Part shown: positions 1-64,000 of the stretch, one piece after another
Layout of the letters: the number at the start of each line of letters is the position of its first letter
Numbering within the stretch: position 1 is the first letter of the stretch
DNA from: Acetonema longum DSM 6540
Lineage (GTDB): Bacteria > Bacillota > Negativicutes > Sporomusales > Acetonemataceae
DNA length: 64,000 nucleotides
Reading direction: 5' to 3'
NCBI RefSeq assembly: GCF_000219125.1
Contig: NZ_AFGF01000126.1
Span: 1-64,000, forward strand
Made by a program: the position numbers and the translations under genes
The notes under the pieces: model-generated
Database searches by the model: none
The model's input: only the letters and a program-made list of their open reading frames with translations
Told to the model about the DNA's origin: nothing

Positions 1-126
1 CCCCATCTGCGTCGTTGCTCCTGCGGGCGGGCGTTCGACGTACCCTGCGAACGTACAGTCTCACGCCCGTCCTCGTCGCGCCTAGCATCTGGGCCCTTTT
101 GAACGGTCCCAGGTTCGAGGCCGCAG
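1..126 (+). repeat. Interspersed structured repeat, copy R1 (cut by window edge)
   Basis: This copy contains the GTTCG/CGAAC hairpin module around 33-53 and the terminal module CATCTGG...CCAGGTTCGAGGCCGCAG at 87-126. It lacks the central long-hairpin module found in R3 and R4: the sequence passes directly from CGTCGCGC to CTAGCATCTGG. The terminal module can fold as CTGGGCCC with GGTCCCAG. The left end may continue outside the window. It lies upstream of the rplS promoter. Confidence 0.85.
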
Positions 127-147
127 GTAAGCTTTGTGTATTTTTTC

Positions 148-176
148 TTGTGTTTTAGACATGATTATGATACAAT
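148..176 (+). promoter_or_regulatory. Probable sigma-A promoter of rplS
   Basis: The -35 box TTGTGT (148-153) and -10 box TACAAT (171-176) are separated by 17 nt. They sit about 75 nt upstream of rplS and just after repeat R1. The transcribed leader of about 65 nt (roughly 183-248) is GC-rich and could hold an L19-type ribosomal leader, but I could not draw a convincing fold. Confidence 0.6.
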
Positions 177-250
177 TTTTAGCGTGTAACATGGGCGGTC
201 CGCTATTGTCCGGCAGGGGCGATATGAACGTCTGAATAAGGAGGATACAA

Positions 251-592
251 ATGGATATTATCAAAGCCCTTGAACAGGAACAGCTGCGCCAGGATATCCC
301 GGCATTTCGTCCTGGGGATACGGTTCGCGTCCATGTAAAAGTAGTGGAAGGCAATCGTGAGCGTATTCAGGTTTTCGAAGGACTTGTCATCAACCGCAAA
401 AGCGGCGGCGTCCGGGAAACCTTTACAGTACGCCGGATTTCGTATGGCGTAGGCGTGGAAAGAACATTTCCGGTACATTCTCCGCGGGTGGACAAAATTG
501 AAGTGATGCGCCGCGGTATTGTACGTCGGGCAAAACTCTATTACTTGCGGAATTTGACCGGCAAAGCAGCTCGGATCAAGGAAAAACGCTAG
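251..592 (+). CDS. rplS: 50S ribosomal protein L19
   Basis: The 113-residue product is the normal length for L19, a large-subunit protein at the 30S-50S interface. The sequence carries the family's N-terminal basic beta region ([19 protein letters not shown]) followed by [26 protein letters not shown], and a basic C-terminus ending KEKR. A strong Shine-Dalgarno sequence AAGGAGG precedes the ATG. It has its own probable promoter and a terminator-like hairpin directly downstream, so it looks largely monocistronic. The rplS-lepB-rbgA-rnhB neighbourhood is common in Firmicutes. Confidence 0.97.
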
Positions 593-600
593 GAACACGT

Positions 601-632
601 AGGGACTGTTGGACAGTCCCTATTCTTCATTA
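601..632 (+). terminator. Terminator-like hairpin after rplS
   Basis: A perfect 8-bp stem AGGGACTG (601-608) pairs with CAGTCCCT (614-621) around a 5-nt loop. It is followed by a T-rich but interrupted tail (ATTCTTCATT). It starts 9 nt after the rplS stop codon. Confidence 0.7.
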
Positions 633-721
633 GTGTATGATGTTGTCCCAAATGGCTAAGAATATGGGGGTCTTGTCGATTCATAATTTGACGTGATCCC
701 TCCTTTTAATGAGGTGAATAT

Positions 722-1249
722 ATGAGCAATTCCCGGCTTGGCCAGGAAGTTAAGGATTGGCTGATTTCCATACTGATTGCTGTGGTATTGGCTTTCTTCA
801 TTCGGTCTTTTATTGTTGAGCTGTATATGGTAGAAGGACCTTCCATGCGTCCCACCTTGGTCAACAGTGAACGGCTGGTGGTCAATAAGTTTATTTACCG
901 CTTTAAAGAGCCGCAGAGGGGTGAAGTTATTGTTTTTCGTTATCCCCGCGACCCCAGTCGCGATTTCATTAAAAGAGTGATCGGCGTTGCCGGCGACAAA
1001 ATTGAGATTCGCGACGGCCAGGTATTTCTTAACGGGCAGCTGCAAAATGAAAATTATATTCTGGAACGCACCCGTGGCTCCTATCCTTTGGTGACCATAC
1101 CCCAAGGGCATATTTTTGTCATGGGAGATAACCGGAACAATTCCGAAGACAGTCGTTTCAGAGATGTGGGCTTTGTGCCGCTCGATTTGGTGAAAGGCAA
1201 GGCCATGGTGGTGTTCTGGCCTTTAGACCATATGAAAACCCTACCCTAG
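722..1249 (+). CDS. lepB: Signal peptidase I
   Basis: This 175-residue type I signal peptidase would cleave signal peptides on the outer face of the cytoplasmic membrane. A single N-terminal membrane anchor spans about residues 12-32. The catalytic serine is Ser41 in EGPSMRPTL and the catalytic lysine is Lys84 in IKRVIGVAGD. Box E (GDNRNNSEDSR) follows near residue 135. The length fits the small Gram-positive SipS-type enzymes. The start has a GAGGTG ribosome site about 6 nt upstream. It lies between rplS and rbgA, with repeat R2 filling the downstream gap. Confidence 0.96.
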   Translation: MSNSRLGQEVKDWLISILIAVVLAFFIRSFIVELYMVEGPSMRPTLVNSERLVVNKFIYRFKEPQRGEVIVFRYPRDPSRDFIKRVIGVAGDKIEIRDGQVFLNGQLQNENYILERTRGSYPLVTIPQGHIFVMGDNRNNSEDSRFRDVGFVPLDLVKGKAMVVFWPLDHMKTLP

Positions 1250-1451
1250 GGACCTGTTGAAAACAGGTCCATCTGCGTCACTTCAGCCTCCTGCGGGCGC
1301 GCGCGTCCTCGTCGCGCTGTATCAGATTCATGGCTTTTCAGAGAGTGGTAGTAGATGATCTCTCATCAGTGAAAAGTCATATGAGTTCTTCACAGTACGG
1401 AGGCGCAGAGCGTCTCTCTGACCTAGCATCTGAACCTTTTGAGGCCGCAGA
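1250..1451 (+). repeat. Interspersed structured repeat, copy R2
   Basis: The copy begins with a perfect hairpin GACCTGTT-gaa-AACAGGTC (1251-1269), which could also act in termination after lepB. It continues through CATCTGCGTC, the central long hairpin (ATTCATGGCTTTTCA pairing with TGAAAAGTCATATGAGTTC), the small hairpin GAGGCGC-AGA-GCGTCTC, and a shortened end GAACCTTTTGAGGCCGCAG. It lacks the GTTCGACGTAC module. It is open in one reading frame and so artificially lengthens the rbgA frame. Confidence 0.9.
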
Positions 1452-1485
1452 TATTTTGCAACAAAATCAAGGAGGGACGCCCTTC

Positions 1486-2331
1486 ATGCATATCCATTGG
1501 TTCCCCGGACATATGGCGAAGGCCCGGCGAGTGATCAGCGAACATCTTAAACTGATCGATGTGGTGATTGAGCTTTTAGATGCCAGGATCCCTGAGAGCA
1601 GCGCCAATCCCATGATTCAGGAGATAGTGGGAGATAAGCCCAGGGTCATTGCTTTCAACAAGGCTGATCTGGCGGATTCTCGGCATACCGAGCAGTGGAT
1701 GGCTCGCTTTAAAGAGCAGGGACTGCCTGTAGCTGCCATTGAAGCTGTTTCCGGCAAAGGTCTGAAACAACTGATCCAGTATGTGGAGCAAGCGGCTGCG
1801 GAAAAATTGGCCAAATGGGAAGCCAAGGGTATAAAGAGCCGTCCGGTACGGGCTATGGTACTGGGAATCCCCAATGTGGGAAAATCATCGCTAATAAACC
1901 GTCTTTTGGGTACGGCTACGGTAAAAACGGCAAACCGGCCTGGCGTTACCAGAGGACAGCAATGGATAAAAATCGGCAATCGGCTGGAGCTTTTAGACAC
2001 TCCTGGCGTGCTTTGGCCCAAAATGGATGATCAGGCTGTAGCCTTCAAGCTAGCGGTAACCGGCGCGGTGAAAGACGATGTGTATGACTATGATACGGTA
2101 TTGAAACAATTAGTGGATTTTTTGCGGCAGGAATATCCTGGCCGGTTGATAGAGCGGTTTTCTCTAACGGAAATTCCCGCCGATAACCAGGCACTTTTAG
2201 GATTGATTGGTGCCAAACGGGGTTGTTTGAAGAGCGGGGGGCTTGTGGATTATGAAAAGGCCGGTAAAATTCTGCTGCAGGAATTTAGAAATGGCAAACT
2301 CGGTAAAATAACGCTGGATTTTTTACTTTAG
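1486..2331 (+). CDS. rbgA: Ribosome biogenesis GTPase RbgA (YlqF)
   Basis: This circularly permuted GTPase is needed for late 50S subunit assembly. The motif order is diagnostic: G4 NKAD (residues 58-61) comes before G1 GIPNVGKSS (127-135) and G3 DTPG (171-174). The N-terminus HWFPGHMAKA is the family signature. I chose ATG 1486 because GGAGGG lies 9 nt upstream and it gives 281 residues, the usual size. The frame stays open back to 1330, but those 52 codons are repeat R2, not protein-like sequence. It is followed by a terminator and then rnhB, as in Bacillus (ylqF-rnhB). Confidence 0.96.
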   Translation: MHIHWFPGHMAKARRVISEHLKLIDVVIELLDARIPESSANPMIQEIVGDKPRVIAFNKADLADSRHTEQWMARFKEQGLPVAAIEAVSGKGLKQLIQYVEQAAAEKLAKWEAKGIKSRPVRAMVLGIPNVGKSSLINRLLGTATVKTANRPGVTRGQQWIKIGNRLELLDTPGVLWPKMDDQAVAFKLAVTGAVKDDVYDYDTVLKQLVDFLRQEYPGRLIERFSLTEIPADNQALLGLIGAKRGCLKSGGLVDYEKAGKILLQEFRNGKLGKITLDFLL

Positions 2332-2336
2332 AAACG

Positions 2337-2374
2337 GAAGTCTGGTCGATCTGGCCGGCCTTCTGTTTTTTTTT
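2337..2374 (+). terminator. Rho-independent terminator after rbgA
   Basis: The stem GAAGTCTGGTC (2337-2347) pairs with GGCCGGCCTTC (2353-2363) with one mismatch and two G-T pairs. It is followed by a nine-T run at 2366-2374. Confidence 0.85.
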
Positions 2375-2437
2375 GTCAGGTTTTTTTCGAGCCGGCAAGA
2401 ATGTAAACATAGACAAGTTTAAGAAACAGGGTGCACA

Positions 2438-3109
2438 ATGAAACAGAAATGGATTGAAACAGAGAATCAGAATGAATATAACCGGGTCATGGCCCTTTAT
2501 AATCCTGAGAAACAATTCAGCGAAAGGGGCTATCAGTACATAGCCGGCATTGACGAAGCCGGACGGGGGCCCTTGGCAGGGCCTTTGGTGGTGGCTGGGG
2601 TTATACTGCCGTTAGAGGCTTTTTTGCCGCAGCTGAATGACTCCAAAAAATTGACGGTTAATCAACGGGAGAAGTTATACGATGAAATTTATAATACAGC
2701 TGTTGCCGTAACCTACGCCATTATTTCAGTGGAAGAAATCGACCGGATGAATATCCTGCAGGCAACGTTGCAGGGGATGAGCCAGGTGGCGGCTGCGCTG
2801 GAGCCTAAGGTTCAGGCAGTAATGATTGATGGCCCCAGGGGACCCCAACTTCCTGTTCCAACCCAATGTATCGTTGGCGGCGATGGACTTAGCGCCTCAA
2901 TTGCCGCAGCCTCTATTGTGGCCAAGGTGGTCAGGGACCGGCTTATGATTCAGCTCGATCAGGAATTCCCGGCCTACGGCTTTGCCCAACATAAGGGTTA
3001 TGGCACAAAACAGCATATGTCAGCCATCGAACATTTCGGGGCTTGTCCTATTCACCGCCGCAGTTTTGAGCCGATCAAATCGAAGTTCAGCAAGGAGGGG
3101 GCATTATGA
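2438..3109 (+). CDS. rnhB: Ribonuclease HII
   Basis: RNase HII removes ribonucleotides and RNA from RNA-DNA hybrids. The catalytic carboxylates are visible: Asp39-Glu40 in GIDEAGRGP, Asp131 in MIDGPRGP and Asp167 in VVRDRLM. The product is 223 residues, within family range. The start is not certain: ATG 2438 has only a weak ribosome site, and ATG 2489 (17 codons later) would still keep the catalytic core. The stop codon overlaps the next start as ATGA, indicating translational coupling with the FliK-like gene. Confidence 0.95.
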   Translation: MKQKWIETENQNEYNRVMALYNPEKQFSERGYQYIAGIDEAGRGPLAGPLVVAGVILPLEAFLPQLNDSKKLTVNQREKLYDEIYNTAVAVTYAIISVEEIDRMNILQATLQGMSQVAAALEPKVQAVMIDGPRGPQLPVPTQCIVGGDGLSASIAAASIVAKVVRDRLMIQLDQEFPAYGFAQHKGYGTKQHMSAIEHFGACPIHRRSFEPIKSKFSKEGAL

Positions 3110-4584
3110 ATGTCAGCACTATCACACCTGCCCAACAACCGGCGGCAACCCCGGTGACAACCCAACAGGCCGTTGCCGAACAGCCGGCAGCGCAGCCTGT
3201 TCTTTCTACTCATGCCGCTCTGTCCAGTGGCCAAGGCTTTCAGGTCAATTTAGGCAATATTTTCCGTTCGGCGCTGGAGAACCTAAGCTTGCTGCTCAAC
3301 CAGCAGGAATCCATGCTGCGGCACTTATCCCCGGATGTGGCCAATGCGGTAAGAACGGCTCTGAAGCAGCCCTTCTTGCTGCAGGAAACACTGCCCCAGG
3401 GATTTGTTTCTTTGATGAAAGCGCCCAAAATGCTTTCGGAACAGATGACTCAACTGGCTGCTCTACTGGAAGATGCGGCGAAGCTGCAGCAGCAAGCTCC
3501 CCGGGGAGTGCCTCAGGATATCCAAAAAGCTTTGGCGGAAACAGAAAAACAAATCCGGCAAGTTTTAACGCAGATCAAAACCGCTGTTGACCAGAGTAAA
3601 GCCGCTGAACAATCTGTTCGGACAAATGCCGGGCTGACTCACAAGAATGCTCTGCCCGGCCAAACCCAGGCAACTTTGTCGCAAACTGCAAGCTCCTCTA
3701 CGGTAGCGTCACCCCAGACTTGGGTTCAAGGAAAGATGACCGCGCCGTCTCAGGAAGTATTTGCAGGGCCGCAGCAGTCGAAACAAGCATCATCGCGCCC
3801 CGCCGCCCGGGAAATAACTTCGGGAAGAATGGACAATTTACCGGCTTCTGGTCGTTTGGCCCTTTTAACAACTCAGGTTTTGGACCGGCCGCAGCAGGAA
3901 CAGATGGTCAAAACTCTATTTCAACAGATGTTTGCCAGTGCCAATAAAGGCATACTGGAGAATCCTGCTGCCGCTAAACAGGCGCAGCGGACAGAAACTC
4001 AAGAACAGTCTCTGCTGAGACAAATGGCGGATCAGGCGGAAAAAAGCATGCCGAAAATCATTCAACAGGCTGCCAGCCGTTACGATACACCTCAGCTTAA
4101 GCAAGCCTGGACCGCCTTGCGAATGAATGAAGCTCTTGCCTGGGCGAAGCAGCCTCGAGAGACTTTGGCAAAAGACGCGCAAATTGTAAAAGAAATTGCC
4201 GCTTCGATACAACAGACAGTTTCTTTCGCCGCCGAGACCCAGGGCAAGGGGCAGACCACCCTGAATTTCTCTTTGCCCCTGTATTTTGGCGATGCTTTAG
4301 AACCCTATCCTGCCCATATTCATATCTTTAATCAGCAGGAAGACGACAGTACCGCCGAAACGACCGAATTTGAGACCTGGATGAAAATATCGCTGATGAC
4401 TGAGCATATGGGGCAGGTAGATACGGTCTTTCGCCTGTATAAAAAAGAACTGTTGGATATCCGGGTCCTGTTTTCCAATGAAGAGGCGGCTGAAATGTTT
4501 AACGGCTTCGTGCCTGCCATTCGGGCCGGTTTTAATGATGCCGGCTTTTCCTTAAAATTAGCGGATATTATGATCGGAACGTAG
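3106..4584 (+). CDS. FliK-like protein (YlqG-type, hook-length-control-like C-terminus)
   Basis: The 492-residue protein has a long, low-complexity, Gln/Ala/Pro-rich N-terminal part (about residues 1-320) and a compact C-terminal part (about 380-492) with LNFSLPLYFGDALEPYPAHI and VLFSNEEAAEMFNGF. The latter resembles the FliK/Flg_hook C-terminal domain. In Bacillus the same place after rnhB is taken by ylqG, followed by the FlhB-like ylqH, and here too an FlhB-like fragment follows. This supports a role linked to export-substrate switching, but the function is not proven. It is translationally coupled to rnhB (ATGA overlap). A canonical fliK is present separately in the main operon. Confidence 0.75.
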   Translation: MNVSTITPAQQPAATPVTTQQAVAEQPAAQPVLSTHAALSSGQGFQVNLGNIFRSALENLSLLLNQQESMLRHLSPDVANAVRTALKQPFLLQETLPQGFVSLMKAPKMLSEQMTQLAALLEDAAKLQQQAPRGVPQDIQKALAETEKQIRQVLTQIKTAVDQSKAAEQSVRTNAGLTHKNALPGQTQATLSQTASSSTVASPQTWVQGKMTAPSQEVFAGPQQSKQASSRPAAREITSGRMDNLPASGRLALLTTQVLDRPQQEQMVKTLFQQMFASANKGILENPAAAKQAQRTETQEQSLLRQMADQAEKSMPKIIQQAASRYDTPQLKQAWTALRMNEALAWAKQPRETLAKDAQIVKEIAASIQQTVSFAAETQGKGQTTLNFSLPLYFGDALEPYPAHIHIFNQQEDDSTAETTEFETWMKISLMTEHMGQVDTVFRLYKKELLDIRVLFSNEEAAEMFNGFVPAIRAGFNDAGFSLKLADIMIGT

Positions 4585-4661
4585 GATCTTGCAACGCGAA
4601 GTGTATGGTTGAAGCAACGCAAGATACCGGTGCCGCATGATGCCAAATGGAGGTTTGCACC

Positions 4662-4972
4662 ATGACATCCGCCCGGGAAGATTTCGGCAGTAAAGAAAAG
4701 GAAGAACCCAAAAAGTAATTGCTCTAAAGTATGATAAATCCAAAGACATAGCGCCGAAAGTTGTAGCCAAGGGCGCCGGCTTTATTGCCGAGCAGATTCT
4801 GACGGTAGCCCAAAAGAACGCTGTGCCTGTTTATCAAAATAAGACATTGACCAATGTATTAATGGCGGTGGAAATTGACCGGGAAGTGCCGCCGGAGTTG
4901 TACAACGCCGTAGCTGAGGTGCTGGCTCACATCTATCGTCTGGACCAGGTACTGGGAAAACGCATCAAATAG
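4662..4972 (+). pseudogene. FlhB-like export switch domain protein (YlqH-type), frameshifted
   Basis: ATG 4662 has GGAGG 8 nt upstream and opens a short frame of 18 codons ending at TAA 4716-4718 (…KEEPKK stop). The homologous body continues in the -1 frame from 4715: VIALKYDKSKDIAPKVVAKG … LAHIYRLDQVLGKRIK, stop at 4970-4972. That body is the cytoplasmic FlhB/EscU-type domain without the NPTH cleavage motif and without membrane segments. Joined across the A-run 4710-4714 the product would be about 103 residues, the usual size for YlqH. One missing A in the run explains the break. A sequencing error or a programmed -1 shift at AAAAAG are alternatives. Confidence 0.8.
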
Positions 4973-4973
4973 C

Positions 4974-5222
4974 AGGGGAACGCTGAAAAAGACCCATCTG
5001 CGTTGTTGCTCCTGTGGGCGCTTGACGTACCCTGCGAACGTACAGTCTCACACGCGTCCTCGTCGCGCTGTATCAGAATTCATGACTTTTCAGAGAGTGG
5101 TAATAGTAGATGATCTCTCATGAGTGAAAGTCATATGAATTCTTCAGTACGGAGACGCAGAGCGTCTCTCTGACCTAGCATCTGGACCTTTTTAAACGGG
5201 CTCAGGTTCGAGGCCACAGAAA
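4974..5222 (+). repeat. Interspersed structured repeat, copy R3 (most complete)
   Basis: All modules are present. The 5' terminus (GAACGCTGAAAAAGACCCATCTG) leads into the GACGTACCCTGCGAACGTAC module and then a long hairpin, GAATTCATGACTTTTCA (5076-5092) pairing with TGAAAGTCATATGAATTC (5125-5142). A perfect hairpin follows, GAGACGC-AGA-GCGTCTC (5152-5168). The 3' terminus runs from CATCTGGACC through CAGGTTCGAGGCCACAG. The copy ends about 20 nt before the yraN ribosome binding site. Confidence 0.92.
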
Positions 5223-5251
5223 GGCTGCGCAACGACTCATAAGGAGGCTTC

Positions 5252-5608
5252 ATGAATCATCTGGATTTGGGCAAGGCCGGAGAACAGGCGGTGAGTCTGT
5301 TTTTGACCCGGAAAGGATATGCTATCATGGAGAGAAACTTTCGTACCCGCTGGGGGGAAATCGATTTGATTGCCCGGGACAAAGAAGATTTGGTCTTTGT
5401 CGAGGTAAAGACCCGGCGCGGGGCTGCATTCGGGACGGGAGCCGAAGCTGTGATATGGCACAAACAGCAAAAAATCATCAAAACAGCGCAAATCTACTTG
5501 AGCCAAAAGCGCCTGGATGCGGCGAATCTGCGCTTTGATGTGGTTGAAGTGAATGTAAAAAACAATAGTCTTGAGTTCAATCATATTGTGAATGCCTTTG
5601 GCGACTAG
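5252..5608 (+). CDS. yraN: UPF0102 family protein YraN (predicted endonuclease fold)
   Basis: The 118-residue protein belongs to the UPF0102/YraN family, small proteins with a restriction-endonuclease-like fold and no settled function. Seen here: the N-terminal GKAGEQAVSLFLTRKGYAI and the core IDLIARDKEDLVFVEVKTRRG, where the D…EVK residues match the nuclease-fold active site pattern. AAGGAGG lies just upstream of ATG 5252. Repeat R3 precedes it and a small repeat remnant separates it from comM, a gene pair often adjacent in bacteria. Confidence 0.93.
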   Translation: MNHLDLGKAGEQAVSLFLTRKGYAIMERNFRTRWGEIDLIARDKEDLVFVEVKTRRGAAFGTGAEAVIWHKQQKIIKTAQIYLSQKRLDAANLRFDVVEVNVKNNSLEFNHIVNAFGD

Positions 5609-5637
5609 AATCCGGGGCCTTTTTAACGGTCCCTCAG
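5609..5637 (+). repeat. Repeat remnant R7 / possible terminator
   Basis: GGGGCC (5614-5619), TTTTTAAC and GGTCCC (5628-5633) match the terminal module of the interspersed repeat (GGACCTTTTTGAACGGTCCC in other copies). It can form a short hairpin. It lies between the yraN stop and the comM ribosome site. Confidence 0.6.
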
Positions 5638-5650
5638 GAGGAAACAGCAG

Positions 5651-7165
5651 GTGTACGCACAGGTCCATGGCTCTACCACCCTAGGTTTAGAAGGAATACC
5701 GGTAACCGTGGAAGTGGACATTGCCAACGGATTGCCGGGGTTTGACATTGTTGGGCTGCCGGATACCGCCGTGAAGGAGTCGCGGGAACGGGTCAGAGCA
5801 GCCATCAAAAATTCAGGTTTTGCTTTCCCCAATAAACGTATCACGATTAATTTGGCGCCGGCTGATATTCGCAAAGACGGTTCTGGGCTGGATTTGCCCA
5901 TTGCTGTCGGCATTATCGCCGCCACCGGTCAACTCCCTGCCGCTGGTTTCCACAATATAGTATTCATCAGCGAATTGTCCCTAGAAGGAAAATTGCGCTC
6001 GGTTTCAGGCGTGTTGCCCATTGCCTTGCAGGCAAAAAAACAAGGATTTGATACGATTGTCCTGGCGCCGGATAACGCCCAGGAGGCTTTGCTGGCTGGC
6101 GGATTAACCGTTTATGCTCCATCTGCATTGATGGAGCTGGTTCGCCACTTGCGAGGCGAGGTGTTGCTACCTCCTCAGATGGTCTGTACGCCCCCAAGCC
6201 AAGGCAGGGTAATCTTGGAAGATTTCGCCGATGTGCAAGGACAATTGGTAGCTAAACGGGCTCTGGAGATCGCTGCTGCAGGCGGACACAATATTTTGAT
6301 GGTTGGTTCGCCGGGTTCGGGTAAAACCATGCTGGCAAGGCGTCTTCCTGGTATATTGCCTTCTATGTCGGAGCAGGAGGCTTTGGAAGTAACCAAGATC
6401 CAAAGTGTGGCCGGCGTACTGCATAACCAATCAGGCATAGCCCATTCCAGGCCATTTCGCAGCCCGCACCACACTGTTTCGGCTGCCGGGATGATTGGCG
6501 GCGGCAGTATTCCCAGACCCGGCGAAGTGACAATGAGTCATAATGGCGTGTTATTCCTGGATGAGTTGCCGGAATATCCCCGCCATATTTTGGAGGCTTT
6601 GCGACAACCATTAGAAGACGGGCAGGTCCAGGTGACCAGAGTAAATGCGTCTTTGACCTTCCCGGCGCGCCTAATGCTCGTTTGTTCTATGAATCCCTGT
6701 CCGTGCGGTTGGGCTGGCGATGCCTCCCATGAATGCAGCTGCACTCCCCATGAAATATCCCGCTATACCAAAAAGATCTCAGGACCCCTGCTGGACCGGA
6801 TTGACATGAGTGTGCATGTGGCCAGACTGGAATATGGCGATATGACAGCCACTGCACTCCAGGAACCTTCTGTCTCCATAAGGGAACGAGTAGAAGCGGC
6901 ACGTCAAATTCAACAGCAACGGCTGGCGGATTGGAATATTTTTTGCAATAGTCAGATGAATCACCGGCAGATCAAAACTGCCTGTCAGCCGGATACTGAC
7001 GCACAAAACCTGCTGGCCCAGGCTTTTCAACGACTGAATTTGAGCGCCAGAGGATATGACCGGGTTTTAAAAGTAGCCCGGACGATTGCCGATCTGGCCC
7101 AGGCAGATACCATCACTGCTGCCCATATTGCCGAAGCCGTGCAATACAGGATTTTACGCCAGTAG
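5651..7165 (+). CDS. comM: YifB/ComM family AAA+ ATPase (Mg chelatase-like)
   Basis: The 504-residue protein has an N-terminal Lon-type S5 fold domain (DIVGLPDTAVKESRERVRAA), then a Walker A GSPGSGKT (residues 219-226) and Walker B VLFLDELPE, and a C-terminal winged region (LNLSARGYDRVLKVARTIADL). ComM homologues act as helicases that extend branch migration during natural transformation. The GTG start at 5651 has AGGAGG 9 nt upstream. A cysteine cluster (CSMNPCPCGWAG … CSCTP) between Walker B and the sensor region is normal for the family. dprA, another transformation gene, lies 4 kb downstream. Confidence 0.94.
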   Translation: MYAQVHGSTTLGLEGIPVTVEVDIANGLPGFDIVGLPDTAVKESRERVRAAIKNSGFAFPNKRITINLAPADIRKDGSGLDLPIAVGIIAATGQLPAAGFHNIVFISELSLEGKLRSVSGVLPIALQAKKQGFDTIVLAPDNAQEALLAGGLTVYAPSALMELVRHLRGEVLLPPQMVCTPPSQGRVILEDFADVQGQLVAKRALEIAAAGGHNILMVGSPGSGKTMLARRLPGILPSMSEQEALEVTKIQSVAGVLHNQSGIAHSRPFRSPHHTVSAAGMIGGGSIPRPGEVTMSHNGVLFLDELPEYPRHILEALRQPLEDGQVQVTRVNASLTFPARLMLVCSMNPCPCGWAGDASHECSCTPHEISRYTKKISGPLLDRIDMSVHVARLEYGDMTATALQEPSVSIRERVEAARQIQQQRLADWNIFCNSQMNHRQIKTACQPDTDAQNLLAQAFQRLNLSARGYDRVLKVARTIADLAQADTITAAHIAEAVQYRILRQ

Positions 7166-7191
7166 CTTGTAATAAAGATAGGTTCAGTGCC

Positions 7192-7227
7192 AAAAAGCCG
7201 CGGCGACTACTGTATCTGCTGCTTTTT
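7192..7227 (+). terminator. Possible terminator after comM
   Basis: AAAAAGCCGC (7192-7201) pairs with GCTGCTTTTT (7218-7227) with one mismatch. The loop is 16 nt and the right arm supplies the T-run. The stem is weak. Confidence 0.45.
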
Positions 7228-7322
7228 CATCTATCGGGTATTTGCGCGTGACGATGATTTTATCGCGGCGACATATCCTAAATGTACACATTCAGTCATA
7301 ATAATCTATAGGAGGTGTAGAA

Positions 7323-8027
7323 ATGACTGGATTGCGTGTGATAGCATTGAACCGGCGTGTAACCTATCTGGCGATCATTTCGGTTGTGATATTTACCTTG
7401 CTGGTGGGAGTGGAATACCGGGATGAAATGGAATTAGCTGCCATACCGAACCAACCGGTCACTGCCCCTAAAGGAAAAATATCCATCATTATCAATACAT
7501 CAGCCCGTATTTTAGAGCTTCAAAGTGATGGAAAGTTGTATAAAAAATACCGGATTGCCGTAGGGAAAGGCGGTACTCCTACGCCAATTGGCGAGTGGGT
7601 CATTGCCTGGAAATCATACCGTGACGGTGTTTTTGGCACGCGTTATCTGGCCCTTGACGTACCCTGGGGAGGCTATGGTATTCATGGCACCAATCAGCCA
7701 TGGAGCATCGGCCATTTTGCCAGCCATGGCTGCATTCGTCTGCGTAATAAAGACATAGAGGAATTGTTTGAATGGGTGCCTGTAGGAACGCCGGTGCGGA
7801 TAGAAGGACCGCAGTATCGTATGGGACGGGTGTTAAAACAACACTCCATGGGAGCGGATGTGGTTCAACTCCAGAATAAGCTCAGACAGTTGGGCTACTT
7901 AGAAGGAAGAGCTGACGGCTTTTTTAACCCGGATACCGAACAGGCTGTAAAACGGTTTCAATATGATCATGGATTGAAGGTAACCGGGGTGGTAGATTCC
8001 AAGACGCTGAATTTATTAGGTTTTTAG
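7323..8027 (+). CDS. L,D-transpeptidase (YkuD domain) with peptidoglycan-binding domain
   Basis: The 234-residue protein would act on peptidoglycan outside the membrane. An N-terminal membrane anchor spans about residues 13-31. The YkuD domain covers about 51-163 with the catalytic signature His121 … SHGCIRL (Cys137, Arg139). A C-terminal PG_binding_1 domain (about 176-232: [19 protein letters not shown] … [15 protein letters not shown]) would tether it to the wall. AGGAGGTG precedes ATG 7323 closely. The enzyme either makes 3-3 crosslinks or attaches proteins, which cannot be decided from sequence. It stands alone between comM and folP. Confidence 0.93.
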
Positions 8028-8153
8028 TGACCGGAATATTATGTCTGTGATGTATCCATAAAATATTATTGAAGGAATGTTAATAAATTACGTAGAAATC
8101 CCATTTATACGGATAAACTATCCAAGTATATGATTCGTTCGTTGGAGGGCACA

Positions 8154-9368
8154 ATGCAGTATAATCCGCGGGTACTAAAAATTCAGACTCTGCAGCAGGC
8201 CAGCGAAGAGCTGACTAAAATCCAATGTGATCCTTATGGGGTGGCCCTGATGACTCCCAAAAGCCTCTTTAAGACGATTAAGCTGGAAGGAGTGCCGGCC
8301 AAAGCTGCGAATCTTCTTAAACAAACTTTTCTTGCCAAAGGCGGGGAGGTGGCGGTTGCCAGGGGTACAGCCGATTTAAGCATCGAACGCACGGATCTTT
8401 TGATCCATGCTACGTTTAAACAGTATCGCAGCGCTTTGTCTCAGCTTAAAATGCAGCCTTGGGGGCTGCCGGCAGTTGCTGAATCCATTGACAAAGTTCT
8501 TTATTATACGGAAAATTTCCCCGTCCGTCACTATACCTGGGATGAACGGACGTTGGACATCCGGCCGAACAAAACTTTAATCATGGGGATTCTAAATATT
8601 ACACCGGATTCATTTTCTGATGGCGGCCGCTATAATAATCTGGATGCTGCTGCCGAGCGGGCTCAGGAGCTTATCGAAGCCGGCGCGGATATTCTGGACA
8701 TAGGAGCTGAGTCGACCCGGCCTTATGGCGCCAGTCCGGTTTCCGCCGAAGAAGAGGCAGAACGTCTCCTGCCGGTCCTGGAGAAACTCGTACAACAGAT
8801 TTCAACGCCAATTTCCATTGATACCTATAAGCCTCAGGTTGCTGAAGCCGCGTTAAAAATAGGGGCCCATATGATTAATGATGTGTGGGGATTGCAAAAG
8901 AATCCTGAGATGGCGAAAATAGCAGCCAAACACAAGGTTCCGGTCATCATTATGCATAATCAGCTGGAAACACGCTATGATAAGGATTTGCTTTCAACCA
9001 TCGCCGCATCTTTGCAAAAAAGCATAGATATCGGTTTAGTAGCAGGCATACCTTTTGAGAATTTTATTATTGATCCGGGAATTGGCTTTGCAAAAACTTC
9101 ACAGCATAACTTGCAGGTGCTCGCACGGCTGGAAGAGTTGAAGATTCTGGGGTGCCCCATTTTAATCGGTACATCCCGCAAGAAGTTTATCGGTGAGATT
9201 TTAGATCTGCCGGTGGAAGAACGGGTGGAAGGGACTGCTGCCACGGTAGGATGGGCCATTAATCAAGGTGCCAGTATTGTCCGGGTGCACGATGTCAAAA
9301 CCATCGCCCGCGTTGCAAAAATGACAGATGCAATTATGGAAAAAGTGACAACTGCAACTTGCGAATAA
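8154..9368 (+). CDS. folP: Dihydropteroate synthase with N-terminal extension
   Basis: DHPS joins p-aminobenzoate to the pterin pyrophosphate in folate synthesis. The pterin-binding TIM barrel starts near residue 138 (TLIMGILNITPDSFSDGG) and contains DIGAESTRPYG, ISIDTYKPQVAEAALK and the C-terminal RVHDVKTI. In front of it lie about 135 residues with no motif I recognise; this long form occurs in some Firmicutes. I prefer ATG 8154 (404 residues) because GGAGGG sits 4 nt upstream. ATG 8130 is in frame but has no ribosome site. folB and folK follow. Confidence 0.95.
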   Translation: MQYNPRVLKIQTLQQASEELTKIQCDPYGVALMTPKSLFKTIKLEGVPAKAANLLKQTFLAKGGEVAVARGTADLSIERTDLLIHATFKQYRSALSQLKMQPWGLPAVAESIDKVLYYTENFPVRHYTWDERTLDIRPNKTLIMGILNITPDSFSDGGRYNNLDAAAERAQELIEAGADILDIGAESTRPYGASPVSAEEEAERLLPVLEKLVQQISTPISIDTYKPQVAEAALKIGAHMINDVWGLQKNPEMAKIAAKHKVPVIIMHNQLETRYDKDLLSTIAASLQKSIDIGLVAGIPFENFIIDPGIGFAKTSQHNLQVLARLEELKILGCPILIGTSRKKFIGEILDLPVEERVEGTAATVGWAINQGASIVRVHDVKTIARVAKMTDAIMEKVTTATCE

Positions 9369-9395
9369 AGAATGGAATTTTGAGGAGGCATCATT

Positions 9396-9761
9396 ATGAG
9401 AAATTCAATTTTACTTCAAAACATGACGTTTTATGGTTTTCATGGCATGCATGAATATGAAAGAGAGCTGGGACAGCGATTTTATGTAGATGTAGAGATG
9501 GGGGCGGATTTTAGTAAAGCGGCCCAATCTGACGATTTGCATGACGCGGTGGATTATACTATGGTATACGGTAAGGTGAAGGATATAGTGGAAAATCGTC
9601 GGTTTAACTTGCTGGAAGGATTGGCAACTCATCTGGCTGAGGTTATATTGGAATTCCCTACCGTGAACGAAGTTACTGTACGTATTCGTAAAGCTGCGCT
9701 GCCGATTCCCGGTCAATTTGACTTTATTCAGGTGCAAGCTCATCAAAGGCGCGCCGAATGA
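9396..9761 (+). CDS. folB: Dihydroneopterin aldolase
   Basis: FolB converts dihydroneopterin to 6-hydroxymethyl-dihydropterin. The 121-residue length and the motifs FYGFHGMHEYERELGQRF near the N-terminus, DAVDYTMVY and LLEGLATHLAE in the middle, and VTVRIRKAALPIPGQFD near the C-terminus are typical. The conserved Glu of HEYE and the Lys of IRKA are present. GAGGAGG precedes ATG 9396. Its stop overlaps the folK start by 4 nt, so the two enzymes of consecutive steps are translationally coupled. Confidence 0.96.
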   Translation: MRNSILLQNMTFYGFHGMHEYERELGQRFYVDVEMGADFSKAAQSDDLHDAVDYTMVYGKVKDIVENRRFNLLEGLATHLAEVILEFPTVNEVTVRIRKAALPIPGQFDFIQVQAHQRRAE

Positions 9762-10264
9762 TCTTTCTTGGCCTGGGATCCAATTTGGGCGACAAACGGA
9801 GTAATATCATTCGGGCACTGAATCGGTTAACCGCTACCGGCGATATCCAGATTCGCCAGGTTTCTTCCCTTTATGAGACTGAACCCGTGGGCTTTTTGGA
9901 ACAACCGTCCTTTTTAAATGCAGTGGCCGCTATTGAAACGCCGCAACCACCTCAAGCGTTATTACATACCTGTTTGGCCGTGGAAAAAGAGTTGGGCAGG
10001 GTTCGTGCCGTTCATTGGGGCCCGCGTACGATTGACATCGATTTGTTGCTGTATCACGATCAGGTAATTCAGAGTGAGGCTTTAACTCTGCCTCATCCTC
10101 AAATGCATCTTCGCCCTTTTGTACTGATTCCGCTTTTTGAAATTGCGCCCGGCCTGAAGTTGTCGGGACGGGGTTTGACTGAGCTTTTGGCCGCATGTGA
10201 ACCGGTTGCTGTCGTTCCGGTGGAACGGATAGGTTGGAGCGTGGAGAAACATGAGTATCAATAG
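9758..10264 (+). CDS. folK: 2-amino-4-hydroxy-6-hydroxymethyldihydropteridine pyrophosphokinase
   Basis: FolK pyrophosphorylates the pterin made by FolB, giving the substrate of FolP upstream. The 168-residue product has FLGLGSNLGDKRSNI at the N-terminus, SSLYETEPVG, and the signature GPRTIDIDLLLY with the metal-binding DID. HPQMHLRPFVLIPL is the usual C-terminal block. The start is an ATGA overlap with folB. Its last 14 nt overlap the start of the glycosyltransferase gene. folE is not in the window. Confidence 0.96.
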   Translation: MIFLGLGSNLGDKRSNIIRALNRLTATGDIQIRQVSSLYETEPVGFLEQPSFLNAVAAIETPQPPQALLHTCLAVEKELGRVRAVHWGPRTIDIDLLLYHDQVIQSEALTLPHPQMHLRPFVLIPLFEIAPGLKLSGRGLTELLAACEPVAVVPVERIGWSVEKHEYQ

Positions 10265-11393
10265 AAGTAAACCGGCCAGAATATTGCTGCTTGCCGCTCC
10301 TATCGGAGCCGGACATATCCGCGCGGCCGAAGCTGTGGCCTGCGCCATTAACCGGAGAAGCGCATTAATCGAGTGCAGGGTGTTGAATGTATTTGCTTTT
10401 CTCCCTGCCTGGATTGCGAAAGGAATTTTGACAGTATATTTTAGCATTTTGCGGCTTTTTCCTCAGGCATATGCGGCTGCTTACGGCTGGGGAAACGACA
10501 GTAGCCTGGCACTTTGGGGACGTGATTTGATCAGCCGTTATTTTGCCAAGAAAATGCAGGCTTATTTTGCGGATTTTAAACCGGATATTGTGGTTTGTAC
10601 TCACGCCACGCCGGCAGGTCTTGCGGCCTATATGCGGCGCCGGGGCCTGCTGGATGTCCCTCTGGTCGGAGTTGTTACCGATTATGTGGTGCACCGCTTG
10701 TGGCTTTACCCTGAAGTGGACCGATATTATATCCCTCATGAGGACTTGCGGTTTATACTGGAGAATGCCGGCATTGGCCGGGATAAAATTACGGTAACCG
10801 GTATCCCGGTGCATGCTGATTTCTACCCGGCGGACCCCGTGCAAAAAACAATGATTGCCCGACGGTTACATCTAAGAACAGATGTGCCGACGATTATGAT
10901 AATGGGTGGCGGGGCCGGTTTATTGCCGGTGGAATCCATCTTAGCCGCCTTAGAAGAGATCGAATCCTCCTTGCAGATTATTGTTATTGCCGGCCATAAC
11001 CATAAATTGGCGGACCGCCTGCGTGTCCGCCGGCATTCCTGCCGCCATTCGGTCCTGGTCCTGGGATTTACGTCCCGTATACCGGACTATATGGCGGTTT
11101 CTGACTTACTGATCACAAAACCGGGCGGCATGACAGTAGCGGAAGCGTTGTGCATGGGACTGCAGCTATTGCTGTTTCGACCTCTTCCTGGTCAGGAAGA
11201 GGCTAATGCAGAGTTTTTGCTGCAACGTCGCCGGGCTATCCGGGCGGATTCCTGCCAAGAAGTGGTCCGGGCAGTGCGGCAGATGCTTCTGCTAACAGGC
11301 TATCAGCCTGAAACCGTTTTGCTCTCTGAGAAGAAACGGGCTGCTGATGAGATTGCTATAGGTATTTTAGATATTTCGAGACATATGTCTTAA
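10251..11393 (+). CDS. MGDG synthase/UgtP-like glycosyltransferase
   Basis: The 380-residue protein resembles the family of diglucosyldiacylglycerol and MGDG synthases (GT28-type). Seen: N-terminal LAAPIGAGHIRAAEAVACA, DIVVCTHATPAGLAAY and PLVGVVTDYVVHRLW, a linker VTGIPVHADFYP, then a nucleotide-sugar-binding C-terminal half with IMGGGAGLLPVE and SDLLITKPGGMTVAEALCMG. Family members transfer sugars to diacylglycerol or other lipids at the membrane. The true donor and acceptor are unknown. Start ATG 10251 has GTGGAG upstream and overlaps folK. The next gene has its own promoter, so this is probably the last gene of the folate unit. Confidence 0.85.
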   Translation: MSINRSKPARILLLAAPIGAGHIRAAEAVACAINRRSALIECRVLNVFAFLPAWIAKGILTVYFSILRLFPQAYAAAYGWGNDSSLALWGRDLISRYFAKKMQAYFADFKPDIVVCTHATPAGLAAYMRRRGLLDVPLVGVVTDYVVHRLWLYPEVDRYYIPHEDLRFILENAGIGRDKITVTGIPVHADFYPADPVQKTMIARRLHLRTDVPTIMIMGGGAGLLPVESILAALEEIESSLQIIVIAGHNHKLADRLRVRRHSCRHSVLVLGFTSRIPDYMAVSDLLITKPGGMTVAEALCMGLQLLLFRPLPGQEEANAEFLLQRRRAIRADSCQEVVRAVRQMLLLTGYQPETVLLSEKKRAADEIAIGILDISRHMS

Positions 11394-11419
11394 TTTTTGG
11401 TGAATTTTTTATTATTATC

Positions 11420-11448
11420 TTGACCCTTCTTCCCCAGGTAGATATAAT
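11420..11448 (+). promoter_or_regulatory. Strong sigma-A promoter upstream of dprA
   Basis: TTGACC (11420-11425), a 17-nt spacer, and a perfect TATAAT (11443-11448). It is the best consensus promoter in the window and probably drives dprA-topA-trmFO. Confidence 0.9.
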
Positions 11449-11498
11449 AAGGCCATTATCACTGCAGCTTTTTGACGGAGCCGGACTGGAGGTTTGAG

Positions 11499-12623
11499 AT
11501 GGTAAAAATGGAAAGAGAAGAGGTATGGGGAAAAAACGAATCAGAAGGTATCTTTCTTGCAGTTTTGCAAATGGTCTCCGGCATCGGTCAGGCGCGGATA
11601 AAAGCGTTAACGCATCATTTCGGCAGCGCCCGGCAGGCTTGGCAGGCTAGTAGGCGCGACTTGTTTTTATCACAATGTCTCGATGAGACTACGTGTAATA
11701 ATTTGTATAAGCAGAGGGAAAAGATAGATATAGAGTTGCTGGCAACTGGATGGAGAAAAGCCGGGATTAGGATTTGTCTGCTGACTGATCCGGCATATCC
11801 GCAACTCTTGAAAAATATATTTGATCCGCCTTTGGCCCTTTACTATCGTGGTCAGCTTCCTCAAGACAACGACAGTATTGCCATTGTCGGCACCAGACGG
11901 TCCAGTATTTATGGCAAAAATGCAGCAGAATTGTTTGGTTCCCGGCTGGCAGCAGCAGGATTACTGATTATCAGCGGCGCTGCCCGGGGTATTGATACGG
12001 CGGCTCATCGAGGCGCCATGCAACAGGGGAAGACGCTGGCGGTACTGGGGTGCGGCGTGGATGTGGCGTATCCTCCTGAGAATGCCAAGCTGCTTAGGGC
12101 CATTGCCGAAACAGGCGCGGTGGTTTCAGAATACCCTCCCGGCACACCTCCCCATAAGAGTTATTTTCCGGCCCGCAACCGGATTATCAGCGGATTGTCA
12201 CGGGCTGTCATGGTCATCGAAGCAGGTGAAAAGAGCGGGGCTCTCATCACAGTGGATTTTGCCCTGGAGCAAGGCCGCGATGTCTATGCTGTTCCGGGCA
12301 GTATTTTTTCCGGCGTTTCGGCCGGGACCCATCGCCTGATTAAGCAAGGAGCCAAATTAGTAGATTCGGTGGAAGATGTCTTGGAGGATTATGAAATAAT
12401 TCCGGTTAAACCGCCGGATCCGGAACAGCTCACCGGCGATGAACAGACGGTGATCCGCTATATCGGGTATGATCGTTCTTCCTCTTCGGAAGAAATAGTC
12501 GTTCAGAGCCATTTGCCGGCGTCTGAGGTCTCCTGTCTACTGCTGCAGCTGGAGCTCAGAGGGTTAATCGCCTCGTTGCCGGGCAATTGTTATGTTAGGA
12601 CGGCTCAGGAGGGACACAGATGA
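11499..12623 (+). CDS. dprA: DNA-processing protein DprA
   Basis: DprA binds incoming single-stranded DNA and loads RecA in natural transformation. The product from ATG 11499 is 374 residues. An N-terminal SAM-like helical region precedes the Rossmann-like core: DNDSIAIVGTRRSS, LIISGAARGIDTAAHRGA, TLAVLGCGVDVAYPPEN, FPARNRIISGLS and VIEAGEKSGALIT. A C-terminal winged-helix-like part follows (about 315-370). ATG 11499 is chosen because GGAGG lies 6 nt upstream, although the frame is open to TTG 11472. It begins the unit dprA-topA-trmFO, a common Firmicutes order. Confidence 0.95.
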   Translation: MVKMEREEVWGKNESEGIFLAVLQMVSGIGQARIKALTHHFGSARQAWQASRRDLFLSQCLDETTCNNLYKQREKIDIELLATGWRKAGIRICLLTDPAYPQLLKNIFDPPLALYYRGQLPQDNDSIAIVGTRRSSIYGKNAAELFGSRLAAAGLLIISGAARGIDTAAHRGAMQQGKTLAVLGCGVDVAYPPENAKLLRAIAETGAVVSEYPPGTPPHKSYFPARNRIISGLSRAVMVIEAGEKSGALITVDFALEQGRDVYAVPGSIFSGVSAGTHRLIKQGAKLVDSVEDVLEDYEIIPVKPPDPEQLTGDEQTVIRYIGYDRSSSSEEIVVQSHLPASEVSCLLLQLELRGLIASLPGNCYVRTAQEGHR

Positions 12624-14791
12624 AAAAAGTACTGGTCGTGGTTGAATCGCCGGCAAAAGCGAAAACCATTGAAAAATTTTTGGGAAAAAAGTATACTGTC
12701 CGCGCATCTATGGGTCATTTGCGCGATCTGCCGAAAAGCCAGTTTGGCGTGGATGTAGACAATGACTTTGTTCCCAAATATATTAATATCCGGGGTAAAG
12801 GCGATATTATCAAACAACTGAGAGATGAAGCAAAAAAAGCCGACGCCGTCTATCTGGCCACTGACCCTGACAGGGAAGGAGAGGCCATTGCCTGGCATTT
12901 GGCCCACATTCTCAATATCCCTGTGGAAGAGTCTCAGCGGGTCGTATTTCATGAGATCACCAAAACGGCCATTCAAAATGCCGTACTAAAACCCAGGGCC
13001 ATCAATCTGTCCCAGGTGGATGCCCAGCAAACCAGGCGTATCTTGGACAGGATCGTAGGCTATAAATTGAGTCCTCTCCTGTGGCGAAAAGTGCGTAAAG
13101 GCCTCAGCGCCGGCCGGGTTCAATCGGTGGCGGTACGGATGATATGCGACCGGGAAAGGGAGATCCAGGACTTTGTTACTCAGGAATATTGGACGGTTAC
13201 TGCTAAATTGCGGGAAAAGTTAAAGTCACCCCTCTTTGATGCCGAGTTGATCGCTGTTGACGGGCAGAAACCGGAAATACCCGATGAAGCCCATGCCAAT
13301 ACCATCAAAGATGAACTGGAAAAGGCGACATTTATTGTCCGGGAAGTGAAACGGCGGGAACGCAGGCGAAATCCCAACGCTCCTTTTACTACCAGCAGTT
13401 TACAACAGGATGCCGCTCGCAAACTGGGATTTACGGCGAGGAAAACCATGATGGTCGCCCAGCAGCTATACGAAGGTCTGGATATCAGCGGTATTGGCTC
13501 GGTGGGTTTGATTACCTACATGCGTACCGATTCCACCCGCATCGCTCCTTCCGCCCAGGAAGACACCCGCAGCTATATTACCAGCCGTTTTGGCAATGAC
13601 TTTTTGCCCGAGAAGCCGCCGGTTTATTCCAATAAGAACGCACAGGACGCTCATGAAGCCGTCCGTCCTACTAGCTTAGAGCTGTCCCCGGAGCGTGTGG
13701 CGGCGAATCTGAACAAAGACCAGCTCCGGTTATATCGTTTAATTTGGGAACGATTTTTAGCCAGCCAAATGGCTCCTGCCATCTACGATACCCTGACCAT
13801 TGATATACAGGCGGGACGGTTTAAATTTCGCGCCGTCGGCTCCCGACTGAAATTTCCCGGCTTTCTGGCGGTCTATACCGAAGGTAAAGAGGAAGAAGAC
13901 GATAACGATAAGGAAGTATCCCTGCCGGAGCTGACAGCCGGCCAGGAACTAAAAGTTTATAAAGTGAATCCGGTTCAACATTTTACCGAGCCTCCTCCCC
14001 GATATTCCGAAGCCACCCTGGTCAAAACCCTGGAAGAGAAAGGGATTGGGCGTCCCAGCACTTATGCCCCGATTATTGAGACCATTCTGGCCCGAGGTTA
14101 TGTGGAAAAAACGGAAAAACGGTTTCAACCTACCGAATTAGGGTTTGTGGTGGTGGATTTGCTCAAACAATACTTTCCGGATATTGTGGATGCGGCCTTT
14201 ACTGCTGCATTGGAAGATAAACTGGACGCCATTGCTGAAGAACAATCATCGCCAAACGACACACTAAAGGATTTTTATCGCCCCTTTGCTGCTCATTTGG
14301 AACATGCTGAACAGGAAATCGGACAGGTAGAACTGCCGGTGGAGGTGTCGGATATTCCCTGTGAACAGTGCGGCAAAATGATGGTGGTCAAGCACGGCAG
14401 ATACGGAGATTTTCTTGCCTGCCCCGGTTTCCCGGCATGCCGCAACACCAAGCCTATCATCAAAGAGGTGGGGGTACCCTGCCCGGTCTGCGGTGGCGCC
14501 ATTATCGAACGTCGCACCAAGCGGGGAAAAACCTTTTATGGCTGTTCAACCTATCCGGCCTGTCATTTTGTCACCTGGGATATGCCCTTGACCACTTCAT
14601 GTCCTACCTGCGGCGCCTTTATGGTCAGACACAGGTTTCCCAGAGGGAATTCTGTTGTGCGCTGCAGCAACGACTCCTGTCCAAGCAACCAGGGCAAAGT
14701 CACAGCAAAGGACAAACCGGAAGGCGACGAAATGCCGGCGGCCGCGAAGAAAAGAAAGCAACAAGCTACTCGGAGGAAAAAAAGTGTCTAA
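12620..14791 (+). CDS. topA: DNA topoisomerase I
   Basis: This type IA topoisomerase relaxes negative supercoils. The 723-residue product has the Toprim domain with Glu9 ([10 protein letters not shown]) and DPDREGEA (Asp82, Asp84, Glu86) and the active-site Tyr300 in [10 protein letters not shown]. At the C-terminus there are three tetracysteine units (CEQC…, CPVC…, CPTC…), the last followed by a Lys/Arg-rich tail. The start has CAGGAGGG upstream and overlaps the end of dprA by 4 nt. The last 8 nt overlap trmFO. Confidence 0.97.
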
Positions 14792-16106
14792 TATTGCAAT
14801 TATCGGGGCAGGGTTGGCCGGTTGTGAGGCCGCTTGGCAACTGGTGAAACGGGGAATACCGGTTGACTTGTTTGAAATGCGCCCCGCATCCATGACTCCC
14901 ACCCATAAAACCGGCATGTTTGCCGAGTTGGTGTGCAGCAACTCTCTCCGCGCTGCGGCTTTAGAGAATGCCGTTGGTCTGCTGAAGGAAGAAATGCGGC
15001 AATTAGAATCCTTTATTATGAAGGCGGCGGATAAATGCCGTCTGCCGGCCGGAGGCGCGCTGGCAGTGGACCGGGACGGGTTCAGTTCTTATATCACTGA
15101 GACACTCGGCAATCATCCTCTGATTCAGGTCCATTGCCAAGAGTTGAAAACCATCCCGTTAAATGAATATGAAGTAATTATCGTTGCCACCGGACCGCTG
15201 ACATCGCCCGGCCTGTCAGAACATATCCAAGCTTTGACAGGCGACCAGTTCTATTTCTATGATGCGGCCGCGCCGGTAATTGCGGCGGATTCTCTGGATA
15301 TGAATATCATTTATCGCGCTTCCCGCTATGACAAGGGCGACGATGATTATTTAAATTGTCCGATGGATAAACCAACCTATGAGATATTTTGGCGCGAACT
15401 GATAAACGCTGACGCCACGCCGATAAAAGAATTCGAAAAAGCGATTTTTTTTGAAGGCTGTATGCCCATTGAAGTCATGGCTGCCCGCGGCATTGACACC
15501 ATGCGGTTTGGGCCTTTAAAACCGGTGGGACTGGTGAATCCTCAAACGACTGAAATCCCTTATGCCGTGGTTCAGCTCAGACAGGATAACGCCGCAGCCA
15601 CCTTATATAACATGGTAGGTTTTCAGACCCATCTGAAATGGCCTGAGCAAAAAAGAGTATTTCAACTCATTCCAGGGTTGCAGAATGCGGAATTTGTCCG
15701 CTTAGGCGTTATGCACCGCAATACCTATATTAATTCACCGCTGCATTTATTACCGACATTGCAGATGAGAAATCTTGCCCGTACCTTTTTTGCCGGACAA
15801 ATCACCGGCGTAGAAGGATATGTAGAATCAGCTGCCACGGGTTTGCTGGCCGGCATGAATGCTGCCCGTCTGGCTGCGGGCAAAGAGCCTCTTATTTTTC
15901 CCCAATCCACGGCTCATGGAGCATTGGTCCACTACATTACTCATGCTGATGTTAAAAATTTTCAGCCGATGAATATTAATTTTGGTCTAATGCCGCCCTT
16001 AGAACATAAGATTAAAGATAAGAAGAAAAAAAATCTGGCGATTGCGACAAGAGCTTTAACGGATCTGACACAATTTATAGAAAAGTGCGACAACTGTATT
16101 GCGTAA
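14784..16106 (+). CDS. trmFO: Methylenetetrahydrofolate-tRNA-(uracil-5-)-methyltransferase
   Basis: TrmFO makes m5U54 in the tRNA T-loop, using methylenetetrahydrofolate and FAD. The N-terminus has the FAD-binding motif [13 protein letters not shown], followed by FEMRP and CSNSLR. Further on are [27 protein letters not shown] and [19 protein letters not shown], all typical. I chose GTG 14784, giving 440 residues, because GGAGG lies 7 nt upstream and the longer frame upstream only overlaps topA out of phase. Its need for folate cofactor fits loosely with the nearby fol genes. Confidence 0.96.
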
Positions 16107-16190
16107 TTTGTAACAATATGATAGTATGTATGGTAAATTATATAAAAAATTGTATATGCTCAAAATTTTGTATGGCGCAGGTTGTGAATC

Positions 16191-17099
16191 ATGGAACGGT
16201 TGAATGATCTGATACAACAATATATGTTATATTTACAGGTGGAAAAAAACGCCTCCCAGCACACCGTTCATAGCTATCGGGCAGACATTGACCATTTTAT
16301 TCTGTTTGTCCAGCAACAAGGTGCTGGTGAGGCTCTTTTTAGTCAGATAAAACCCATTCATATCCGGGCTTACCTGGTGGAATTGAACAAAGATCAGTAT
16401 GCAAGGCGTACAGTGGCTAGAAAGATTGCCTGTCTGCGATCTTTTTACCGCTTTTTATGCCGGGAAAATTATTTGACCGACAATCCTTTTGCCGGGATTC
16501 ATACGCCAAAGCTGGAAAAAAAACTCCCTGTTTTTCTGGATGCCGTGGAAGTAAAGGATATGTTGGAACTTCCGGGCAACGATCTTTTAGGACGAAGAGA
16601 CGCCGCACTGCTGGAAACTCTCTATGCTACCGGCGCGCGGGTGAGTGAATTGGTAGGACTCGGGATAGGCGACCTGGATTTGGTGAATCGGTTTGTTCTG
16701 CTGTTCGGCAAGGGCGCTAAAGAGAGAGTTGTGCCCATTGGCAGAACGGCTGTCCGAGCTCTGGAATACTATCTGACTGTGATCAGGCCTCAGTTATATT
16801 CCCGTCATAAGGGAAGCGTTCATCAAACATTGTTTCTTAATAGAAACGGCGGCCCACTAACAGACCGCAGTGTTCGCCGAATGATCGACAAGTACGTGGA
16901 AATCCTGGCTTTAAAAAAACATGTAACGCCTCATACCATCCGGCATAGTTTTGCGACCCATTTGCTGGATAACGGAGCCGATCTGCGTTTCGTCCAGGAG
17001 CTTCTAGGCCATGTAAACTTGTCTACGACGCAGCTTTATACTCATGTGACAAAAGAGCGTCTTAAGGCAGTATACCGAAATGCGCACCCACGCGCATAG
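16191..17099 (+). CDS. xerC: Tyrosine recombinase XerC
   Basis: The 302-residue site-specific recombinase would resolve chromosome dimers at dif with XerD. It has an N-terminal SAM-like core-binding domain (about 1-105) and a catalytic domain with the full active set: Arg150 (ATGARVSEL), Lys174, His248 and Arg251 (HTIRHSF), His274 (LGHVN) and Tyr283 (QLYTHV). Location between trmFO and hslV is the standard Firmicutes position of xerC (codV), so it is chromosomal housekeeping and not a phage integrase. No strong ribosome site is seen before ATG 16191. Confidence 0.95.
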   Translation: MERLNDLIQQYMLYLQVEKNASQHTVHSYRADIDHFILFVQQQGAGEALFSQIKPIHIRAYLVELNKDQYARRTVARKIACLRSFYRFLCRENYLTDNPFAGIHTPKLEKKLPVFLDAVEVKDMLELPGNDLLGRRDAALLETLYATGARVSELVGLGIGDLDLVNRFVLLFGKGAKERVVPIGRTAVRALEYYLTVIRPQLYSRHKGSVHQTLFLNRNGGPLTDRSVRRMIDKYVEILALKKHVTPHTIRHSFATHLLDNGADLRFVQELLGHVNLSTTQLYTHVTKERLKAVYRNAHPRA

Positions 17100-17100
17100 G

Positions 17101-17463
17101 AGACCGTTGAAAAAGGCACATCTGCGTCACTTCACCTCCGATGGACGGATCAGTCAGAAAACGTCTCTTTTCGGATTCTAGGCAATAGATATTTTGCTGT
17201 GGCTACGCCCGAGAAGCGATCTGCTTTCTTCCTGGTCTTACGATGCTTCGCATCTTTTTAGTATCGACGTACCCTGCGAACGTACAGTCTCACGCCCGTC
17301 CTTGTCGTGCTGTATCAGAATTCGCGACTTTCGGGAGAGTGATGATAGTGAGTGGTTCTTATAACCCGAAAAGTCGTCTGAATTCCTCACTAATGCGGCA
17401 ACACAGACGTTGCTCTTACCTAGCATCTCGACTTTTTTGAACGGCCCCAGATTCGAGGTAAAA
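17101..17463 (+). repeat. Interspersed structured repeat, copy R4 (longest, with insertion)
   Basis: The copy starts with GACCGTTGAAAAAGGC at 17102 and ends with TTTTTTGAACGGCCCCAGATTCGAGG. Between these lie an extra segment of about 120 nt (about 17141-17262) not in the other copies, the GACGTACCCTGCGAACGTAC module, the long hairpin GAATTCGCGACTTTCGGG (17318-17335) with CCCGAAAAGTCGTCTGAATTC (17365-17385), and a small hairpin GCAAC/GTTGC (17398-17413). The extra segment includes GATGC-ttc-GCATC followed by five Ts (17242-17259), which may be a weak terminator. This fills the gap of about 400 nt between xerC and hslV. Confidence 0.9.
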
Positions 17464-17497
17464 GGTGAGTTCCATAATAAACAGTAGGAGGGCTTTT

Positions 17498-18028
17498 ATG
17501 TTTCATGCGACCACGATCGTCGCCGTATGCCATCAGGGGAAAGTCGCGGTGGCAGGTGACGGGCAGGTGACTTTTGGCGGTAATACCGTAATGAAGCATA
17601 ACGCGAAAAAAGTGCGAACACTGTATCAGGGAAAAGTTCTGGCCGGATTTGCCGGATCTGTGGCTGATGCGTTTACTTTGTTTGAAAAATTTGAAAGAAA
17701 ACTGGGAGAGCAGCATGGCAATGTGTTGCGCTCAGCGGTAGAACTGGCCAAGGACTGGCGTATGGATCGGGTATTGCGACGCCTGGAGGCATTGCTGATC
17801 GTCGCGGATCAAGAACACTTGCTGATATTGTCGGGTAACGGTGAAGTCATTGAGCCGGATGACGGCATTGCCGCCATTGGTTCCGGCGGGGCTTATGCTT
17901 TGGCTGCCGCCCGGGCGCTGGTACGATATTCGGATCTGTCGGCTGCCGCTATCGCCCGCAGTGCATTGGAAATCGCCGCCGGCATTTGTGTGTATACCAA
18001 TGACCATATTACCTTGGAAGAATTATAA
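17498..18028 (+). CDS. hslV: ATP-dependent protease subunit HslV (ClpQ)
   Basis: This is the peptidase of the HslUV (ClpYQ) two-component protease. The 176-residue product starts [10 protein letters not shown]; the TT pair is the N-terminal threonine nucleophile region, with four residues before it. The motifs GDGQVTFG and FAGSVADAF are typical. I chose ATG 17498, which has TAGGAGG upstream; the longer frame from 17465 begins in repeat R4 sequence. hslU follows after 17 nt, and the xerC-hslV-hslU-codY order is conserved in Bacillus. Confidence 0.96.
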
Positions 18029-18045
18029 CGCGGAGGGATGGGTGG

Positions 18046-19449
18046 ATGGGTTCTGTAGAGTTAACACCCAAACAAATCGTCGCTGAACTTGATAAATATA
18101 TTGTCGGGCAATATCAAGCGAAAAGATCGGTGGCCATTGCCTTGCGCAACCGGTGGAGAAGCAAACAGCTGGCCCCGGAATTGAAAGAAGAGATCATTCC
18201 CAAAAACATATTGATGATTGGCCCGACAGGAGTAGGAAAAACCGAAATTGCCCGGCGTTTAGCCAAATTGGTTCATGCGCCGTTTGTCAAGGTGGAGGCT
18301 ACTAAATTTACCGAAGTTGGATATGTGGGGCGTGATGTGGAATCTATGGTGCGTGATCTGATTGAAACATCGATTCGCATCGTCAAACAGGAAAAGATGC
18401 TGGAAGTGAATGATAAGGCGAAAGAATTGGCGGAAGAACAGATTCTTGAATACTTTTGCCCGTCACGCCGTAAAGATTCAGTTCGTAATCCATTTGAAAT
18501 ATTATTTAACGGAGGGGGGGATTTTACCGAGAAGAAAAAAGCGGAAGAACAGGCGCAGGCTGATATCTCGGAGAATGAGCGGGAATGGTGGCGCTATAGA
18601 CTGGCAGACGGTCAATTGGAAGAAGAACTGATCGAAATCACCGTTGAGGATAACAACAATCCCATGGTAGGAATGTTTGCCGGGTCAGGTATTGAGGAAA
18701 TGGGCATTAATTTTAACGATATGTTAGGAAACTTGCTGCCGAAACGTCCCAAGAAACGTAAAGTTACGGTTGCCAACGCCAGAAAAATTATGATCCAGGA
18801 AGAAGCGCAAAAGTTAATTGATATGGATAATGTGATAGCCACAGCTGTTGAGAGAGCAGAAAATTCCGGTATAATATTTATTGATGAGATTGACAAAATT
18901 ACCGGACGAGGACGTTCAACCGGGCCCGATGTTTCCCGCGAGGGAGTTCAGCGCGATATTTTGCCCATTGTAGAAGGGTCCACCGTAGTGACCAAATATG
19001 GGCCGGTCAAGACGGACCATATCCTGTTTATCGCCGCCGGCGCTTTTCATATTTCCAAACCTTCTGACCTGATTCCAGAATTGCAGGGACGCTTTCCGAT
19101 TCGGGTAGAACTGACCAATCTTACCAAAGAAGATTTCCGTCAAATATTGACAGAACCGGCTCAGGCGCTCATTAAACAGTATACCGGCCTGCTGGAAGTA
19201 GAAGGTGTTTATGTATCTTTTGCCCCTGATGCCATTGACGAGTTAGCCGATATTGCCTGCCGGGTAAACTCCCAGACCGAAAACATAGGCGCCAGAAGGC
19301 TCCATACAGTTATGGAAAAGCTTTTGGAGGACCTGGCTTTTAACGCCCCGGATGTGGGTGAAACAACAATATTAATTGATCGTTTATATGTAAAAAACAA
19401 ATTGGATCATATTGTGGTCAATCAAGATCTAAGCCAGTATATTCTATAA
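18046..19449 (+). CDS. hslU: HslU ATPase subunit (ClpY)
   Basis: HslU unfolds substrates and feeds them to HslV. The 467-residue AAA+ protein has Walker A GPTGVGKT (residues 59-66), the pore motif region GYVGRDVES, an intermediate I-domain (about 105-245), Walker [11 protein letters not shown] and the sensor region [22 protein letters not shown]-like block. The extreme C-terminus QDLSQYIL is the tail that docks into HslV. CGGAGG precedes ATG 18046. Confidence 0.97.
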
Positions 19450-19478
19450 GAGAATTGGATGAAAGGCAGGAACGTAAC

Positions 19479-20255
19479 ATGCAGACGCTTTTGGAGAGGA
19501 CCCGGAAAGTTAATCGGTTGCTGCAAAAATCGGAAAATCTTGAATTTAGCGAAATTTCTTCCGTGCTTTCACACGTGATGAATGCAAATATATATATTGT
19601 CGGCAAAGATGGGACAGTATCGGGCTATGCATTATTGGATAACTTTGAATGCGATTTAATGAAAGATAAAGTTTTGAAGTTGGGTCATTTCCCCGAGCGT
19701 TATGTCGAATGGCTGCTGAGAATTACCGAGACATCTCCCAACCGGCAATTGGAAAATGGCATATGCGCTTTCAGTCAAGGGACAGATTGCATTTTCCAGG
19801 AAAAATTCACCAGCATTATACCGATCTATGGCGGAGGGGATAGGATCGGCACGCTGATTGTAGCTAAATTTAACGATTATTTTACAGATGATGATTTGCT
19901 TTTAGCAGAATACGGCGCTACTGTGGTTGGTATGGAAATCTTGCGGGAACGCAGCGAGAAAATTGAAATCGAGGCTAGGAAAAAGGCAACAGTGCAGGTG
20001 GCTTTAGGGACCTTGTCCTATTCCGAACTGGAAGCCGTCATGCATATTCTTAGTGAATTAGACGGCAGTGAAGGACTGTTAGTTGCCAGCAAAATTGCCG
20101 ATCGGGTAGGTATAACCCGTTCTGTCATTGTGAATGCCCTGCGAAAATTTGAAAGCGCCGGCGTAATTGAATCCAAGTCTTTAGGTATGAAGGGAACTTA
20201 CATTCGCGTATTAAACGAAAGACTGTTAGATGAGTTAAAAAAATTAAAAAAATAA
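19479..20255 (+). CDS. codY: GTP-sensing transcriptional repressor CodY
   Basis: CodY senses branched-chain amino acids and GTP and represses stationary-phase and nutrient genes, often including motility. The 258-residue product has an N-terminal GAF domain (about 1-155) and a C-terminal winged helix-turn-helix with ASKIADRVGITRSVIVNALRK (about residues 202-222). ATG 19479 gives the standard family length and N-terminus (MQTLLERTRKVNRLLQ); the frame is open to TTG 19455 but that adds unlikely residues. The ribosome site AGGCAGGA is modest. Position between hslU and the flagellar operon is the Bacillus arrangement. Confidence 0.96.
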   Translation: MQTLLERTRKVNRLLQKSENLEFSEISSVLSHVMNANIYIVGKDGTVSGYALLDNFECDLMKDKVLKLGHFPERYVEWLLRITETSPNRQLENGICAFSQGTDCIFQEKFTSIIPIYGGGDRIGTLIVAKFNDYFTDDDLLLAEYGATVVGMEILRERSEKIEIEARKKATVQVALGTLSYSELEAVMHILSELDGSEGLLVASKIADRVGITRSVIVNALRKFESAGVIESKSLGMKGTYIRVLNERLLDELKKLKK

Positions 20256-20265
20256 TGCAGGCCAG

Positions 20266-20309
20266 AAAAAAGGTCAGCCACAGAGTTTATGGTGGTTGAC
20301 CTTTTTGTT
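20266..20309 (+). terminator. Strong terminator after codY
   Basis: AAAAAAGGTCAGCCA (20266-20280) pairs with TGGTTGACCTTTTT (20293-20306) with one G-T pair, and the right arm supplies the T-run. The symmetrical A- and T-tracts would allow function on both strands. Confidence 0.9.
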
Positions 20310-20339
20310 TGACATAAGGCGCCTGTATACTCGTATAAC
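20309..20339 (+). promoter_or_regulatory. Candidate promoter of the flagellar operon
   Basis: A perfect -35 TTGACA (20309-20314) is followed after a long 19-nt spacer by TATAAC (20334-20339). The spacer contains the 8-bp palindrome AGGCGCCT (20317-20324). It starts inside the tail of the codY terminator. The long spacer would make basal activity weak unless an activator helps. Confidence 0.5.
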
Positions 20340-20340
20340 T

Positions 20341-20485
20341 AAGACCAAAGTCTTAATTTCTGCTACCAAGGGCTAAAAAAGATTCTCTTTGGAGGTATTT
20401 GAAGGATTTGCATAATTAATGTAGAATTATGTTAGCAAATGTGCTAAAAAACACCATAAAATACAATGATAGAGGAGGGAGTTTC
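20341..20485 (+). promoter_or_regulatory. Structured leader of flgB
   Basis: Two alternative hairpins share the segment GTCTT. One is AAGAC-CAAA-GTCTT (20341-20354). The other is CCAAAGTCTT (20345-20354) with AAGATTCTCTTTGG (20379-20392, one bulge). The second arm of the latter overlaps a GGAGG at 20391-20395 that is followed by a TTG-initiated six-codon frame. No known riboswitch consensus was recognised. The real flgB ribosome site AGGAGGG is at 20474-20480. Confidence 0.4.
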
Positions 20486-20911
20486 TTGTTAAAATCCTTG
20501 CTGTCATCACCTCAAGTTTCAGCATTGGAAAAAGCGATATCCGTTGCTTCGCTTCGCCATAAAGTTATCAGTGATAACATGGCTAACGTGAACACACCGG
20601 GCTTTAAGAGAAGTGAAGTGGTCTTTGAAGAAAAATTACAAGAGGCGATGCAGCAGCAATCGGCTGCTAAATTGCCTTTGGTCTTGACTCATGAGCGGCA
20701 TTTGCCCAGCCTCCACAGCAAGCCCAAAACAAATGATATGGAGTTGAGAACTGTCACTGACAATAGCCTGCGTACCGACGGAAACAATGTGGATATTGAT
20801 GCTGAAATGGCGAATATGGCTAAAAACAGCATTTATTATAACGCTTCCATTCAAAAGCTGAGCAGTTACTTTTCCAATATCAAATCGGTGATTAATGATG
20901 GGAGGCGCTAA
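20486..20911 (+). CDS. flgB: Flagellar basal-body rod protein FlgB
   Basis: FlgB forms the proximal rod just above the MS ring. The 141-residue product has the conserved N-terminal SDNMANVNTPGFKRSEV motif and the C-terminal NMAKNSIYYNASIQKLSSYFSNIKSVI helix that coil together in axial proteins. I chose TTG 20486 because AGGAGGG lies 5 nt upstream and this gives the family's N-terminus; the frame is open to ATG 20429, which has no ribosome site. It is the first gene of the long fla/che operon. Confidence 0.95.
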   Translation: MLKSLLSSPQVSALEKAISVASLRHKVISDNMANVNTPGFKRSEVVFEEKLQEAMQQQSAAKLPLVLTHERHLPSLHSKPKTNDMELRTVTDNSLRTDGNNVDIDAEMANMAKNSIYYNASIQKLSSYFSNIKSVINDGRR

Positions 20912-20913
20912 TC

Positions 20914-21372
20914 ATGGGTCTGTTTGATGCGATTAATTCATCGGCTTCCGGAATGACCGCCGAACGGTTGAGGATGGATGTGATTTCAAATAACATCGCC
21001 AACGCCAATACAACCCGGACTGTCGAGGGTGGAGCCTACCGGCGCCAAATGGTAGTGTTCGAACCGAGAAACCCGCAGCCCCAAAAATCGTTTAAAAGCA
21101 TTTTAACCGGTCAAATGGATCAGGCGGATCAAACGAAGATTGGGACCGGGGTGCGTGTGGTTGGAATTCAAAAAGACGATTCACCGACTCGCCAGATTTT
21201 TGATCCTTCTCACCCGGACGCGGATCTGGAAGGGTATGTGGAAATGCCGAACGTGAATGTTGTAACCGAGATGGTGGATATGATCACGGCATCCAGAGCA
21301 TATGAGGCAAATGTAACTGCAGTTAATGCGGCGAAAGCTATGGCAATGAAGGCGCTAGAAATAGGCAAATAG
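20914..21372 (+). CDS. flgC: Flagellar basal-body rod protein FlgC
   Basis: FlgC is a proximal rod subunit. The 152-residue product has the N-terminal FDAINSSASGMTAERLRMD-like helix and SNNIANANTTRT motif, and the C-terminal EMVDMITASRAYEANVTAVNAAKAM helix typical of rod proteins. It begins 2 nt after flgB stops, with GGGAGG inside the end of flgB as ribosome site. The flgB-flgC-fliE order is universal for this operon type. Confidence 0.97.
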   Translation: MGLFDAINSSASGMTAERLRMDVISNNIANANTTRTVEGGAYRRQMVVFEPRNPQPQKSFKSILTGQMDQADQTKIGTGVRVVGIQKDDSPTRQIFDPSHPDADLEGYVEMPNVNVVTEMVDMITASRAYEANVTAVNAAKAMAMKALEIGK

Positions 21373-21383
21373 GAGGAGTATGA

Positions 21384-21686
21384 ATGCGAGCTGAACCATT
21401 GAAACTGACTCCGGTTAGTAATAGTTCAATGAGCTTGACCAGCGGCAAAGCAGCGCCAGAGGACGAAAAGCCATTTGGCGAGTTTTTGAGCGAGGCTCTT
21501 AATGAAGTCAATGAACTGCAACATGCATCCAAGGTGGCATCTCTTAATTTGGTTGCGGGGAAAGTTCAAGATATTTCGGAAGTCATGGTCGCGACGGAAA
21601 AAGCTTCTGTAGCCTTGCAGCTGACGATGCAGGTTCGCAATAAAATAGTGGATGCTTATCAGGAAATTATGCGTATGCAAGTGTAG
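21384..21686 (+). CDS. fliE: Flagellar hook-basal body protein FliE
   Basis: FliE joins the MS ring to the rod. The 100-residue product shows the conserved C-terminal region EVMVATEKASVALQLTMQVRNKIVDAYQEIMRMQV, and FGEFLSEALNEVNELQ earlier. AGGAGG lies about 8 nt upstream of ATG 21384. Directly downstream of flgC, as expected for the export-initiating rod adaptor. Confidence 0.96.
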   Translation: MRAEPLKLTPVSNSSMSLTSGKAAPEDEKPFGEFLSEALNEVNELQHASKVASLNLVAGKVQDISEVMVATEKASVALQLTMQVRNKIVDAYQEIMRMQV

Positions 21687-21733
21687 GACTGTTTTTAATT
21701 TCTACTTAATTGTGGCTTGAAAGGGTGGAGACG

Positions 21734-23326
21734 ATGGCCGATTGGAAAGAACAGTCTCTGCGCTTGTGGCAAAATATAGGTAAAAGAGAAAGGTATATCA
21801 TTATTGGCGCCGCTATATTGCTGTTCGCTGCCATACTGACGTGGAGTTATTGGTGGGGTGGACGCCCGGAAAATGTACCTTTGTTTACCAATATGGATGC
21901 TGAAGATGCAGGCGAAGTTGCTGCAAAACTAAAAGAACTGAAAATACCTTACGAAATTGGTGAAAATGGTACTACCATTCTGGTTTCTTCCAAGGATGTA
22001 TATCGGATACGACTTGATTTAGCCGGACAAGGCTTGCCGAAAGGCAAGAAGGGTTTTGAAATTTTTGACCAAAACAAGTTCGGCGTTACGGAATTTCAGA
22101 ATAAAGTATATTTATTACAAGCACTGCAAGGGGAACTGGCCCGCACGATAGAACAAATGGCGGAAGTGGAAAGAGCCAGAGTTCATATTGTTCTGTCGGA
22201 GGGCAGTTTGTACAAAAAGGACGAAAAACCGGCTACAGCGTCCATTATGCTTAAATTACATCCCAAGGCGGAATTGAGCAAAGAGCAGGTGAAGGGTATT
22301 GTAAACCTGGTTGCTCACAGCATTCAGGATTTGAAGCCGGAAAACATCACGGTGGTGGACAGTTTCGCCCGTGTCCTGAATGGACCGGAAGAAGACGAAG
22401 CGGAACTGGCCCAGCAGATGAAACTGGACGGCAAGAGAAATATTACCCAAATGGAACTAGCCCGCAAGATTCAGGACAGCTTGCAAAGAGGAGCCCAGTC
22501 CATGCTGGAGCAGGTAATGGGTCCGGGAAAAGCGGCTGTTCGCGTCAACGTGGAACTGGACTTCGATCAACGGATCATTGATCGGCAAATTTTCCAACCG
22601 GTTGTGGATGATAAAGGAATTATAAGAAGCACCCAGGAACTTAACGAATCCTATACAGGTAATTCAACAGCGCCCGGTCCTGCACCCGGAGGCGTTCCCG
22701 GCGTAACGTCCAATATTCCGGGCTATGTAACTGGCAATAATAATAATTCTCAGTCAAACTATGAGAAAAAAGAGTTTACCCGCAATTATGAAATCAATGA
22801 AACTAAGGAAAAAGTGGTTGCCTCTCCTGGTTCGATTAAGCGGCTGACCGTGTCGGTACTGGTGGATGCCGCCTTTAATAAAGCCCAGCAGGACAGTATC
22901 GCCAAAGTGGTGGCATCTGCTGTCGGGCTGAATCCGGCCCGGGGTGACGCGATTGCCGTGGAAGCTATTGCCTTTAGCACGGATATTGCCGACAAGCAAA
23001 GACAAGAAGAATTGGCGATGGAAGAAAAACAGAAACAGTCGTTATATCTGAAACTGGGCATCGGCGCCTCGATCTTGCTTGCCGCATTGTTGATTGTTTG
23101 GATGGTCCTGAGACACCGCCGACGGGAAGCGGAAATGCAAATGGCGGCTATGCTGCCTCCGGAACCTCAGGAGATCGACATTCCCCTGGAGGAAGAAGAA
23201 AGGTTGCCGGAGTTGTCGCCGGAAGAAATAGAACGAACGCAGCAGCGTGAAGCTATTGAAAAATTTGCCAAAACCAAGCCGGAGGAAGCGTCACAATTGC
23301 TTCGCGCCTGGCTGGCGGATGAATAG
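21734..23326 (+). CDS. fliF: Flagellar MS-ring protein FliF
   Basis: FliF forms the MS ring in the cytoplasmic membrane. The 530-residue product has an N-terminal membrane helix (about residues 24-42), the ring-building domains with LDLAGQGLPKGKKGFEIFDQ and ARVHIVLSEGSLY, a Gly/Asn/Pro-rich linker near residues 310-345, a second membrane helix (about 445-465, LGIGASILLAALLIVWMVL) and a C-terminal cytoplasmic tail that binds FliG. I chose ATG 21734 with GGTGGAG upstream; the frame also opens at TTG 21710. Confidence 0.97.
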   Translation: MADWKEQSLRLWQNIGKRERYIIIGAAILLFAAILTWSYWWGGRPENVPLFTNMDAEDAGEVAAKLKELKIPYEIGENGTTILVSSKDVYRIRLDLAGQGLPKGKKGFEIFDQNKFGVTEFQNKVYLLQALQGELARTIEQMAEVERARVHIVLSEGSLYKKDEKPATASIMLKLHPKAELSKEQVKGIVNLVAHSIQDLKPENITVVDSFARVLNGPEEDEAELAQQMKLDGKRNITQMELARKIQDSLQRGAQSMLEQVMGPGKAAVRVNVELDFDQRIIDRQIFQPVVDDKGIIRSTQELNESYTGNSTAPGPAPGGVPGVTSNIPGYVTGNNNNSQSNYEKKEFTRNYEINETKEKVVASPGSIKRLTVSVLVDAAFNKAQQDSIAKVVASAVGLNPARGDAIAVEAIAFSTDIADKQRQEELAMEEKQKQSLYLKLGIGASILLAALLIVWMVLRHRRREAEMQMAAMLPPEPQEIDIPLEEEERLPELSPEEIERTQQREAIEKFAKTKPEEASQLLRAWLADE

Positions 23327-23343
23327 GCGGAAGGGGTGCGTTC

Positions 23344-24354
23344 ATGTACCAGTCGACTGAATTAACCGGCAAGCAAAAAGCAGCTATATTATTGATAGCG
23401 CTTGGCCCTGATATTTCCGCTCAGATTTTTCGCCATTTGCGCGAAGAGGAAATTGAAAAGCTTACCTTGGAAATTGCTAATCAGCGGCGAGTGACCCAGG
23501 AACAACAAGATCAGGTGTTGGCCGAGTTCCATCAAATGTGCATCGCCAAAGAGTTTTTGACCAACGGCGGTCTGGATTACGCCAAGGAAATCCTGGAGAT
23601 GGCTCTGGGAGGGGAAAAAGCGGTTTCCATTATCACCCGCCTAACCTCCAGCCTTCAGATCCGGCCCTTTGACTTTGCCCGCAAAACAGATCCTTCGCAA
23701 TTGCTGAACTTTATTCAAAACGAGCATCCTCAAACGCTTGCAATGATTATGGCCTATCTTCAGCCGGATCAGTCCGGGGTCATTTTATCGGCGTTGCCGC
23801 CGGAACGACAGGTTGAGGTTGCCAAGAGAATTGCCACCATGGACCGAACTTCGCCGGATGTCATTAAAGACGTGGAACGAATTCTGGAAAGAAAGTTGTC
23901 CTCTATGGCGACACAAGACTTTACCGCTGCCGGAGGTGTGGATTCTATCGTTGAGGTCTTGAACCGGGTGGATCGCACCACGGAACGGACGATTATTGAA
24001 AATCTGGAAGTTCAGCATCCTGAATTGGCGGAAGAGATCAAGAAACGGATGTTCGTGTTCGAGGACATTGTCCTTTTGGACGACAGGTCTTTGCAGATGG
24101 TTTTGCGGCAGGTTGATTCTAAAGACTTGGCGCTGGCCCTCAAAGGTTCCTCCAGTGAAGTTACCGATAAAGTATACCGCAATATGTCTAAACGGGCATC
24201 GGATATGCTCCGGGAAGAAATTCAGTATATGGGACCGGTCCGTATCCGGGACGTGGAAGAGGCACAACAGAAAATTGTCAATGTAATCCGCAGTTTGGAG
24301 GAATCCGGCGAAATTGTGGTCTCAAGAGGCAAAGGAGACGAGATTATTGTCTAG
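23344..24354 (+). CDS. fliG: Flagellar motor switch protein FliG
   Basis: FliG is the switch-complex subunit that interacts with the stator and converts ion flow into torque. The 336-residue product is of normal length, with KQKAAILLIALGPDISAQIF at the N-terminus, the EHPQT motif (FIQNEHPQTLAMIMAYL), and the C-terminal torque domain with FVFEDIVLLDDRSLQMVLRQ and MSKRASDMLREEIQYMGPVR, holding the charged residues that face MotA. The ribosome site is GGAAGGGG upstream of ATG 23344. Confidence 0.97.
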   Translation: MYQSTELTGKQKAAILLIALGPDISAQIFRHLREEEIEKLTLEIANQRRVTQEQQDQVLAEFHQMCIAKEFLTNGGLDYAKEILEMALGGEKAVSIITRLTSSLQIRPFDFARKTDPSQLLNFIQNEHPQTLAMIMAYLQPDQSGVILSALPPERQVEVAKRIATMDRTSPDVIKDVERILERKLSSMATQDFTAAGGVDSIVEVLNRVDRTTERTIIENLEVQHPELAEEIKKRMFVFEDIVLLDDRSLQMVLRQVDSKDLALALKGSSSEVTDKVYRNMSKRASDMLREEIQYMGPVRIRDVEEAQQKIVNVIRSLEESGEIVVSRGKGDEIIV

Positions 24355-25282
24355 GGTTATTAAGCAAGCTCAGCTTGGAGAAAAACCGGTTGTGATTAAT
24401 AATCCCAAGATAACTCAGGACAGTCTGTCTGTGCCTGCTGGTGATTTGCAAGAAATTCCGGAATTGCCGGATGATGTCTCTCAGGTAACTCTGGATTTAG
24501 CCCTTGATAATCCGCAGACCATAGACGTGGAAGTTGAATCGCCGGATGAAAGTCTGGAAACGATTGATGACGTACCTCCAGTCGTTTATGCGGACTTGGT
24601 GAATCACGAAGATTTGATAAACCAGGAAATTGAGAATGCCAAGTTACAGGCCCAAGCGATGATTGACGAGGCAGAAACAAAGGCGGCTCAAATCATAGAA
24701 GAAGCCAACAAAGAAATGGCTGCCGCGAAAGAGCAAGTGATGGAAGAAAGCCGTCAGCAAGGTTTTGCGGACGGGCAAAAGCAAGGTTGGGATGAAGGCT
24801 ATCAAGAAGGGCTGTCCAAAGGTAAGCAAGAGGCTCTCGACCAAATGCAAGAGCAACTTAATGCGTCGACCTGTCAGGCTGCCGAGCTGATTCAATATGC
24901 GACCAAACAGGCCGATGAATTGCTGATTCAGTCTGAACGCCAGATGGTCGAGTTGTCTTTGTCCATAGCGCAAAAGATTATTGCCCAGCAATTGGACGAA
25001 ACCGCCACCGGAACGGTGACGCTGGTGAAAGCGGCGCTGGCTAAGGTGCGGGATCAGGAACAGCTCACCATTCGGGTGAATCCCGCTGATTACGAGCGGC
25101 TCCTTAAAGCGCAAAACGAGTTGGACCGGTACATAGAGCGGGAACATGTCATTTCTCTCGCTCCTGATCAAACCCTTGCGAATGGCGGCTGCATCATTGA
25201 AACCGCTTATGGTTCAGTCGATGCCCGTGTTGATTCTCAACTGGACGCCTTGAAGAAAGCACTGCAGGAAGCGATGCCATGA
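24347..25282 (+). CDS. fliH: Flagellar assembly protein FliH
   Basis: FliH regulates the export ATPase FliI and links it to the C ring. The 311-residue product has an acidic N-terminal third, an Ala/Glu-rich coiled coil (about 95-190) with GxxxG-like spacing in GFADGQKQGWDEGYQEGLSKGKQ, and a C-terminal domain (about 195-310) resembling the peripheral stalk of ATP synthases. TTG 24347 is the likely start, with AAAGGAGA about 10 nt upstream. It overlaps the fliG stop by 8 nt. Its stop overlaps fliI as ATGA. Confidence 0.9.
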   Translation: MSRVIKQAQLGEKPVVINNPKITQDSLSVPAGDLQEIPELPDDVSQVTLDLALDNPQTIDVEVESPDESLETIDDVPPVVYADLVNHEDLINQEIENAKLQAQAMIDEAETKAAQIIEEANKEMAAAKEQVMEESRQQGFADGQKQGWDEGYQEGLSKGKQEALDQMQEQLNASTCQAAELIQYATKQADELLIQSERQMVELSLSIAQKIIAQQLDETATGTVTLVKAALAKVRDQEQLTIRVNPADYERLLKAQNELDRYIEREHVISLAPDQTLANGGCIIETAYGSVDARVDSQLDALKKALQEAMP

Positions 25283-26607
25283 GCAAACATGAAGCAACCT
25301 TTCAAATCGATAAATACATTCAGACAGTCCAATCTGTTGAAACCATGCGTTTATGCGGGAAAATAACCCAAATCGTAGGGTTAATGATTGAAACTCAGGG
25401 CCCCCGGGTGGATTTGGGGGAAGTTTGTAAAATTTATCCCCGCGGCTCAAACCAGCCCATAGCGGCAGAGGTAGTAGGCTTCCGGAATGGAAAGGTGCTA
25501 TTGATGCCTTTTGGCGAAATGCAGGGCATAGGTCCTGGGTGTGAGGTGGTTTCCACCCAGAAAACTTCCAGTGTAAGGGTGAGCCCCAACTTGTTGGGGC
25601 GTATCCTGGATGGTTTAGGCAATCCTATTGACGGGAAGGGTCCGATTGAGGGACACGCCGAATACCCCCTCCATGCACAACCGCCGCCTCCGCTTTCCCG
25701 CCGCCGTATTACAGAAAAATTGTCGGTAGGCGTACGGGCCATTGATGGTCTGCTTACATTGGGGAGAGGACAAAGGGTCGGCATCATGGCCGGCAGCGGA
25801 GTGGGAAAAAGCACTCTTCTTGGCATGATCGCCCGTAATACAGAAGCGGATATCAGCGTTATTGCGCTGGTAGGCGAACGGGGACGGGAAGTCAAGGAGT
25901 TTATCGAACGGGATTTGGGGGAGGAAGGACTTAAACGGTCTGTGGTGGTCGTAGCTACTTCCGACCAACCTGCCTTGGCCCGGATTAAAGGGGCTATGAC
26001 TGCTACCGCGATTGCCGAGTTCTTTCGTGATCAAGGCCGGGATGTAGTCCTGATGATGGATTCAGTGACCCGGTTTGCCATGGCCCAGCGTGAGGTAGGG
26101 TTGACTGTCGGGGAACCACCGGCAACCAGAGGTTATACTCCGTCGGTTTTCGCCTTGCTGCCCAAACTGTTGGAACGCTCGGGAACCGGGGATCGCGGTT
26201 CGATTACCGGCATCTATACCGTGCTGGTCGACGGGGATGACATGAATGAACCCGTTGCCGATACGGTACGCAGTATTCTGGATGGTCACATTGTTTTATC
26301 CCGTAATATCGCCGCTCTGAATCACTATCCGGCCATTGATGTTTTGCCCAGCGTAAGCCGCTTAATGCTGGAGATAGCCGATAAAGAACATTGGCAGGCA
26401 GCACAGAAAGTCCGGTCCATGCTTGCTGTTTACCGGGAAGCGGAAGACCTTATCAATATTGGGGCCTATGTGGCGGGAAGCAACTCCGAGATTGACCGGG
26501 CCATTCAAAAAATCGGACCGATCAGAGCCTTTCTGCAACAAGACGTATACGAGTTCGAACCCATGCAGGAGACGATTGCCAAGTTGTGCGATTTGACGAA
26601 TGGTTAA
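25279..26607 (+). CDS. fliI: Flagellar export ATPase FliI
   Basis: FliI is the hexameric ATPase of the flagellar type III export apparatus. The 442-residue product is homologous to F1 beta and carries Walker A AGSGVGKST (residues 171-179) and Walker B VVLMMDSVTRFAMAQRE, plus the C-terminal EADKEHWQAAQK-like helical region. Residues 105-116 (GRILDGLGNPID) are typical of the family. Start overlaps fliH by 4 nt. A short remnant of the interspersed repeat lies between this gene and fliJ. Confidence 0.97.
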   Translation: MSKHEATFQIDKYIQTVQSVETMRLCGKITQIVGLMIETQGPRVDLGEVCKIYPRGSNQPIAAEVVGFRNGKVLLMPFGEMQGIGPGCEVVSTQKTSSVRVSPNLLGRILDGLGNPIDGKGPIEGHAEYPLHAQPPPPLSRRRITEKLSVGVRAIDGLLTLGRGQRVGIMAGSGVGKSTLLGMIARNTEADISVIALVGERGREVKEFIERDLGEEGLKRSVVVVATSDQPALARIKGAMTATAIAEFFRDQGRDVVLMMDSVTRFAMAQREVGLTVGEPPATRGYTPSVFALLPKLLERSGTGDRGSITGIYTVLVDGDDMNEPVADTVRSILDGHIVLSRNIAALNHYPAIDVLPSVSRLMLEIADKEHWQAAQKVRSMLAVYREAEDLINIGAYVAGSNSEIDRAIQKIGPIRAFLQQDVYEFEPMQETIAKLCDLTNG

Positions 26608-26645
26608 ACGGATCGTTTGAACGACTCCAGATTCGAGGCCACAGA
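26608..26645 (+). repeat. Repeat remnant R6 between fliI and fliJ
   Basis: TTTGAACG at 26617-26624 followed by CTCCAGATTCGAGGCCACAG matches the last part of the interspersed repeat family (compare R3 and R4 ends). It starts directly after the fliI stop and ends about 24 nt before the fliJ start. Confidence 0.8.
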
Positions 26646-26668
26646 TGAGTTTGCTTGAGGTGAGATAG

Positions 26669-27124
26669 GTGCAAAAATTTCAATTTAGACTGGAGACGCT
26701 GCTCAAGTACCGCAGGATGCAGGAAGAGCAAGCTCAGGTGAAATTTGCCCAGGCTACACAAAGACTTTTGGCTGAGCAAACCGTCCTAAGTGATCTTCAG
26801 GCTAAATTGGAGACCAATCACGCGCTTATGCGCCAACGGCAGCAGGAAGCCTCCCTGACGGTGGAACAGTTTCTGATCATCCAGCGTTACGAAGAACTGC
26901 TGAAAGATCGCATTGTTATCCAGACGCGGGAAGTGCAGAAAGCGGAGATCCAACGGAATCAATGCCTGGAGATTCTCACCGGCTGCATGCAAAAACGAAA
27001 ATTGGTAGAAAAACTGAAGGAAAGACGCTGGAGCCAGTATCAATCGGAAATACTGCAGGAAAAACAAAAATATCTCGACGAAATTGGCGTACAGACATTT
27101 GTGCGTGAAGAAACAGGGTGGTGA
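26669..27124 (+). CDS. fliJ: Flagellar export chaperone FliJ
   Basis: FliJ is the central stalk-like coiled-coil protein of the export ATPase complex. The 151-residue product is nearly all charged alpha helix (FQFRLETLLKYRRMQEEQAQ at the start, then two long helices), typical of FliJ and similar to the gamma subunit of F-ATPases. GTG 26669 has GAGGTGAG upstream. Identification rests on the family-like N-terminus and its place directly after fliI. Confidence 0.9.
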   Translation: MQKFQFRLETLLKYRRMQEEQAQVKFAQATQRLLAEQTVLSDLQAKLETNHALMRQRQQEASLTVEQFLIIQRYEELLKDRIVIQTREVQKAEIQRNQCLEILTGCMQKRKLVEKLKERRWSQYQSEILQEKQKYLDEIGVQTFVREETGW

Positions 27125-27768
27125 TGAAAATGAATGGTATTGCCAGAGTAATGGCCAGAATATCCGATATTGAAAAACGATTTCAGCCCATTCCACAGCG
27201 GAATGCGAAACATACCGCAAACTTAAGCGGCCAGTCGACCACTGCCCAGCCAACGTCAAGGTCAGTCTCGGGTACGGCCGAATCCAGTTTCGCCGACTAT
27301 CTGTCCACTGCCCAACGGCAGCAGGCGCCCGTCCGTTTTCGGCAATCCGCGGTCTCTCAGACAGAAAACGACAGCCGGTTCCAGGCCCAGCATCGGAATC
27401 AGGTGCAGCGCATGGTTCATGCCACAGCGGAAAAGTACGGCGTAGACCCGAAACTGGCAGTGGCAGTAGCTAAAGTGGAATCGGATTTTTCCGCCAATGC
27501 AGTATCCTCTGCCGGCGCCGTAGGGGTCATGCAGTTGATGCCGGAAACGGCCCGGAAACTGAATGTCCGTAATATCAGGGATCCGAAGGAAAATATTGAC
27601 GGCGGGGTGCGTTATTTAAAGGAGATGCTGGACACGTTTAACGGCGATGTACGTAAAGCGGTTGCAGCCTATAATGCCGGACCTGAAGCGGTGAAAAGCT
27701 ATCAGGACGTGCCTCCCTACCCGGAAACCAAGAATTATGTGGCAAAAGTGATGTCGTTTTATCGTTAA
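27124..27768 (+). CDS. Lytic transglycosylase (SLT domain)
   Basis: This 214-residue protein is likely a peptidoglycan lytic transglycosylase that opens the wall for the growing rod. A low-complexity N-terminal region of about 90 residues precedes the SLT domain: YGVDPKLAVAVAKVESDFSANAVSSAGAVGVMQLMP, with the catalytic Glu in KVES, then YLKEMLDTFNGDVRKAVAAYNAGPEAV. No clear signal peptide is seen, so it may leave through the flagellar exporter (inference). The start is uncertain: ATG 27124 or ATG 27130, both at the end of fliJ. Lying between fliJ and the ylxF-like gene, it probably replaces the muramidase function of FlgJ. Confidence 0.88.
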   Translation: MKMNGIARVMARISDIEKRFQPIPQRNAKHTANLSGQSTTAQPTSRSVSGTAESSFADYLSTAQRQQAPVRFRQSAVSQTENDSRFQAQHRNQVQRMVHATAEKYGVDPKLAVAVAKVESDFSANAVSSAGAVGVMQLMPETARKLNVRNIRDPKENIDGGVRYLKEMLDTFNGDVRKAVAAYNAGPEAVKSYQDVPPYPETKNYVAKVMSFYR

Positions 27769-27794
27769 TTTCAGTTTAAAGGCAGGCTGAGCTC

Positions 27795-28535
27795 ATGGCT
27801 GACAATACTACCAAATCTGCTGACAATACCATAAGTCCTCCTGAAACCGAGACAAAGAAATCCCGGATTAAACAAAAAATCAAAGCTATGTTCGGGAGAA
27901 TAGCTAAGCTTATCAGAGTATTTGTCTTTCTCATCCTGTTTGTGGCGCTGCTGGGAGTCGGCTTTGCGGCAGGGATCTATTTTAAGTTTTTCAATATGAA
28001 CAAGCTTTTGGCCTTGGATAGTGTTCAAACAGTGGTGCAGCGCCTGGATTTGCCTAGTTATCCGATCATTGGGAAATACTTCGTTCCCGGCGCTTTTGCC
28101 GATGCGGAAGAAGAAGAGGCGACCCCGGCAGAAGAGGCTCACCTCCCCTTGTCAAGATCAGAACAAAAGCAGGCGGGACAATCAGAACCGTCTCAGCCGG
28201 CTGAACCGGAAGAAACTCCCCAAGAAAAAACAGTCCGCTTGGAAGCAGAAAAAAAACGCATCGCTAAATTGTCCCGCTTATGCAGTGAAATGAAGCCGGA
28301 CCAGGCAGTGCCAATTTTAAACCGAATAGAAGATGAGTTGGTAATTGCGATTTTCAATAAAATGGAGGAAGATCAAGTTGCCAAACTGTTAACCCGGCTT
28401 GATCCTATGCGGGCAGCCAGACTGATAGAGTTTATGGCCAAAGGCAAAGTGGAAACCGCACCAGTCAAACCAGATAACCCGGAGACCAATCCTGCTCCTG
28501 GCGCAAACTCGGCGCTGGGGACCGGTTCTGATTAA
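27795..28535 (+). CDS. ylxF: YlxF/MotE-like membrane protein with MgtE-N-type C-terminus
   Basis: The 246-residue protein has one membrane helix (about residues 40-62), an acidic Pro/Glu-rich linker (about 98-145) and a C-terminal helical domain (about 160-215) with MKPDQAVPILNRIEDELVIAIFNKMEEDQVAKLLTRLDPMRAARL-type repeats, as in the MgtE N-terminal domain and in MotE. Bacillus ylxF occupies the same place between fliJ and fliK. Related MotE proteins stabilise stators, so a motor role is likely but inferred. Confidence 0.78.
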   Translation: MADNTTKSADNTISPPETETKKSRIKQKIKAMFGRIAKLIRVFVFLILFVALLGVGFAAGIYFKFFNMNKLLALDSVQTVVQRLDLPSYPIIGKYFVPGAFADAEEEEATPAEEAHLPLSRSEQKQAGQSEPSQPAEPEETPQEKTVRLEAEKKRIAKLSRLCSEMKPDQAVPILNRIEDELVIAIFNKMEEDQVAKLLTRLDPMRAARLIEFMAKGKVETAPVKPDNPETNPAPGANSALGTGSD

Positions 28536-28626
28536 AGCATTAGCACGTTGCATTTGTCTCCCGAAACTAGCTAATTAACTATAGAACAACACAACAAATA
28601 GCAATCGGTGAAAGGAGGTGAAAATA

Positions 28627-29901
28627 ATGGATATGATGACGGTTTTTAAAGCGCCTGTACCGGCCGCCAATAACCCGGGTCAAGCCGTGCAGGCCAAGAA
28701 GTCCTCTGCAAATGCCGTTGGCGGAAACAAGTCCGGCAAGCCGTTTGGACAAACCTTGGAAGCTGCCAAGGAAAGCATTGGCAACGAACCGATCAACAGC
28801 ACCGGAACTGTGGAAAAGGACATGCAAGGCATGGAAGGACAGCCGAGTGCAGATTCCTCGCTGGATGCTAATGGGAATCTTGCCATGGCGGCTATGCAGT
28901 CTTTCCTCATTCTGCCGCTGCAGCCTCAGCAGATTGATTCTAACGTAGCTTCCTTCGGCCTGACATCCGCGGTAGTTCAGTCGGCCGCCACTATGGGCAT
29001 GGAAGGACAAACTGCCGCTGATGGGGCAAACGCAGGAATGCCTGCGGCAGGGACTATTGCCGTGAATGCCGAGGTGAGTCAACAAAGCGGGACAGCTACA
29101 GCGGCTGAAGCCGTGGGACAACCTTCAACTGTTAAAAAGGCAGCTGATCTTGGCGCCGGGCACCAAGAGATTCTTGCTCCGCTGCACAGTTCTGGCTCAA
29201 CCATTAAAGTTGTGCAACAAGACACTACCACTCCTGTAGTGGCGGGGACAACAACGCTTCCCCATGCGGACGAGCAGATGACCAATAACGCTCAGAATTT
29301 TATGGGTGATGATCAGTTGGGCGAAATGGCGCAGCAGCAGACAGAACAGGTTTCCCAGCATACCTCGGAGAATTCTTTTGCCGGTATTCTGGCTAACGCC
29401 GATCAGTCCGGTAAATTAAGTTCTGTTACCGGCAAGGAAAACAGTACTCAGTTGCCGTCCCAGCCGCTGAATGACCCGGACAATGTCGTTGCACAGATCG
29501 TGGAAAATGCCCGCCTGATTTCCCGGCAAGCCAACACGGAAATGGTAATTCGTCTGAAGCCTGAACATCTGGGCGACATGACACTTAAAGTCACCGTGGA
29601 AGGCGGCGTGGTCAGCGCGGCGTTTCACTCCAACAACTCTGAAGTCCGCAGCGTAATTGAGGCGTCCCTGCCTCAGTTGAAACAAGAATTGTCCAATCAG
29701 GGGCTGAAAGTGGACAATGTCGGCGTTTATGCCGGCTTAGGCCAGTTTCTGTCCAATGATCGCCGGGAAACTGCCCAACAGCAGCCGGAGATTAAACTGA
29801 ACAATCGCAAAACCGATGAGGAATTTGTGCAGGCAATTGAAGAAGAGTCCGCTATTCAAGCCGTAGCAGTAGGAGATACAGGAGTTGACTACCGCATTTA
29901 A
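28627..29901 (+). CDS. fliK: Flagellar hook-length control protein FliK
   Basis: FliK measures the hook and triggers the export switch at FlhB. The 424-residue product has a long, variable, Gln/Ser/Thr-rich part (about 1-280) and the conserved C-terminal Flg_hook domain (about 285-385) with MVIRLKPEHLGDMTLKVTVE and VRSVIEASLPQLKQELSNQGL. ATG 28627 is chosen because GGAGG lies 8 nt upstream; the GTG at 28618 is inside the ribosome site. flgD follows, as in Bacillus. Confidence 0.93.
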   Translation: MDMMTVFKAPVPAANNPGQAVQAKKSSANAVGGNKSGKPFGQTLEAAKESIGNEPINSTGTVEKDMQGMEGQPSADSSLDANGNLAMAAMQSFLILPLQPQQIDSNVASFGLTSAVVQSAATMGMEGQTAADGANAGMPAAGTIAVNAEVSQQSGTATAAEAVGQPSTVKKAADLGAGHQEILAPLHSSGSTIKVVQQDTTTPVVAGTTTLPHADEQMTNNAQNFMGDDQLGEMAQQQTEQVSQHTSENSFAGILANADQSGKLSSVTGKENSTQLPSQPLNDPDNVVAQIVENARLISRQANTEMVIRLKPEHLGDMTLKVTVEGGVVSAAFHSNNSEVRSVIEASLPQLKQELSNQGLKVDNVGVYAGLGQFLSNDRRETAQQQPEIKLNNRKTDEEFVQAIEEESAIQAVAVGDTGVDYRI

Positions 29902-29919
29902 TAATCAGGAGGTGATCCC

Positions 29920-30516
29920 ATGAGTTCTCTGGCTGGCGTAACAGACTGGTCGAAAGTGAACAAATCAGGGGATGGCACGAATAAAACGAGTGAAACCAAT
30001 AATGAACTGGGAAAGGATCAATTTCTGCATCTGCTTATTACTCAGCTGCAAAATCAGGATCCTCTGAATCCGGCTAATGATACAGAATTTATCGCCCAAA
30101 TGGCGCAGTTTTCCGCTCTAGAGCAAATGACCAATCTGAATACTACCTTCGCGGTTACTCAGGCCACATCGATGATCGGCACAGTGGTAAGCTGGGCGGG
30201 ATCGGCCGGCGAAGAATACGCCGGTGTGGTTTCGGCGGTGCGAATCGTCAACGGCCAGCCCAAGCTGATCGTGGGGGATATGGGGGTTGATCCCGGCACT
30301 GTCGTCGGCGTTTCCAACGCCAGTGAAGATTTGAAGAAGGCCACGGATATGATCGGTGATACGATCAAATGGAAAGACAAGAAAGGCACGGAGTATTCCG
30401 GCAAGGTGGAGGCCGTACAGATTATCAATGGCCTGCCGTATCTCATTGTCGGCAATCAAGCTGTCTCCCTGGATCAGGTCATTGCCGATGAAAATCCTCC
30501 CGCCGAAGAGCCGTAG
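29920..30516 (+). CDS. flgD: Flagellar hook-capping protein FlgD with a duplicated domain
   Basis: FlgD caps the growing hook. The 198-residue product has the canonical N-terminal part [21 protein letters not shown] … [17 protein letters not shown]. After it come two copies of a 36-residue unit, residues 85-120 and 144-179, identical at 19 of 36 positions without gaps (both start MIG, contain GxEYxGxVxAV and end LIVG). Bacillus-type FlgD normally shows one such unit. AGGAGGTG precedes ATG 29920. Confidence 0.94.
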
Positions 30517-30528
30517 GGGTAGACAGCG

Positions 30529-30918
30529 ATGGTAATGGACAACCGGATCAGGTACTCGCCGTTTTCTATTCCCGCCGGTTCCGCCACAGTTCCTCCTGCC
30601 CAGACAAATGCATCAGGAAAGCCGCCGGTTTCCTTCGGTCAGATATTAGACCAAGAAATCAAGGAAATCAGCTTTTCCCAGCATGCGCTGCAGCGGATGC
30701 AACTGCGGGGAATCCAGTTAACTCAGAACGAACTGGCCAAACTGTCGGATGCCGTGGAAAAGGCCGCCGGCAAAGGCGCTAAAGAGTCGCTGGTTCTTTT
30801 GAATCAAAACTTAGCCCTGGTGGTCAGTGTCAAAAACCGAACCGTTATTACCGCCATGGATGGGCAAACCTTAAAGGATAATGTGTTTACCAATATTGAC
30901 AGCGCTGTCATCGTCTAA
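30529..30918 (+). CDS. Flagellar operon protein, TIGR02530-type
   Basis: The 129-residue soluble protein matches the small conserved protein that sits between flgD and flgE in many Firmicutes operons (TIGR02530 family). Its recognisable part is ISFSQHALQRMQLRGIQLTQNELAKLSDAVEKAAGKGAKESLVLLNQNLALVVSVKNRTVITAMD, written here as the region of residues about 44-115. The function is not established; by position it may help hook assembly. ATG 30529 starts 12 nt after flgD with GGGGTAG upstream. Confidence 0.85.
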   Translation: MVMDNRIRYSPFSIPAGSATVPPAQTNASGKPPVSFGQILDQEIKEISFSQHALQRMQLRGIQLTQNELAKLSDAVEKAAGKGAKESLVLLNQNLALVVSVKNRTVITAMDGQTLKDNVFTNIDSAVIV

Positions 30919-31016
30919 GGCTGGACCTCTCGGGGAGGCCTAAGTTGCCGACTGATTGAAGCAACTTCAGCGGACTGTCAGGATCACCGAAATGAAAAGG
31001 GAGGTTATGATTTACC

Positions 31017-32381
31017 ATGATGCGTTCATTATTCTCCGGCGTATCCGGTCTGCGCAACCATCAGACCCGGATGGACGTGATCGGCAATAACATCGCCAAC
31101 GTAAATACCATTGGATATAAAGCCGGCCGGGCCAATTTCCAGGATGTGCTGAGCCAGACTCTGTCAGGCGCTTCTTCCGCCAGCGCCACTCGTGGCGGTA
31201 CTAATCCGAAACAGGTTGGCCTGGGGATGGGACTGGCCAGTATCGACACCATCTTCACTGACGGCAGTTTCCAGCCGACCGGCAAACAAAGCGACTTGTC
31301 GATTCAGGGTCAGGGTTTCTTTATTCTGGCCAACGGCAGCGTCACCAACCGGGTATATAGCCGGGCTGGTAACTTTGATTTCGACGAATACGGAAACTAT
31401 GTGGTTCCCGGCACCGGTCTGCAAGTAATGGGCTGGATGGCGGATGCAAACGGAGTTCTGAATACGAACGATGATATTACCACCATTAAAATTCCGGTGG
31501 GCGGCACCATGGCGGCCCGCGCGACCACATCCATAACATTCGAACATAATCTGTCAGGCGAAGTGGAAGCATTGACTGCTGCCAACGCTGCCGACCCAGA
31601 CTATGCGCATCCTTCCCGCTATAAAGCCTCGATTCCGGTGTATGATGGGCAGGGATCAGCCCACAAGGTTTCCGGCACCTTTGAAAAAGTGAATTCCAAC
31701 CAGTGGCTTTTTACCCCGGATGCCACAACTGACACTGGCAGTACCGTTGCACCTGTACTGGGGAATTCAGTTTTATTGACTTTTGACGCTGCAAATGGTG
31801 CATTCGTTTCTGCAGTACCATACAATGCGGGTACACCCCATCCTATAGATGATGGAGGCAGCACGGCTGGCGCTGCTACAGATCCCTTTGAAATAACGAT
31901 TGACCCGGATGACGCCGCCGGCTATGGCGCTGCCACTTTTACGGCTACTCTGGATTTCAGCGCCTTGACGCAGCGTGGCGGTGAATCTACCGCTCAGGCT
32001 CTCGAACAGGACGGCTATCCGGCCGGTGAATTGGACCGTATTACCATTGATACCAGCGGGGTCATTCAAGGTAATTTCACCAACGGGGAGTTTCAAACCC
32101 TGGCTCGGGTTGCCCTGGCTACTTTCAATAATCCTGCCGGTCTCACCAAGGCTGGTTCCAGCCTGTATAGCGAATCCAACAACTCCGGCGTCGCCCAGAT
32201 AGGCACCACTAAAACCGGTGGCCGCGGCGAGCTAAGCCCGGGCACTCTGGAAATGTCCAACGTGGACCTGGCCGAGGAGTTCAGCAACATGGTTATTACC
32301 CAGCGTGGTTTTCAGGCTAACTCCCGGATCATTACCACCACCGATGAAATGCTGCAGGAATTGGCTAACTTGAAACGATAG
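31017..32381 (+). CDS. flgE: Flagellar hook protein FlgE
   Basis: FlgE builds the hook. The 454-residue product begins MMRSLFSGVSGLRNHQTRMD and has GNNIANVNTIGYKAGRANF, the typical hook N-terminus, and ends with FSNMVITQRGFQANSRIITTTDEMLQELANLKR, the matching C-terminal helix. The middle (about residues 195-320) is the variable surface domain, here rich in Thr, Ala and Asp. GGGAGG lies about 10 nt before the ATG. A G-rich hairpin follows the stop codon. Confidence 0.96.
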   Translation: MMRSLFSGVSGLRNHQTRMDVIGNNIANVNTIGYKAGRANFQDVLSQTLSGASSASATRGGTNPKQVGLGMGLASIDTIFTDGSFQPTGKQSDLSIQGQGFFILANGSVTNRVYSRAGNFDFDEYGNYVVPGTGLQVMGWMADANGVLNTNDDITTIKIPVGGTMAARATTSITFEHNLSGEVEALTAANAADPDYAHPSRYKASIPVYDGQGSAHKVSGTFEKVNSNQWLFTPDATTDTGSTVAPVLGNSVLLTFDAANGAFVSAVPYNAGTPHPIDDGGSTAGAATDPFEITIDPDDAAGYGAATFTATLDFSALTQRGGESTAQALEQDGYPAGELDRITIDTSGVIQGNFTNGEFQTLARVALATFNNPAGLTKAGSSLYSESNNSGVAQIGTTKTGGRGELSPGTLEMSNVDLAEEFSNMVITQRGFQANSRIITTTDEMLQELANLKR

Positions 32382-32391
32382 CATAAATAGG

Positions 32392-32420
32392 GGAGGGGTT
32401 CTTCGAGGCAATCCCCCTCC
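32392..32420 (+). other. Intercistronic hairpin after flgE
   Basis: GGAGGGG (32392-32398) pairs with CCCCTCC (32414-32420) around a 15-nt loop. No T-run follows, so it is more likely an mRNA stability or partial termination element than a full terminator. Confidence 0.55.
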
Positions 32421-32448
32421 TTATAGCCGCGTTTAGGAGGCAAGGAAT

Positions 32449-32646
32449 ATGATTAAATTGACTCGTTTCAAAAGCCAGGATGACGATTTTGTCTTAAACG
32501 CCGAATTAATTGAAACAATTGATGAGACACCGGACACGGTGATTACGCTGACCAACGGTAAAAAACTGATTGTCGCCGAATCCATGGATGAAGTGGTCCG
32601 AAAAGTTATGGACTACCGGCGGGCTATCTTCCGCAGTATTCGTTGA
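32449..32646 (+). CDS. flbD: Flagellar FlbD family protein
   Basis: The 65-residue protein has the FlbD family pattern: MIKLTRF, a central LNAELIETIDETPDTVITLTNGKKLIV, then ESMDEVVRKVMDYRRAIF. It is found between flgE and fliL in many Firmicutes and spirochaetes, and its biochemical role is unclear (suggested in hook or motor assembly). AGGAGG lies 9 nt upstream of ATG 32449. It is followed by an unusual perfect 20-bp inverted repeat. Confidence 0.93.
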   Translation: MIKLTRFKSQDDDFVLNAELIETIDETPDTVITLTNGKKLIVAESMDEVVRKVMDYRRAIFRSIR

Positions 32647-32660
32647 CAAAAAATCCTTAC

Positions 32661-32703
32661 ATTTCCTGCTTTACCGGCAAATCTTGCCGGTAAAGCAGGA
32701 AAT
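32661..32703 (+). other. Perfect 20-bp inverted repeat between flbD and fliL
   Basis: ATTTCCTGCTTTACCGGCAA (32661-32680) pairs without mismatch with 32684-32703 around a 3-nt loop ATC. No T-run follows. It would form a very stable RNA hairpin in the operon transcript. A second, smaller inverted repeat ATGTAAT…ATTACAT lies about 30 nt downstream, before the fliL ribosome site. Confidence 0.9.
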
Positions 32704-32803
32704 TATCCAACATTGTAGAATTTAGCAGAATCATGTAATGTTTAGGAATGCCTGATTACATACAACAAGGAAAGATACTAGCACTCACGCTGGAGGTGTA
32801 ACA

Positions 32804-33274
32804 GTGGCTGAAACAGAAAAAAAGTTTTCCGTCATACTGGTTGTTGCTTTAATCGTATTAGGGCTGGCTCTGGCCGGCGGTATGAGTTATTTTATCGCCA
32901 CAAAAATCGTTGCTGATCAAACGGCTGCCAAAGCAACTATTCAACGCAACGGGACGTTAATTAAAGTCGGTGACCCCAAAGATGGTTTAATTTTAAATAT
33001 TGGCGGCGTCAATAGCGGACGTTATTTGAAAATCGGTATTATCCTGGATATGAAACTGGATAGAAGACTGGAAGAAGGGGGCGGCAAGCTGGCCTCCCAG
33101 GAAGAAGCCAAAATCCTGGATACCGTTGTCTACGTACTCCGTTCCCAGCGGGTCGAAGACTTTGACCCGACAAAACAGGACCGACTGAAAGAGATTCTGA
33201 AGCAGGAAATCAACAAGGCCATGGGGATGGAGCGAGTCTACGAAGTATATATTACTCATTTTGTCCTGCAATAA
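32804..33274 (+). CDS. fliL: Flagellar basal body-associated protein FliL
   Basis: FliL surrounds the stator and supports torque. The 156-residue product has one N-terminal membrane helix (about residues 9-33) and a periplasmic domain with YLKIGIILDMKLD and the conserved C-terminal LKEILKQEINKAMGMERVYEVYITHFVLQ region. GTG 32804 has GGAGGTG upstream. The 157-nt gap to flbD, with its strong hairpin, is one of the longest gaps inside the operon. Confidence 0.95.
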   Translation: MAETEKKFSVILVVALIVLGLALAGGMSYFIATKIVADQTAAKATIQRNGTLIKVGDPKDGLILNIGGVNSGRYLKIGIILDMKLDRRLEEGGGKLASQEEAKILDTVVYVLRSQRVEDFDPTKQDRLKEILKQEINKAMGMERVYEVYITHFVLQ

Positions 33275-33313
33275 AGTTGCGAAATTAAATTTCTTGATGA
33301 AAGGAGGGGGACC

Positions 33314-34315
33314 GTGGCAGGGGATGTTCTAACACAAGCCGAGATAGACGCTCTGCTTTCGGCTATTTCCACCGGGGTTGTCTCGGCGGAAGAAATGAAA
33401 GTAGAGCAAAAACAGCATAAAATTAAAGTTTACGATTTTAAACGCCCTGATAAATTTTCCAAAGACCAGATCCGTACTCTTTATATGTTGCACGAAAATT
33501 TTGCCCGCCTCCTGAATACTTATCTTGCCACGCATTTGCGTTCGTTTGTCCATATTGATGTTGTCTCGGTAGACCAGTTGACATACGAAGAGTTTGTCCG
33601 TTCCATGCCGAATCCCAGCGTCATCAGTATTTTCCAGATGAGGCCCTTAAAAGGCAATGCTGTATTGGAAATTAATCCTAATATCGTTTTCTCCATTATT
33701 GATCGTTTATTTGGGGGCCCAGGGCTGCCTCCCCCAAAATCCCGATCCCTTACCGACATTGAAGAAGCGATTGTGCGCCGGGTCATTGTCAGGTCACTGG
33801 AAACGCTGCAGGAATCCTGGAAACAGGTTATTACCATTGAACCCCGGCTGGAAGTCATTGAGACCAACCCGCAATTCACCCAGATCGTACCGCCTAACGA
33901 CATGGTAGTTATCGTTACTTTACAGGCTAAAATCGGTCAAACCGAGGGTTTTATCAATGTTTGCATTCCCTATCTGGTCATTGAACCGGTTATGTCTAAA
34001 CTGACGACGACCTATTGGGTGGCATCTTCTGTCGCTAAGCAATCGTCGGAAGAAAATATTGCGTCTCTGCAGCGCAAGCTGGAGAAGACGGTTGTACCGG
34101 TGATCGTTGAATTGGGGCGAGTCAAGATTACCGTCCAGGAATTGCTGGATTTGTCTGTAAACGATGTTTTGCAGCTGGAATCATGGGCCGAAGGCGAATT
34201 GACCCTGCTTGTCGGCCAAAGAGAAAAATTTACCTGTAAGCCTGGATTGTCAGGCAAACGGCTGGCTGTGCAAATTACTCAGAAAATATCCAAGGGAGAT
34301 GAGGACGATGACTGA
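33314..34315 (+). CDS. fliM: Flagellar motor switch protein FliM
   Basis: FliM receives CheY-P and sets rotation direction. The 333-residue product carries the N-terminal CheY-binding peptide LTQAEIDALLSA, a CheC-like middle domain (YDFKRPDKFSKDQIRTL … MRPLKGNAVLEINPNIVF … DRLFGGPG) and a C-terminal SpoA/FliN-type domain (ELGRVKITVQELLDLSVNDVLQLE). GTG 33314 follows AAGGAGGGGG. Its end overlaps the start of fliY by 8 nt. Confidence 0.97.
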   Translation: MAGDVLTQAEIDALLSAISTGVVSAEEMKVEQKQHKIKVYDFKRPDKFSKDQIRTLYMLHENFARLLNTYLATHLRSFVHIDVVSVDQLTYEEFVRSMPNPSVISIFQMRPLKGNAVLEINPNIVFSIIDRLFGGPGLPPPKSRSLTDIEEAIVRRVIVRSLETLQESWKQVITIEPRLEVIETNPQFTQIVPPNDMVVIVTLQAKIGQTEGFINVCIPYLVIEPVMSKLTTTYWVASSVAKQSSEENIASLQRKLEKTVVPVIVELGRVKITVQELLDLSVNDVLQLESWAEGELTLLVGQREKFTCKPGLSGKRLAVQITQKISKGDEDDD

Positions 34316-35438
34316 CGGATTTCTTTCCCAGGACGAAATTGATGCGTTGTTGCGAGGCGAGCCAGGTGCGTCATCCACAGCTTCAGCCGCAACGGAACTA
34401 ACCGATGTGGAAAGAGATGCCTTGGGGGAAGTTGGAAATATATGCATGGGAAGCGCGGCCACGACTTTGTCGGTTCTTCTCAGCAGACGCGTTTCAATTA
34501 CCACACCCAAAGTGTCGATTACTACTATTAATGAAATTAAAAATCAATATCCCCTTCCCTATTTGGTGATTGAAGTCGGCTATACCGATGGTATTATCGG
34601 CAGCAATCTTCTGGCGATGCGGGAAAGTGACGCACTGGTAATTGCCGATTTAATGATGGGCAAGGATGGCACCAATCCCCCCGAGCAATTGAATGAATTA
34701 TACATGAGTGCCGTGACGGAGGCCATGAACCAAATGATGGGCTCCACTGCCACCTCGATGTCTACCGTATTCAAAAAAAAGGTGGATATCTCTCCGCCTG
34801 CGGTGAATTTGTATGATTTTGCCGTAGAACCAGCTATTACCGAAAGCATAAGCGGCGATGAAGCGGTCGTCCGGGTCAATTTCCGCATGGAAGTGGAAGA
34901 TCTGATTGACAGTGAAATTATGCAAATTGTCACCATGCGGGTGGCGAGAGAGATGGTGAATGGATTGATGGGTTCAGTTAAACCGGATCCTGCTGCTATG
35001 CCTAAGCCGCAACCGGCTGCGCCTGTCGCCGGCGCATCTAAATCCGCTCCGGCCGAACCGGAAAGACCTGTTCAGTCTCAGCCTCAGGCGGCTGCCGCCA
35101 TGCCAAAGGTCCAGCCGGTTCAAAATGTTCAGCCGGTTCAGTTTGTACCCCTGAAACCGGCAGCTTTGGCCGTATCTGACGCTAATCTGGGTCTGATTAT
35201 GGATGTACCGATGCAGATTACGGTGGAATTAGGCCGTACTCGCAAACAAGTCAGGGAGATTTTGGAGATGGCGCCTGGCTCTGTGGTGGAATTGGATAAA
35301 CTGGCCGGCGAACCGGTGGATGTTTTGGTCAACGGTAAATTAATTGCCAAGGGAGAAGTAGTGGTTATTGACGAGAATTTTGGCGTCAGAATCACAGATA
35401 TTGTAGGACATATTGACCGGCTCAACAATTTGCAGTAG
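34308..35438 (+). CDS. fliY: Flagellar switch phosphatase FliY
   Basis: FliY is the Firmicutes switch protein that combines CheY-P phosphatase and FliN roles. The 376-residue product starts with LSQDEIDALLRGE, a CheY-binding peptide parallel to that of FliM. Then come two CheC-type phosphatase motifs (ALGEVGNICMGSAATTLS and AVTEAMNQMMGSTATSMS), a Pro/Ala/Gln-rich linker (about 225-290) and a C-terminal FliN domain (VELGRTRKQVREILEMAPGSVVELDKLAGEPVDV). ATG 34308 is chosen, with GGGAG and GAGG upstream; the longer frame only overlaps fliM. Confidence 0.96.
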   Translation: MTDGFLSQDEIDALLRGEPGASSTASAATELTDVERDALGEVGNICMGSAATTLSVLLSRRVSITTPKVSITTINEIKNQYPLPYLVIEVGYTDGIIGSNLLAMRESDALVIADLMMGKDGTNPPEQLNELYMSAVTEAMNQMMGSTATSMSTVFKKKVDISPPAVNLYDFAVEPAITESISGDEAVVRVNFRMEVEDLIDSEIMQIVTMRVAREMVNGLMGSVKPDPAAMPKPQPAAPVAGASKSAPAEPERPVQSQPQAAAAMPKVQPVQNVQPVQFVPLKPAALAVSDANLGLIMDVPMQITVELGRTRKQVREILEMAPGSVVELDKLAGEPVDVLVNGKLIAKGEVVVIDENFGVRITDIVGHIDRLNNLQ

Positions 35439-35474
35439 ATGTTTTAGTCAACAAGTTAAAGGGGAGATGAATGA

Positions 35475-35837
35475 ATGGCCACCAAAGTGATGATCGTAGA
35501 CGATGCCGCATTTATGAGGATGATGATAAAAGATATCCTGACGAAAAATGGCTACGAAGTCGTAGCTGAGGCCGAAAATGGTGCGAAAGCGGTGGAAAAG
35601 TATCAGGAAGTACGGCCGGACCTGACCACAATGGATATCACCATGCCGGAAATGGATGGTATAACAGCTATGAAACAAATTAAGGACTCTGATCCTTCCG
35701 CGAAAATCATCATGTGCAGTGCTATGGGGCAGCAGGCCATGGTTATCGAAGCAATTCAATCCGGTGCCCGGGATTTTATTGTTAAGCCGTTTCAACCGGA
35801 CAGGGTGCTGGAAGCCGTACGCAAAGTAGTGGGTTAA
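35475..35837 (+). CDS. cheY: Chemotaxis response regulator CheY
   Basis: CheY carries the phosphoryl signal from CheA to FliM/FliY. The 120-residue single receiver domain has Asp9-Asp10, the phosphorylation site Asp54 (TTMDITMPEMDG), a Ser in MCSAMG at the switch position and the Lys of VKPF. A GGGGAGATG ribosome site lies upstream. Position after fliY and before fliO is as in Bacillus. Confidence 0.96.
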   Translation: MATKVMIVDDAAFMRMMIKDILTKNGYEVVAEAENGAKAVEKYQEVRPDLTTMDITMPEMDGITAMKQIKDSDPSAKIIMCSAMGQQAMVIEAIQSGARDFIVKPFQPDRVLEAVRKVVG

Positions 35838-35838
35838 A

Positions 35839-36378
35839 ATGTCCGGCAAATATCGGTATACTATCAGCGTTGTCCTGTTATTCCTGATGACGGCCGGAGC
35901 AGCATCCGCGGAAGAAGTCAAGCCCTTTTTACAGTATCAGGATCTCAAGCCCGAGGGAACAACTGTGCTGGGGAATATTTTCTACATCCTTTCGGTGATT
36001 GCGACCTTCGCTTTGGTTCTGTTTATTGCTTATTTGACTTCCCGCTTTGTCGGCAGAAAATTTGCCGTCAGTGCCGGGAACGGCGAGAACAGAGTCATTT
36101 CCACACTAACCTTGGGCCCTAACCGTGGCGTATATCTAGTGAATATTTCCGGGCGATTTTTAATCCTCGGGGTGACCGAACATCACGTAACCCTGCTGCA
36201 AGATATCACTTCCGATGAAATGACGCAAAAGTATTCTAATAATGAGTTTCACGCTGATGATCAGGATCAGTTCGGCGGTATTTTCCAAAAGCATCTGGCT
36301 TCACTGCAACAGATGTCGCAGGGCTTTTCACTGCGCGGCTCTCAACATTCTAATCAGTCTGATCAAGAGAAGAGGTAG
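35839..36378 (+). CDS. fliO: Flagellar biosynthetic protein FliO (FliZ-type)
   Basis: FliO helps assemble the FliP export-gate ring. The 179-residue product has a predicted signal peptide (about 1-24, ending ASA), a short outside segment, a membrane helix (about 44-66) and a cytoplasmic FliO domain with STLTLGPNRGVYLVNISGRFLILGVTEHHVTLL. It begins 1 nt after cheY stops, so translation is likely coupled. Sequence is weakly conserved, so naming rests also on its position before fliP. Confidence 0.88.
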   Translation: MSGKYRYTISVVLLFLMTAGAASAEEVKPFLQYQDLKPEGTTVLGNIFYILSVIATFALVLFIAYLTSRFVGRKFAVSAGNGENRVISTLTLGPNRGVYLVNISGRFLILGVTEHHVTLLQDITSDEMTQKYSNNEFHADDQDQFGGIFQKHLASLQQMSQGFSLRGSQHSNQSDQEKR

Positions 36379-36384
36379 AGGTCA

Positions 36385-37152
36385 GTGCCTATTTGGAAAA
36401 GCTTGCTTGTCGCTTTTTTCCTTACCTTTTTTGGCGGTATTTTGTATTCCGCTGCGGCGCAAGCGGCTCCCTTAATTCCCGTACCGAATCTTAACATTGG
36501 AGTAGAAGCCGCCAATACTCCGCAAGAAATTGCCTTGAGCCTGCAAGTCTTGTTTACTCTGACAATACTGTCCCTGGCGCCGTCTATTTTAATTATGATG
36601 ACGTCGTTTACCCGGATTATCATTGTTCTGTCTTTTGTGCGCAGCGCCATGGCGACGCAACAGATGCCGCCCAACAATGTTTTGATCGGGTTGGCACTTT
36701 TTCTCACCTTTTTCACCATGTCGCCTTATCTGAGCCAGATCAATCAAAATGCCTTGCAGCCGCTTTTGGCCGGAACCATTGCTCAGGAAACGGCTTTTGA
36801 TGAAGCGGTGAAGCCGCTGCGAGAATTTATGTTTAAGCAAACCCGTGAAAATGATCTGGCTTTGTTTGTGAATTTGTCGGATTCGCCTCGCCCCGCCTCG
36901 CGGGATGATGTTCCGACAACTACTTTGATCCCTGCCTTCATCATTAGTGAGTTGAAAACAGCGTTTCAAATCGGTTTTTTAATTTATATTCCTTTTATCG
37001 TCATTGACATGGTAGTAGCCAGTACCTTAATGTCCATGGGTATGATGATGGTGCCGCCAGTGATGATCTCGCTGCCGTTTAAGGTTTTGTTGTTTATCAT
37101 GGTTGACGGGTGGCACTTGGTGATAAGATCTACTATGTTAAGTTTTCAATAA
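36385..37152 (+). CDS. fliP: Flagellar export gate protein FliP
   Basis: FliP is the main subunit of the export gate. The 255-residue product has an N-terminal signal sequence (about 1-27) and the family motifs SLAPSILIMMTSFTRIIIVLSFVRSA and PFIVIDMVVASTLMSMGMMMVPPVMISLPFKVLLFIMVDGW, described here as residues about 55-80 and 195-240. GTG 36385 starts 6 nt after fliO with AGAGGTC upstream. Confidence 0.97.
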   Translation: MPIWKSLLVAFFLTFFGGILYSAAAQAAPLIPVPNLNIGVEAANTPQEIALSLQVLFTLTILSLAPSILIMMTSFTRIIIVLSFVRSAMATQQMPPNNVLIGLALFLTFFTMSPYLSQINQNALQPLLAGTIAQETAFDEAVKPLREFMFKQTRENDLALFVNLSDSPRPASRDDVPTTTLIPAFIISELKTAFQIGFLIYIPFIVIDMVVASTLMSMGMMMVPPVMISLPFKVLLFIMVDGWHLVIRSTMLSFQ

Positions 37153-37167
37153 TGGGGAGGGCGTAGT

Positions 37168-37437
37168 GTGTCCGGCGATATGGCAATACAAATCGGAAGA
37201 GATGCTTTGATGATGGTCATGCTGGTCTCTGCGCCAATGCTGGGATTAGGATTGGTCGTAGGTATACTCGTCAGCATATTCCAGGCTACCACATCAATCC
37301 AGGAACAAACTCTGGTGTTCATTCCCAAAATTATCGCGATTTTTGTGGCGATTTTACTGTTTGGCCCCTGGATTCTGCGCATGTTGGTGGACTATACCCG
37401 TTCTCTTTTTCTACTGCTGCCTCAAATGGTGCGCTAA
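37168..37437 (+). CDS. fliQ: Flagellar export gate protein FliQ
   Basis: FliQ is a small two-helix subunit of the export gate. The 89-residue product has membrane helices at about 16-37 and 51-72 and the conserved QATTSIQEQTLVFIPKI between them. GTG 37168 has GGGAGGGCG about 8 nt upstream. Adjacent to fliP and fliR as usual. Confidence 0.97.
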   Translation: MSGDMAIQIGRDALMMVMLVSAPMLGLGLVVGILVSIFQATTSIQEQTLVFIPKIIAIFVAILLFGPWILRMLVDYTRSLFLLLPQMVR

Positions 37438-37471
37438 CCGGTGATGAACTGTATTGCCAAGGTGGTTGAAA

Positions 37472-38254
37472 TTGGATTTATATAATGAAATGCAAAATTA
37501 TATCGGCCTGTTTTTATTGATCTTTGTAAGAATCAGTGGCATGGTGGTTTTAGCACCCGTCATCGGCAGCCGAAATATTCCTCCCTATGTAAAAGCCGGC
37601 TTTTCCCTGATGATGACCTTGATTGCCTTGCCGCTTTTGGGAGGAACCAATGTTATCATTCCAGATCACCTGCTTTCCTATCTGTTTTTGGTGGCTAGTG
37701 AATTGATTTGCGGCATGACCATCGGGTTTGTTAGTTCTTTGATTTTTGCCGCCGTACAGATGACCGGAAGCCTGTTGGATACGCAAATCGGCTTTGGCAT
37801 GGTCAATGTTTTTGATCCTCAGGCCGGGCAGCAGGTGCCGCTGATCGGCAACTTTCAATATATTTTAGGATTATTGTTTTTTCTGTCGTTAGACGGGCAT
37901 CATATCCTGCTAACTGCTCTATTTGACAGTTTTAAAATTGTGCCTATATCCACAGTGACATTTCATGCAGCTTTAACCGAATACATCGTTACACTGGTCA
38001 GCGGTATTTTTGTCGTAGCTTTTAAAATTACCTTGCCTGTTTTGATTGCTATTATTATTGCGGATGTGGCGTTGGGAATTTTGGCCCGAACCATGCCGCA
38101 GATGAATATTTTCGTTGTAGGTGTGCCGGCCAAGATTATTGTCGGCATTTTTGTCCTATCTACTGTATTGCCTTATTTTATTCGTTTTCTGGAGGTCGGG
38201 TTCAATGTTATGTATCAAGACGTATACCGACTCCTGGAGATTTTCCGACCGTGA
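37472..38254 (+). CDS. fliR: Flagellar export gate protein FliR
   Basis: FliR completes the FliPQR gate. The 260-residue product has six predicted membrane segments and the conserved FVRISGMVVLAPVIGSRNIP and QIGFGMVNVFDPQAGQQVPLIGNF motifs. TTG 37472 is chosen since AAGGTGG lies 6 nt upstream. TTG 37454 is in frame but has no ribosome site. The end of fliR overlaps flhB by about 50 nt if the flhB start given here is right. Confidence 0.93.
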   Translation: MDLYNEMQNYIGLFLLIFVRISGMVVLAPVIGSRNIPPYVKAGFSLMMTLIALPLLGGTNVIIPDHLLSYLFLVASELICGMTIGFVSSLIFAAVQMTGSLLDTQIGFGMVNVFDPQAGQQVPLIGNFQYILGLLFFLSLDGHHILLTALFDSFKIVPISTVTFHAALTEYIVTLVSGIFVVAFKITLPVLIAIIIADVALGILARTMPQMNIFVVGVPAKIIVGIFVLSTVLPYFIRFLEVGFNVMYQDVYRLLEIFRP

Positions 38255-39347
38255 ATCTTTAGCCAATCGGCTGCCGGTTTTCGATTTGCAGTTATTCAGC
38301 GAAGAAAAAACCGAGGAACCTACCAGTAAACGCAGAACTGAAGCCAGAGAAAAAGGGCAGGTTGCCCGCAGTGTGGAATTGAATTCCGCTTTTATCATAT
38401 TAACTGCCTTCTATGTGCTAAAGATGATTGGCTCTCAAGTGTATCATAAATTAATTGACTTCATGCGTTTTATGTTTACCGATTTCTCCACCCGTGATTT
38501 TAGCATTGAAGCCATGCAAACCTTGTTTATTAATATCGCGACAACGTTCATTGAAATCACTTTTCCTTTGATGCTGGCCATTCTGGTCATTTCCCTGACG
38601 ATTAGCTTCCTGCAGGTGGGCTTTACATTCACCTTGCAGCCACTGGCCTGGAAGTTTGATAAATTGAATCCCATCAATGGCTTTAAACGGATATTTTCTT
38701 CCCGGTCTTTGGTGGAATTAGCCAAATCCCTGTTGAAAATCGCGATTATTGGTTACTTCATCTATCGGTTTTTAATCAAAGAAATTGCTTATATTCCCAG
38801 GATGATTGACGCCGATTTGAACGATTCCATTCAGTTTCTGGCTGCTATGGCAATTGACTTGGCTTTTCAGATTGGCGGCGTGATTCTTATTCTGGCAGCT
38901 TTCGACTATTTTTATCAATGGTGGTCTCATAACAAAAGCCTGAAAATGTCTAAACAGGAAGTCAAAGAGGAGTTTAAACAAACCGAGGGCAATCCGCAGA
39001 TCAAAGGGAAAATTAGAGAGCGCCAGCGTGCTATGGCTATGCGCCGCATGATGCAGGAAGTACCTAAAGCCACCGTAGTGGTTACGAACCCAACCCACTT
39101 CGCTATTGCCATCCGTTATGAGAAGGATATGAATGCTCCGCTGGTAGTTGCCAAAGGCCAGGATTTTTTGGCTGAGCGTATCAAAGATCTGGCGCGTCAG
39201 CATGGAGTGGTTATCGTTGAAAATAAGCCTTTAGCCCGTACTTTATATGCTACCACGGAAGTAGGGGAATCCATTCCGACTGAATTGTATCAGGCAGTTG
39301 CCGAAGTCCTGGCCTACGTTTACAAGCTCAAACGGCGGTTGTCCTAA
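38205..39347 (+). CDS. flhB: Flagellar export switch protein FlhB
   Basis: FlhB changes export specificity from hook to filament after autocleavage. The product from ATG 38205 has 380 residues. FSEEKTEEPTSKRRTEAREKGQVARS near the N-terminus leads into four membrane segments, then a cytoplasmic domain with the self-cleavage motif NPTH (VVTNPTHFAIAIRY). ATG 38205 has GGAGG 9 nt upstream but lies inside fliR. A later start nearer residue 27 (before LQLFSEEK) cannot be excluded, as many homologues start close to that point. Confidence 0.93.
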   Translation: MLCIKTYTDSWRFSDRESLANRLPVFDLQLFSEEKTEEPTSKRRTEAREKGQVARSVELNSAFIILTAFYVLKMIGSQVYHKLIDFMRFMFTDFSTRDFSIEAMQTLFINIATTFIEITFPLMLAILVISLTISFLQVGFTFTLQPLAWKFDKLNPINGFKRIFSSRSLVELAKSLLKIAIIGYFIYRFLIKEIAYIPRMIDADLNDSIQFLAAMAIDLAFQIGGVILILAAFDYFYQWWSHNKSLKMSKQEVKEEFKQTEGNPQIKGKIRERQRAMAMRRMMQEVPKATVVVTNPTHFAIAIRYEKDMNAPLVVAKGQDFLAERIKDLARQHGVVIVENKPLARTLYATTEVGESIPTELYQAVAEVLAYVYKLKRRLS

Positions 39348-39368
39348 TAACTAAAGGAGAGCAAAATC

Positions 39369-41432
39369 GTGGCAACACAAACATCGCCATTTTCATTTAT
39401 TACTAAGTACAGTGATATTCTTGTTGCTCTGGCAGTGGTCATGATTGTGGTCATGATGATCATTCCTGTCCCCACTTTTATGCTGGATCTTTTGCTGTCT
39501 TTGAATATCACTATCGCCTTGATTATTGTCATGGTGGCCATTTACAATGTGGAGCCTTTGCAGTTTTCAGTCTTTCCTTCCCTTTTGCTCATTGTGACGC
39601 TTTTTCGGCTGGCTCTGAACGTTTCCGGTACACGGTTGATCCTGCTTGAAGGATATGCCGGGGAAGTGATCTTGGCTTTCGGCAACTTTGTGGTAGGCGG
39701 CAACGCTGTTGTCGGCTTTATCGTGTTTGTGATTTTGATTATTATTCAGTTTATCGTTATCACCCGGGGCGCCGAACGGGTATCGGAAGTGGCGGCTCGT
39801 TTTACACTGGATGCCATGCCTGGAAAACAGATGAGTATTGATGCCGATTTGAACGCTGGCTTAATTACCGATACCGAGGCCAGGGAACGACGCAGAAAGA
39901 TTCAGAAAGAGGCCGACTTTTACGGCGCTATGGACGGCGCCAGCAAATTCGTCAAAGGCGATGCCATCGCGGCTATTATTATTATCATTATCAATATTGT
40001 CGGTGGTTTTGCCATCGGGATGATTCAAAAGGATCTGTCGGCGGCCCAGGCGCTGGCGAACTATACTTTATTGACCGTAGGGGAAGGTCTGGTGAATCAG
40101 ATACCGGCTTTGCTGATTTCCACTGCGACTGGTATTGTGGTGACCCGCGCCGCTTCCGATTCGGACTTCGGGCATGATATTACTGCCCAATTGCTGAATA
40201 ATCCCAGGGTTTTTGGCATTGTAGGCGGAGTGCTGGCAATGTTGGGCACCGTGCCCGGATTGCCGGGCATACCGTTTTTTGTTCTTAGTGCATTGTCACT
40301 AGGCATTGCCTATACGCTGCATCGGTCCATGCAGCAACATGCTCAAACCGAAGTCAACAGGCAGGAAGAAAAGGAAATCGATGAAGTCCGCAAACCGGAA
40401 AATGTCATTACCCTTTTGCAGGTTGATCCTATGGAACTGGAAATCGGCTACAGTCTGATTCCAATGGTTGATGCCAGTCAGGGCGGAGATCTGCTGGACA
40501 GGGTGGTCATGATCCGGCGCCAGTGTGCGCTGGAATTAGGACTGGTGATCCCGACTATCCGCATCCGGGATAATATTCAACTGAAACCTAACGCTTATGT
40601 CATTAAATTAAAAGGAGTTGAAATCGCCAAAGGAGAACTATTACTTGACCATTATTTGGCGATGAATCCCGGAAGTGTCATAGAAGAGGTTTCCGGCATT
40701 GAAACGGTGGAACCGGCCTTTGGATTGCCGGCATTGTGGATTCAGGAACTAACGAGAGAAAAAGCCGAACTGGCCGGATATACAGTGGTTGATCCAGTAT
40801 CCGTACTGACCACCCATTTGACGGAGATCATTAAAGCACATGCGGCCGAAATTCTTGGCCGACAGGAAGTGCAGACCCTCATTGACGCCACCAAACAAAA
40901 TCATCCGGCAGTGGTGGAGGAACTGCTTTCCGGCTTGATGACTCTTGGCGATATTCAAAAGGTACTGTCGAATTTGCTGCGCGAGCGCATCTCCATCCGG
41001 GACATGGTGACTATTTTAGAAACTTTGGCGGACTATGCGGTTATAACCAAAGAGACCGAAGTCCTGACCGAGTATGTGAGACATGCTTTAAGCCGTCAGA
41101 TTTCCCGCCAATATGTGAATAACAATATTTTGACTTGTATTACCGTTGATCCGCAGTTGGAAAACACAGTTATCTCCGCGGTGCAAAAAACCGAGCACGG
41201 ATCCTATGTTGCCCTGGAACCCCAGTTAATGCAGTCTTTGATCAGCAGTTTGTCCCAGGAATTAGCCAAACTGACCAATATCGGTTATCAGCCCATTGTC
41301 CTGACAAGCCCTGCTGCCCGGCTGTATTTCCGAAAACTCACTGAGCGGGTTGCCCCAAATCTCATTGTTTTGTCTTATGCTGAAATCGAGTCAAAAGTTG
41401 AGGTTCAGGCCTTAGGGATGGTGAAGGTATAA
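39369..41432 (+). CDS. flhA: Flagellar export apparatus protein FlhA
   Basis: FlhA forms the cytoplasmic nonamer ring that docks substrate-chaperone complexes and uses the proton gradient. The 687-residue product has eight predicted membrane segments in its first 320 residues, with the FHIPEP block (SVFPSLLLIVTLFRLALNVSGTRLIL), GDAIAAIIIIIINIVGGFAIG and VGEGLVNQIPALLISTATGIVVTR, then a large cytoplasmic domain. GTG 39369 has AAAGGAGAG upstream. Confidence 0.97.
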   Translation: MATQTSPFSFITKYSDILVALAVVMIVVMMIIPVPTFMLDLLLSLNITIALIIVMVAIYNVEPLQFSVFPSLLLIVTLFRLALNVSGTRLILLEGYAGEVILAFGNFVVGGNAVVGFIVFVILIIIQFIVITRGAERVSEVAARFTLDAMPGKQMSIDADLNAGLITDTEARERRRKIQKEADFYGAMDGASKFVKGDAIAAIIIIIINIVGGFAIGMIQKDLSAAQALANYTLLTVGEGLVNQIPALLISTATGIVVTRAASDSDFGHDITAQLLNNPRVFGIVGGVLAMLGTVPGLPGIPFFVLSALSLGIAYTLHRSMQQHAQTEVNRQEEKEIDEVRKPENVITLLQVDPMELEIGYSLIPMVDASQGGDLLDRVVMIRRQCALELGLVIPTIRIRDNIQLKPNAYVIKLKGVEIAKGELLLDHYLAMNPGSVIEEVSGIETVEPAFGLPALWIQELTREKAELAGYTVVDPVSVLTTHLTEIIKAHAAEILGRQEVQTLIDATKQNHPAVVEELLSGLMTLGDIQKVLSNLLRERISIRDMVTILETLADYAVITKETEVLTEYVRHALSRQISRQYVNNNILTCITVDPQLENTVISAVQKTEHGSYVALEPQLMQSLISSLSQELAKLTNIGYQPIVLTSPAARLYFRKLTERVAPNLIVLSYAEIESKVEVQALGMVKV

Positions 41433-42620
41433 TTGAAGGTGAAAGTTTTTACTGCTGCTAACATGCAAGATGCTATCGCTCAGGTGAAAAATGATTTGGG
41501 GCGGGATGCAGTTATTTTACATACGAGAAAGTTTCGCACAGGGGGCGTGCTGGGCTTGTTTGCAAAAGAATCGGTTGAGGTTATGGCGGCAGTGGATAAT
41601 GCGCCGCCCCAACCGGTTACGCCTCCGGTGCCTTTGGCGTCTTCTCCGGTACCGGCACAGCCGTCTCTTGGATCTTCTCAGAACAGTCCGATCCTTGAGA
41701 AAAGAATGGGATCCGGCCTGGCAGCCTACCAGGCAAATGCCGGTGACACGGCTAACAGCGTGGCTCTGCAAATGGAAATTGCCAATATGCGAAAAATGAT
41801 TGAGCAGATGTTGGAAAAGATGCCTAAAAGCGAAAAGCAACTCTCCCCTTTGCATGAGCTGCTGCAGAAAAATGATGTTGATGCGCACATTGCCGAAGAG
41901 CTATTAAAGGGATTACCGGACGCAAAATCCCCGGCTGGCACAAATCCGGAGGTCATCCGGCAATTACTGTTGGAGAGAGTCAGCAGCCATTTTAAACGGG
42001 TGGATGGCATTGTTCTTTCGCCCGATTCCTGTAAAACAGTTGCTTTGATCGGGCCTACCGGGGTAGGTAAAACAACGACCATTGCCAAATTGGCCGCGAG
42101 TTTTGCTATCAAAGAAAATTTCAAGGTCGCGTTGGTGACCGCCGATACTTACCGTATCGCCGCAGTGGAACAATTAAAGATTTATGCGGATATTATCGGT
42201 GTACCTTTGGAGATTGTTTATACTCCTGATGAATTGCGAACCGCGCTTCATCGCCACAAAGATAAAAATTTGGTTTTGGTGGATACTGCCGGGCGCAGTC
42301 CGAAAAATCAATATCAGCTGGGGGAACTGCAGGCCCTGCTGACAGTAAATCCTCAAATGGAAGTGTACTTGGTGCTGAGCGCTACGACTAAGTATCAAGA
42401 AGCCTTGGATGCAGTGAATAAATTCTCCGTTTGTTCACCCAAAAAGTTTTTGTTTACTAAATTAGATGAGGCGAGTAATCTCGGTACGGTATTCAATTTG
42501 CTGTATCAGTTCCCTGCATCCTTATCCTATGTCACTACCGGACAAAATGTTCCGGATGACATTGAACTAGCTGATCCACAGCAATTGGCAAATTTGATGT
42601 TGAGGATTCATAATGCGTGA
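41433..42620 (+). CDS. flhF: SRP-type GTPase FlhF
   Basis: FlhF sets flagellum position and number. The 395-residue product has an N-terminal basic B domain (VKVFTAANMQDAIAQVKNDLGRDAVILHTRKF), a variable linker rich in Pro/Ser, and the SRP-GTPase NG domain with [15 protein letters not shown] (about residues 206-220), TADTYRIAAVEQL, DTAGRS and TKLDEASNLG. The TTG start at 41433 directly follows the flhA stop; GTG 41439 is an alternative. It overlaps flhG by 8 nt. Confidence 0.95.
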   Translation: MKVKVFTAANMQDAIAQVKNDLGRDAVILHTRKFRTGGVLGLFAKESVEVMAAVDNAPPQPVTPPVPLASSPVPAQPSLGSSQNSPILEKRMGSGLAAYQANAGDTANSVALQMEIANMRKMIEQMLEKMPKSEKQLSPLHELLQKNDVDAHIAEELLKGLPDAKSPAGTNPEVIRQLLLERVSSHFKRVDGIVLSPDSCKTVALIGPTGVGKTTTIAKLAASFAIKENFKVALVTADTYRIAAVEQLKIYADIIGVPLEIVYTPDELRTALHRHKDKNLVLVDTAGRSPKNQYQLGELQALLTVNPQMEVYLVLSATTKYQEALDAVNKFSVCSPKKFLFTKLDEASNLGTVFNLLYQFPASLSYVTTGQNVPDDIELADPQQLANLMLRIHNA

Positions 42621-43503
42621 TCAAGCAGAAAAACTTCGACAAATCGTACAAAATTCCCGTGAATCGCCTTCAACTCCTGTCATTAAGCAGGCTTATAACG
42701 GCAGCAGTCCTCGCGTTATTACCGTGACCAGCGGCAAAGGCGGAGTCGGGAAAACCAATTTTACGGTCAATCTGGCTTTGACTCTGGGGAATATGGGCCA
42801 GCAAGTTTTAGTGATCGATGCCGACTTAGGCATGGCTAATGTGGATGTGGTTTTGGGATGCTCCGCTCCGTACAGTATTTTGAATTTGCTGGAAGACCGG
42901 TTTAGTGTGGATGATGTTGTTTCCGACGGACCCTGCGGTATTAAGTTCATGACCGGCGGTTCCGGCATCTATCAATTGGCGAATCTAAGCAACGTGCAAT
43001 TACAGCGGATTATTAACCAAATCACTCTTTTTGACAATTGGGCTGATTTTGTCCTGATTGATACAGGAGCCGGTATTAACCGGAATGTGCTGAACTTCGT
43101 CATGGCAGCTGATGAGGTCATTATTCTTACTACACCGGAGCCTACGGCGATTACCGATGCTTACGCCATGATGAAGGCTTATGCTGGCAATGGTGGTGCT
43201 GCCCCCCTGAGTCTGGTGGTCAATCGAGTGCAGGATGCCGGAGAAGGTCAGATGGTAGTCGATAAGCTGAACAAAGCGACTTTTCGATTTCTGGGATTCT
43301 CGGTTAACAGTCTGGGTTTTGTCAATGAAGACCCTGCTGTTGTCAAAGCCGTAAAAAAACAAGTTCCTTTTATCTTATCGTATCCTCAGGCTGCCTCTAC
43401 CCGCTGTATCGAAAATATTGCCCGTAAGCTTCTTCATGGAGAAGCTCTGCCTGAGACCAAGGGCTTTAGAGGATTTATGTCAAGAATGCTGCAATCCTGG
43501 TAA
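42613..43503 (+). CDS. flhG: Flagellar number regulator FlhG (YlxH, MinD-like ATPase)
   Basis: FlhG is a ParA/MinD ATPase that works with FlhF. The 296-residue product starts with a DQAEKLRQIVQ activator helix that stimulates FlhF, then the deviant Walker A SGKGGVGKTNFTVNLA (about residues 38-53), the Asp-rich VIDADLGMANVDVVLG and VLIDTGAGI, and ends with a basic amphipathic tail (FRGFMSRMLQSW) suited to membrane binding. Start overlaps flhF by 8 nt. Confidence 0.95.
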   Translation: MRDQAEKLRQIVQNSRESPSTPVIKQAYNGSSPRVITVTSGKGGVGKTNFTVNLALTLGNMGQQVLVIDADLGMANVDVVLGCSAPYSILNLLEDRFSVDDVVSDGPCGIKFMTGGSGIYQLANLSNVQLQRIINQITLFDNWADFVLIDTGAGINRNVLNFVMAADEVIILTTPEPTAITDAYAMMKAYAGNGGAAPLSLVVNRVQDAGEGQMVVDKLNKATFRFLGFSVNSLGFVNEDPAVVKAVKKQVPFILSYPQAASTRCIENIARKLLHGEALPETKGFRGFMSRMLQSW

Positions 43504-43529
43504 CTTGCTCGTAAAGGGGGTAATGCTCT

Positions 43530-44177
43530 ATGGATTCAGGGCTTTTTCAAGTAAACCAAAGAGTGGAGATTTACCTGTCTAAAAGCAGACAAGGTGACGT
43601 TTTTTATAGCCGTATTGAAGAAATTACCCCGACTCACATGATTATTTCCATGCCCATGGAAAAAGGCCAGCCGCTGGTGGTTAATTCCGGTGCGCCTGTT
43701 TATGGCAGGTTATTGGGTGAAACGGCGCTCTACCTGTTTAAAAGTATCTTTATTGACCGGCGGATGTCGCCGCGTCCGGTATGGCTGATGAGTTTTCCCA
43801 GTGAGGTTCAGAAAGTGCAGCTGCGGGAGTTTGTCCGAATTAGCAGTAAACTGCCAGTCGCAGTAAGAGTGGAAACCTTGCCGTCAGTAATGCAGCCTAC
43901 GGGGCTATTCATCCGTGATATTAGTGGCGGCGGAGTTCAAATTCTGTCGAAACAGCCGTTTCCATCCAGGGCCAAGGTATCTTTGCGCTTTGAACTGCCT
44001 GAGGTCGGACCCATCGAGACAAAAGGGGAAGTGACCAGGGTACAGCAGCCTAAATCCGATCCAAGTTCCTATTGGGTGGGAGTTAAATTCATTGATTTGC
44101 CGGAGAAGGAACGCAGTCATATTATCAAATACATTTTTAAGCTGGAAGTGGAACGCCGTCGCAAAGGGTTGGATTAA
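43530..44177 (+). CDS. PilZ domain flagellar brake protein (YcgR/MotI type)
   Basis: This 215-residue protein is a predicted c-di-GMP effector. The N-terminal YcgR-like domain (about 1-95) precedes a PilZ domain with the ligand motifs REFVR (RxxxR, near residue 95) and DISGGGVQ (D/NxSxxG, near 130). Bacillus MotI of the same architecture acts as a motor clutch. The placement between flhG and cheB puts c-di-GMP control into the motility operon. AAAGGGGG lies upstream of ATG 43530. Confidence 0.9.
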   Translation: MDSGLFQVNQRVEIYLSKSRQGDVFYSRIEEITPTHMIISMPMEKGQPLVVNSGAPVYGRLLGETALYLFKSIFIDRRMSPRPVWLMSFPSEVQKVQLREFVRISSKLPVAVRVETLPSVMQPTGLFIRDISGGGVQILSKQPFPSRAKVSLRFELPEVGPIETKGEVTRVQQPKSDPSSYWVGVKFIDLPEKERSHIIKYIFKLEVERRRKGLD

Positions 44178-44204
44178 GTCTGTTGATAGGTGGGGAGATG
44201 GGAT

Positions 44205-45296
44205 ATGGGTATGATCAAAGTATTGATTGTAGATGATTCGGCCTTTATGCGTAAAGTTCTGTCGGATTTGTTCGTTGCTGCGCCGGATTTTGTTGTGGTT
44301 GATGTAGCTCGCAATGGCAATGAGGCGATTGAAAAAGTACAAAAATTACAGCCGGATGTCATTACTATGGATGTAGAGATGCCAATAATGAATGGCATCC
44401 AGGCATTGGAAGCCATTATGAAAATCCGGCCGACTCCGGTGGTAATGATCAGCAGCCTGACCAGAACGGGAGCGGAAGCAACCATTCAGGCCCTGGAAGC
44501 AGGCGCTGTTGATTTCGTCGCTAAAACTGCCGGCCCTATATCCAAAATTGACAATATTATCGATGAAATTCTTGAAAAATGTCGGGAAGCCTCCAAAGTG
44601 GACATGAAGCGCCTGGTAATGAAACCTTCGCCTGAGATTCAGTGGGGGAATTTGCCGACGAAAAAGCCATCTTCGGAAAGATATTCTTTGTCTCCATCAC
44701 AGTCCGCCGGCGAACGCATCGTAGCCATCGGTACGTCTACCGGCGGGCCTAGAGCCCTGCAGGAAATCCTGACCCAATTGCCGACAGAATTGCCATCCGG
44801 AGTGGTCATAGTGCAACACATGCCTCCGGGATTTACCAAGTCTCTGGCTGAGCGGCTCAATACCCTATCGGCGCTAAAGGTGAAAGAAGCCGAACATGAT
44901 GATGTAATCCAAAATGGCGTGGCTTATATAGCACCTGGCGATTATCATATGGTGCTGGCGCGGGAAGGCTCCAGGACCGTGATCAAACTGAATCAGGAAC
45001 TACCGATCGGCGGGCACAGACCCTCTGTGGATCCTATGCTGGAGTCGGTGGCTAAGATTTACGCCGAAAACGCCATTGGCGTAATTCTTACCGGAATGGG
45101 ACATGATGGGTCGAAAGGCTTGAAAACCATTAAGGAACGCCGCGGCACGACGATCGCTGAAGATGCTTCCACAACCGTAGTTTTTGGTATGCCTAAATCC
45201 GCCATTGAATTGGGCGTGGTCGACAAGATATTGCCTTTGCACAATATCGCTGCAGAAATTACCAGGCAACTACAAAGTAGACACGGAGGTGTTTAA
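44205..45296 (+). CDS. cheB: Chemotaxis methylesterase CheB
   Basis: CheB removes methyl groups (and deamidates glutamines) on chemoreceptors during adaptation. The 363-residue product has a receiver domain with Asp10-Asp11 and phosphorylation site Asp56, and a C-terminal esterase domain with the catalytic Ser in IGTSTGGPRALQ, His in VQHMPPGFTKSLAERL and Asp in GMGHDGSKGL. ATG 44205 has GGGGAG about 7 nt upstream. The partner methyltransferase cheR is not in the window. Confidence 0.96.
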   Translation: MGMIKVLIVDDSAFMRKVLSDLFVAAPDFVVVDVARNGNEAIEKVQKLQPDVITMDVEMPIMNGIQALEAIMKIRPTPVVMISSLTRTGAEATIQALEAGAVDFVAKTAGPISKIDNIIDEILEKCREASKVDMKRLVMKPSPEIQWGNLPTKKPSSERYSLSPSQSAGERIVAIGTSTGGPRALQEILTQLPTELPSGVVIVQHMPPGFTKSLAERLNTLSALKVKEAEHDDVIQNGVAYIAPGDYHMVLAREGSRTVIKLNQELPIGGHRPSVDPMLESVAKIYAENAIGVILTGMGHDGSKGLKTIKERRGTTIAEDASTTVVFGMPKSAIELGVVDKILPLHNIAAEITRQLQSRHGGV

Positions 45297-45298
45297 CC

Positions 45299-47344
45299 AT
45301 GGATATGAATCAATACACAGGTATGTTTTTGGAGGAGTCCCGCGAACATTTACAGAATATGAATCGTTGTTTGCTGGACCTGGAAAATGACCCGGCGAAT
45401 CTGTCGGTTTTAGACGAGATTTTTCGCAGTGCCCACACAATCAAAGGGATGTCGGCTACTATGGGCTTTACTTCTATTGCCGAACTCACCCATGAAATGG
45501 AAAATGTTTTGGACTTATTGCGTAAGGCTGAGTTAAAAGCGGATCACCACATTGTGGATATCCTGTTCAAATGTGTAGATACCCTGGAACAGCTCGTCGA
45601 AAGTGTAGCCAGCCAGACTGATCCCTCGTCTATTAGTACCAAGTCTTTGGTACAGCAGCTCACCGGGCTGGTCAAGCATGGAGAAAGCGCACCGGCTTTG
45701 TCAACGCAGAGTGGGCCGGACATGCTGGTATACCCGGTGGCGGAAAGCGGCAAACCTTCCTCTAATCTTATTCTGAATGATACGGAGGCTAAGGTGATTC
45801 GAAGCGCCAATCACAGCGGGATTCGGGCTTTTGAAGTGACTGTCGCTTTGCGAGAGGGTTGTCTCCTGAAATCGGCCCGAGCCTATATGGTGATGCGGGC
45901 CTTGGAAGAATTAGGCGATGTGATTAAAAGCGTTCCTTCCACCGAAGATTTGGAAAAGGAAAACTTTGAACTGAGTTTTGCATTGCTTTTGGTCAGTGAT
46001 GCCGAGCCGGAAAAGATCGAACAGGCTGTCAACTCGGTTTCGGAAATTGAAAAGGTGACGGTTTTTTCCTATATCCTGCCAGAGAAGGACACGCCGGCGA
46101 ACACGGTTGCCGCCAACTCAGTCGTTGAGCCGGTTCAGTCGGAAAAAACAGAGAAAGCAGTCCATAACAATGCTGTGGATCACAAAATGAAGGGTGGACA
46201 GTCAGTCAGGGTTGATATTGAAAAACTGGATAATTTGTTAAATCTGGTGGGAGAACTGGTCATTAACAAAACTCGTCTGGAACAAATCGGCCTGACCCAC
46301 AAGCTGACCGATTTGGTGGAAACCATCGAGCAAATGGACCGGGTGACCACCGACCTGCAGGCTGTGGTTATGAAGGTGCGCATGGTTCCCGTTGGCCAGG
46401 TGTTTAATCGTTTTCCTCGCATGGTACGGGATTTGTCCCATGAATTGGGGAAAGAAGTGAATCTGATTATTCAGGGGGAAGAGACTGAGTTAGACCGAAC
46501 GGTAATCGACGAGATCGGCGATCCTTTGGTTCACTTGCTCCGGAATGCTATTGACCACGGGGTCGAAAATCCGGCCATACGCCGGGCAAAAGGCAAGAAT
46601 CCCACCGGTGAAGTCCGTTTAATTGCCCGGCATGAAGGAAACAACGTCATCATTATGGTGGAAGACGACGGGCAAGGTATTAACCCTGATATCGTCAAAC
46701 AGAAGGCTGTGGAAAAAGGACTCATTTCTCCGGCTGAAGCCGAGAAAATGGATGCGGGAGAAGCAGTTCGCCTGGTTTTCTTACCCGGATTTTCCACGGC
46801 GGCAGCCGTTACTGACATTTCTGGCCGGGGCGTGGGCATGGATGCGGTGAAAACCAAGATTGAGTCCTTGGGCGGTATGGTGGATGTGGAAACCAAACTC
46901 AACGAAGGAAGCCGGTTTAAAATTCGACTGCCTTTAACTCTGGCCATTATCCAAGCGCTCTTGATCAGTGTTTGCGATGAGATTTATGCGATTCCTTTGG
47001 GCTCCATTGACAGTACCATTAATATTACCCCCCATGACATTAAAACGGTGCAAAACCAGGAAGTCATCTTGTTGCGGGGACAGATTATCCCCATTGTTCG
47101 CCTGACTAAAGCTTTAAATATTCCCAGCGCCGGACAGCAGGAACAAGAGGAATTGTTCGTTGTTATCGTGCATATGGGCGACCATCGTGCCGGTATCATC
47201 GTAGATACACTGATTGGTCAGCAGGAAATCGTGATCAAGTCCTTGGGCAAATTACTGGCAGGCATCAAGGTCGTTGCCGGTGCTACCATTTTAGGAAACG
47301 GACAGGTGGCGCTCATTTTGGATGTTGGTTCATTAATGCAGTAG
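45299..47344 (+). CDS. cheA: Chemotaxis histidine kinase CheA
   Basis: CheA phosphorylates CheY and CheB in response to receptors. The 681-residue protein has the HPt P1 domain with His46 (RSAHTIKGMS), a CheY-binding P2-like region, the dimerisation P3 helices, the ATPase P4 domain (LLRNAIDHGVENP, DDGQGI, GRGVGMDAVK) and the CheW-like P5 domain at the C-terminus. It starts 2 nt after cheB stops, with ACGGAGGTG upstream of ATG 45299. Confidence 0.97.
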   Translation: MDMNQYTGMFLEESREHLQNMNRCLLDLENDPANLSVLDEIFRSAHTIKGMSATMGFTSIAELTHEMENVLDLLRKAELKADHHIVDILFKCVDTLEQLVESVASQTDPSSISTKSLVQQLTGLVKHGESAPALSTQSGPDMLVYPVAESGKPSSNLILNDTEAKVIRSANHSGIRAFEVTVALREGCLLKSARAYMVMRALEELGDVIKSVPSTEDLEKENFELSFALLLVSDAEPEKIEQAVNSVSEIEKVTVFSYILPEKDTPANTVAANSVVEPVQSEKTEKAVHNNAVDHKMKGGQSVRVDIEKLDNLLNLVGELVINKTRLEQIGLTHKLTDLVETIEQMDRVTTDLQAVVMKVRMVPVGQVFNRFPRMVRDLSHELGKEVNLIIQGEETELDRTVIDEIGDPLVHLLRNAIDHGVENPAIRRAKGKNPTGEVRLIARHEGNNVIIMVEDDGQGINPDIVKQKAVEKGLISPAEAEKMDAGEAVRLVFLPGFSTAAAVTDISGRGVGMDAVKTKIESLGGMVDVETKLNEGSRFKIRLPLTLAIIQALLISVCDEIYAIPLGSIDSTINITPHDIKTVQNQEVILLRGQIIPIVRLTKALNIPSAGQQEQEELFVVIVHMGDHRAGIIVDTLIGQQEIVIKSLGKLLAGIKVVAGATILGNGQVALILDVGSLMQ

Positions 47345-47356
47345 GGGGCGAAAGCT

Positions 47357-47818
47357 ATGGCAGATAAGGAATATTCAAGTTCGGAGGTACAACTGGTCGT
47401 ATTCAAGCTGGGGCGGGAAGAGTACGGATTTAATATTCTTCAGGTCCAGGAAATTAAGAAGATGACTGATATTACCCGCGTACCCAATACCCCCGAATAT
47501 GTCAAGGGAGTCATTAATTTGCGCGGCAGTGTCTTGCCAGTGATTGACCTGAAAAAAAGACTGGGATTGGCGGAAGGCGATTACTCGGATACCTCGAGAA
47601 TTATTATTGTTAAAGTGGATGAAGTGCATGTAGGCATGGTCGTGGATGCGGTGACGGAAGTTACGGCCATTAGCCAGGACCACATTGAACCGCCCTATGT
47701 GGTGAGTTCTGAAGTCGGTATAAATTATATCAGCGGTGTGGGAAAACTGGATAACCGCCTCTTGATTTTATTGAATGTGGCATCCATCGTCGCTATTGGG
47801 CAAGAAGCCGTCAAATAG
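47357..47818 (+). CDS. cheW: Chemotaxis coupling protein CheW
   Basis: CheW couples receptors to CheA. The 153-residue product is a single SH3-like CheW domain: VVFKLGREEYGFNILQVQEIKKMTDITRVPNTPEYVKGVINLRGSVLPVIDLKKRLG spans about residues 14-70 and is the usual core. AGGGGGCG precedes ATG 47357, 12 nt after cheA. Confidence 0.97.
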   Translation: MADKEYSSSEVQLVVFKLGREEYGFNILQVQEIKKMTDITRVPNTPEYVKGVINLRGSVLPVIDLKKRLGLAEGDYSDTSRIIIVKVDEVHVGMVVDAVTEVTAISQDHIEPPYVVSSEVGINYISGVGKLDNRLLILLNVASIVAIGQEAVK

Positions 47819-47858
47819 TCTGAATCACTATTACCATTATAAAAACGAGGTGGGCACA

Positions 47859-48479
47859 TTGTCAGAGGAAATCTTGAAATTAACATCTTTGCAGCTAGAC
47901 GCCTTAAAAGAAGTTGGCAATGTCGGCGCAGGTAATGCTGCAACGGCATTATCTCAGATTATTCATCGCAAGATTGATATGACTGTGCCACGCGTCGCGA
48001 TTTTACCCTTGGGAGACGTGCCTGATGTAGTCGGCGGACCGGAAATAATGGTGGCAGGCGTTTATTTTAGGGTATTTGGTCCGGCTCCCGGCAGTATCTT
48101 ATTTCTATTACCCCGGGAGAGCGCCTTTTCTTTGGTAGATATGCTGATGGGGCGAGAAAAAGGGTATACCCGGTCTCTGAATTCCCTGGATGAATCTGCA
48201 GTGATGGAGATTGGCAATATCCTCTCCGGTGCTTACCTGAACGCTTTATCCTATTTTACCCGGTTCACCCTGCTTCCTTCCATCCCGGCTTTAGCTATTG
48301 ATATGGCCGGCGCTCTGCTCAGTGTTATCTTGATCCAATTGGGGCAGATGGGAGACCATGCCCTGGTGATCGAAACAGAGTTCAGCAGTGAAGGTGATGG
48401 TGTCAAGGGACATTTTTTCCTGATTCCTGACCCCGGTTCGTTAGGAACTATCTTAGCGTCAATAGGGGTGAAGGAATGA
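47859..48479 (+). CDS. cheC: CheY-P phosphatase CheC
   Basis: CheC dephosphorylates CheY-P, and its activity rises on binding CheD. The 206-residue product has the two catalytic CheC motifs, EVGNVGAGNAATALS and EIGNILSGAYLNALS, each with the Glu and Asn of the active site. TTG 47859 is the best start, with GAGGTGG upstream; the longer frame only overlaps cheW. Its stop overlaps cheD as ATGA, fitting their complex. Confidence 0.95.
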   Translation: MSEEILKLTSLQLDALKEVGNVGAGNAATALSQIIHRKIDMTVPRVAILPLGDVPDVVGGPEIMVAGVYFRVFGPAPGSILFLLPRESAFSLVDMLMGREKGYTRSLNSLDESAVMEIGNILSGAYLNALSYFTRFTLLPSIPALAIDMAGALLSVILIQLGQMGDHALVIETEFSSEGDGVKGHFFLIPDPGSLGTILASIGVKE

Positions 48480-48964
48480 TGCCGGATTTAATTAAGGTGG
48501 GAATGGCGGACTATAAGGTTGGAAAGGCTCCTGCGAGTGTGATCACCTATGGGTTGGGTTCCTGCGTTGGTATTGCCGTTTATGATCCGGTAACGAAAGT
48601 GGGCGGCCTTGCCCATATTATGTTGCCTGACAGCTTACAGGCCCGGGCTGCTGATAATCCGGCCAAATTTGCCGATACTGCGCTGCCGGCCATGGTGGCT
48701 GAAATTATACAACTAGGCGGGGTAAAGACACGGCTTGCCGCTAAAATTGCCGGCGGCGCGCAAATGTTTTCCTTTGCGAATGCTACGGATATAATGCGTA
48801 TTGGTGAACGAAATGCCGAAGCAGTGCGCTTGGTCCTGAAAAATCTGAATATTAAGCTGGTTGCTGAGGATACTGGAGGAAATTACGGACGTACCGTAGA
48901 ACTGAAACTCGATTCTGGTATATTTAAAATCAAGACCATTGATAAAGGTGAAAAAGATTTGTAG
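48476..48964 (+). CDS. cheD: Chemoreceptor glutamine deamidase CheD
   Basis: CheD deamidates receptor glutamines and activates CheC. The 162-residue product has the catalytic Cys in YGLGSCVGIAVYDP and His in GGLAHIMLPDS, with the conserved KIAGGAQMF and TGGNYGRTVEL blocks. Start overlaps cheC by 4 nt; MM start, the first ATG being used here. Confidence 0.96.
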   Translation: MMPDLIKVGMADYKVGKAPASVITYGLGSCVGIAVYDPVTKVGGLAHIMLPDSLQARAADNPAKFADTALPAMVAEIIQLGGVKTRLAAKIAGGAQMFSFANATDIMRIGERNAEAVRLVLKNLNIKLVAEDTGGNYGRTVELKLDSGIFKIKTIDKGEKDL

Positions 48965-48983
48965 CTTTGAGGGGGAGAGTTAG

Positions 48984-49301
48984 GTGCTTAAGATAAAAAT
49001 CGCGGCTCTTATGGCACTGATGGCAGGTACCCTGACGCTGGCAGTCGGGTTCACAAACGATATTCGCATGTTAACTTTATTCTATCGCTTCATCACTTCC
49101 ACCGTGATTTTTGGTTTATGCGGTTATGTGGCCGGTTCAGTTGCTGTTAACTATTTAGATACGATCCAGTATGAAAAACCCCAAGGTCGCAATCTTGATA
49201 TTGTAAGTGAACAACTGGACTTTAAAGATTTGGAAGATAGTTCTCCATTCCAACCCTTAACCCCGGAAAATTTCGAACGTGTTTCTTCACAAGGTAATTA
49301 A
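48984..49301 (+). CDS. Uncharacterised two-helix membrane protein in the motility operon
   Basis: I do not recognise this 105-residue protein. It has two predicted membrane helices (about residues 5-24 and 32-57), with a short loop between, and an acidic cytoplasmic tail of about 45 residues ending PFQPLTPENFERVSSQGN. GTG 48984 has GGGGGAGAG upstream and the spacing to cheD (20 nt) and to the sigma factor (22 nt) shows it is part of the operon. In Bacillus no gene lies here between cheD and sigD. A role linked to motility is inferred from position only. Confidence 0.8.
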   Translation: MLKIKIAALMALMAGTLTLAVGFTNDIRMLTLFYRFITSTVIFGLCGYVAGSVAVNYLDTIQYEKPQGRNLDIVSEQLDFKDLEDSSPFQPLTPENFERVSSQGN

Positions 49302-49322
49302 GATGGGGCGGAGAGAGGTTCC

Positions 49323-50078
49323 ATGAACGAAAAAAGGGAATTACAGGTGGATATTCATCAGCTGTGGACAGAATATCAACAACATAGATTACCTGATATC
49401 AGGGAGAAAATAGTGGCCCATTATTTATCTCTGGTGAAACTAGTTGCCGGCAGAATTGCCATCGGCTTGCCGACCTATGTAGATAAGGACGATTTAATTA
49501 GTAATGGTTTTTTTGGCTTGTTGGACGCCATTGAGCGTTTTGATCCCAATCGTAATATTAAGTTCGAAACATATGCGGTTGCCAGGATCCGCGGTGCTAT
49601 TTTAGATTCTTTGCGCGCTTTGGATTGGGTGCCGACTACGGTTCGCCAGAGAGCTCGTCAATACGAGCAAGTGTTGGGCGAACTGGAGCACAAACTGGGA
49701 AGATCGGCCACTGATGATGAAATTGCGGAAGCAATTGGGATTTCGGTGGCACAATTGCATACATTATTAAATCAACTGAATGCAAGTACGATTATGCCAT
49801 TGGAAGAGTTTGTAAAGACAGAGACCCCTTCCAAACAACTTGCGACTCCGCTGCAATATGTTGAAGATGAAGATGTGAAACGTACTCTTTGTCAAGCAAT
49901 CAATAAACTCCCTGACAAAGAGCGTTTAGTGATAGCATTGTATTATTATGAAAGCCTGACTCTGAAGGAAATCAGCATCATTATGAAATTAACCGAAGCT
50001 CGTATCTCGCAGCTTCATACCAAGGCAATATTTCGCTTGCGCGGAGCACTGGCGAGAGTAAAATCCAGTTTGCTTTGA
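49323..50078 (+). CDS. sigD: Flagellar sigma factor (FliA/SigD/WhiG family)
   Basis: This sigma-28 type factor would transcribe late flagellar and chemotaxis genes. The 251-residue product has region 2 (LVKLVAGRIAIGLPTYVDKDDLISNGFFGLLDAIERFDPNR, about 37-80), RIRGAILDSLRALDWVPTTVR, region 3 (YEQVLGELEHKLGRSATDDEIAEAIGI) and region 4 (LPDKERLVIALYYYESLTLKEISIIMKLTEARISQLHTKAIFRLR). Its position near the end of the operon matches Bacillus sigD. No anti-sigma factor FlgM gene is in the window. Confidence 0.96.
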   Translation: MNEKRELQVDIHQLWTEYQQHRLPDIREKIVAHYLSLVKLVAGRIAIGLPTYVDKDDLISNGFFGLLDAIERFDPNRNIKFETYAVARIRGAILDSLRALDWVPTTVRQRARQYEQVLGELEHKLGRSATDDEIAEAIGISVAQLHTLLNQLNASTIMPLEEFVKTETPSKQLATPLQYVEDEDVKRTLCQAINKLPDKERLVIALYYYESLTLKEISIIMKLTEARISQLHTKAIFRLRGALARVKSSLL

Positions 50079-50100
50079 TGTAATAGGGGGGGGGAGACAA

Positions 50101-51492
50101 TTGAGTAATGAAGATGTTCTGGCGGTAAAAGCGGATCCTGTTATACAGGTTCTTATCAGCCGCGACCGTATGGAGGCTTCGCTGATCATTACTTTGCCGC
50201 CGAATAGTCGGGAGGTTGTGGAACAAGAAGTGCTGGACAAAATCCAGCAATCCGGTGTTAAATTCGGCATTGACATGAATGCTGTGCAAAAAGCCTGTCG
50301 AAATCCCGGAAATCAGATGGCTTTCGCTTACGGGCAAAAACCGGTCGACGGTGTTGATGCCAAAATGGTGTATCATTTTGATATGAACAACAAAGGAAAG
50401 CCTACCGAGTTAGCCGACGGCAGCGTCGATTTTAAAAATATTAATCTGTTCACTACTGTTCAGGAAGGCGATTTAGTCGCTGAAAAAATTCCGGTGGTGC
50501 CGGGACTTCCCGGAACAGATGTATTGGGTATGCCGGTCAATGGCAAACCGGGTAAGGATATTCCTATACCGCTCGGGAAAAATGTATCGCTGGTAGAAAA
50601 CACGAAGTTAGTTGCCGCGATTTCAGGGCAGATTATTGTTTCCAACAATAGAATCAATATCACTCCCATGATTGAGATCAAAGGCGATGTGGACTTGTCC
50701 ACCGGCAATATCGAATTTGTCGGCAATGTGCTGGTTCGCGGTAATATTCAGGCGGGTTTTTCCGTAAAGGCGGAAGGCAATGTCGAAGTTTACGGTGCAG
50801 TCAGCGGCGGCATTGTCGAAGGCAGAACCGTGCTGATTAAAATGGGCGTGCAAGGTATGAATCGGGGCTATATTAAGGCGAAAGAAAATGTGATAGCGAA
50901 ATTTATTGAAAATTCTACCGTGTATGCCGGTCAAGAAGTCATTGTGAATGATGTCATTCTGCATAGCCGGATTAGCGCCGGTAGAAAAATATTGGTAGAA
51001 GGCCGGAAAGGTTTGATTGCCGGCGGGCAGATAACAGCAGGAGAAGAAATCAGGGCAAAAGTCATCGGTACGCAACTGGCGGTGGCCACTGAACTGGAAG
51101 TGGGCGTGAATCCCATACTCCGGGAAGAATATCAAAATCTTCGTAAAGAAATCAAAAAAATAGAATCGTCCTTGGATCAGACTCAAAAATCGTTATCCCT
51201 TTTGCGGGGGATGAATCAAAAGGATTTACCTCCTGCTAAGCGGGAAATGCTATTGAAACTAACGAAAGCTCAGTTTCAACTGGCTGGCCAGGTTGAAACC
51301 GTGAAAAACCGCCTGACCGAGATTGAGCTTGCTTTTGAGGAGATGCGCTACGGCCGGATCCGGGTAGCAGACAATGTCTTTCCGGGTGTGAAAGTGGTGG
51401 TTGGCACTCAAGTGAAGCCTATCCGGGAACCCTTGCGCTACGTTTCGTTTTATGCCGAAGATGGTGAAATTAAAATTGGACCCTTTAAATAA
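50101..51492 (+). CDS. FapA family protein (DUF342)
   Basis: This 463-residue protein belongs to the DUF342/FapA (flagellar assembly protein A) family. It has an N-terminal alpha/beta part, then VVPGLPGTDVLGMPVNGKPGKD, a long right-handed beta-helix-like stretch (about 190-330) with regular V/I-G-N-V repeats, and a coiled coil (about 340-415). The family is often near motility or chemotaxis genes; the function is not settled. TTG 50101 has a GGGGGGGGAG tract upstream. Confidence 0.9.
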   Translation: MSNEDVLAVKADPVIQVLISRDRMEASLIITLPPNSREVVEQEVLDKIQQSGVKFGIDMNAVQKACRNPGNQMAFAYGQKPVDGVDAKMVYHFDMNNKGKPTELADGSVDFKNINLFTTVQEGDLVAEKIPVVPGLPGTDVLGMPVNGKPGKDIPIPLGKNVSLVENTKLVAAISGQIIVSNNRINITPMIEIKGDVDLSTGNIEFVGNVLVRGNIQAGFSVKAEGNVEVYGAVSGGIVEGRTVLIKMGVQGMNRGYIKAKENVIAKFIENSTVYAGQEVIVNDVILHSRISAGRKILVEGRKGLIAGGQITAGEEIRAKVIGTQLAVATELEVGVNPILREEYQNLRKEIKKIESSLDQTQKSLSLLRGMNQKDLPPAKREMLLKLTKAQFQLAGQVETVKNRLTEIELAFEEMRYGRIRVADNVFPGVKVVVGTQVKPIREPLRYVSFYAEDGEIKIGPFK

Positions 51493-51528
51493 CTGTTCTG
51501 CCGGAACAGGAATGGGTGGGATTAGTCG

Positions 51529-51876
51529 ATGAGCATGAACATTAGACCCATCGACCTGCAGGTTCTCATACCCAAGGCGACGGAGGCCGGTAAAGCCCAA
51601 CATACCACCAATCAGCAGGCCGCGATACAGCAGCAGGAATTCGCCGCTCTCTGGCAGAGGATTTCCGCCGAACGACAGCAACAGGTTCAAAATCCTGCAA
51701 AATCAGAAGGCGGCAAAGTCACCAGGGACAAGCAGCCTCCAGAAAAAAGGGGAAGTCAGCAAGACGGGCAGAAAGACACGGAGGACAATTCGGAGCAAAG
51801 CAAGGAACCGGCGAAAGCGACAGGTTCCCAGTTTGCTGATCCGGTGCGCGGGCATAAAATTGATATAAAAACCTAA
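51529..51876 (+). CDS. Uncharacterised hydrophilic protein near sigD
   Basis: I do not recognise this 115-residue protein. It starts MSMNIRPIDLQVLIPKATE, continues as a Gln/Glu/Lys-rich disordered chain (QQAAIQQQEFAALWQRISAER …), and ends in a short ordered-looking motif DPVRGHKIDIKT. No membrane segment or signal peptide. It lies 36 nt after the FapA-family gene and 11 nt before the SwrB-like gene, so it is co-transcribed with them. Sequence bias alone gives no function. Confidence 0.75.
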   Translation: MSMNIRPIDLQVLIPKATEAGKAQHTTNQQAAIQQQEFAALWQRISAERQQQVQNPAKSEGGKVTRDKQPPEKRGSQQDGQKDTEDNSEQSKEPAKATGSQFADPVRGHKIDIKT

Positions 51877-51887
51877 CGGGGTGAATT

Positions 51888-52415
51888 ATGCTCAACGGGA
51901 TCATTTTGATCACCATTATAATTTGCGTTTTGATTTTTTTCATGGTTTATAAACGCCGTATGCTGATTCAGATGTTTTCTCTGAACATCTCTCATCTGTC
52001 CCGGGAATTTCAGGGGCAGATTGAAGGAACGGCTGACCATGTCGTTAAACGGATGCAGCATCAAATTGATCAGATGGAGTTTCTCCTGGATGAGGCTACG
52101 CAGAAGATAGAGGTTCTTGGCGATCAAATTCATGCGGCGGAAAATCTGATCCGGGCCATGAATTTTCCCTCGGAAGAAGTTTCCGGAATGACGCAGGCGC
52201 ATCGTGATCATCAGGTGGAAAAGGCGATATTGCTTTCTGATGATGATGTGAAGGATGCTGCTTTAAATCCGGAAGAAAAAGCGGCAAGTGACGCAGATAA
52301 ACGGCGGAAGGCTTTAGAAATGGCACAACAGGGCTGCAATATTACTGATATCGCCAAAGCAACCTCTATGGGACAAGGGGAAGTCATGCTGTTCCTACAG
52401 TTGAATAAAAAGTAA
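51888..52415 (+). CDS. SwrB-like membrane-anchored coiled-coil protein (DUF6115-like C-terminus)
   Basis: The 175-residue protein has an N-terminal membrane helix (about residues 3-21), a coiled coil (about 35-90) and a small C-terminal helical domain (KRRKALEMAQQGCNITDIAKATSMGQGEVMLFLQLNKK, about 139-175) that looks like a helix-turn-helix. Bacillus swrB, an activator of flagellar export and sigma-D level, has a similar plan and lies in the same place between sigD and rpsB. Homology is not proven here. It is the last gene before the rpsB promoter. Confidence 0.75.
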   Translation: MLNGIILITIIICVLIFFMVYKRRMLIQMFSLNISHLSREFQGQIEGTADHVVKRMQHQIDQMEFLLDEATQKIEVLGDQIHAAENLIRAMNFPSEEVSGMTQAHRDHQVEKAILLSDDDVKDAALNPEEKAASDADKRRKALEMAQQGCNITDIAKATSMGQGEVMLFLQLNKK

Positions 52416-52451
52416 AATATTGAGAAATATTATGTGTTGACTAGAATTTAC

Positions 52452-52480
52452 TTGTATTGACTGCAAAGCTATGGTATACT
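52452..52480 (+). promoter_or_regulatory. Promoter of rpsB
   Basis: TTGTAT (52452-52457), a 17-nt spacer and TATACT (52475-52480) preceded by TGG, an extended -10. It separates the translation genes from the motility operon; no terminator is seen between them. Confidence 0.75.
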
Positions 52481-52501
52481 AGCATTCGGTAAAAATCCAC
52501 A

Positions 52502-52567
52502 CGCATTTTAATCTGATCCCCTGTGCCGGTGCTAAATACCCGGTAAGGATCAGAGATGCAGAATGCG
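52502..52567 (+). promoter_or_regulatory. Structured 5' leader of rpsB (candidate S2 autoregulatory leader)
   Basis: Three nested helices: CGCATT (52502-52507) with AATGCG (52562-52567); CTGATCC (52513-52519) with GGATCAG (52547-52553); and CCGG (52526-52529) with CCGG (52540-52543). The fold begins about 15 nt after the expected transcription start and ends about 15 nt before the AGGAGGTG of rpsB. Confidence 0.55.
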
Positions 52568-52593
52568 GCGGTATATTAACAGGAGGTGTTACT

Positions 52594-53304
52594 GTGTCAG
52601 TTATTTCTATGAAGCAGCTTCTGGAGGCCGGAGTGCACTTTGGTCATCAAACCAGACGCTGGAACCCTAAGATGGCTCCGTATATCTTTACGGAAAGAAA
52701 CGGCATCTACATTATTGATCTGCAAAAAACGGTAAAAAAAGTAGAGGAAGCTTATAATTTTGTCCGCGAGGTTGCCGGTGAAGGTGCCACGATTTTGTTT
52801 GTAGGCACCAAGAAGCAGGCCCAGGAAGCAGTCAAAGAGGAAGCTACCCGCTGCGACATGTATTATGTGAATGAACGCTGGCTGGGCGGCATGCTCACCA
52901 ATTTCCAGACCATTCAACGGCGGATTAACCGTCTGCGGGAACTGGAGAACATGGAAACTCAGGGCTTATTTGAAGTGTTGCCAAAAAAAGAAGTCATTAC
53001 GCTTCGTCATGAAATGGATCGTTTGCAGAAGTTTTTAGGTGGAATTAAAAATATGAACCGCCTGCCGGGCGCTTTATTTGTGATTGACCCCCGCAAAGAA
53101 CGCATTGCTGTCGCTGAGGCGCGCAAGTTAGGCATCCCCATTGTAGCGATTGTTGATACTAATTGCGATCCGGACGAGGTAGATTACGTTATTCCGGGCA
53201 ATGACGATGCTATCCGTGCGGTAAAACTTCTTACCGGGAAAGTGGCGGATGCTATCCTAGAAGGCCGGCAGGGCGAACAAATGGAAGCTGCTGCTAGCGA
53301 GTAA
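52594..53304 (+). CDS. rpsB: 30S ribosomal protein S2
   Basis: The 236-residue product is a standard S2: [22 protein letters not shown] at the start, [15 protein letters not shown], then [38 protein letters not shown] and [20 protein letters not shown] 52594 has AGGAGGTG upstream. rpsB-tsf-pyrH-frr is a near-universal bacterial cluster. Confidence 0.98.
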
Positions 53305-53317
53305 TAAATGAAGAGTA

Positions 53318-53347
53318 AAGGGTAAGGGATTTATTTCCCTTACCCTT
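53318..53347 (+). other. Perfect hairpin between rpsB and tsf
   Basis: AAGGGTAAGGG (53318-53328) pairs perfectly with CCCTTACCCTT (53337-53347) around an 8-nt loop. No T-run follows, so it may act as a partial terminator or set the rpsB:tsf ratio. Confidence 0.7.
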
Positions 53348-53369
53348 CACAATAAACAGGAGGAGTCAG

Positions 53370-54017
53370 ATGATTACCGCGGAAATGGTGAAAGAGCTTC
53401 GTGAACGCACTGGAGCCGGAATGATGGATTGTAAAAAAGCTTTGTCTGAAACCAATGGGGATATGGAAAAAGCCGTTGATTTCCTTCGGGAAAAGGGCTT
53501 AGCGGCTGCTGCTAAAAAGGCCGGCCGGGTTGCAGCCGAAGGTGTTGTGGAAGCATACATACATGGTGGGGGCAGAATCGGCGTATTGCTTGAACTCAAC
53601 TGTGAAACCGACTTTGTGGCCAAAACCGATGGTTTCAGATCTCTGGCCAGAGATATCGCCATGCAGGTTGCCGCCTCGAATCCCGGCTATGTAGCGAGGG
53701 AAGAAGTTCCTGCCGCAGTCTTGGAACATGAACGGGAGATTTTGCGTGTCCAGGCACTGAATGAGGGCAAACCGGCTCATATTGTGGAAAAAATGATCGA
53801 AGGTCGCCTGGAAAAATTCTATAAAGAAGCCTGTTTGATGGAACAGGCCTATATTAAGGATCCTGATAAAACGATTACTCAGGTCATCAATGAAAGCATT
53901 GCTAGGATCGGGGAAAAAATTTCGATCCGCAGGTTTACCAGATATCAGCTGGGCGAAGGCATAGAGAAAAAATCAAATGACTTTGCTGCGGAAGTAATGG
54001 CGGTTGTTAAAAAATAA
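53370..54017 (+). CDS. tsf: Elongation factor Ts (short form)
   Basis: EF-Ts exchanges GDP on EF-Tu. The 215-residue product has the N-terminal UBA-like domain ([37 protein letters not shown]) with the conserved [12 protein letters not shown], and [12 protein letters not shown] in the core domain. It is about 80 residues shorter than the Bacillus or E. coli protein, lacking one of the two core subdomains, a form seen in several phyla. The stop codon is within the downstream terminator stem. AGGAGG precedes ATG 53370. Confidence 0.97.
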
Positions 54018-54044
54018 GAGAACACTTCAGTGTTCTCTTATTTT
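54015..54044 (+). terminator. Terminator after tsf
   Basis: TAAGAGAACAC (54015-54025) pairs perfectly with GTGTTCTCTTA (54030-54040) around the loop TTCA, followed by TTTT. The left arm contains the tsf stop codon. Confidence 0.85.
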
Positions 54045-54121
54045 CTGAAAAAATAGTTATACTAATGAAAAGGAATTGTCGGGGACTTGTAGAATTTTAC
54101 TATGTCAGGGAGGGTCTGTCT

Positions 54122-54856
54122 TTGTCTGCCTTGAAATATAAACGAATTGTTTTAAAACTAAGCGGGGAAGCGCTGGCAGGGGATAAAGGATTCGGTATCG
54201 ACCCCACTGTCGTAGATTCGATTGCCGCCCAAATTAAAACGATTAAAGAGGAAAATTTAGAAATTGGCGTTGTGGTAGGCGGCGGAAACATTTGGCGTGG
54301 CCTGGCCGGCAGCGCTAAGGGGATGGACCGGGCTACAGCGGATTACATGGGCATGCTGGCTACGGTTATGAATTCTCTTGCTCTTCAAGACTCATTAGAA
54401 AAGTGCGGCGTTGATACCCGGGTACAGACAGCCATTGAAATGCGTCAGGTAGCCGAACCCTATATTCGGCGCCGGGCCATCCGTCATTTGGAAAAAGGAC
54501 GGGTCGTGATCTTTGCTGCTGGCACCGGCAATCCTTACTTTTCCACAGATACTACGGCTGCTTTACGGGCAGCGGAGATTGAGGCGGATGTTATTCTAAT
54601 GGCGAAACGGAATGCTGACGGGGTGTATGATTCCGACCCGAAATATAATCCTGACGCCAAAAAGTTTAAAACACTTTCGCATATTGATGTATTGCAGCGA
54701 GGTCTGGGGGTTATGGATTCTACAGCCACCAGCCTATGTATGGATAATGAAATTCCGATTATTGTCTTTAGTATGGATGAGCCGGAGAATATCGTGCAGG
54801 CGGCTCTTGGCAAAGACATCGGCACAATTGTGGGAGGGAAGACCAATGGCGACTAA
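54122..54856 (+). CDS. pyrH: Uridylate kinase
   Basis: UMP kinase makes UDP from UMP; the bacterial enzyme belongs to the amino-acid kinase fold. The product from TTG 54122 has 244 residues: [16 protein letters not shown] at the start, [40 protein letters not shown] and [15 protein letters not shown] 54122 is chosen because GGGAGGG lies 7 nt upstream; the ATG at 54065 adds 19 residues unlike the family. TATACT at 54058-54063 might be a weak -10 of its own promoter. It overlaps frr by 11 nt. Confidence 0.96.
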
Positions 54857-55406
54857 GGAAATCCTTTCAAGGCATGAAGAAAGAATGCAAAAAGCGGTAG
54901 AGGCTCTTAGAAAAGACTACCAAACTTTGCGGGCCGGCAGAGCAACTCCGGCGATTTTAGACAAAATTACGGTCGACTATTATGGCACTCCAACCCCGGT
55001 AAATCAAGTGGGCAATATTTCAGTGCCCGAACCACGTATGATTGTCATTCAGCCCTGGGAAAAAACCATGTTGGGCCCCATCGAAAAGGCAATATTAAAA
55101 TCTGATTTAGGTTTAACTCCCAGTAGTGACGGATCGGTTATCCGTCTATTAATCCCACAGCTTACCCAGCAAAGACGCACTGAACTGGTGAAGGTAATCC
55201 ATAAAAAAGCCGAAGAAGCGCGGGTAGCTATCCGCAATGTTCGGCGCGACGCTAATGAAGCCATCAAGAAAGTGGAAAAAGACAAGCTAATCTCTGAAGA
55301 TGAAAATAAAAAAGCTCAGGATGATATGCAAAAACTGACTGATAAATACATCAAAGACATCGATACGGTGATGACGGCCAAGGAAAAAGAAATTATGGAA
55401 GTGTAA
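54846..55406 (+). CDS. frr: Ribosome recycling factor
   Basis: RRF splits post-termination ribosomes with EF-G. From ATG 54846 the product has 186 residues, the standard length, with [14 protein letters not shown] and [41 protein letters not shown], and a C-terminal three-helix bundle. The ribosome site GGGAGGG lies within pyrH. The longer open frame upstream is only pyrH read in another phase. Confidence 0.97.
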
Positions 55407-55500
55407 GGGAACCTTTGAAAATTCTGCACTGTACGGAGACGCAGAGCGTCTCTCTTACCTAGCATCTGGACCTTTTTGAACGGGTACCAGGTTCGGGGAT
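55407..55500 (+). repeat. Interspersed structured repeat, partial copy R5
   Basis: A short start GGGAACCTTTGAAAATTC joins directly to the last modules: CTGTACG, the perfect hairpin GAGACGC-AGA-GCGTCTC (55436-55452), CTTACCTAGCATCTGGACC and the end TTTTTGAACGGGTACCAGGTTCGGGG. The long central hairpin is missing. It fills the gap between frr and the following small gene. Confidence 0.88.
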
Positions 55501-55531
55501 AAAAATGATTTTTATAATTGGAGTGTAATAC

Positions 55532-55759
55532 TTGGATTTTGTTGGTTATCCCTGGAAAGAAGCGGAAGTTCAACTGCAACAAAATCGAATTGAATACCGC
55601 TGTGTTGCTGCACACCCGAGTGTAAGCCCCCATAAAGGGTTTCACCTGAATGAAAATTGTTGGTTTGTGGTGCGCCAACGACAGGAGGATGGTGTGTATC
55701 ATCTTGTTGTTGCGGCCAAAATGGGAAAGGAGGTGTTTCTGGATGGCTTACAAAATTAA
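55532..55759 (+). CDS. Uncharacterised small protein upstream of ferredoxin
   Basis: I do not recognise this 75-residue protein. It starts with TTG 55532, with TTGGAGTG about 8 nt upstream. The first 25 residues (VGYPWKEAEVQLQQNRIEYRC) faintly resemble the first half of a PASTA repeat; the rest is mixed strand-like sequence with four aromatic residues. No membrane segment. It overlaps the ferredoxin start by 17 nt. Co-translation with the ferredoxin suggests it is real, but function is unknown. Confidence 0.65.
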   Translation: MDFVGYPWKEAEVQLQQNRIEYRCVAAHPSVSPHKGFHLNENCWFVVRQRQEDGVYHLVVAAKMGKEVFLDGLQN

Positions 55760-55910
55760 TGACACCTGTGTTTCGTGCGGCACTTGCGCTGCAACATGCC
55801 CGGTCGGCGCGATTAGTGAAGGTAATCCTACTTATGTAATTTCAGATGAATGCGTTGAATGCGGTGCCTGTGCGGCGGTTTGCCCGGTTGGTGCGATTGA
55901 GGCTCCATGA
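55743..55910 (+). CDS. 2[4Fe-4S] ferredoxin
   Basis: The 55-residue clostridial-type ferredoxin carries two cluster motifs, CVSCGTCAATCP and CVECGACAAVCP, each CxxCxxCxxxCP, in two internally similar halves. It is a low-potential electron carrier for anaerobic metabolism. AAAGGAGG lies 10 nt before ATG 55743. A perfect-stem terminator follows at once. ispG, an iron-sulfur enzyme needing reduced ferredoxin or flavodoxin, lies 4 kb downstream, though a link is only suggestive. Confidence 0.97.
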   Translation: MAYKINDTCVSCGTCAATCPVGAISEGNPTYVISDECVECGACAAVCPVGAIEAP

Positions 55911-55943
55911 TATAAACCCCCTCACCAGAGGGGGTTTATATTT
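55910..55943 (+). terminator. Terminator after ferredoxin
   Basis: ATATAAACCCCCTC (55910-55923) pairs perfectly with GAGGGGGTTTATAT (55928-55941) around ACCA, with short T- and A-tracts on either side. It probably acts on both strands. Confidence 0.9.
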
Positions 55944-55977
55944 AAAAAATACGATTTTCACCTTGGGGGTTGTCTGT

Positions 55978-56763
55978 GTGTGGAAAAAATGGCTGCTATT
56001 GAATCAGACTCATGGGAATGAGACGGAAATACAGGATCTGTATGGTGCCATTCAAAAGAACAACCTGCCGCAGCATGTAGGTATTATCATGGACGGAAAC
56101 GGACGCTGGGCGCAAAAGCGGGGATTGCCTCGGGTAATGGGCCATCGGGCCGGTGTGGGGTCCTTGCGAAAGATCGTCCAGGCTGCTTATGAAATAGGGC
56201 TGAATGTCATCACGGTCTATGCCTTCTCTACTGAAAATTGGAAGAGACCCTCAGATGAAGTTGATTTTTTAATGGAGCTATTTTCCTCTTACCTGGAGAA
56301 AAATATAGACGAATTGGAACATAATGGAGTTCAATTGCGTTTTATCGGTGATATACAGGGCCTTTCACCGGCATTGAAAAATCAGTTTGTTTCCGCTCAG
56401 CAGCGTACTGCAAACAATCAGGGGCTTATATTAAATGCAGCCGTCAATTACGGGGGAAGAGCGGAAATTGTCCATGCAGTGCGATTGATTTTGAATAAAA
56501 TAGCAGCCGGCCAATTACAGGCTGCAGCGCTGGATGAATCCATGATTCAACAACATCTTTATACAGGGGATTTGCCGAATCCGGACCTGATTATTCGCCC
56601 CAGCGGCGACAAACGCCTCAGCAATTTTCTCTTATGGCAATCCGCTTATGCGGAGTTTTGGTTTACTGACATTTGCTGGCCGGATTTTAAACCGGAACAT
56701 TTGGTGGAAGCACTTTTGGATTATCAACGTCGCGAACGCCGGTTTGGCGGTTTGAAGACTTAA
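55978..56763 (+). CDS. uppS: Undecaprenyl diphosphate synthase
   Basis: UppS is a cis-prenyltransferase that makes the C55 carrier lipid for peptidoglycan and other polymers. From GTG 55978 the product has 261 residues with HVGIIMDGNGRWAQKRGLPR (catalytic Asp in MDGNG), GHRAGV, VYAFSTENWKRP and LIIRPSGDKRLSNFLLWQSAYAEFWF. The longer open frame upstream starts within the ferredoxin gene, so it is rejected. The G-run CTTGGGGG is the only ribosome site. uppS-cdsA-dxr-rseP is the standard order. Confidence 0.94.
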   Translation: MWKKWLLLNQTHGNETEIQDLYGAIQKNNLPQHVGIIMDGNGRWAQKRGLPRVMGHRAGVGSLRKIVQAAYEIGLNVITVYAFSTENWKRPSDEVDFLMELFSSYLEKNIDELEHNGVQLRFIGDIQGLSPALKNQFVSAQQRTANNQGLILNAAVNYGGRAEIVHAVRLILNKIAAGQLQAAALDESMIQQHLYTGDLPNPDLIIRPSGDKRLSNFLLWQSAYAEFWFTDICWPDFKPEHLVEALLDYQRRERRFGGLKT

Positions 56764-56776
56764 AGTAGGTGCATGC

Positions 56777-57601
56777 ATGCTGTTAAAAAGGATTATTACC
56801 GCACTGATAGGAATTCCTGTCGCTGTGTATATCATAAACTATGGAAGCTGGCTTTTTACCGCGGTCATTTCATTTATTGCGGTTATTGCCTGGCTTGAAT
56901 TCGCCCGGATGCTGCGGCAGAAAGATGTTTGCATTTCTAAATTTTGGGGAATAATCGCGATTCTGCTGTTCATGGCCACTGCCTGGCTGGGGAATACATT
57001 GGAGATTTCCTTTACCATCTGGCTTTTTTTGCTGCTGCTGGCAGGGATACTTGTGTTGTATCCGGATAGAGTCCGTATTCCTGATATTATTTTTACTTTT
57101 TTTGGAATCGTTTACATTGGCGCTTCTTTTACTTATTTTGTGCTGCTGCGTTTTACACAGGAGTCATTCACCCTTTCGACTGCAGCGGGTGCGCTGGATA
57201 TGGGGGCGGCCTATCTATGGGTTGCCTTTGTCGGTACTTGGTCCAGCGATACATTTGCTTATTTTTGCGGCACATGCTGGGGAAAACATAAATTATGCCC
57301 GGTTATCAGTCCCGGAAAAACTTATGAGGGATTTTTCGGCGGTTTGGCAGGCTGTATTCTGGTAGTAACCGCTTTGGGCTGTTTCTTCTCATTCCCCCTG
57401 GTCCACACTTTTGCCATTGGGGCCGTCGTGGGGCTTGTCGCTCCTTTGGGAGATTTGCTGGAATCTGCGTTAAAACGTTACTGCGGGGTTAAAGATTCCG
57501 GGACGCTGCTGCCAGGACATGGCGGTGTACTCGACCGGTTTGACAGCCTTTTATTTGCTGTTCCAGTTGTATATTTCTACGTATATTTTTTTATATTATA
57601 G
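56777..57601 (+). CDS. cdsA: Phosphatidate cytidylyltransferase
   Basis: CdsA makes CDP-diacylglycerol for phospholipid synthesis in the membrane. The 274-residue product has about eight predicted membrane helices and the signature LLPGHGGVLDRFDSLLFAVP near the C-terminus (residues about 244-264), preceded by GDLLESALKRYCGVKDSG. It starts 13 nt after uppS. Confidence 0.96.
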   Translation: MLLKRIITALIGIPVAVYIINYGSWLFTAVISFIAVIAWLEFARMLRQKDVCISKFWGIIAILLFMATAWLGNTLEISFTIWLFLLLLAGILVLYPDRVRIPDIIFTFFGIVYIGASFTYFVLLRFTQESFTLSTAAGALDMGAAYLWVAFVGTWSSDTFAYFCGTCWGKHKLCPVISPGKTYEGFFGGLAGCILVVTALGCFFSFPLVHTFAIGAVVGLVAPLGDLLESALKRYCGVKDSGTLLPGHGGVLDRFDSLLFAVPVVYFYVYFFIL

Positions 57602-57632
57602 TTTATATTGCAGAGGTTGAGAGGAAGAAATC

Positions 57633-58802
57633 ATGCAGCATATCTCTATTTTGGGCAGTACCGGTTCCATCGGCACTCAATGCCTGCAGGTGATCAACGA
57701 GTATCCCGGCCGATTTCAGGCAACTGTTTTAGCGGCACATCATAATGATGTTCTGCTGGAAGAGCAAATCCGGCACTTTAGCCCCCGATTGGCTGTCCTA
57801 GCAGATAAAGCCGCGGCTGACAGGCTGGTACGGCGTTATCGCGGAGCTACTTCGATTCTGGCGGGAGAAGAAGGCCTTTTAGAGGCGGCGGTCTATGAGC
57901 CGGTAGAAACAGTACTGACTTCCATAGTGGGATTCGCCGGGCTCCAGCCTACGGTAGCAGCCATAAAGGCTGGTAAAAACATCGCGTTGGCCAACAAAGA
58001 AACTCTGGTGGCCGCCGGCGGGCTGGTCATGGATTTAGCCAAAGAATATGGTGTTTCGATTATTCCGGTGGATAGTGAGCATAGTGCTATTTTTCAGTGT
58101 CTGCAGGGGGGGAAGAAGGAACAAATTTTCCGGCTGCTGCTTACCGCGTCCGGCGGTCCCTTTTTAGGCTATACCTTAGACCGGCTGGCTGATGTAACCA
58201 TTGAAGCCTGCCTGAAGCATCCCAATTGGGCCATGGGCAAAAAGATCACGGTTGATTCGGCCACCTTAGTTAATAAAGGCCTGGAAGTAATCGAGGCAAA
58301 GTGGTTGTTTGGGGTCGATTACAGTCAGATTGAAGTAGTCGTTCACCCCCAGAGTATCGTTCATTCCATGGTGGAGTTTCAAGACGGATCGGTCATTGGC
58401 CAGATGGGGCTGCCGGATATGAAGCTGCCGATCCAATATGCCCTGACTTACCCTGAGCGCTTGCCGTCCCAACAGCCTCGTCTGGATTTAACTAGCCTAA
58501 CGGCGCTTACCTTCGCCAAACCGGATCAGAAAACCTTTTCCGGCTTGGCGCTGGCCTTTGAGGTGGGCCGCTGCGGCGGGTCACTGCCCTGTGTGTTCAG
58601 CGCCGCCAATGAGGTTGCTGTTTACGCTTTCTTAGACAGGAAGATCCGTTTTTTAGATATCGTACAGGTTATCCGTAACACAGTCAATAGTCATCAGACA
58701 ATCACTAAGCCGGATCTGGCGGATTTGTTCGCGGCGGATGTCTGGGCGCGGGATTTTGCCTCTCAGGTGATCCGGGATTTAGGCCCTGCTATCAAAACTT
58801 GA
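57633..58802 (+). CDS. dxr: 1-deoxy-D-xylulose 5-phosphate reductoisomerase
   Basis: Dxr carries out the first committed step of the MEP isoprenoid pathway, using NADPH. The 389-residue product has the nucleotide motif ILGSTGSIGTQCL at the N-terminus, ALANKETLVAAG, and VDSEHSAIFQC with the metal-binding Asp and Glu, plus TASGGPFLG and HPNWAMGKKITVDSATLVNKGLEVIEA. GAGAGGAAG precedes ATG 57633. Together with ispG downstream it shows that the MEP pathway is used. Confidence 0.97.
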   Translation: MQHISILGSTGSIGTQCLQVINEYPGRFQATVLAAHHNDVLLEEQIRHFSPRLAVLADKAAADRLVRRYRGATSILAGEEGLLEAAVYEPVETVLTSIVGFAGLQPTVAAIKAGKNIALANKETLVAAGGLVMDLAKEYGVSIIPVDSEHSAIFQCLQGGKKEQIFRLLLTASGGPFLGYTLDRLADVTIEACLKHPNWAMGKKITVDSATLVNKGLEVIEAKWLFGVDYSQIEVVVHPQSIVHSMVEFQDGSVIGQMGLPDMKLPIQYALTYPERLPSQQPRLDLTSLTALTFAKPDQKTFSGLALAFEVGRCGGSLPCVFSAANEVAVYAFLDRKIRFLDIVQVIRNTVNSHQTITKPDLADLFAADVWARDFASQVIRDLGPAIKT

Positions 58803-58811
58803 CAACAAGGA

Positions 58812-59852
58812 GTGATTCCAATAGCCACCATATTTGCCGCGATTTTTGTGTTTGGCTTGCTGGTTATCATGCACGAATTAGGGCATTTTGCCGCAGCTAA
58901 GCTGGTTGGAATGGGTGTCCATGAATTCGCGATCGGATTCGGCCCCAAGCTGTTGAGCCGTAAAGTGAAGAATACGGTGTATTCGTTGCGTTTAATACCT
59001 CTGGGAGGTTTTAATAAAATTGCCGGTATGGACCCGGATGAACCCCAGGATCAAGATTCGTTTAACTCTAAGCCCATATGGGCCAGAATTTTGGTGATTA
59101 TTGCCGGATCAGCCATGAATTTTCTGCTGCCGGTTATCTTGTTCGCCATGATCTTTTGGTCAGCGGGCATTGACCTTCCTTCGGAAGAGCCGGTTCTGGG
59201 AACGGTAATGTCCGACAAGCCAGCCAGCCAGGCCGGCCTGTTGACCGGCGACCGTATTGTCTCAATTGATGGTGTCAGAATCGGCAACTGGATGCAGATG
59301 GTCGAATTTATTCAAAAAAATCCCGGGAAGTCTCTGAAGATTGCCTATTCCCGGCATGACCAACCCCAAGAGGTGACGATCACGCCGGAATATGACGAAC
59401 AGGCCAGAAGGGGGATTATTGGGGTTCTGCCTCAGATATTCCATCAGCAGCCTGGTTTTGTTGAATCGATTAAATTGGCTTGTCGCCAAACTTATCAGAT
59501 TGGGATGGGGATGATCATTGGCATCGGACAGATGATTACCGGCCAGATTCCGGCTGATGTGGCCGGTCCCATTGGCGTGGCTCAAATGGCCGGACAAGTG
59601 GCTCAGTTGGGATTTATCCCTCTGCTGCAGTTTACGGCTTTGCTGAGCATTAACCTGGGATTGATTAATATGCTGCCGGTTCCAGTGTTGGATGGCGGTC
59701 ATGTGGTGACCTTACTGGTGGAGGCGGTGCGGCGCAAACCATTGGAAAAAAATCAGCTGTACTTTATTCAAATGATCGGCTTTGCCTTATTAATGGCCTT
59801 ATTGTTGATGGCCACATTTAAAGATATTGCTCGTTCGATCGGACTGAATTGA
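58812..59852 (+). CDS. rseP: Site-2 protease RseP (RasP)
   Basis: RseP is an intramembrane zinc protease that cleaves anti-sigma factors and signal-peptide remnants. The 346-residue product has HELGH in the first membrane helix (His at about residue 21), a PDZ domain (about 110-200) and the second metal-binding LDGGHV (about 300) in NMLPVPVLDGGHV. The start is uncertain: GTG 58812 overlaps the AAGGAG, so spacing is abnormal, and no ATG, GTG or TTG sits at the normal distance; ATA 58821 would. Product length fits the family with GTG 58812. Confidence 0.93.
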   Translation: MIPIATIFAAIFVFGLLVIMHELGHFAAAKLVGMGVHEFAIGFGPKLLSRKVKNTVYSLRLIPLGGFNKIAGMDPDEPQDQDSFNSKPIWARILVIIAGSAMNFLLPVILFAMIFWSAGIDLPSEEPVLGTVMSDKPASQAGLLTGDRIVSIDGVRIGNWMQMVEFIQKNPGKSLKIAYSRHDQPQEVTITPEYDEQARRGIIGVLPQIFHQQPGFVESIKLACRQTYQIGMGMIIGIGQMITGQIPADVAGPIGVAQMAGQVAQLGFIPLLQFTALLSINLGLINMLPVPVLDGGHVVTLLVEAVRRKPLEKNQLYFIQMIGFALLMALLLMATFKDIARSIGLN

Positions 59853-59876
59853 TCGGGCTAAGAGCGGGGGAAAACG

Positions 59877-60956
59877 ATGATGCTCCGTAGAGATACTAGA
59901 CCGATTTATATCGGGAAAGTCGGAATCGGCGGTCACATGCCCATATCCGTCCAGTCCATGACTAATACCAAAACTACCAATATCCCGGCTACCGTGGAAC
60001 AAATTCACCGTCTGACAGAGGCCGGCTGCGATATCGTCAGAATTGCTATTCCCGACATGGCGGCAGCCCAGGCGGTGGAGTCTCTGAAAAACTCGGTCAG
60101 TGTGCCGTTAGTAGCTGACATCCACTTCGATTATCGTCTGGCCATTGCTGTTCTGGAGCGAGGGATTGACGCGCTTCGCATCAATCCCGGCAATATCGGG
60201 GATCCGTCCGGTGTCAGAGCGGTGGTGACCGAAGCCCAAAAACGGCGGGTTCCTATTCGCATCGGCGTCAACGCCGGATCTCTTGATAAAAAATTATTGG
60301 CCAAATACGGCGGCCATCCCACACCGGAAGCGATGGTTGAAAGTGCGCTGGAACATATAAAGATTCTGGAAGAGCTGGATTTTTTCGATATTAAGATTTC
60401 TTTAAAGGCCAATGATGTACCGACAACGATCAGAGCTTACACCTTGATGTCTGAGCAGGCGAATTATCCGTTGCATTTAGGGATTACTGAGGCTGGAACC
60501 ATATCATCCGGGGTCATCAAGTCGGCTGTGGGCATTGGCGCCTTACTGGCTCAAGGGATTGGCGACACCATTCGGGTATCCTTAACCGGTGATCCGGTGG
60601 AAGAAGTGAAGGTAGCCAGCGAAATTCTCAAATCACTGGGTTTGCGGCAATATGGCCCGACACTGGTATCCTGTCCTACCTGTGGTCGATGCAATATTAA
60701 TTTGGTGAACATAGCTAATCAGGTAGAACAAAAATTGCGCGACATCAAAAAACCGATCAAAGTGGCGGTTATGGGCTGCGTGGTGAATGGCCCGGGCGAG
60801 GCCAGAGAGGCTGATATCGGTATTGCCGGCGGCACGGAATACGGCCTGATTTTCGCTAAGGGAGAAATACTGAAAAAAGTGCCGGAACCTCAGTTGCTCA
60901 CGGAGTTGTTCTCGGAAATAGACAAACTTGCTACAGAAGGTAAGGGGGAACCATAA
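59877..60956 (+). CDS. ispG: 4-hydroxy-3-methylbut-2-en-1-yl diphosphate synthase (IspG)
   Basis: IspG is a [4Fe-4S] enzyme of the MEP pathway. The 359-residue product has the TIM barrel start ([17 protein letters not shown] … [12 protein letters not shown] … INPGNIG) and the cluster cysteines in SCPTCGRCN and [12 protein letters not shown], with the catalytic Glu of GEARE. ATG 59877 begins 24 nt after rseP with GCGGGGG upstream. Its stop abuts the proS ATG. Confidence 0.97.
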
Positions 60957-62663
60957 ATGCGCGCTTCGCAATTGTACGCTCCTACATTACGAGAAGTGCC
61001 GGCAGAGGCGGAAGTGGTAAGCCATCAGCTTATGCTGCGGGCCGGCCTGATCCGCAAAGCTACGGGCGGAATCTATACATATTTGCCATTAGCTTGGCGA
61101 GTACTGAAAAAAATTAAGCAAATCGTTCGGGAAGAAATGGATGCCAAAGGCGGGCAGGAACTGGCCATGCCTATTATGCAGCCGGCGGAAATGTGGCAGG
61201 AAACCGGCCGCTGGGATGTTTACGGCGAAGAAATGTTCCGTTTGAAAGACCGGCATGATCGTAATTTTTGTCTGGGACCAACCCATGAGGAAATGATCAC
61301 AACCCTGGTTCGGATGGATGTACGTTCTTACCGGCAGTTGCCGTTGCTCTTGTATCAGATTCAAAACAAGTACCGGGATGAGATTCGTCCCCGGTTCGGC
61401 CTGATGCGGGGACGGGAGTTTATCATGAAAGACTTGTACTCCTTTGACCGGGATGAGGCAGGCCTTGATATCAGTTATCGGAAGATGTACGATGCCTACA
61501 CCAACGTGTTTTCCCGTTGCGGACTGAAATTTAGAGCCGTGGAAGCGGATTCTGGCGCCATTGGCGGCAGTGGTTCCCATGAATTCATGGTCATTGCCGA
61601 ATCCGGCGAGGCGGCGATCGCCTATTGTGCCGCCTGTGAATATGCGGCCAATGTAGAAAAAGCGGAACTGAAGGCAATAACCGTCCCGGCTGAAACCCCG
61701 CTGCCCCTGACCGTAAAAGATACGCCAGGCACCAAGTCCATTAAGGAAGTCAGTTCCTACTTAGGAGTCAGTCCGGAGAAAACTATTAAAACCTTAGCCT
61801 TTCAAACCGAAAAAGAGCTGGTATTGGCACTGGTCAGAGGTGACCATGAGGTCAATGAGATAAAACTCTTGAATCAACTGGGCTGCCTGCATCTGGATAT
61901 CGCGCCGGAGCAGGCCATTGTAAGCCAGCTGCACACTGTTCCCGGCTTTATTGGACCGGTAGGCGCAACCGGCGTCAAAATTGTGGCTGACCATACCGTG
62001 ATGCAGATGGTAAACGGGGTTTGCGGCGCCAATAAGCCGGATCAGCATTATATTCAGGTAAACCCGGACCGGGATTTTCAACCGGATATCATCGCCGATA
62101 TTCGTTTAATCCAGGAAGGAGATCCTTGCCCCCACTGCGGCGCCGCTGTGAAAACCGCCAGAGGCATCGAAGCGGGACAGGTATTTAAACTGTTTACGAA
62201 GTATAGCAAGTCCCTGGAGGCTACCTTTTTGGATGAGAATGGCAAGGAACAGCTGATGCTTATGGGCTGCTACGGCATTGGCGTCAGCCGGACTATGGCT
62301 GCAGCCATTGAACAAAACCATGACGATGACGGCATTATCTGGCCGGCTGCCATTGCCCCTTTCCACGCCGTGATTGTGCCCATTAGCGGCAAGGACTCAG
62401 AACAGATGGATCTGGCGGAAAGACTATATGGCGAGTTGAATCAGGCTGGCATTGAAACCGTCATTGATGATCGCAGCGAACGTCCCGGCGTGAAATTTAA
62501 GGATGCTGACTTAATCGGCTATCCTCTGAAAATTACCGTTAGTCCCAAGACTGTCAGCGAAGGGTTGCTGGAGGTTAAAATCCGCCGTTCCGGCGAGACG
62601 GTATTCCTCCAGTTAAACGCCGGCGTTATTGCCAAAGTAAAAGAATTGCTCGTCTCCCTATAA
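60957..62663 (+). CDS. proS: Prolyl-tRNA synthetase, bacterial type with editing domain
   Basis: ProRS charges tRNA-Pro. The 568-residue product is the bacterial form: class II motifs ([29 protein letters not shown]; motif 2 [21 protein letters not shown]; motif 3 [12 protein letters not shown]), an inserted editing domain between about residues 225 and 385, and a C-terminal anticodon-binding domain (VIVPISGKD …). It starts directly after ispG (TAA-ATG). A terminator follows. Confidence 0.98.
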
Positions 62664-62681
62664 ATTTTTATCATGCTGCGC

Positions 62682-62711
62682 GGCCTCAAGACAACTTGGG
62701 GCCTTTGTTTT
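62682..62711 (+). terminator. Terminator after proS
   Basis: GGCCTCAAG (62682-62690) pairs with CTTGGGGCC (62695-62703), one T-G pair, loop ACAA, followed by TTTGTTTT. Confidence 0.85.
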
Positions 62712-62739
62712 GCTGCTGTCAATCCCGATTCATTTTGAT

Positions 62740-62769
62740 TTGAATCTATATGGTTGAATATGGTAAACT
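62740..62769 (+). promoter_or_regulatory. Possible promoter of polC
   Basis: TTGAAT (62740-62745), 18-nt spacer, TAAACT (62764-62769) preceded by TGG, an extended -10. It lies between the proS terminator and polC. A second choice, TTGATT (62735-62740), gives a poorer -10. Confidence 0.5.
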
Positions 62770-62803
62770 GTAAGTGTCTTTTGGCTAGAAAAAGAGGTGC
62801 CAT

Positions 62804-64000
62804 ATGAGTAAATATTGCATTGCCCCAGGGAACTGCCAGAACTTTTTGCGCCTGATTCAGAAACAGCATTGGCCGGATCAGCATAAACGCATCTTACAGC
62901 AGTGCCGGATTTCCCTGATTGACGTTTACCCGGAAGAAAAAAAGTGGCAGCTGCATCTGAAAGCGCCTCAGGCTTTATCGCCGGAGTTGCTGAGAGAGTT
63001 AAGCGGGAAATTATGTGTTGACTGCGGTTTAGCCAATGTAGAGATTTCTGTCCAAGTTAACAATCTGGAGCCATTTTTAACCCAGCATTGGGCTGAATTT
63101 GTGACCCAGGTCACCGAGCAGCATCCCGGCAGCAGGCACTTTTTACTGGCGGCCAGTTGGACGCTGGAAAATGAATGCCTGACGATTGACACTATTAATC
63201 CCATTACGGCTGAGATGCTGCTGGATAAGGGACTGGAAAGCGGTATCGAACAATATATCGCCCGGGAATTCTCCCGTCACTGCAAGGTCCGGATTGCTTC
63301 CCAGCGCCCAGAGTGCGGGGGAGAGCCGGAACCCGACGAAATGATAACCGACGAATATTGGCAGGCACTGACCGAGGCCGCCAACGCCGGTGATACCAAA
63401 CCCGGACGTTCCCGGTCCAAGTCTGGAAAGGAAACAGACGGCAGCATTCTTCTGGGCAGAAACATCCGGGATGAAGCCCAGGCCATTGTGACGATACAGG
63501 AAGAAGCCCGCAATGTGGTTGTAGCCGGGGAAGTTGTCACGGTTGATTTTCGACAGCTGCGGTCCGGACGTTATCTGGGGATCTTCGATATTGTGGACGC
63601 CAGCGACGGCATCAGCGCGAAAATATATTTTGATTCAGACGAACAATACGGCAAAGTCGCCGACAAACTTTCCCCCGGTATGCTGATCAAAGTAAAAGGG
63701 ACGGTTCAATTTGACAAGTATGCCAAAGAAAATGTGCTTTTTGCCGACAGTATCATTCAACTGAAAAAAACAGTACGCAATGATAACAGCGAAATTAAAC
63801 GGATTGAGCTTCACGCTCATACCCGGATGAGTCCGTTGGATTCGGTAATGGCGGTAAAGGATTATATCAAAACAGCGGCCAGATGGAAGCACCCGGCGGT
63901 TGCCATTACCGACCATGGTGTGGTTCAAGCCTTTCCCGAAGCCTATGATGAGGCGGCCAAACACGGCGTAAAAATCATTTATGGCATGGAAGGATATTTG
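62804..64000 (+). CDS. polC: DNA polymerase III PolC-type, alpha subunit (partial, 5' end)
   Basis: The first 399 codons of a PolC-type replicative polymerase are present; the gene runs off the window. ATG 62804 has AAAGAGGTG about 6 nt upstream. The visible part has an N-terminal region (about 1-180) and an OB-fold (about 223-310, VVVAGEVVTVDFRQLRSGRYLGIFDIVD). The start of the PHP domain then follows with ELHAHTRMSPLDSV and AITDHGVVQAFPEAY. The PHP metal-binding HAHT and TDHG are intact. PolC after proS is the usual Firmicutes order. Confidence 0.96.
   Translation, partial: MSKYCIAPGNCQNFLRLIQKQHWPDQHKRILQQCRISLIDVYPEEKKWQLHLKAPQALSPELLRELSGKLCVDCGLANVEISVQVNNLEPFLTQHWAEFVTQVTEQHPGSRHFLLAASWTLENECLTIDTINPITAEMLLDKGLESGIEQYIAREFSRHCKVRIASQRPECGGEPEPDEMITDEYWQALTEAANAGDTKPGRSRSKSGKETDGSILLGRNIRDEAQAIVTIQEEARNVVVAGEVVTVDFRQLRSGRYLGIFDIVDASDGISAKIYFDSDEQYGKVADKLSPGMLIKVKGTVQFDKYAKENVLFADSIIQLKKTVRNDNSEIKRIELHAHTRMSPLDSVMAVKDYIKTAARWKHPAVAITDHGVVQAFPEAYDEAAKHGVKIIYGMEGYL

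Follow-up and report, generated by a model that had tools for sequence, protein, structure and literature searches.

A fold-back repeat beside stop codons of Acetonema longum is probably a MITE with relatives in several bacterial phyla

MITEs are normally lineage-specific, confined to one genus or species. Those of the IS5 family, with parents such as ISRssp10, are non-coding, multicopy and mostly intergenic; they have 15-bp CAGGCTGCTGAAAAA ends and duplicate the target YTAR. REP and BIME repeats, which go with RAYT genes, are short, palindromic and extragenic and reach high copy number. IS1182 insertion sequences are autonomous elements. The Chunjie MITE of Geobacter uraniireducens (Chen et al. 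2008, per PMC10969869) is described in that account as 178-235 bp long, with inverted and direct repeats, in 38 full and 57 partial copies, one of them within an operon. Excerpts from three further papers on Geobacter and Pelobacter (PMC2700814, PMC2996986, PMC3543383) present multicopy sequences as palindromic intergenic families, either unexplained or putative regulatory sites.

Here we analyse a repeat family seen in a window of 64,000 nucleotides, bases 1-64000 of contig C125, from the genome of Acetonema longum DSM 6540 (4.32 Mb in 295 contigs). The family shares with IS5-family MITEs all the features listed above. It differs from them in three ways: its interior is conserved across phyla, it has an extra inner 3' arm and it is strongly attached to stop codons. 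Like REP and BIME repeats it is short, palindromic, extragenic and abundant; unlike them it has a target duplication and inverted ends and is not associated with a RAYT gene. With the IS1182 elements of a relative in the same order it shares the CTAG duplication and a similar end that matches in part. The Chunjie MITE is similar in size and habit, and the Geobacter and Pelobacter sequences come from relatives of a Geobacteraceae MAG that carries our element; both likenesses are drawn from the published descriptions, as far as the sources cited give them. We found no published name for the family, and a search with sequence strings did not find its arms in the papers searched. MITEs as such are a known class; this family, and how widely it is spread, appear to be undescribed, and part of it may have been seen under other labels. 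We conclude, with a probability of about 80%, that the element is a MITE whose insertion duplicates a 4-bp YTAR; in other phyla it ends like IS5-family insertion sequences, and their DDE transposase most likely moves it in trans. In the phyla with well-preserved ends, this is a cross-phylum MITE family with IS5-like ends.

A preliminary description of this DNA had reported a family of interspersed fold-back repeats with copies at about 1-126, 1250-1451, 4974-5222, 5609-5637, 17101-17463, 26608-26645 and 55407-55500. All seven carry the repeat, and they do form one family. When copies from elsewhere in the genome were compared with the window by BLAST, these seven sites were found, all on the + strand, and no others; the matches cover 1-136, 1243-1452, 4950-5236, 5601-5631, 17094-17140 together with 17218-17474, 26609-26654 and 55419-55517. 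The match at 5601-5631 is marginal by itself (a single hit, E 0.008). The first copy (1-138) is a short form without the GAATTC and GAGACGC blocks described below; the start of the contig, which is also the start of the window, cuts off its 5' end, and it scores 37.2 bits against positions 21-160 of our covariance model R1. A long-form copy at 1250-1465 lies between lepB-like and ylqF/rbgA-like genes and starts at the base after a TAG stop (1247-1249). The copy singled out in the preliminary description is a complete long form at 4973-5238. At 5609-5637 a remnant with the inner-arm hairpin stands immediately 3' of a yraN-like stop TAG (5606-5608). A second remnant, at 26608-26656, contains the inner arm and 3' tail and directly follows a fliI-like stop TAA. 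The copy at 17100-17485, immediately 3' of a xerC-like stop TAG (17097-17099), is a long form with an additional insertion on its upstream side, spanning about 17141-17262; two further copies (L027 and L028) contain a GATGCTCCGCATCTTTCTAGTATCGACGTAC stretch similar to one found there. The copy at 55407-55520, immediately 3' of a frr-like stop TAA, is internally deleted. The gene names were read from the sequence by eye, and ylqF alone was checked by an ortholog search.

How is the element built? Aligned in one orientation, 34 own-genome copies reveal the anatomy of a single element. A 5' arm (TAG and then GRGACCGTTGAAAAAGGCCCATCTGCGTC) is followed by a GC-rich part that contains a GTAC hairpin; after this come a 3' arm (CCTAGCATCTGGACCTTTTTGAACGGTCCC) and a tail, which ends in GAGTTTTGCAACAGACTCC. 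In the copy at 4973-5238, whose parts all read on the + strand, the 5' arm is one terminal inverted repeat and occupies 4977-5002, with its pairing taken from alignments A1 and A4. The central GACGTAC...GTACAGTC hairpin at 5024-5047 is kept across phyla. The inner 3' arm, GCATCTGGACCTTTTTAAACGGG (5178-5201), is the partner of the 5' arm; the other terminal inverted repeat is a degenerate outer 3' arm (5224-5238; own-genome consensus GAGTTTTGCAACAGACTCC). What distinguishes the long form is an insert of about 110 bp that separates the GTAC part from the 3' arm, here at 5068-5173, made up of a GAATTC-bounded hairpin and a GAGACGC-AGA-GCGTCTC hairpin. When searched for alone, these blocks matched 31 places in the own genome; the 27 further genomes of the order gave no match. 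Neither copy 1-138 nor the copies found in other genomes contain the insert. The preliminary description had called the family modular, with different copies keeping different blocks. Copies do differ in their insert, in an extra insertion and in their deletions. In the copy at 55407 the end of the insert and the 3' part follow directly on the 5' terminus; of the copies at 5609 and 26608 nothing but the 3' hairpin region is left; and that at 17100 has its additional insertion near the 5' end. Because the insert is limited to one of the 28 genomes of the order and absent from the short form, the ancestral form is better read as a single element of about 160 bp and the 'modules' as later insertions and deletions.

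The 249-bp copy at 4974-5222 matches at least 45 places in its own genome, itself included, with E values down to 1e-127 (best 40 of 177 candidates scored), far more than chance would give. The preliminary description had proposed a covariance search of the genome and of other Negativicutes genomes. Our model R1 was built from 37 of the copies that a 3'-arm pattern (see below) located in other genomes, with none from the window genome. It finds at least 61 short-form copies in the own genome at E<=0.001, with scores of up to 89 bits; of 150 genomes of the class, 61 contain one copy or more. The whole family numbers at least 60-70 copies in this 4.3-Mb genome; all our copy numbers are lower bounds. 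Contigs C125 and C81 start or end inside copies, which suggests that near-identical copies were left unresolved by the assembly. In a search of the phylum with R1 at a stricter threshold, copies were found in 14 of 299 genomes. Per 400 kb of sequence, one related genome contains roughly 25 copies and another roughly 40.

The element is not confined to this phylum. A 22-base pattern of the 3' arm occurs in at least 120 stretches in Methylomirabilota/NC10, Rokubacteria, Syntrophales, other deltaproteobacterial MAGs, Geobacteraceae and other Bacillota, and most of the cross-phylum copies found in this way have both their interior and their arms in common with the window element. Repeats in Methylomirabilota (NC10 and Rokubacteria), several deltaproteobacterial groups and other Bacillota are thus homologues of the short form over its interior too. 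Genomes in several bacterial phyla contain tens to hundreds of copies. Distant BLAST of one NC10 copy against plasmid and phage collections gave no match. Covariance-model scoring against Rfam returned no matching family at gathering or relaxed thresholds, in keeping with the remark in the preliminary description that no named family was recognised.

What marks this repeat as a mobile element? In copies from other phyla the terminal inverted repeat is 15 bp long, with outer ends CAGGCTGCTGAAAAA and TTTTTCAGCAGCCTG flanked by YTAR; the outer 3' end is degenerate in many Negativicutes copies, and often in those of the own genome. Among 88 copies, all from other phyla, 28 have the same 4-mer at both ends, against 12.5 expected, and none of 10,000 shuffles gave a number as high. 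For YTAR/YTAR pairs alone in the same other-phyla material, 26 of 33 are identical (13.8 expected). Empty sites are also found. The lepB-ylqF interval lacks the element in 26 of 27 genomes (the 26 relatives were judged by the model in all cases and by eye in 25), and two congeneric genomes, at about 88% identity, have both shared and empty sites. At several of the shared sites the elements differ by many paired changes, as if the sites had been reused or the copies replaced. One orthologous site in the congeners carries the element in opposite orientations (L250, 18262-18415; L274, 1269-1418), which suggests in-place inversion or independent insertion at a hot site.

Terminal inverted repeats, target-site duplication (in other phyla) and presence/absence polymorphism are the marks of a MITE, and the element, with no gene and about 160 bp of non-coding, multicopy sequence, also agrees with the generic description in size, coding and copy number. 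It would be a non-autonomous DNA transposon of about 160 bp whose insertion into a YTAR site (in many cases CTAG or TTAG) duplicates those 4 bp. The preliminary description had not proposed this class. A search for autonomous copies inside the fetched loci gave only two candidate loci, both of which read as neighbouring MITEs. MITEs do not usually keep their interior from one phylum to another, as this element does, and this counts against the reading.

The six window copies other than copy 1 begin 0-1 bases after an upstream stop codon (the stops end at 1249, 4972, 5608, 17099, 26607 and 55406), an adjacency absent from the preliminary description. The same holds more widely, with the proviso that the ORF calls are crude and that copies common to two congeners are counted twice, so that individual numbers may shift: among 229 copies for which ORFs were called in a simple way, the stop of a gene running towards the element lies no more than 25 nt from the 5' end in 113 cases and from the 3' end in 53. 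Between tandem genes, Negativicutes copies lie in the sense orientation 57 times and in antisense 21 times (p 6e-5); the ratio is 71:23 next to stops, and 35 copies lie between convergent and 8 between divergent genes. The bias is weaker in other phyla (37:21, p 0.048; at stops 42:30, p 0.19). The MITE reading offers a route to this placement. TAG and TAA stops often form a YTAR target, and after insertion the restored TA plus the first base of the element, or the TGA in a GTTGA end, gives a stop again. Insertion at the 3' end of a gene would then be nearly harmless, and copies would accumulate there. The YTAR preference and the stops supplied by the ends (TAG, GTTGA) explain the position; they do not fully explain the orientation in Negativicutes, since a symmetric target leaves the 57:21 bias unaccounted for. 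The host might have taken over the copies in this class, those in sense at stops serving as 3'-end operon elements whose hairpin is maintained in place as a genome-wide regulatory repeat, but we consider this unlikely.

The arms bear on the same question. In alignment A4 (MAFFT, 38 copies from 37 genomes, not fitted to structure), 92% of the cells in which the 5' arm faces the inner 3' arm are paired. Sixteen of the 22 pairs have changed on both sides, and there are 104 compensatory cells versus 28 in shuffles. We first read these paired changes as RNA structure. RNA helices normally contain several per cent G-U, whereas G-T pairs account for only 3 of the 767 paired cells here; this argues against that reading, and the constraint on pairing more likely acts on DNA than on RNA. 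Most likely the two arms are kept complementary at the DNA level, as matched transposase ends, through DNA fold-back or by template switching. A structured RNA element of 3' UTRs and operon junctions, a transcribed hairpin that stabilises or terminates the message and is kept for that purpose, would suit the sense bias and 3'-end position in Negativicutes, the two-sided changes in the long hairpin and the compensatory differences at some orthologous sites. It is improbable all the same: its positions are not kept, as the empty lepB-ylqF intervals illustrate, the YTAR duplications are exact, the orientation bias fades in other phyla and Rfam holds no match, in addition to the rarity of G-T. Alternatively, the coevolution of the arms could be a matter of mutation only, with template switching in an imperfect palindrome copying one arm onto the other. 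This would account for the small number of G-T intermediates, for changes that almost always affect both sides, and for orthologous sites that differ by several paired changes simultaneously; it would explain pairing but not mobility. Copying would erase the characteristic mismatches, yet these persist across lineages (G.G in 23, T.C in 35 and C.T in 32 of the 38 copies), which argues against template switching alone and makes it a doubtful explanation. The pairing of the 5' arm with the outer arm is weaker and partly decayed (63%). That the inner pairing is intact where the outer arm has decayed is a difficulty for the MITE reading, as a dead MITE would not need it.

Which enzyme moves the element? 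Hairpins with conserved mismatches, and the RAYT-type genes of the own genome, would fit REP/BIME-like hairpins that a RAYT (Y1) transposase mobilises in the form of single-stranded DNA. This is very improbable, because a YTAR duplication with terminal inverted repeats is of the DDE type, not Y1, and because the RAYT genes are flanked by repeats of their own (GGGGACGG) and not by the window element. RAYT-type (Y1_Tnp) genes of the own genome lie at L181 1427-2197 (C134) and L182 70-828 (C76); the GGGGACGG-type palindromes beside them are a separate REP family.

For the MITE reading, an IS5-family DDE transposase acting in trans is the most likely mobiliser. Complete IS5-family elements on Rhodobacterales plasmids, one of them annotated ISRssp10, end in TTAA and then CAGGCTGCTGAAAAAG, with TTAA on both sides, and ends of this type match the 15-bp ends of MITE copies from other phyla, which points to IS5-derived ends in those phyla. 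A MAG that carries the MITE (G152, MITE at L142) also encodes an IS5-type transposase about 50% identical to that of ISRssp10, some 180 bp from a TTAG joined to CAGGCTGCTGAAAAA; the other end of this element is lost at the contig end. In the same MAG an IS1182-family element (L297, 798-2361) has 15-bp ends GGGGGTGTTGAAAAA and flanking GTTGT repeats. The mobiliser in Negativicutes could instead belong to the IS1182 family, a variant compatible with the MITE reading that we regard as a possibility, if a tentative one. One genome of the order (G083) has eight identical IS1182-family copies (L288, L291, L296, L301, L305, L307, L308 and L309) with CTAG on both sides; their ends, CTAG and GAGTGTGTTGCAAAACCC, come near the outer end of the own-genome MITE, CTAG and GAGTCTGTTGCAAAACTC. 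The ISRssp10 transposase itself scores against the IS1182 model, below its cut-off. Against this variant, the MITE-rich relatives G059, G049, G074, G087, G091 and G007 show no DUF772-type transposase, and the IS1182-type gene of the own genome has a different end. In the own genome we found no match to the ISRssp10-type transposase and no insertion sequence with the exact MITE ends (GRGACCGTTGAAAAA), though in an assembly of 295 contigs a partner could be missed. Its PF01609 and PF05598 transposase candidates were set aside, as their ends are of other types or incomplete and do not match the MITE.

It is unusual for a non-coding transposon to be recognisable, interior and ends alike, in Bacillota, Methylomirabilota and deltaproteobacteria, and to number up to hundreds in one genome. 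Its absence from Rfam implies that the family goes unannotated in a large number of genomes, where its copies break assemblies and sit at gene ends. The placement at stop codons offers a testable case of a mobile element filling compact bacterial operons without damage.

The same ends also occur on other elements. Three IMG/VR contigs contain fold-back elements of about 150-170 bp with CAGGCTGCTGAAAAA ends and YTAR flanks (L347, 3582-3749 and 10677-10844; L343, 669-825; L349, 6526-6683), and the pair on L347 sits among phage head-tail genes. Their interiors are unrelated to that of the window element; identical ends alone, then, do not define the family.

Follow-up and report, generated by a model that had tools for sequence, protein, structure and literature searches.

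A two-hairpin repeat unit of Acetonema longum and other Negativicutes, probably a family of miniature mobile DNA hairpins

Main finding

Two neighbouring hairpins located between xerC and hslV of Acetonema longum DSM 6540 form a single unit of about 110 nt, consisting of a long hairpin, bulged on its 3' arm, and a small hairpin after it. The unit is repeated through its own genome, stands alone in five other Negativicutes, and its two stems remain paired while their sequences change. We consider that these units are probably (roughly 60%) a family of miniature, non-autonomous mobile DNA hairpins, REPIN-like in kind, which in two genomes have the terminator as their target. The analysis started from the window, that is, the whole stretch of 64,000 nucleotides under study (contig NZ_AFGF01000126.1, positions 1 to 64,000), where the units lie within copies of a larger MITE-like element.

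The element and its units in the window

The features of the window are the following; the names xerC and hslV come from the reading of the ORF translations.

1..120, + strand: element copy R1, cut by the window start, without the two-hairpin unit
1246-1248, + strand: stop codon TAG of the ORF upstream of R2, at the left end of R2
1247..1452, + strand: element copy R2, carrying a unit at 1319-1432
4974..5213, + strand: element copy R3, carrying a unit at 5070-5184
17097..17099, + strand: stop codon TAG of xerC (ORF 16191-17099), overlapping the left end of R4
17098..17475, + strand: MITE-like element R4, between xerC and hslV (53 matching pieces in the own genome; end profiles over 59 copies)
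17098-17116, + strand: left end of R4, AGGAGACCGTTGAAAAAGG (end profiles over 59 copies)
17151..17267, + strand: diverged first unit copy inside R4, the 'B' unit (two covariance models)
17312..17429, + strand: two-hairpin unit of R4 as modelled (covariance model R1, 111.9 bits)
17318..17385, + strand: long hairpin of R4, with 6 bp, a bulge on the 3' arm and about 12 bp
17398..17413, + strand: small hairpin of R4, GCAAC/GTTGC
17432-17448, + strand: right inverted repeat of R4, CTTTTTTGAACGGCCCC, followed by an extension to the right that is conserved in part and has no sharp end
26616..26638, + strand: trace of the right extension of the element (blastn, 23 nt, 91% identity)
55405..55500, + strand: partial element with the right part of a unit and the right end (covariance model R1, 47.6 bits)

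All the interspersed copies of the element in the window (R1, R2, R3, R4 and the two traces) are intergenic. R1 represents an empty site, since it reads CGCGC directly followed by CTAGCATCTGG where R4 holds its unit; the insert proper of R4 extends from about 17311 to 17419. The 'B' unit of R4 scored 31.8 bits (E 1.4e-5) with covariance model R1 and 66.8 bits (E 2.8e-11) with model R2.

The element has the terminal inverted repeats and the absence of coding sequence that characterise a MITE, with GGGACCGTTGAAAAAGG at the left and CCTTTTTGAACGGTCCC at the right over the 59 copies. It starts with AGGRGACCGTTGAAAAAGG, and its right repeat is subterminal, being followed by about 30 more conserved bases; no target-site duplication was seen in the end profiles. 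In 46 of the 59 copies the left end is entered by an ORF of 80 codons or more, and in 44 of these 46 the stop falls within -12..+5 of GTTG; the stop codon is thus located inside the end of the element or next to it, as in xerC. At 17097-17105, 1246-1254 and 4970-4986 of the window the stop codon of the gene upstream adjoins the element or is supplied by it. This placement could be explained either by the targeting of gene ends or by the survival of those insertions that trim only the C-terminus. Over the 59 copies, moreover, the two ends of a given copy agree with each other at the outer positions of the inverted repeat (-2 to -5 and +8) more often than ends taken from different copies do (permutation 0-4 of 2000), the pattern that copying of one end from the other would leave.

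In R4 the outer stem is formed by GAATTC (17318-17323) paired with GAATTC (17380-17385), and inside these arms the inner stem is CGCGACTTTCGGG / CCCGAAAAGTCGTC; R3 has CATGACTTTTCA / TGAAAGTCATATG. The small hairpin is GAGACGC/GCGTCTC in R3, and in R4 it is reduced to the 5 bp given above. The inner stem of R4 has lost one T, in such a way that TTT faces AAAA and one base is left unpaired. These are the sequences from which a sequence-only reading of the window had proposed that both hairpins stay paired between R3 and R4 while their sequence differs, and the G-T pair that it described in the small hairpin of R2 is also present. The pairing contrast between the two copies is real, but it separates two sequence subfamilies and does not record a direct change from R3 to R4. 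When folded as DNA, the long hairpins gave z values of -3.44 (R4), -3.94 (R3) and -2.76 (R2), with 1, 0 and 3, respectively, of 200 shuffles as stable as the native sequence. The long hairpin of the diverged unit of R4 (17155-17224) gave z +0.45 under the same treatment, and the whole 363-nt element folded as + strand RNA was unremarkable (z -0.17).

Copies in the Acetonema longum genome

Covariance model R1, built from 18 copies, gave 89 unit matches in the own genome at E<=1e-3, and model R2, built from 124 aligned matches, raised the count to at least 126, a lower bound because 130 of 1620 candidates were scored with it. The genome is a draft assembly, and many of its contigs end inside or just beside elements (among them C295, C69, C293, C268, C161, C65, C79, C269 and C135); the true copy number is thus probably above the count. 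A motif-based sort of the 59 elements with both ends placed both units in 11 of them, only the unit studied here in 32, only the other unit in 5 and neither in 11, although some of these last 11 are long enough to hold decayed units. The units thus occupy fixed points of the element, which are filled in some copies and empty in others. Tandem units or remnants occur in contigs C19 and C81, where 8816-9040 and 60075-60307, respectively, are head-to-tail pairs with a period of about 105-111 nt, antisense to the neighbour genes.

With respect to the neighbouring genes, 38 units were sense to both and 13 antisense to both (p 0.0006), while 9 lay between convergent and 4 between divergent genes. 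These counts rest on crude ORF calls for 86 of the 89 matches (three had no fetched locus), with 14 of the 86 set aside as lying inside an ORF and 8 having one neighbour in reach. Among the stand-alone copies, 7 of 10 were antisense to both neighbours.

Covariation in both hairpins

Already in the alignment of 18 copies, 24 cells were changed on both sides of a pair, with a score of 0.167 against 0.053-0.081 for slid partners. The copies were then tested in the manner of R-scape, not with R-scape itself, by means of a G statistic with average-product correction and a null in which the parsimony changes of each column were redistributed on a FastTree tree. For the own genome, 64 copies were used, after 6 of 70 had been dropped for too many gaps: at E<0.05, 3 of 25 pairs covaried in the model-fitted alignment and 4 of 25 in a MAFFT alignment made without structure, against none of 6,417 other column pairs and none in six slid controls. 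A second set comprised 84 units of six genomes, mostly other genomes (13 units came from the own genome, three of them MITE-borne), one truncated match, L068:1-66, having been left out. Here 5 of 25 pairs covaried in the fitted and 4 of 25 in the unfitted alignment, against 0 of 6,645 and 0 of 6,878 other pairs; one slid pair, at -1, was significant in each.

The covarying pairs belong to both hairpins, and those of the small hairpin separate subfamilies common to many copies. Aligning all copies to look for covarying pairs in both stems, as the sequence-only reading had proposed, thus gave a positive answer in its own and in other genomes. That reading had also claimed selection on structure and not on sequence. 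The stems do stay paired from genus to genus where sequence identity is low, but the second part of the claim holds only by half: CAGAA, CTTTTCGG/CCGAAAAG and TTC show strong conservation between genera.

Pairing at the level of DNA or RNA

Copies selected as sense-strand RNA should favour G-U pairs. In the tree of the 64 copies, the changes on terminal branches gave G-U in 33 cases and A-C in 41 (binomial p 0.42), broke the pair in another way in 29 and were double changes to another Watson-Crick pair in 11. In the second set (here 85 aligned matches) 37 cells were G-U and 61 A-C (p 0.02); judging from the aligned sequences, part of this A-C excess is a fixed A-C position together with a bulge that is shifted in some groups. 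Since G-U does not exceed A-C, these results argue against selection of the copies as sense-strand RNA, and with the unit occurring antisense to its neighbours as well, the idea of selection on RNA put forward from the sequence finds no support.

Stem sites underwent 2.88 changes per site on the terminal branches and loop sites 4.43. Against pure decay stand this lower rate of the stems and the 11 double changes, which are more than such decay would lead one to expect; both might also result from tree errors or from exchange between copies. The data fit best with a DNA structure that is required for movement, the individual copies decaying afterwards. Our conclusion is that the spreading lineages retain the pairing while most single copies decay.

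Units in other genomes

The unit was found in Lucifera butyrica (G003, at least 68 copies) and in the genomes labelled G061 (at least 34), G012 (4), G015 (1) and G067 (1), and nearly all the copies seen in these genomes are stand-alone. At the level of the order, 4 of 28 genomes carry units (A. longum, Lucifera butyrica, G012 and G015); at that of the class, 6 of 300 do at E<=1e-5, which adds G061 and G067, and three genomes of a sister genus of G061 gave none. Among 398 genomes of the phylum the only one with a unit was that of the window itself. As few candidates were scored per genome (12 in the class and 9 in the phylum), the absence outside is weak evidence. An exact-pattern scan of the genome_contigs collection gave 31 stretches, all from Lucifera butyrica, and the same scan of viral_contigs gave no match.

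Tandem units or remnants are also present at L066, L189, L175, L297 and L354, several units following directly after another unit or remnant. In L213 and L357 of Lucifera butyrica the unit comes immediately after a sequence similar to the right end of the window's MITE-like element, and A. longum may therefore not be the only genome with relatives of that element.

Placement behind terminators

In Lucifera butyrica 48 of 53 copies have a T-run within the 15 nt upstream of the unit, while a control region 45-60 nt upstream has one in 7 of 53; in G061 the corresponding figures are 11 of 12 and 0. Further G061 copies, unused before, showed the T-run in 16 of 18 cases (control, 2), which brings the G061 units located just 3' of a terminator T-run to 27 of 30. 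When a hairpin of at least -7 kcal/mol was demanded together with the T-run, it was found in forward orientation directly upstream of 38 of 54 Lucifera copies and in reverse orientation downstream of 2 of 54. Elsewhere the upstream combination was found in 6 of 12 copies of G061, 1 of 1 of G015, 1 of 4 of G012, 0 of 1 of G067 and 0 of 13 of the own-genome set. Placement behind a hairpin and T-run is fixed in two genomes of different families. The stand-alone copies of A. longum follow a T-run in 1 of 13 cases (a set that includes three MITE-borne units), which indicates that the target preference is not universal.

The tsf-pyrH region offers, as a single locus, a comparison of occupied and unoccupied sites. 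A terminator-type inverted repeat lies behind tsf in all ten genomes examined; the unit of G061 starts right after the T-run of this terminator, and the other nine genomes have no unit there (9/9). The units of Lucifera and G061 themselves finish with the small hairpin followed by TTTCTT or TTTATTT, a 3' end that resembles the terminator target.

Search for a mobilising enzyme

No mobilising enzyme linked to the units was found. Genes of Y1 transposases (PF01797) are present in 6 of 6 unit-bearing genomes and in 15 of the 18 unit-free genomes tested, and no credible unit was found beside Y1 genes in 26 loci and in further loci searched, where the best match (24.4 bits, E 0.0044) was of low complexity. 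A Y1 or RAYT protein was therefore rejected as the mobiliser by linkage, as no credible unit lies near the genes in these loci and their presence does not discriminate. The maturase domain of group II introns (PF08388) occurs in 9 of 19 genomes tested, a distribution that does not match that of the units, and was not found in G012, G015, G061 and G067, all of which bear units; the group II reverse transcriptase was discarded because it was not found in these four genomes. The ten proteins flanking the low-copy units of G012, G015 and G067 are regulators, metabolic or housekeeping proteins, not mobility genes.

A model of the long hairpin alone (R3) added 21 placements, mostly whole units and some truncated; in the flanking sequence that was read, none of them was tied to a transposase gene, and no autonomous relative was found among them. 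No target-site duplication was recognised at the units. The window gave no match to Rfam at gathering thresholds, and ten unit loci searched against all Rfam families up to E 5 gave no credible match on the unit and none to a group II intron; on these searches an Rfam family was discarded.

Explanations of the units

If the units are mobile DNA hairpins, a trans-acting protein would recognise the folded single DNA strand and would place the unit on the 3' side of a stem-loop, after its T residues; the resemblance of the unit's own end to this target in Lucifera and G061 would then explain the tandem copies. Pairing would be kept in moving lineages, and single copies would decay regardless of G-U pairing. 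In the window, the units are carried by a MITE-like element that is itself located at the ends of genes. More tentatively, the units may even represent a distinct class of miniature mobile DNA, which would travel as a folded single strand and attach at the stem-loop and T-run of intrinsic terminators. Each unit would bear a copy of this site at its 3' terminus and thereby create a further target wherever it inserts, and an enzyme yet to be found would move it; we regard this as doubtful.

The covariation in both hairpins would also be expected if the unit were transcribed in 3' or 5' untranslated regions and acted as a structured RNA, in stability, processing, termination or read-through, with selection acting on the transcript. 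The excess of sense over antisense copies in A. longum, the fixed orientation after the terminator in Lucifera and G061 and the slower change of stems than of loops point in the same direction. We nevertheless consider this explanation unlikely, given that G-U is not in excess, that most stand-alone copies of A. longum are antisense to both neighbours, that most transcripts would end before a unit located behind a terminator, and that neither the window nor the ten unit loci gave a credible Rfam match. Moreover, compensatory changes are common in REPIN hairpins, according to the available excerpts of PMC3116915, and covariation alone does not call for a functional RNA.

Paired changes can also arise without selection, when a quasipalindrome is corrected by template switching within the hairpin. 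The 11 double Watson-Crick changes on terminal branches, the parity of G-U and A-C and the within-copy match of the outer inverted-repeat positions are what such a mutational cause would leave. Yet the covarying pairs of the small hairpin separate shared subfamilies, pairing persists across genera, and correction alone explains neither the copy number nor the placement behind terminators, which makes this cause quite improbable as the explanation of the units. As for movement in the manner of group IIC introns, in which a trans-acting intron reverse transcriptase would insert an RNA copy of the unit behind terminators, the target type is the same (a stem-loop, then T residues), and DNA hairpins such as terminators are a key determinant for these introns according to the part of a review that was available (PMC3898094). 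The mismatched distribution of PF08388 and the lack of group II intron matches in the ten unit loci make this route very improbable.

The mobile DNA hairpin that we favour and a selected RNA are two easily confused causes of covariation, and here they were told apart by comparing G-U with A-C and private with shared changes. If the terminator target is true, a short mobile hairpin of the Negativicutes would have a safe harbour at gene ends, and the enzyme that mobilises it would become a defined thing to seek.

Comparison with known systems

In the excerpts available of PMC3116915, REPINs and REP sequences, which go with RAYT transposases, form tandem clusters and are thought to be non-autonomous mobile DNA. 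Like them, the units are short, dispersed, extragenic hairpins with compensatory changes and tandem clusters, but a REPIN consists of two inverted REPs that form one hairpin, near a RAYT gene, whereas the unit is made of two different hairpins in a row (PMC3116915, same excerpts). REP/REPIN palindromes have a tag at their foot, GTAG or CGTC, which the title of PMC3733652 names; in its place the left profile of 53 Lucifera copies reads TCRG, and that of 12 G061 copies TAAG, before AAA. The left profile of the A. longum units is mostly TCAG. Thus the units share with REP/REPIN sequences the many dispersed, mostly extragenic copies and the paired hairpin, and differ from them in having no REP tag at the hairpin foot, no RAYT linkage found, and terminator T-runs in two genomes.

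Elements of the IS200/IS605 family, such as IS608, have single-stranded hairpin ends and insert 3' of a short fixed sequence. The units differ from them in that no autonomous copy and no linked Y1 gene were found. IS200/IS605 elements are mentioned in the part of PMC3116915 at hand.

Among the pneumococcal repeats, BOX is modular, SPRITE is terminator-like, RUP measures about 107 bp, and the repeats insert in one another (PMC3049150, in its accessible part). The likeness to the unit is one of description, taken from that part of the source, and the unit has a conserved inner sequence and occurs alone or inside a MITE-like element. In the literature, as far as its accessible parts go, we found no report of such an element in this group, or of this one among the elements that target terminators. 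Group IIC introns insert beside DNA stem-loops such as terminators, a kind of site that they share with the unit; according to the available parts of PMC3898094 and PMC10190682 these introns are large ribozymes with their own reverse transcriptase, whereas the unit measures about 110 nt.
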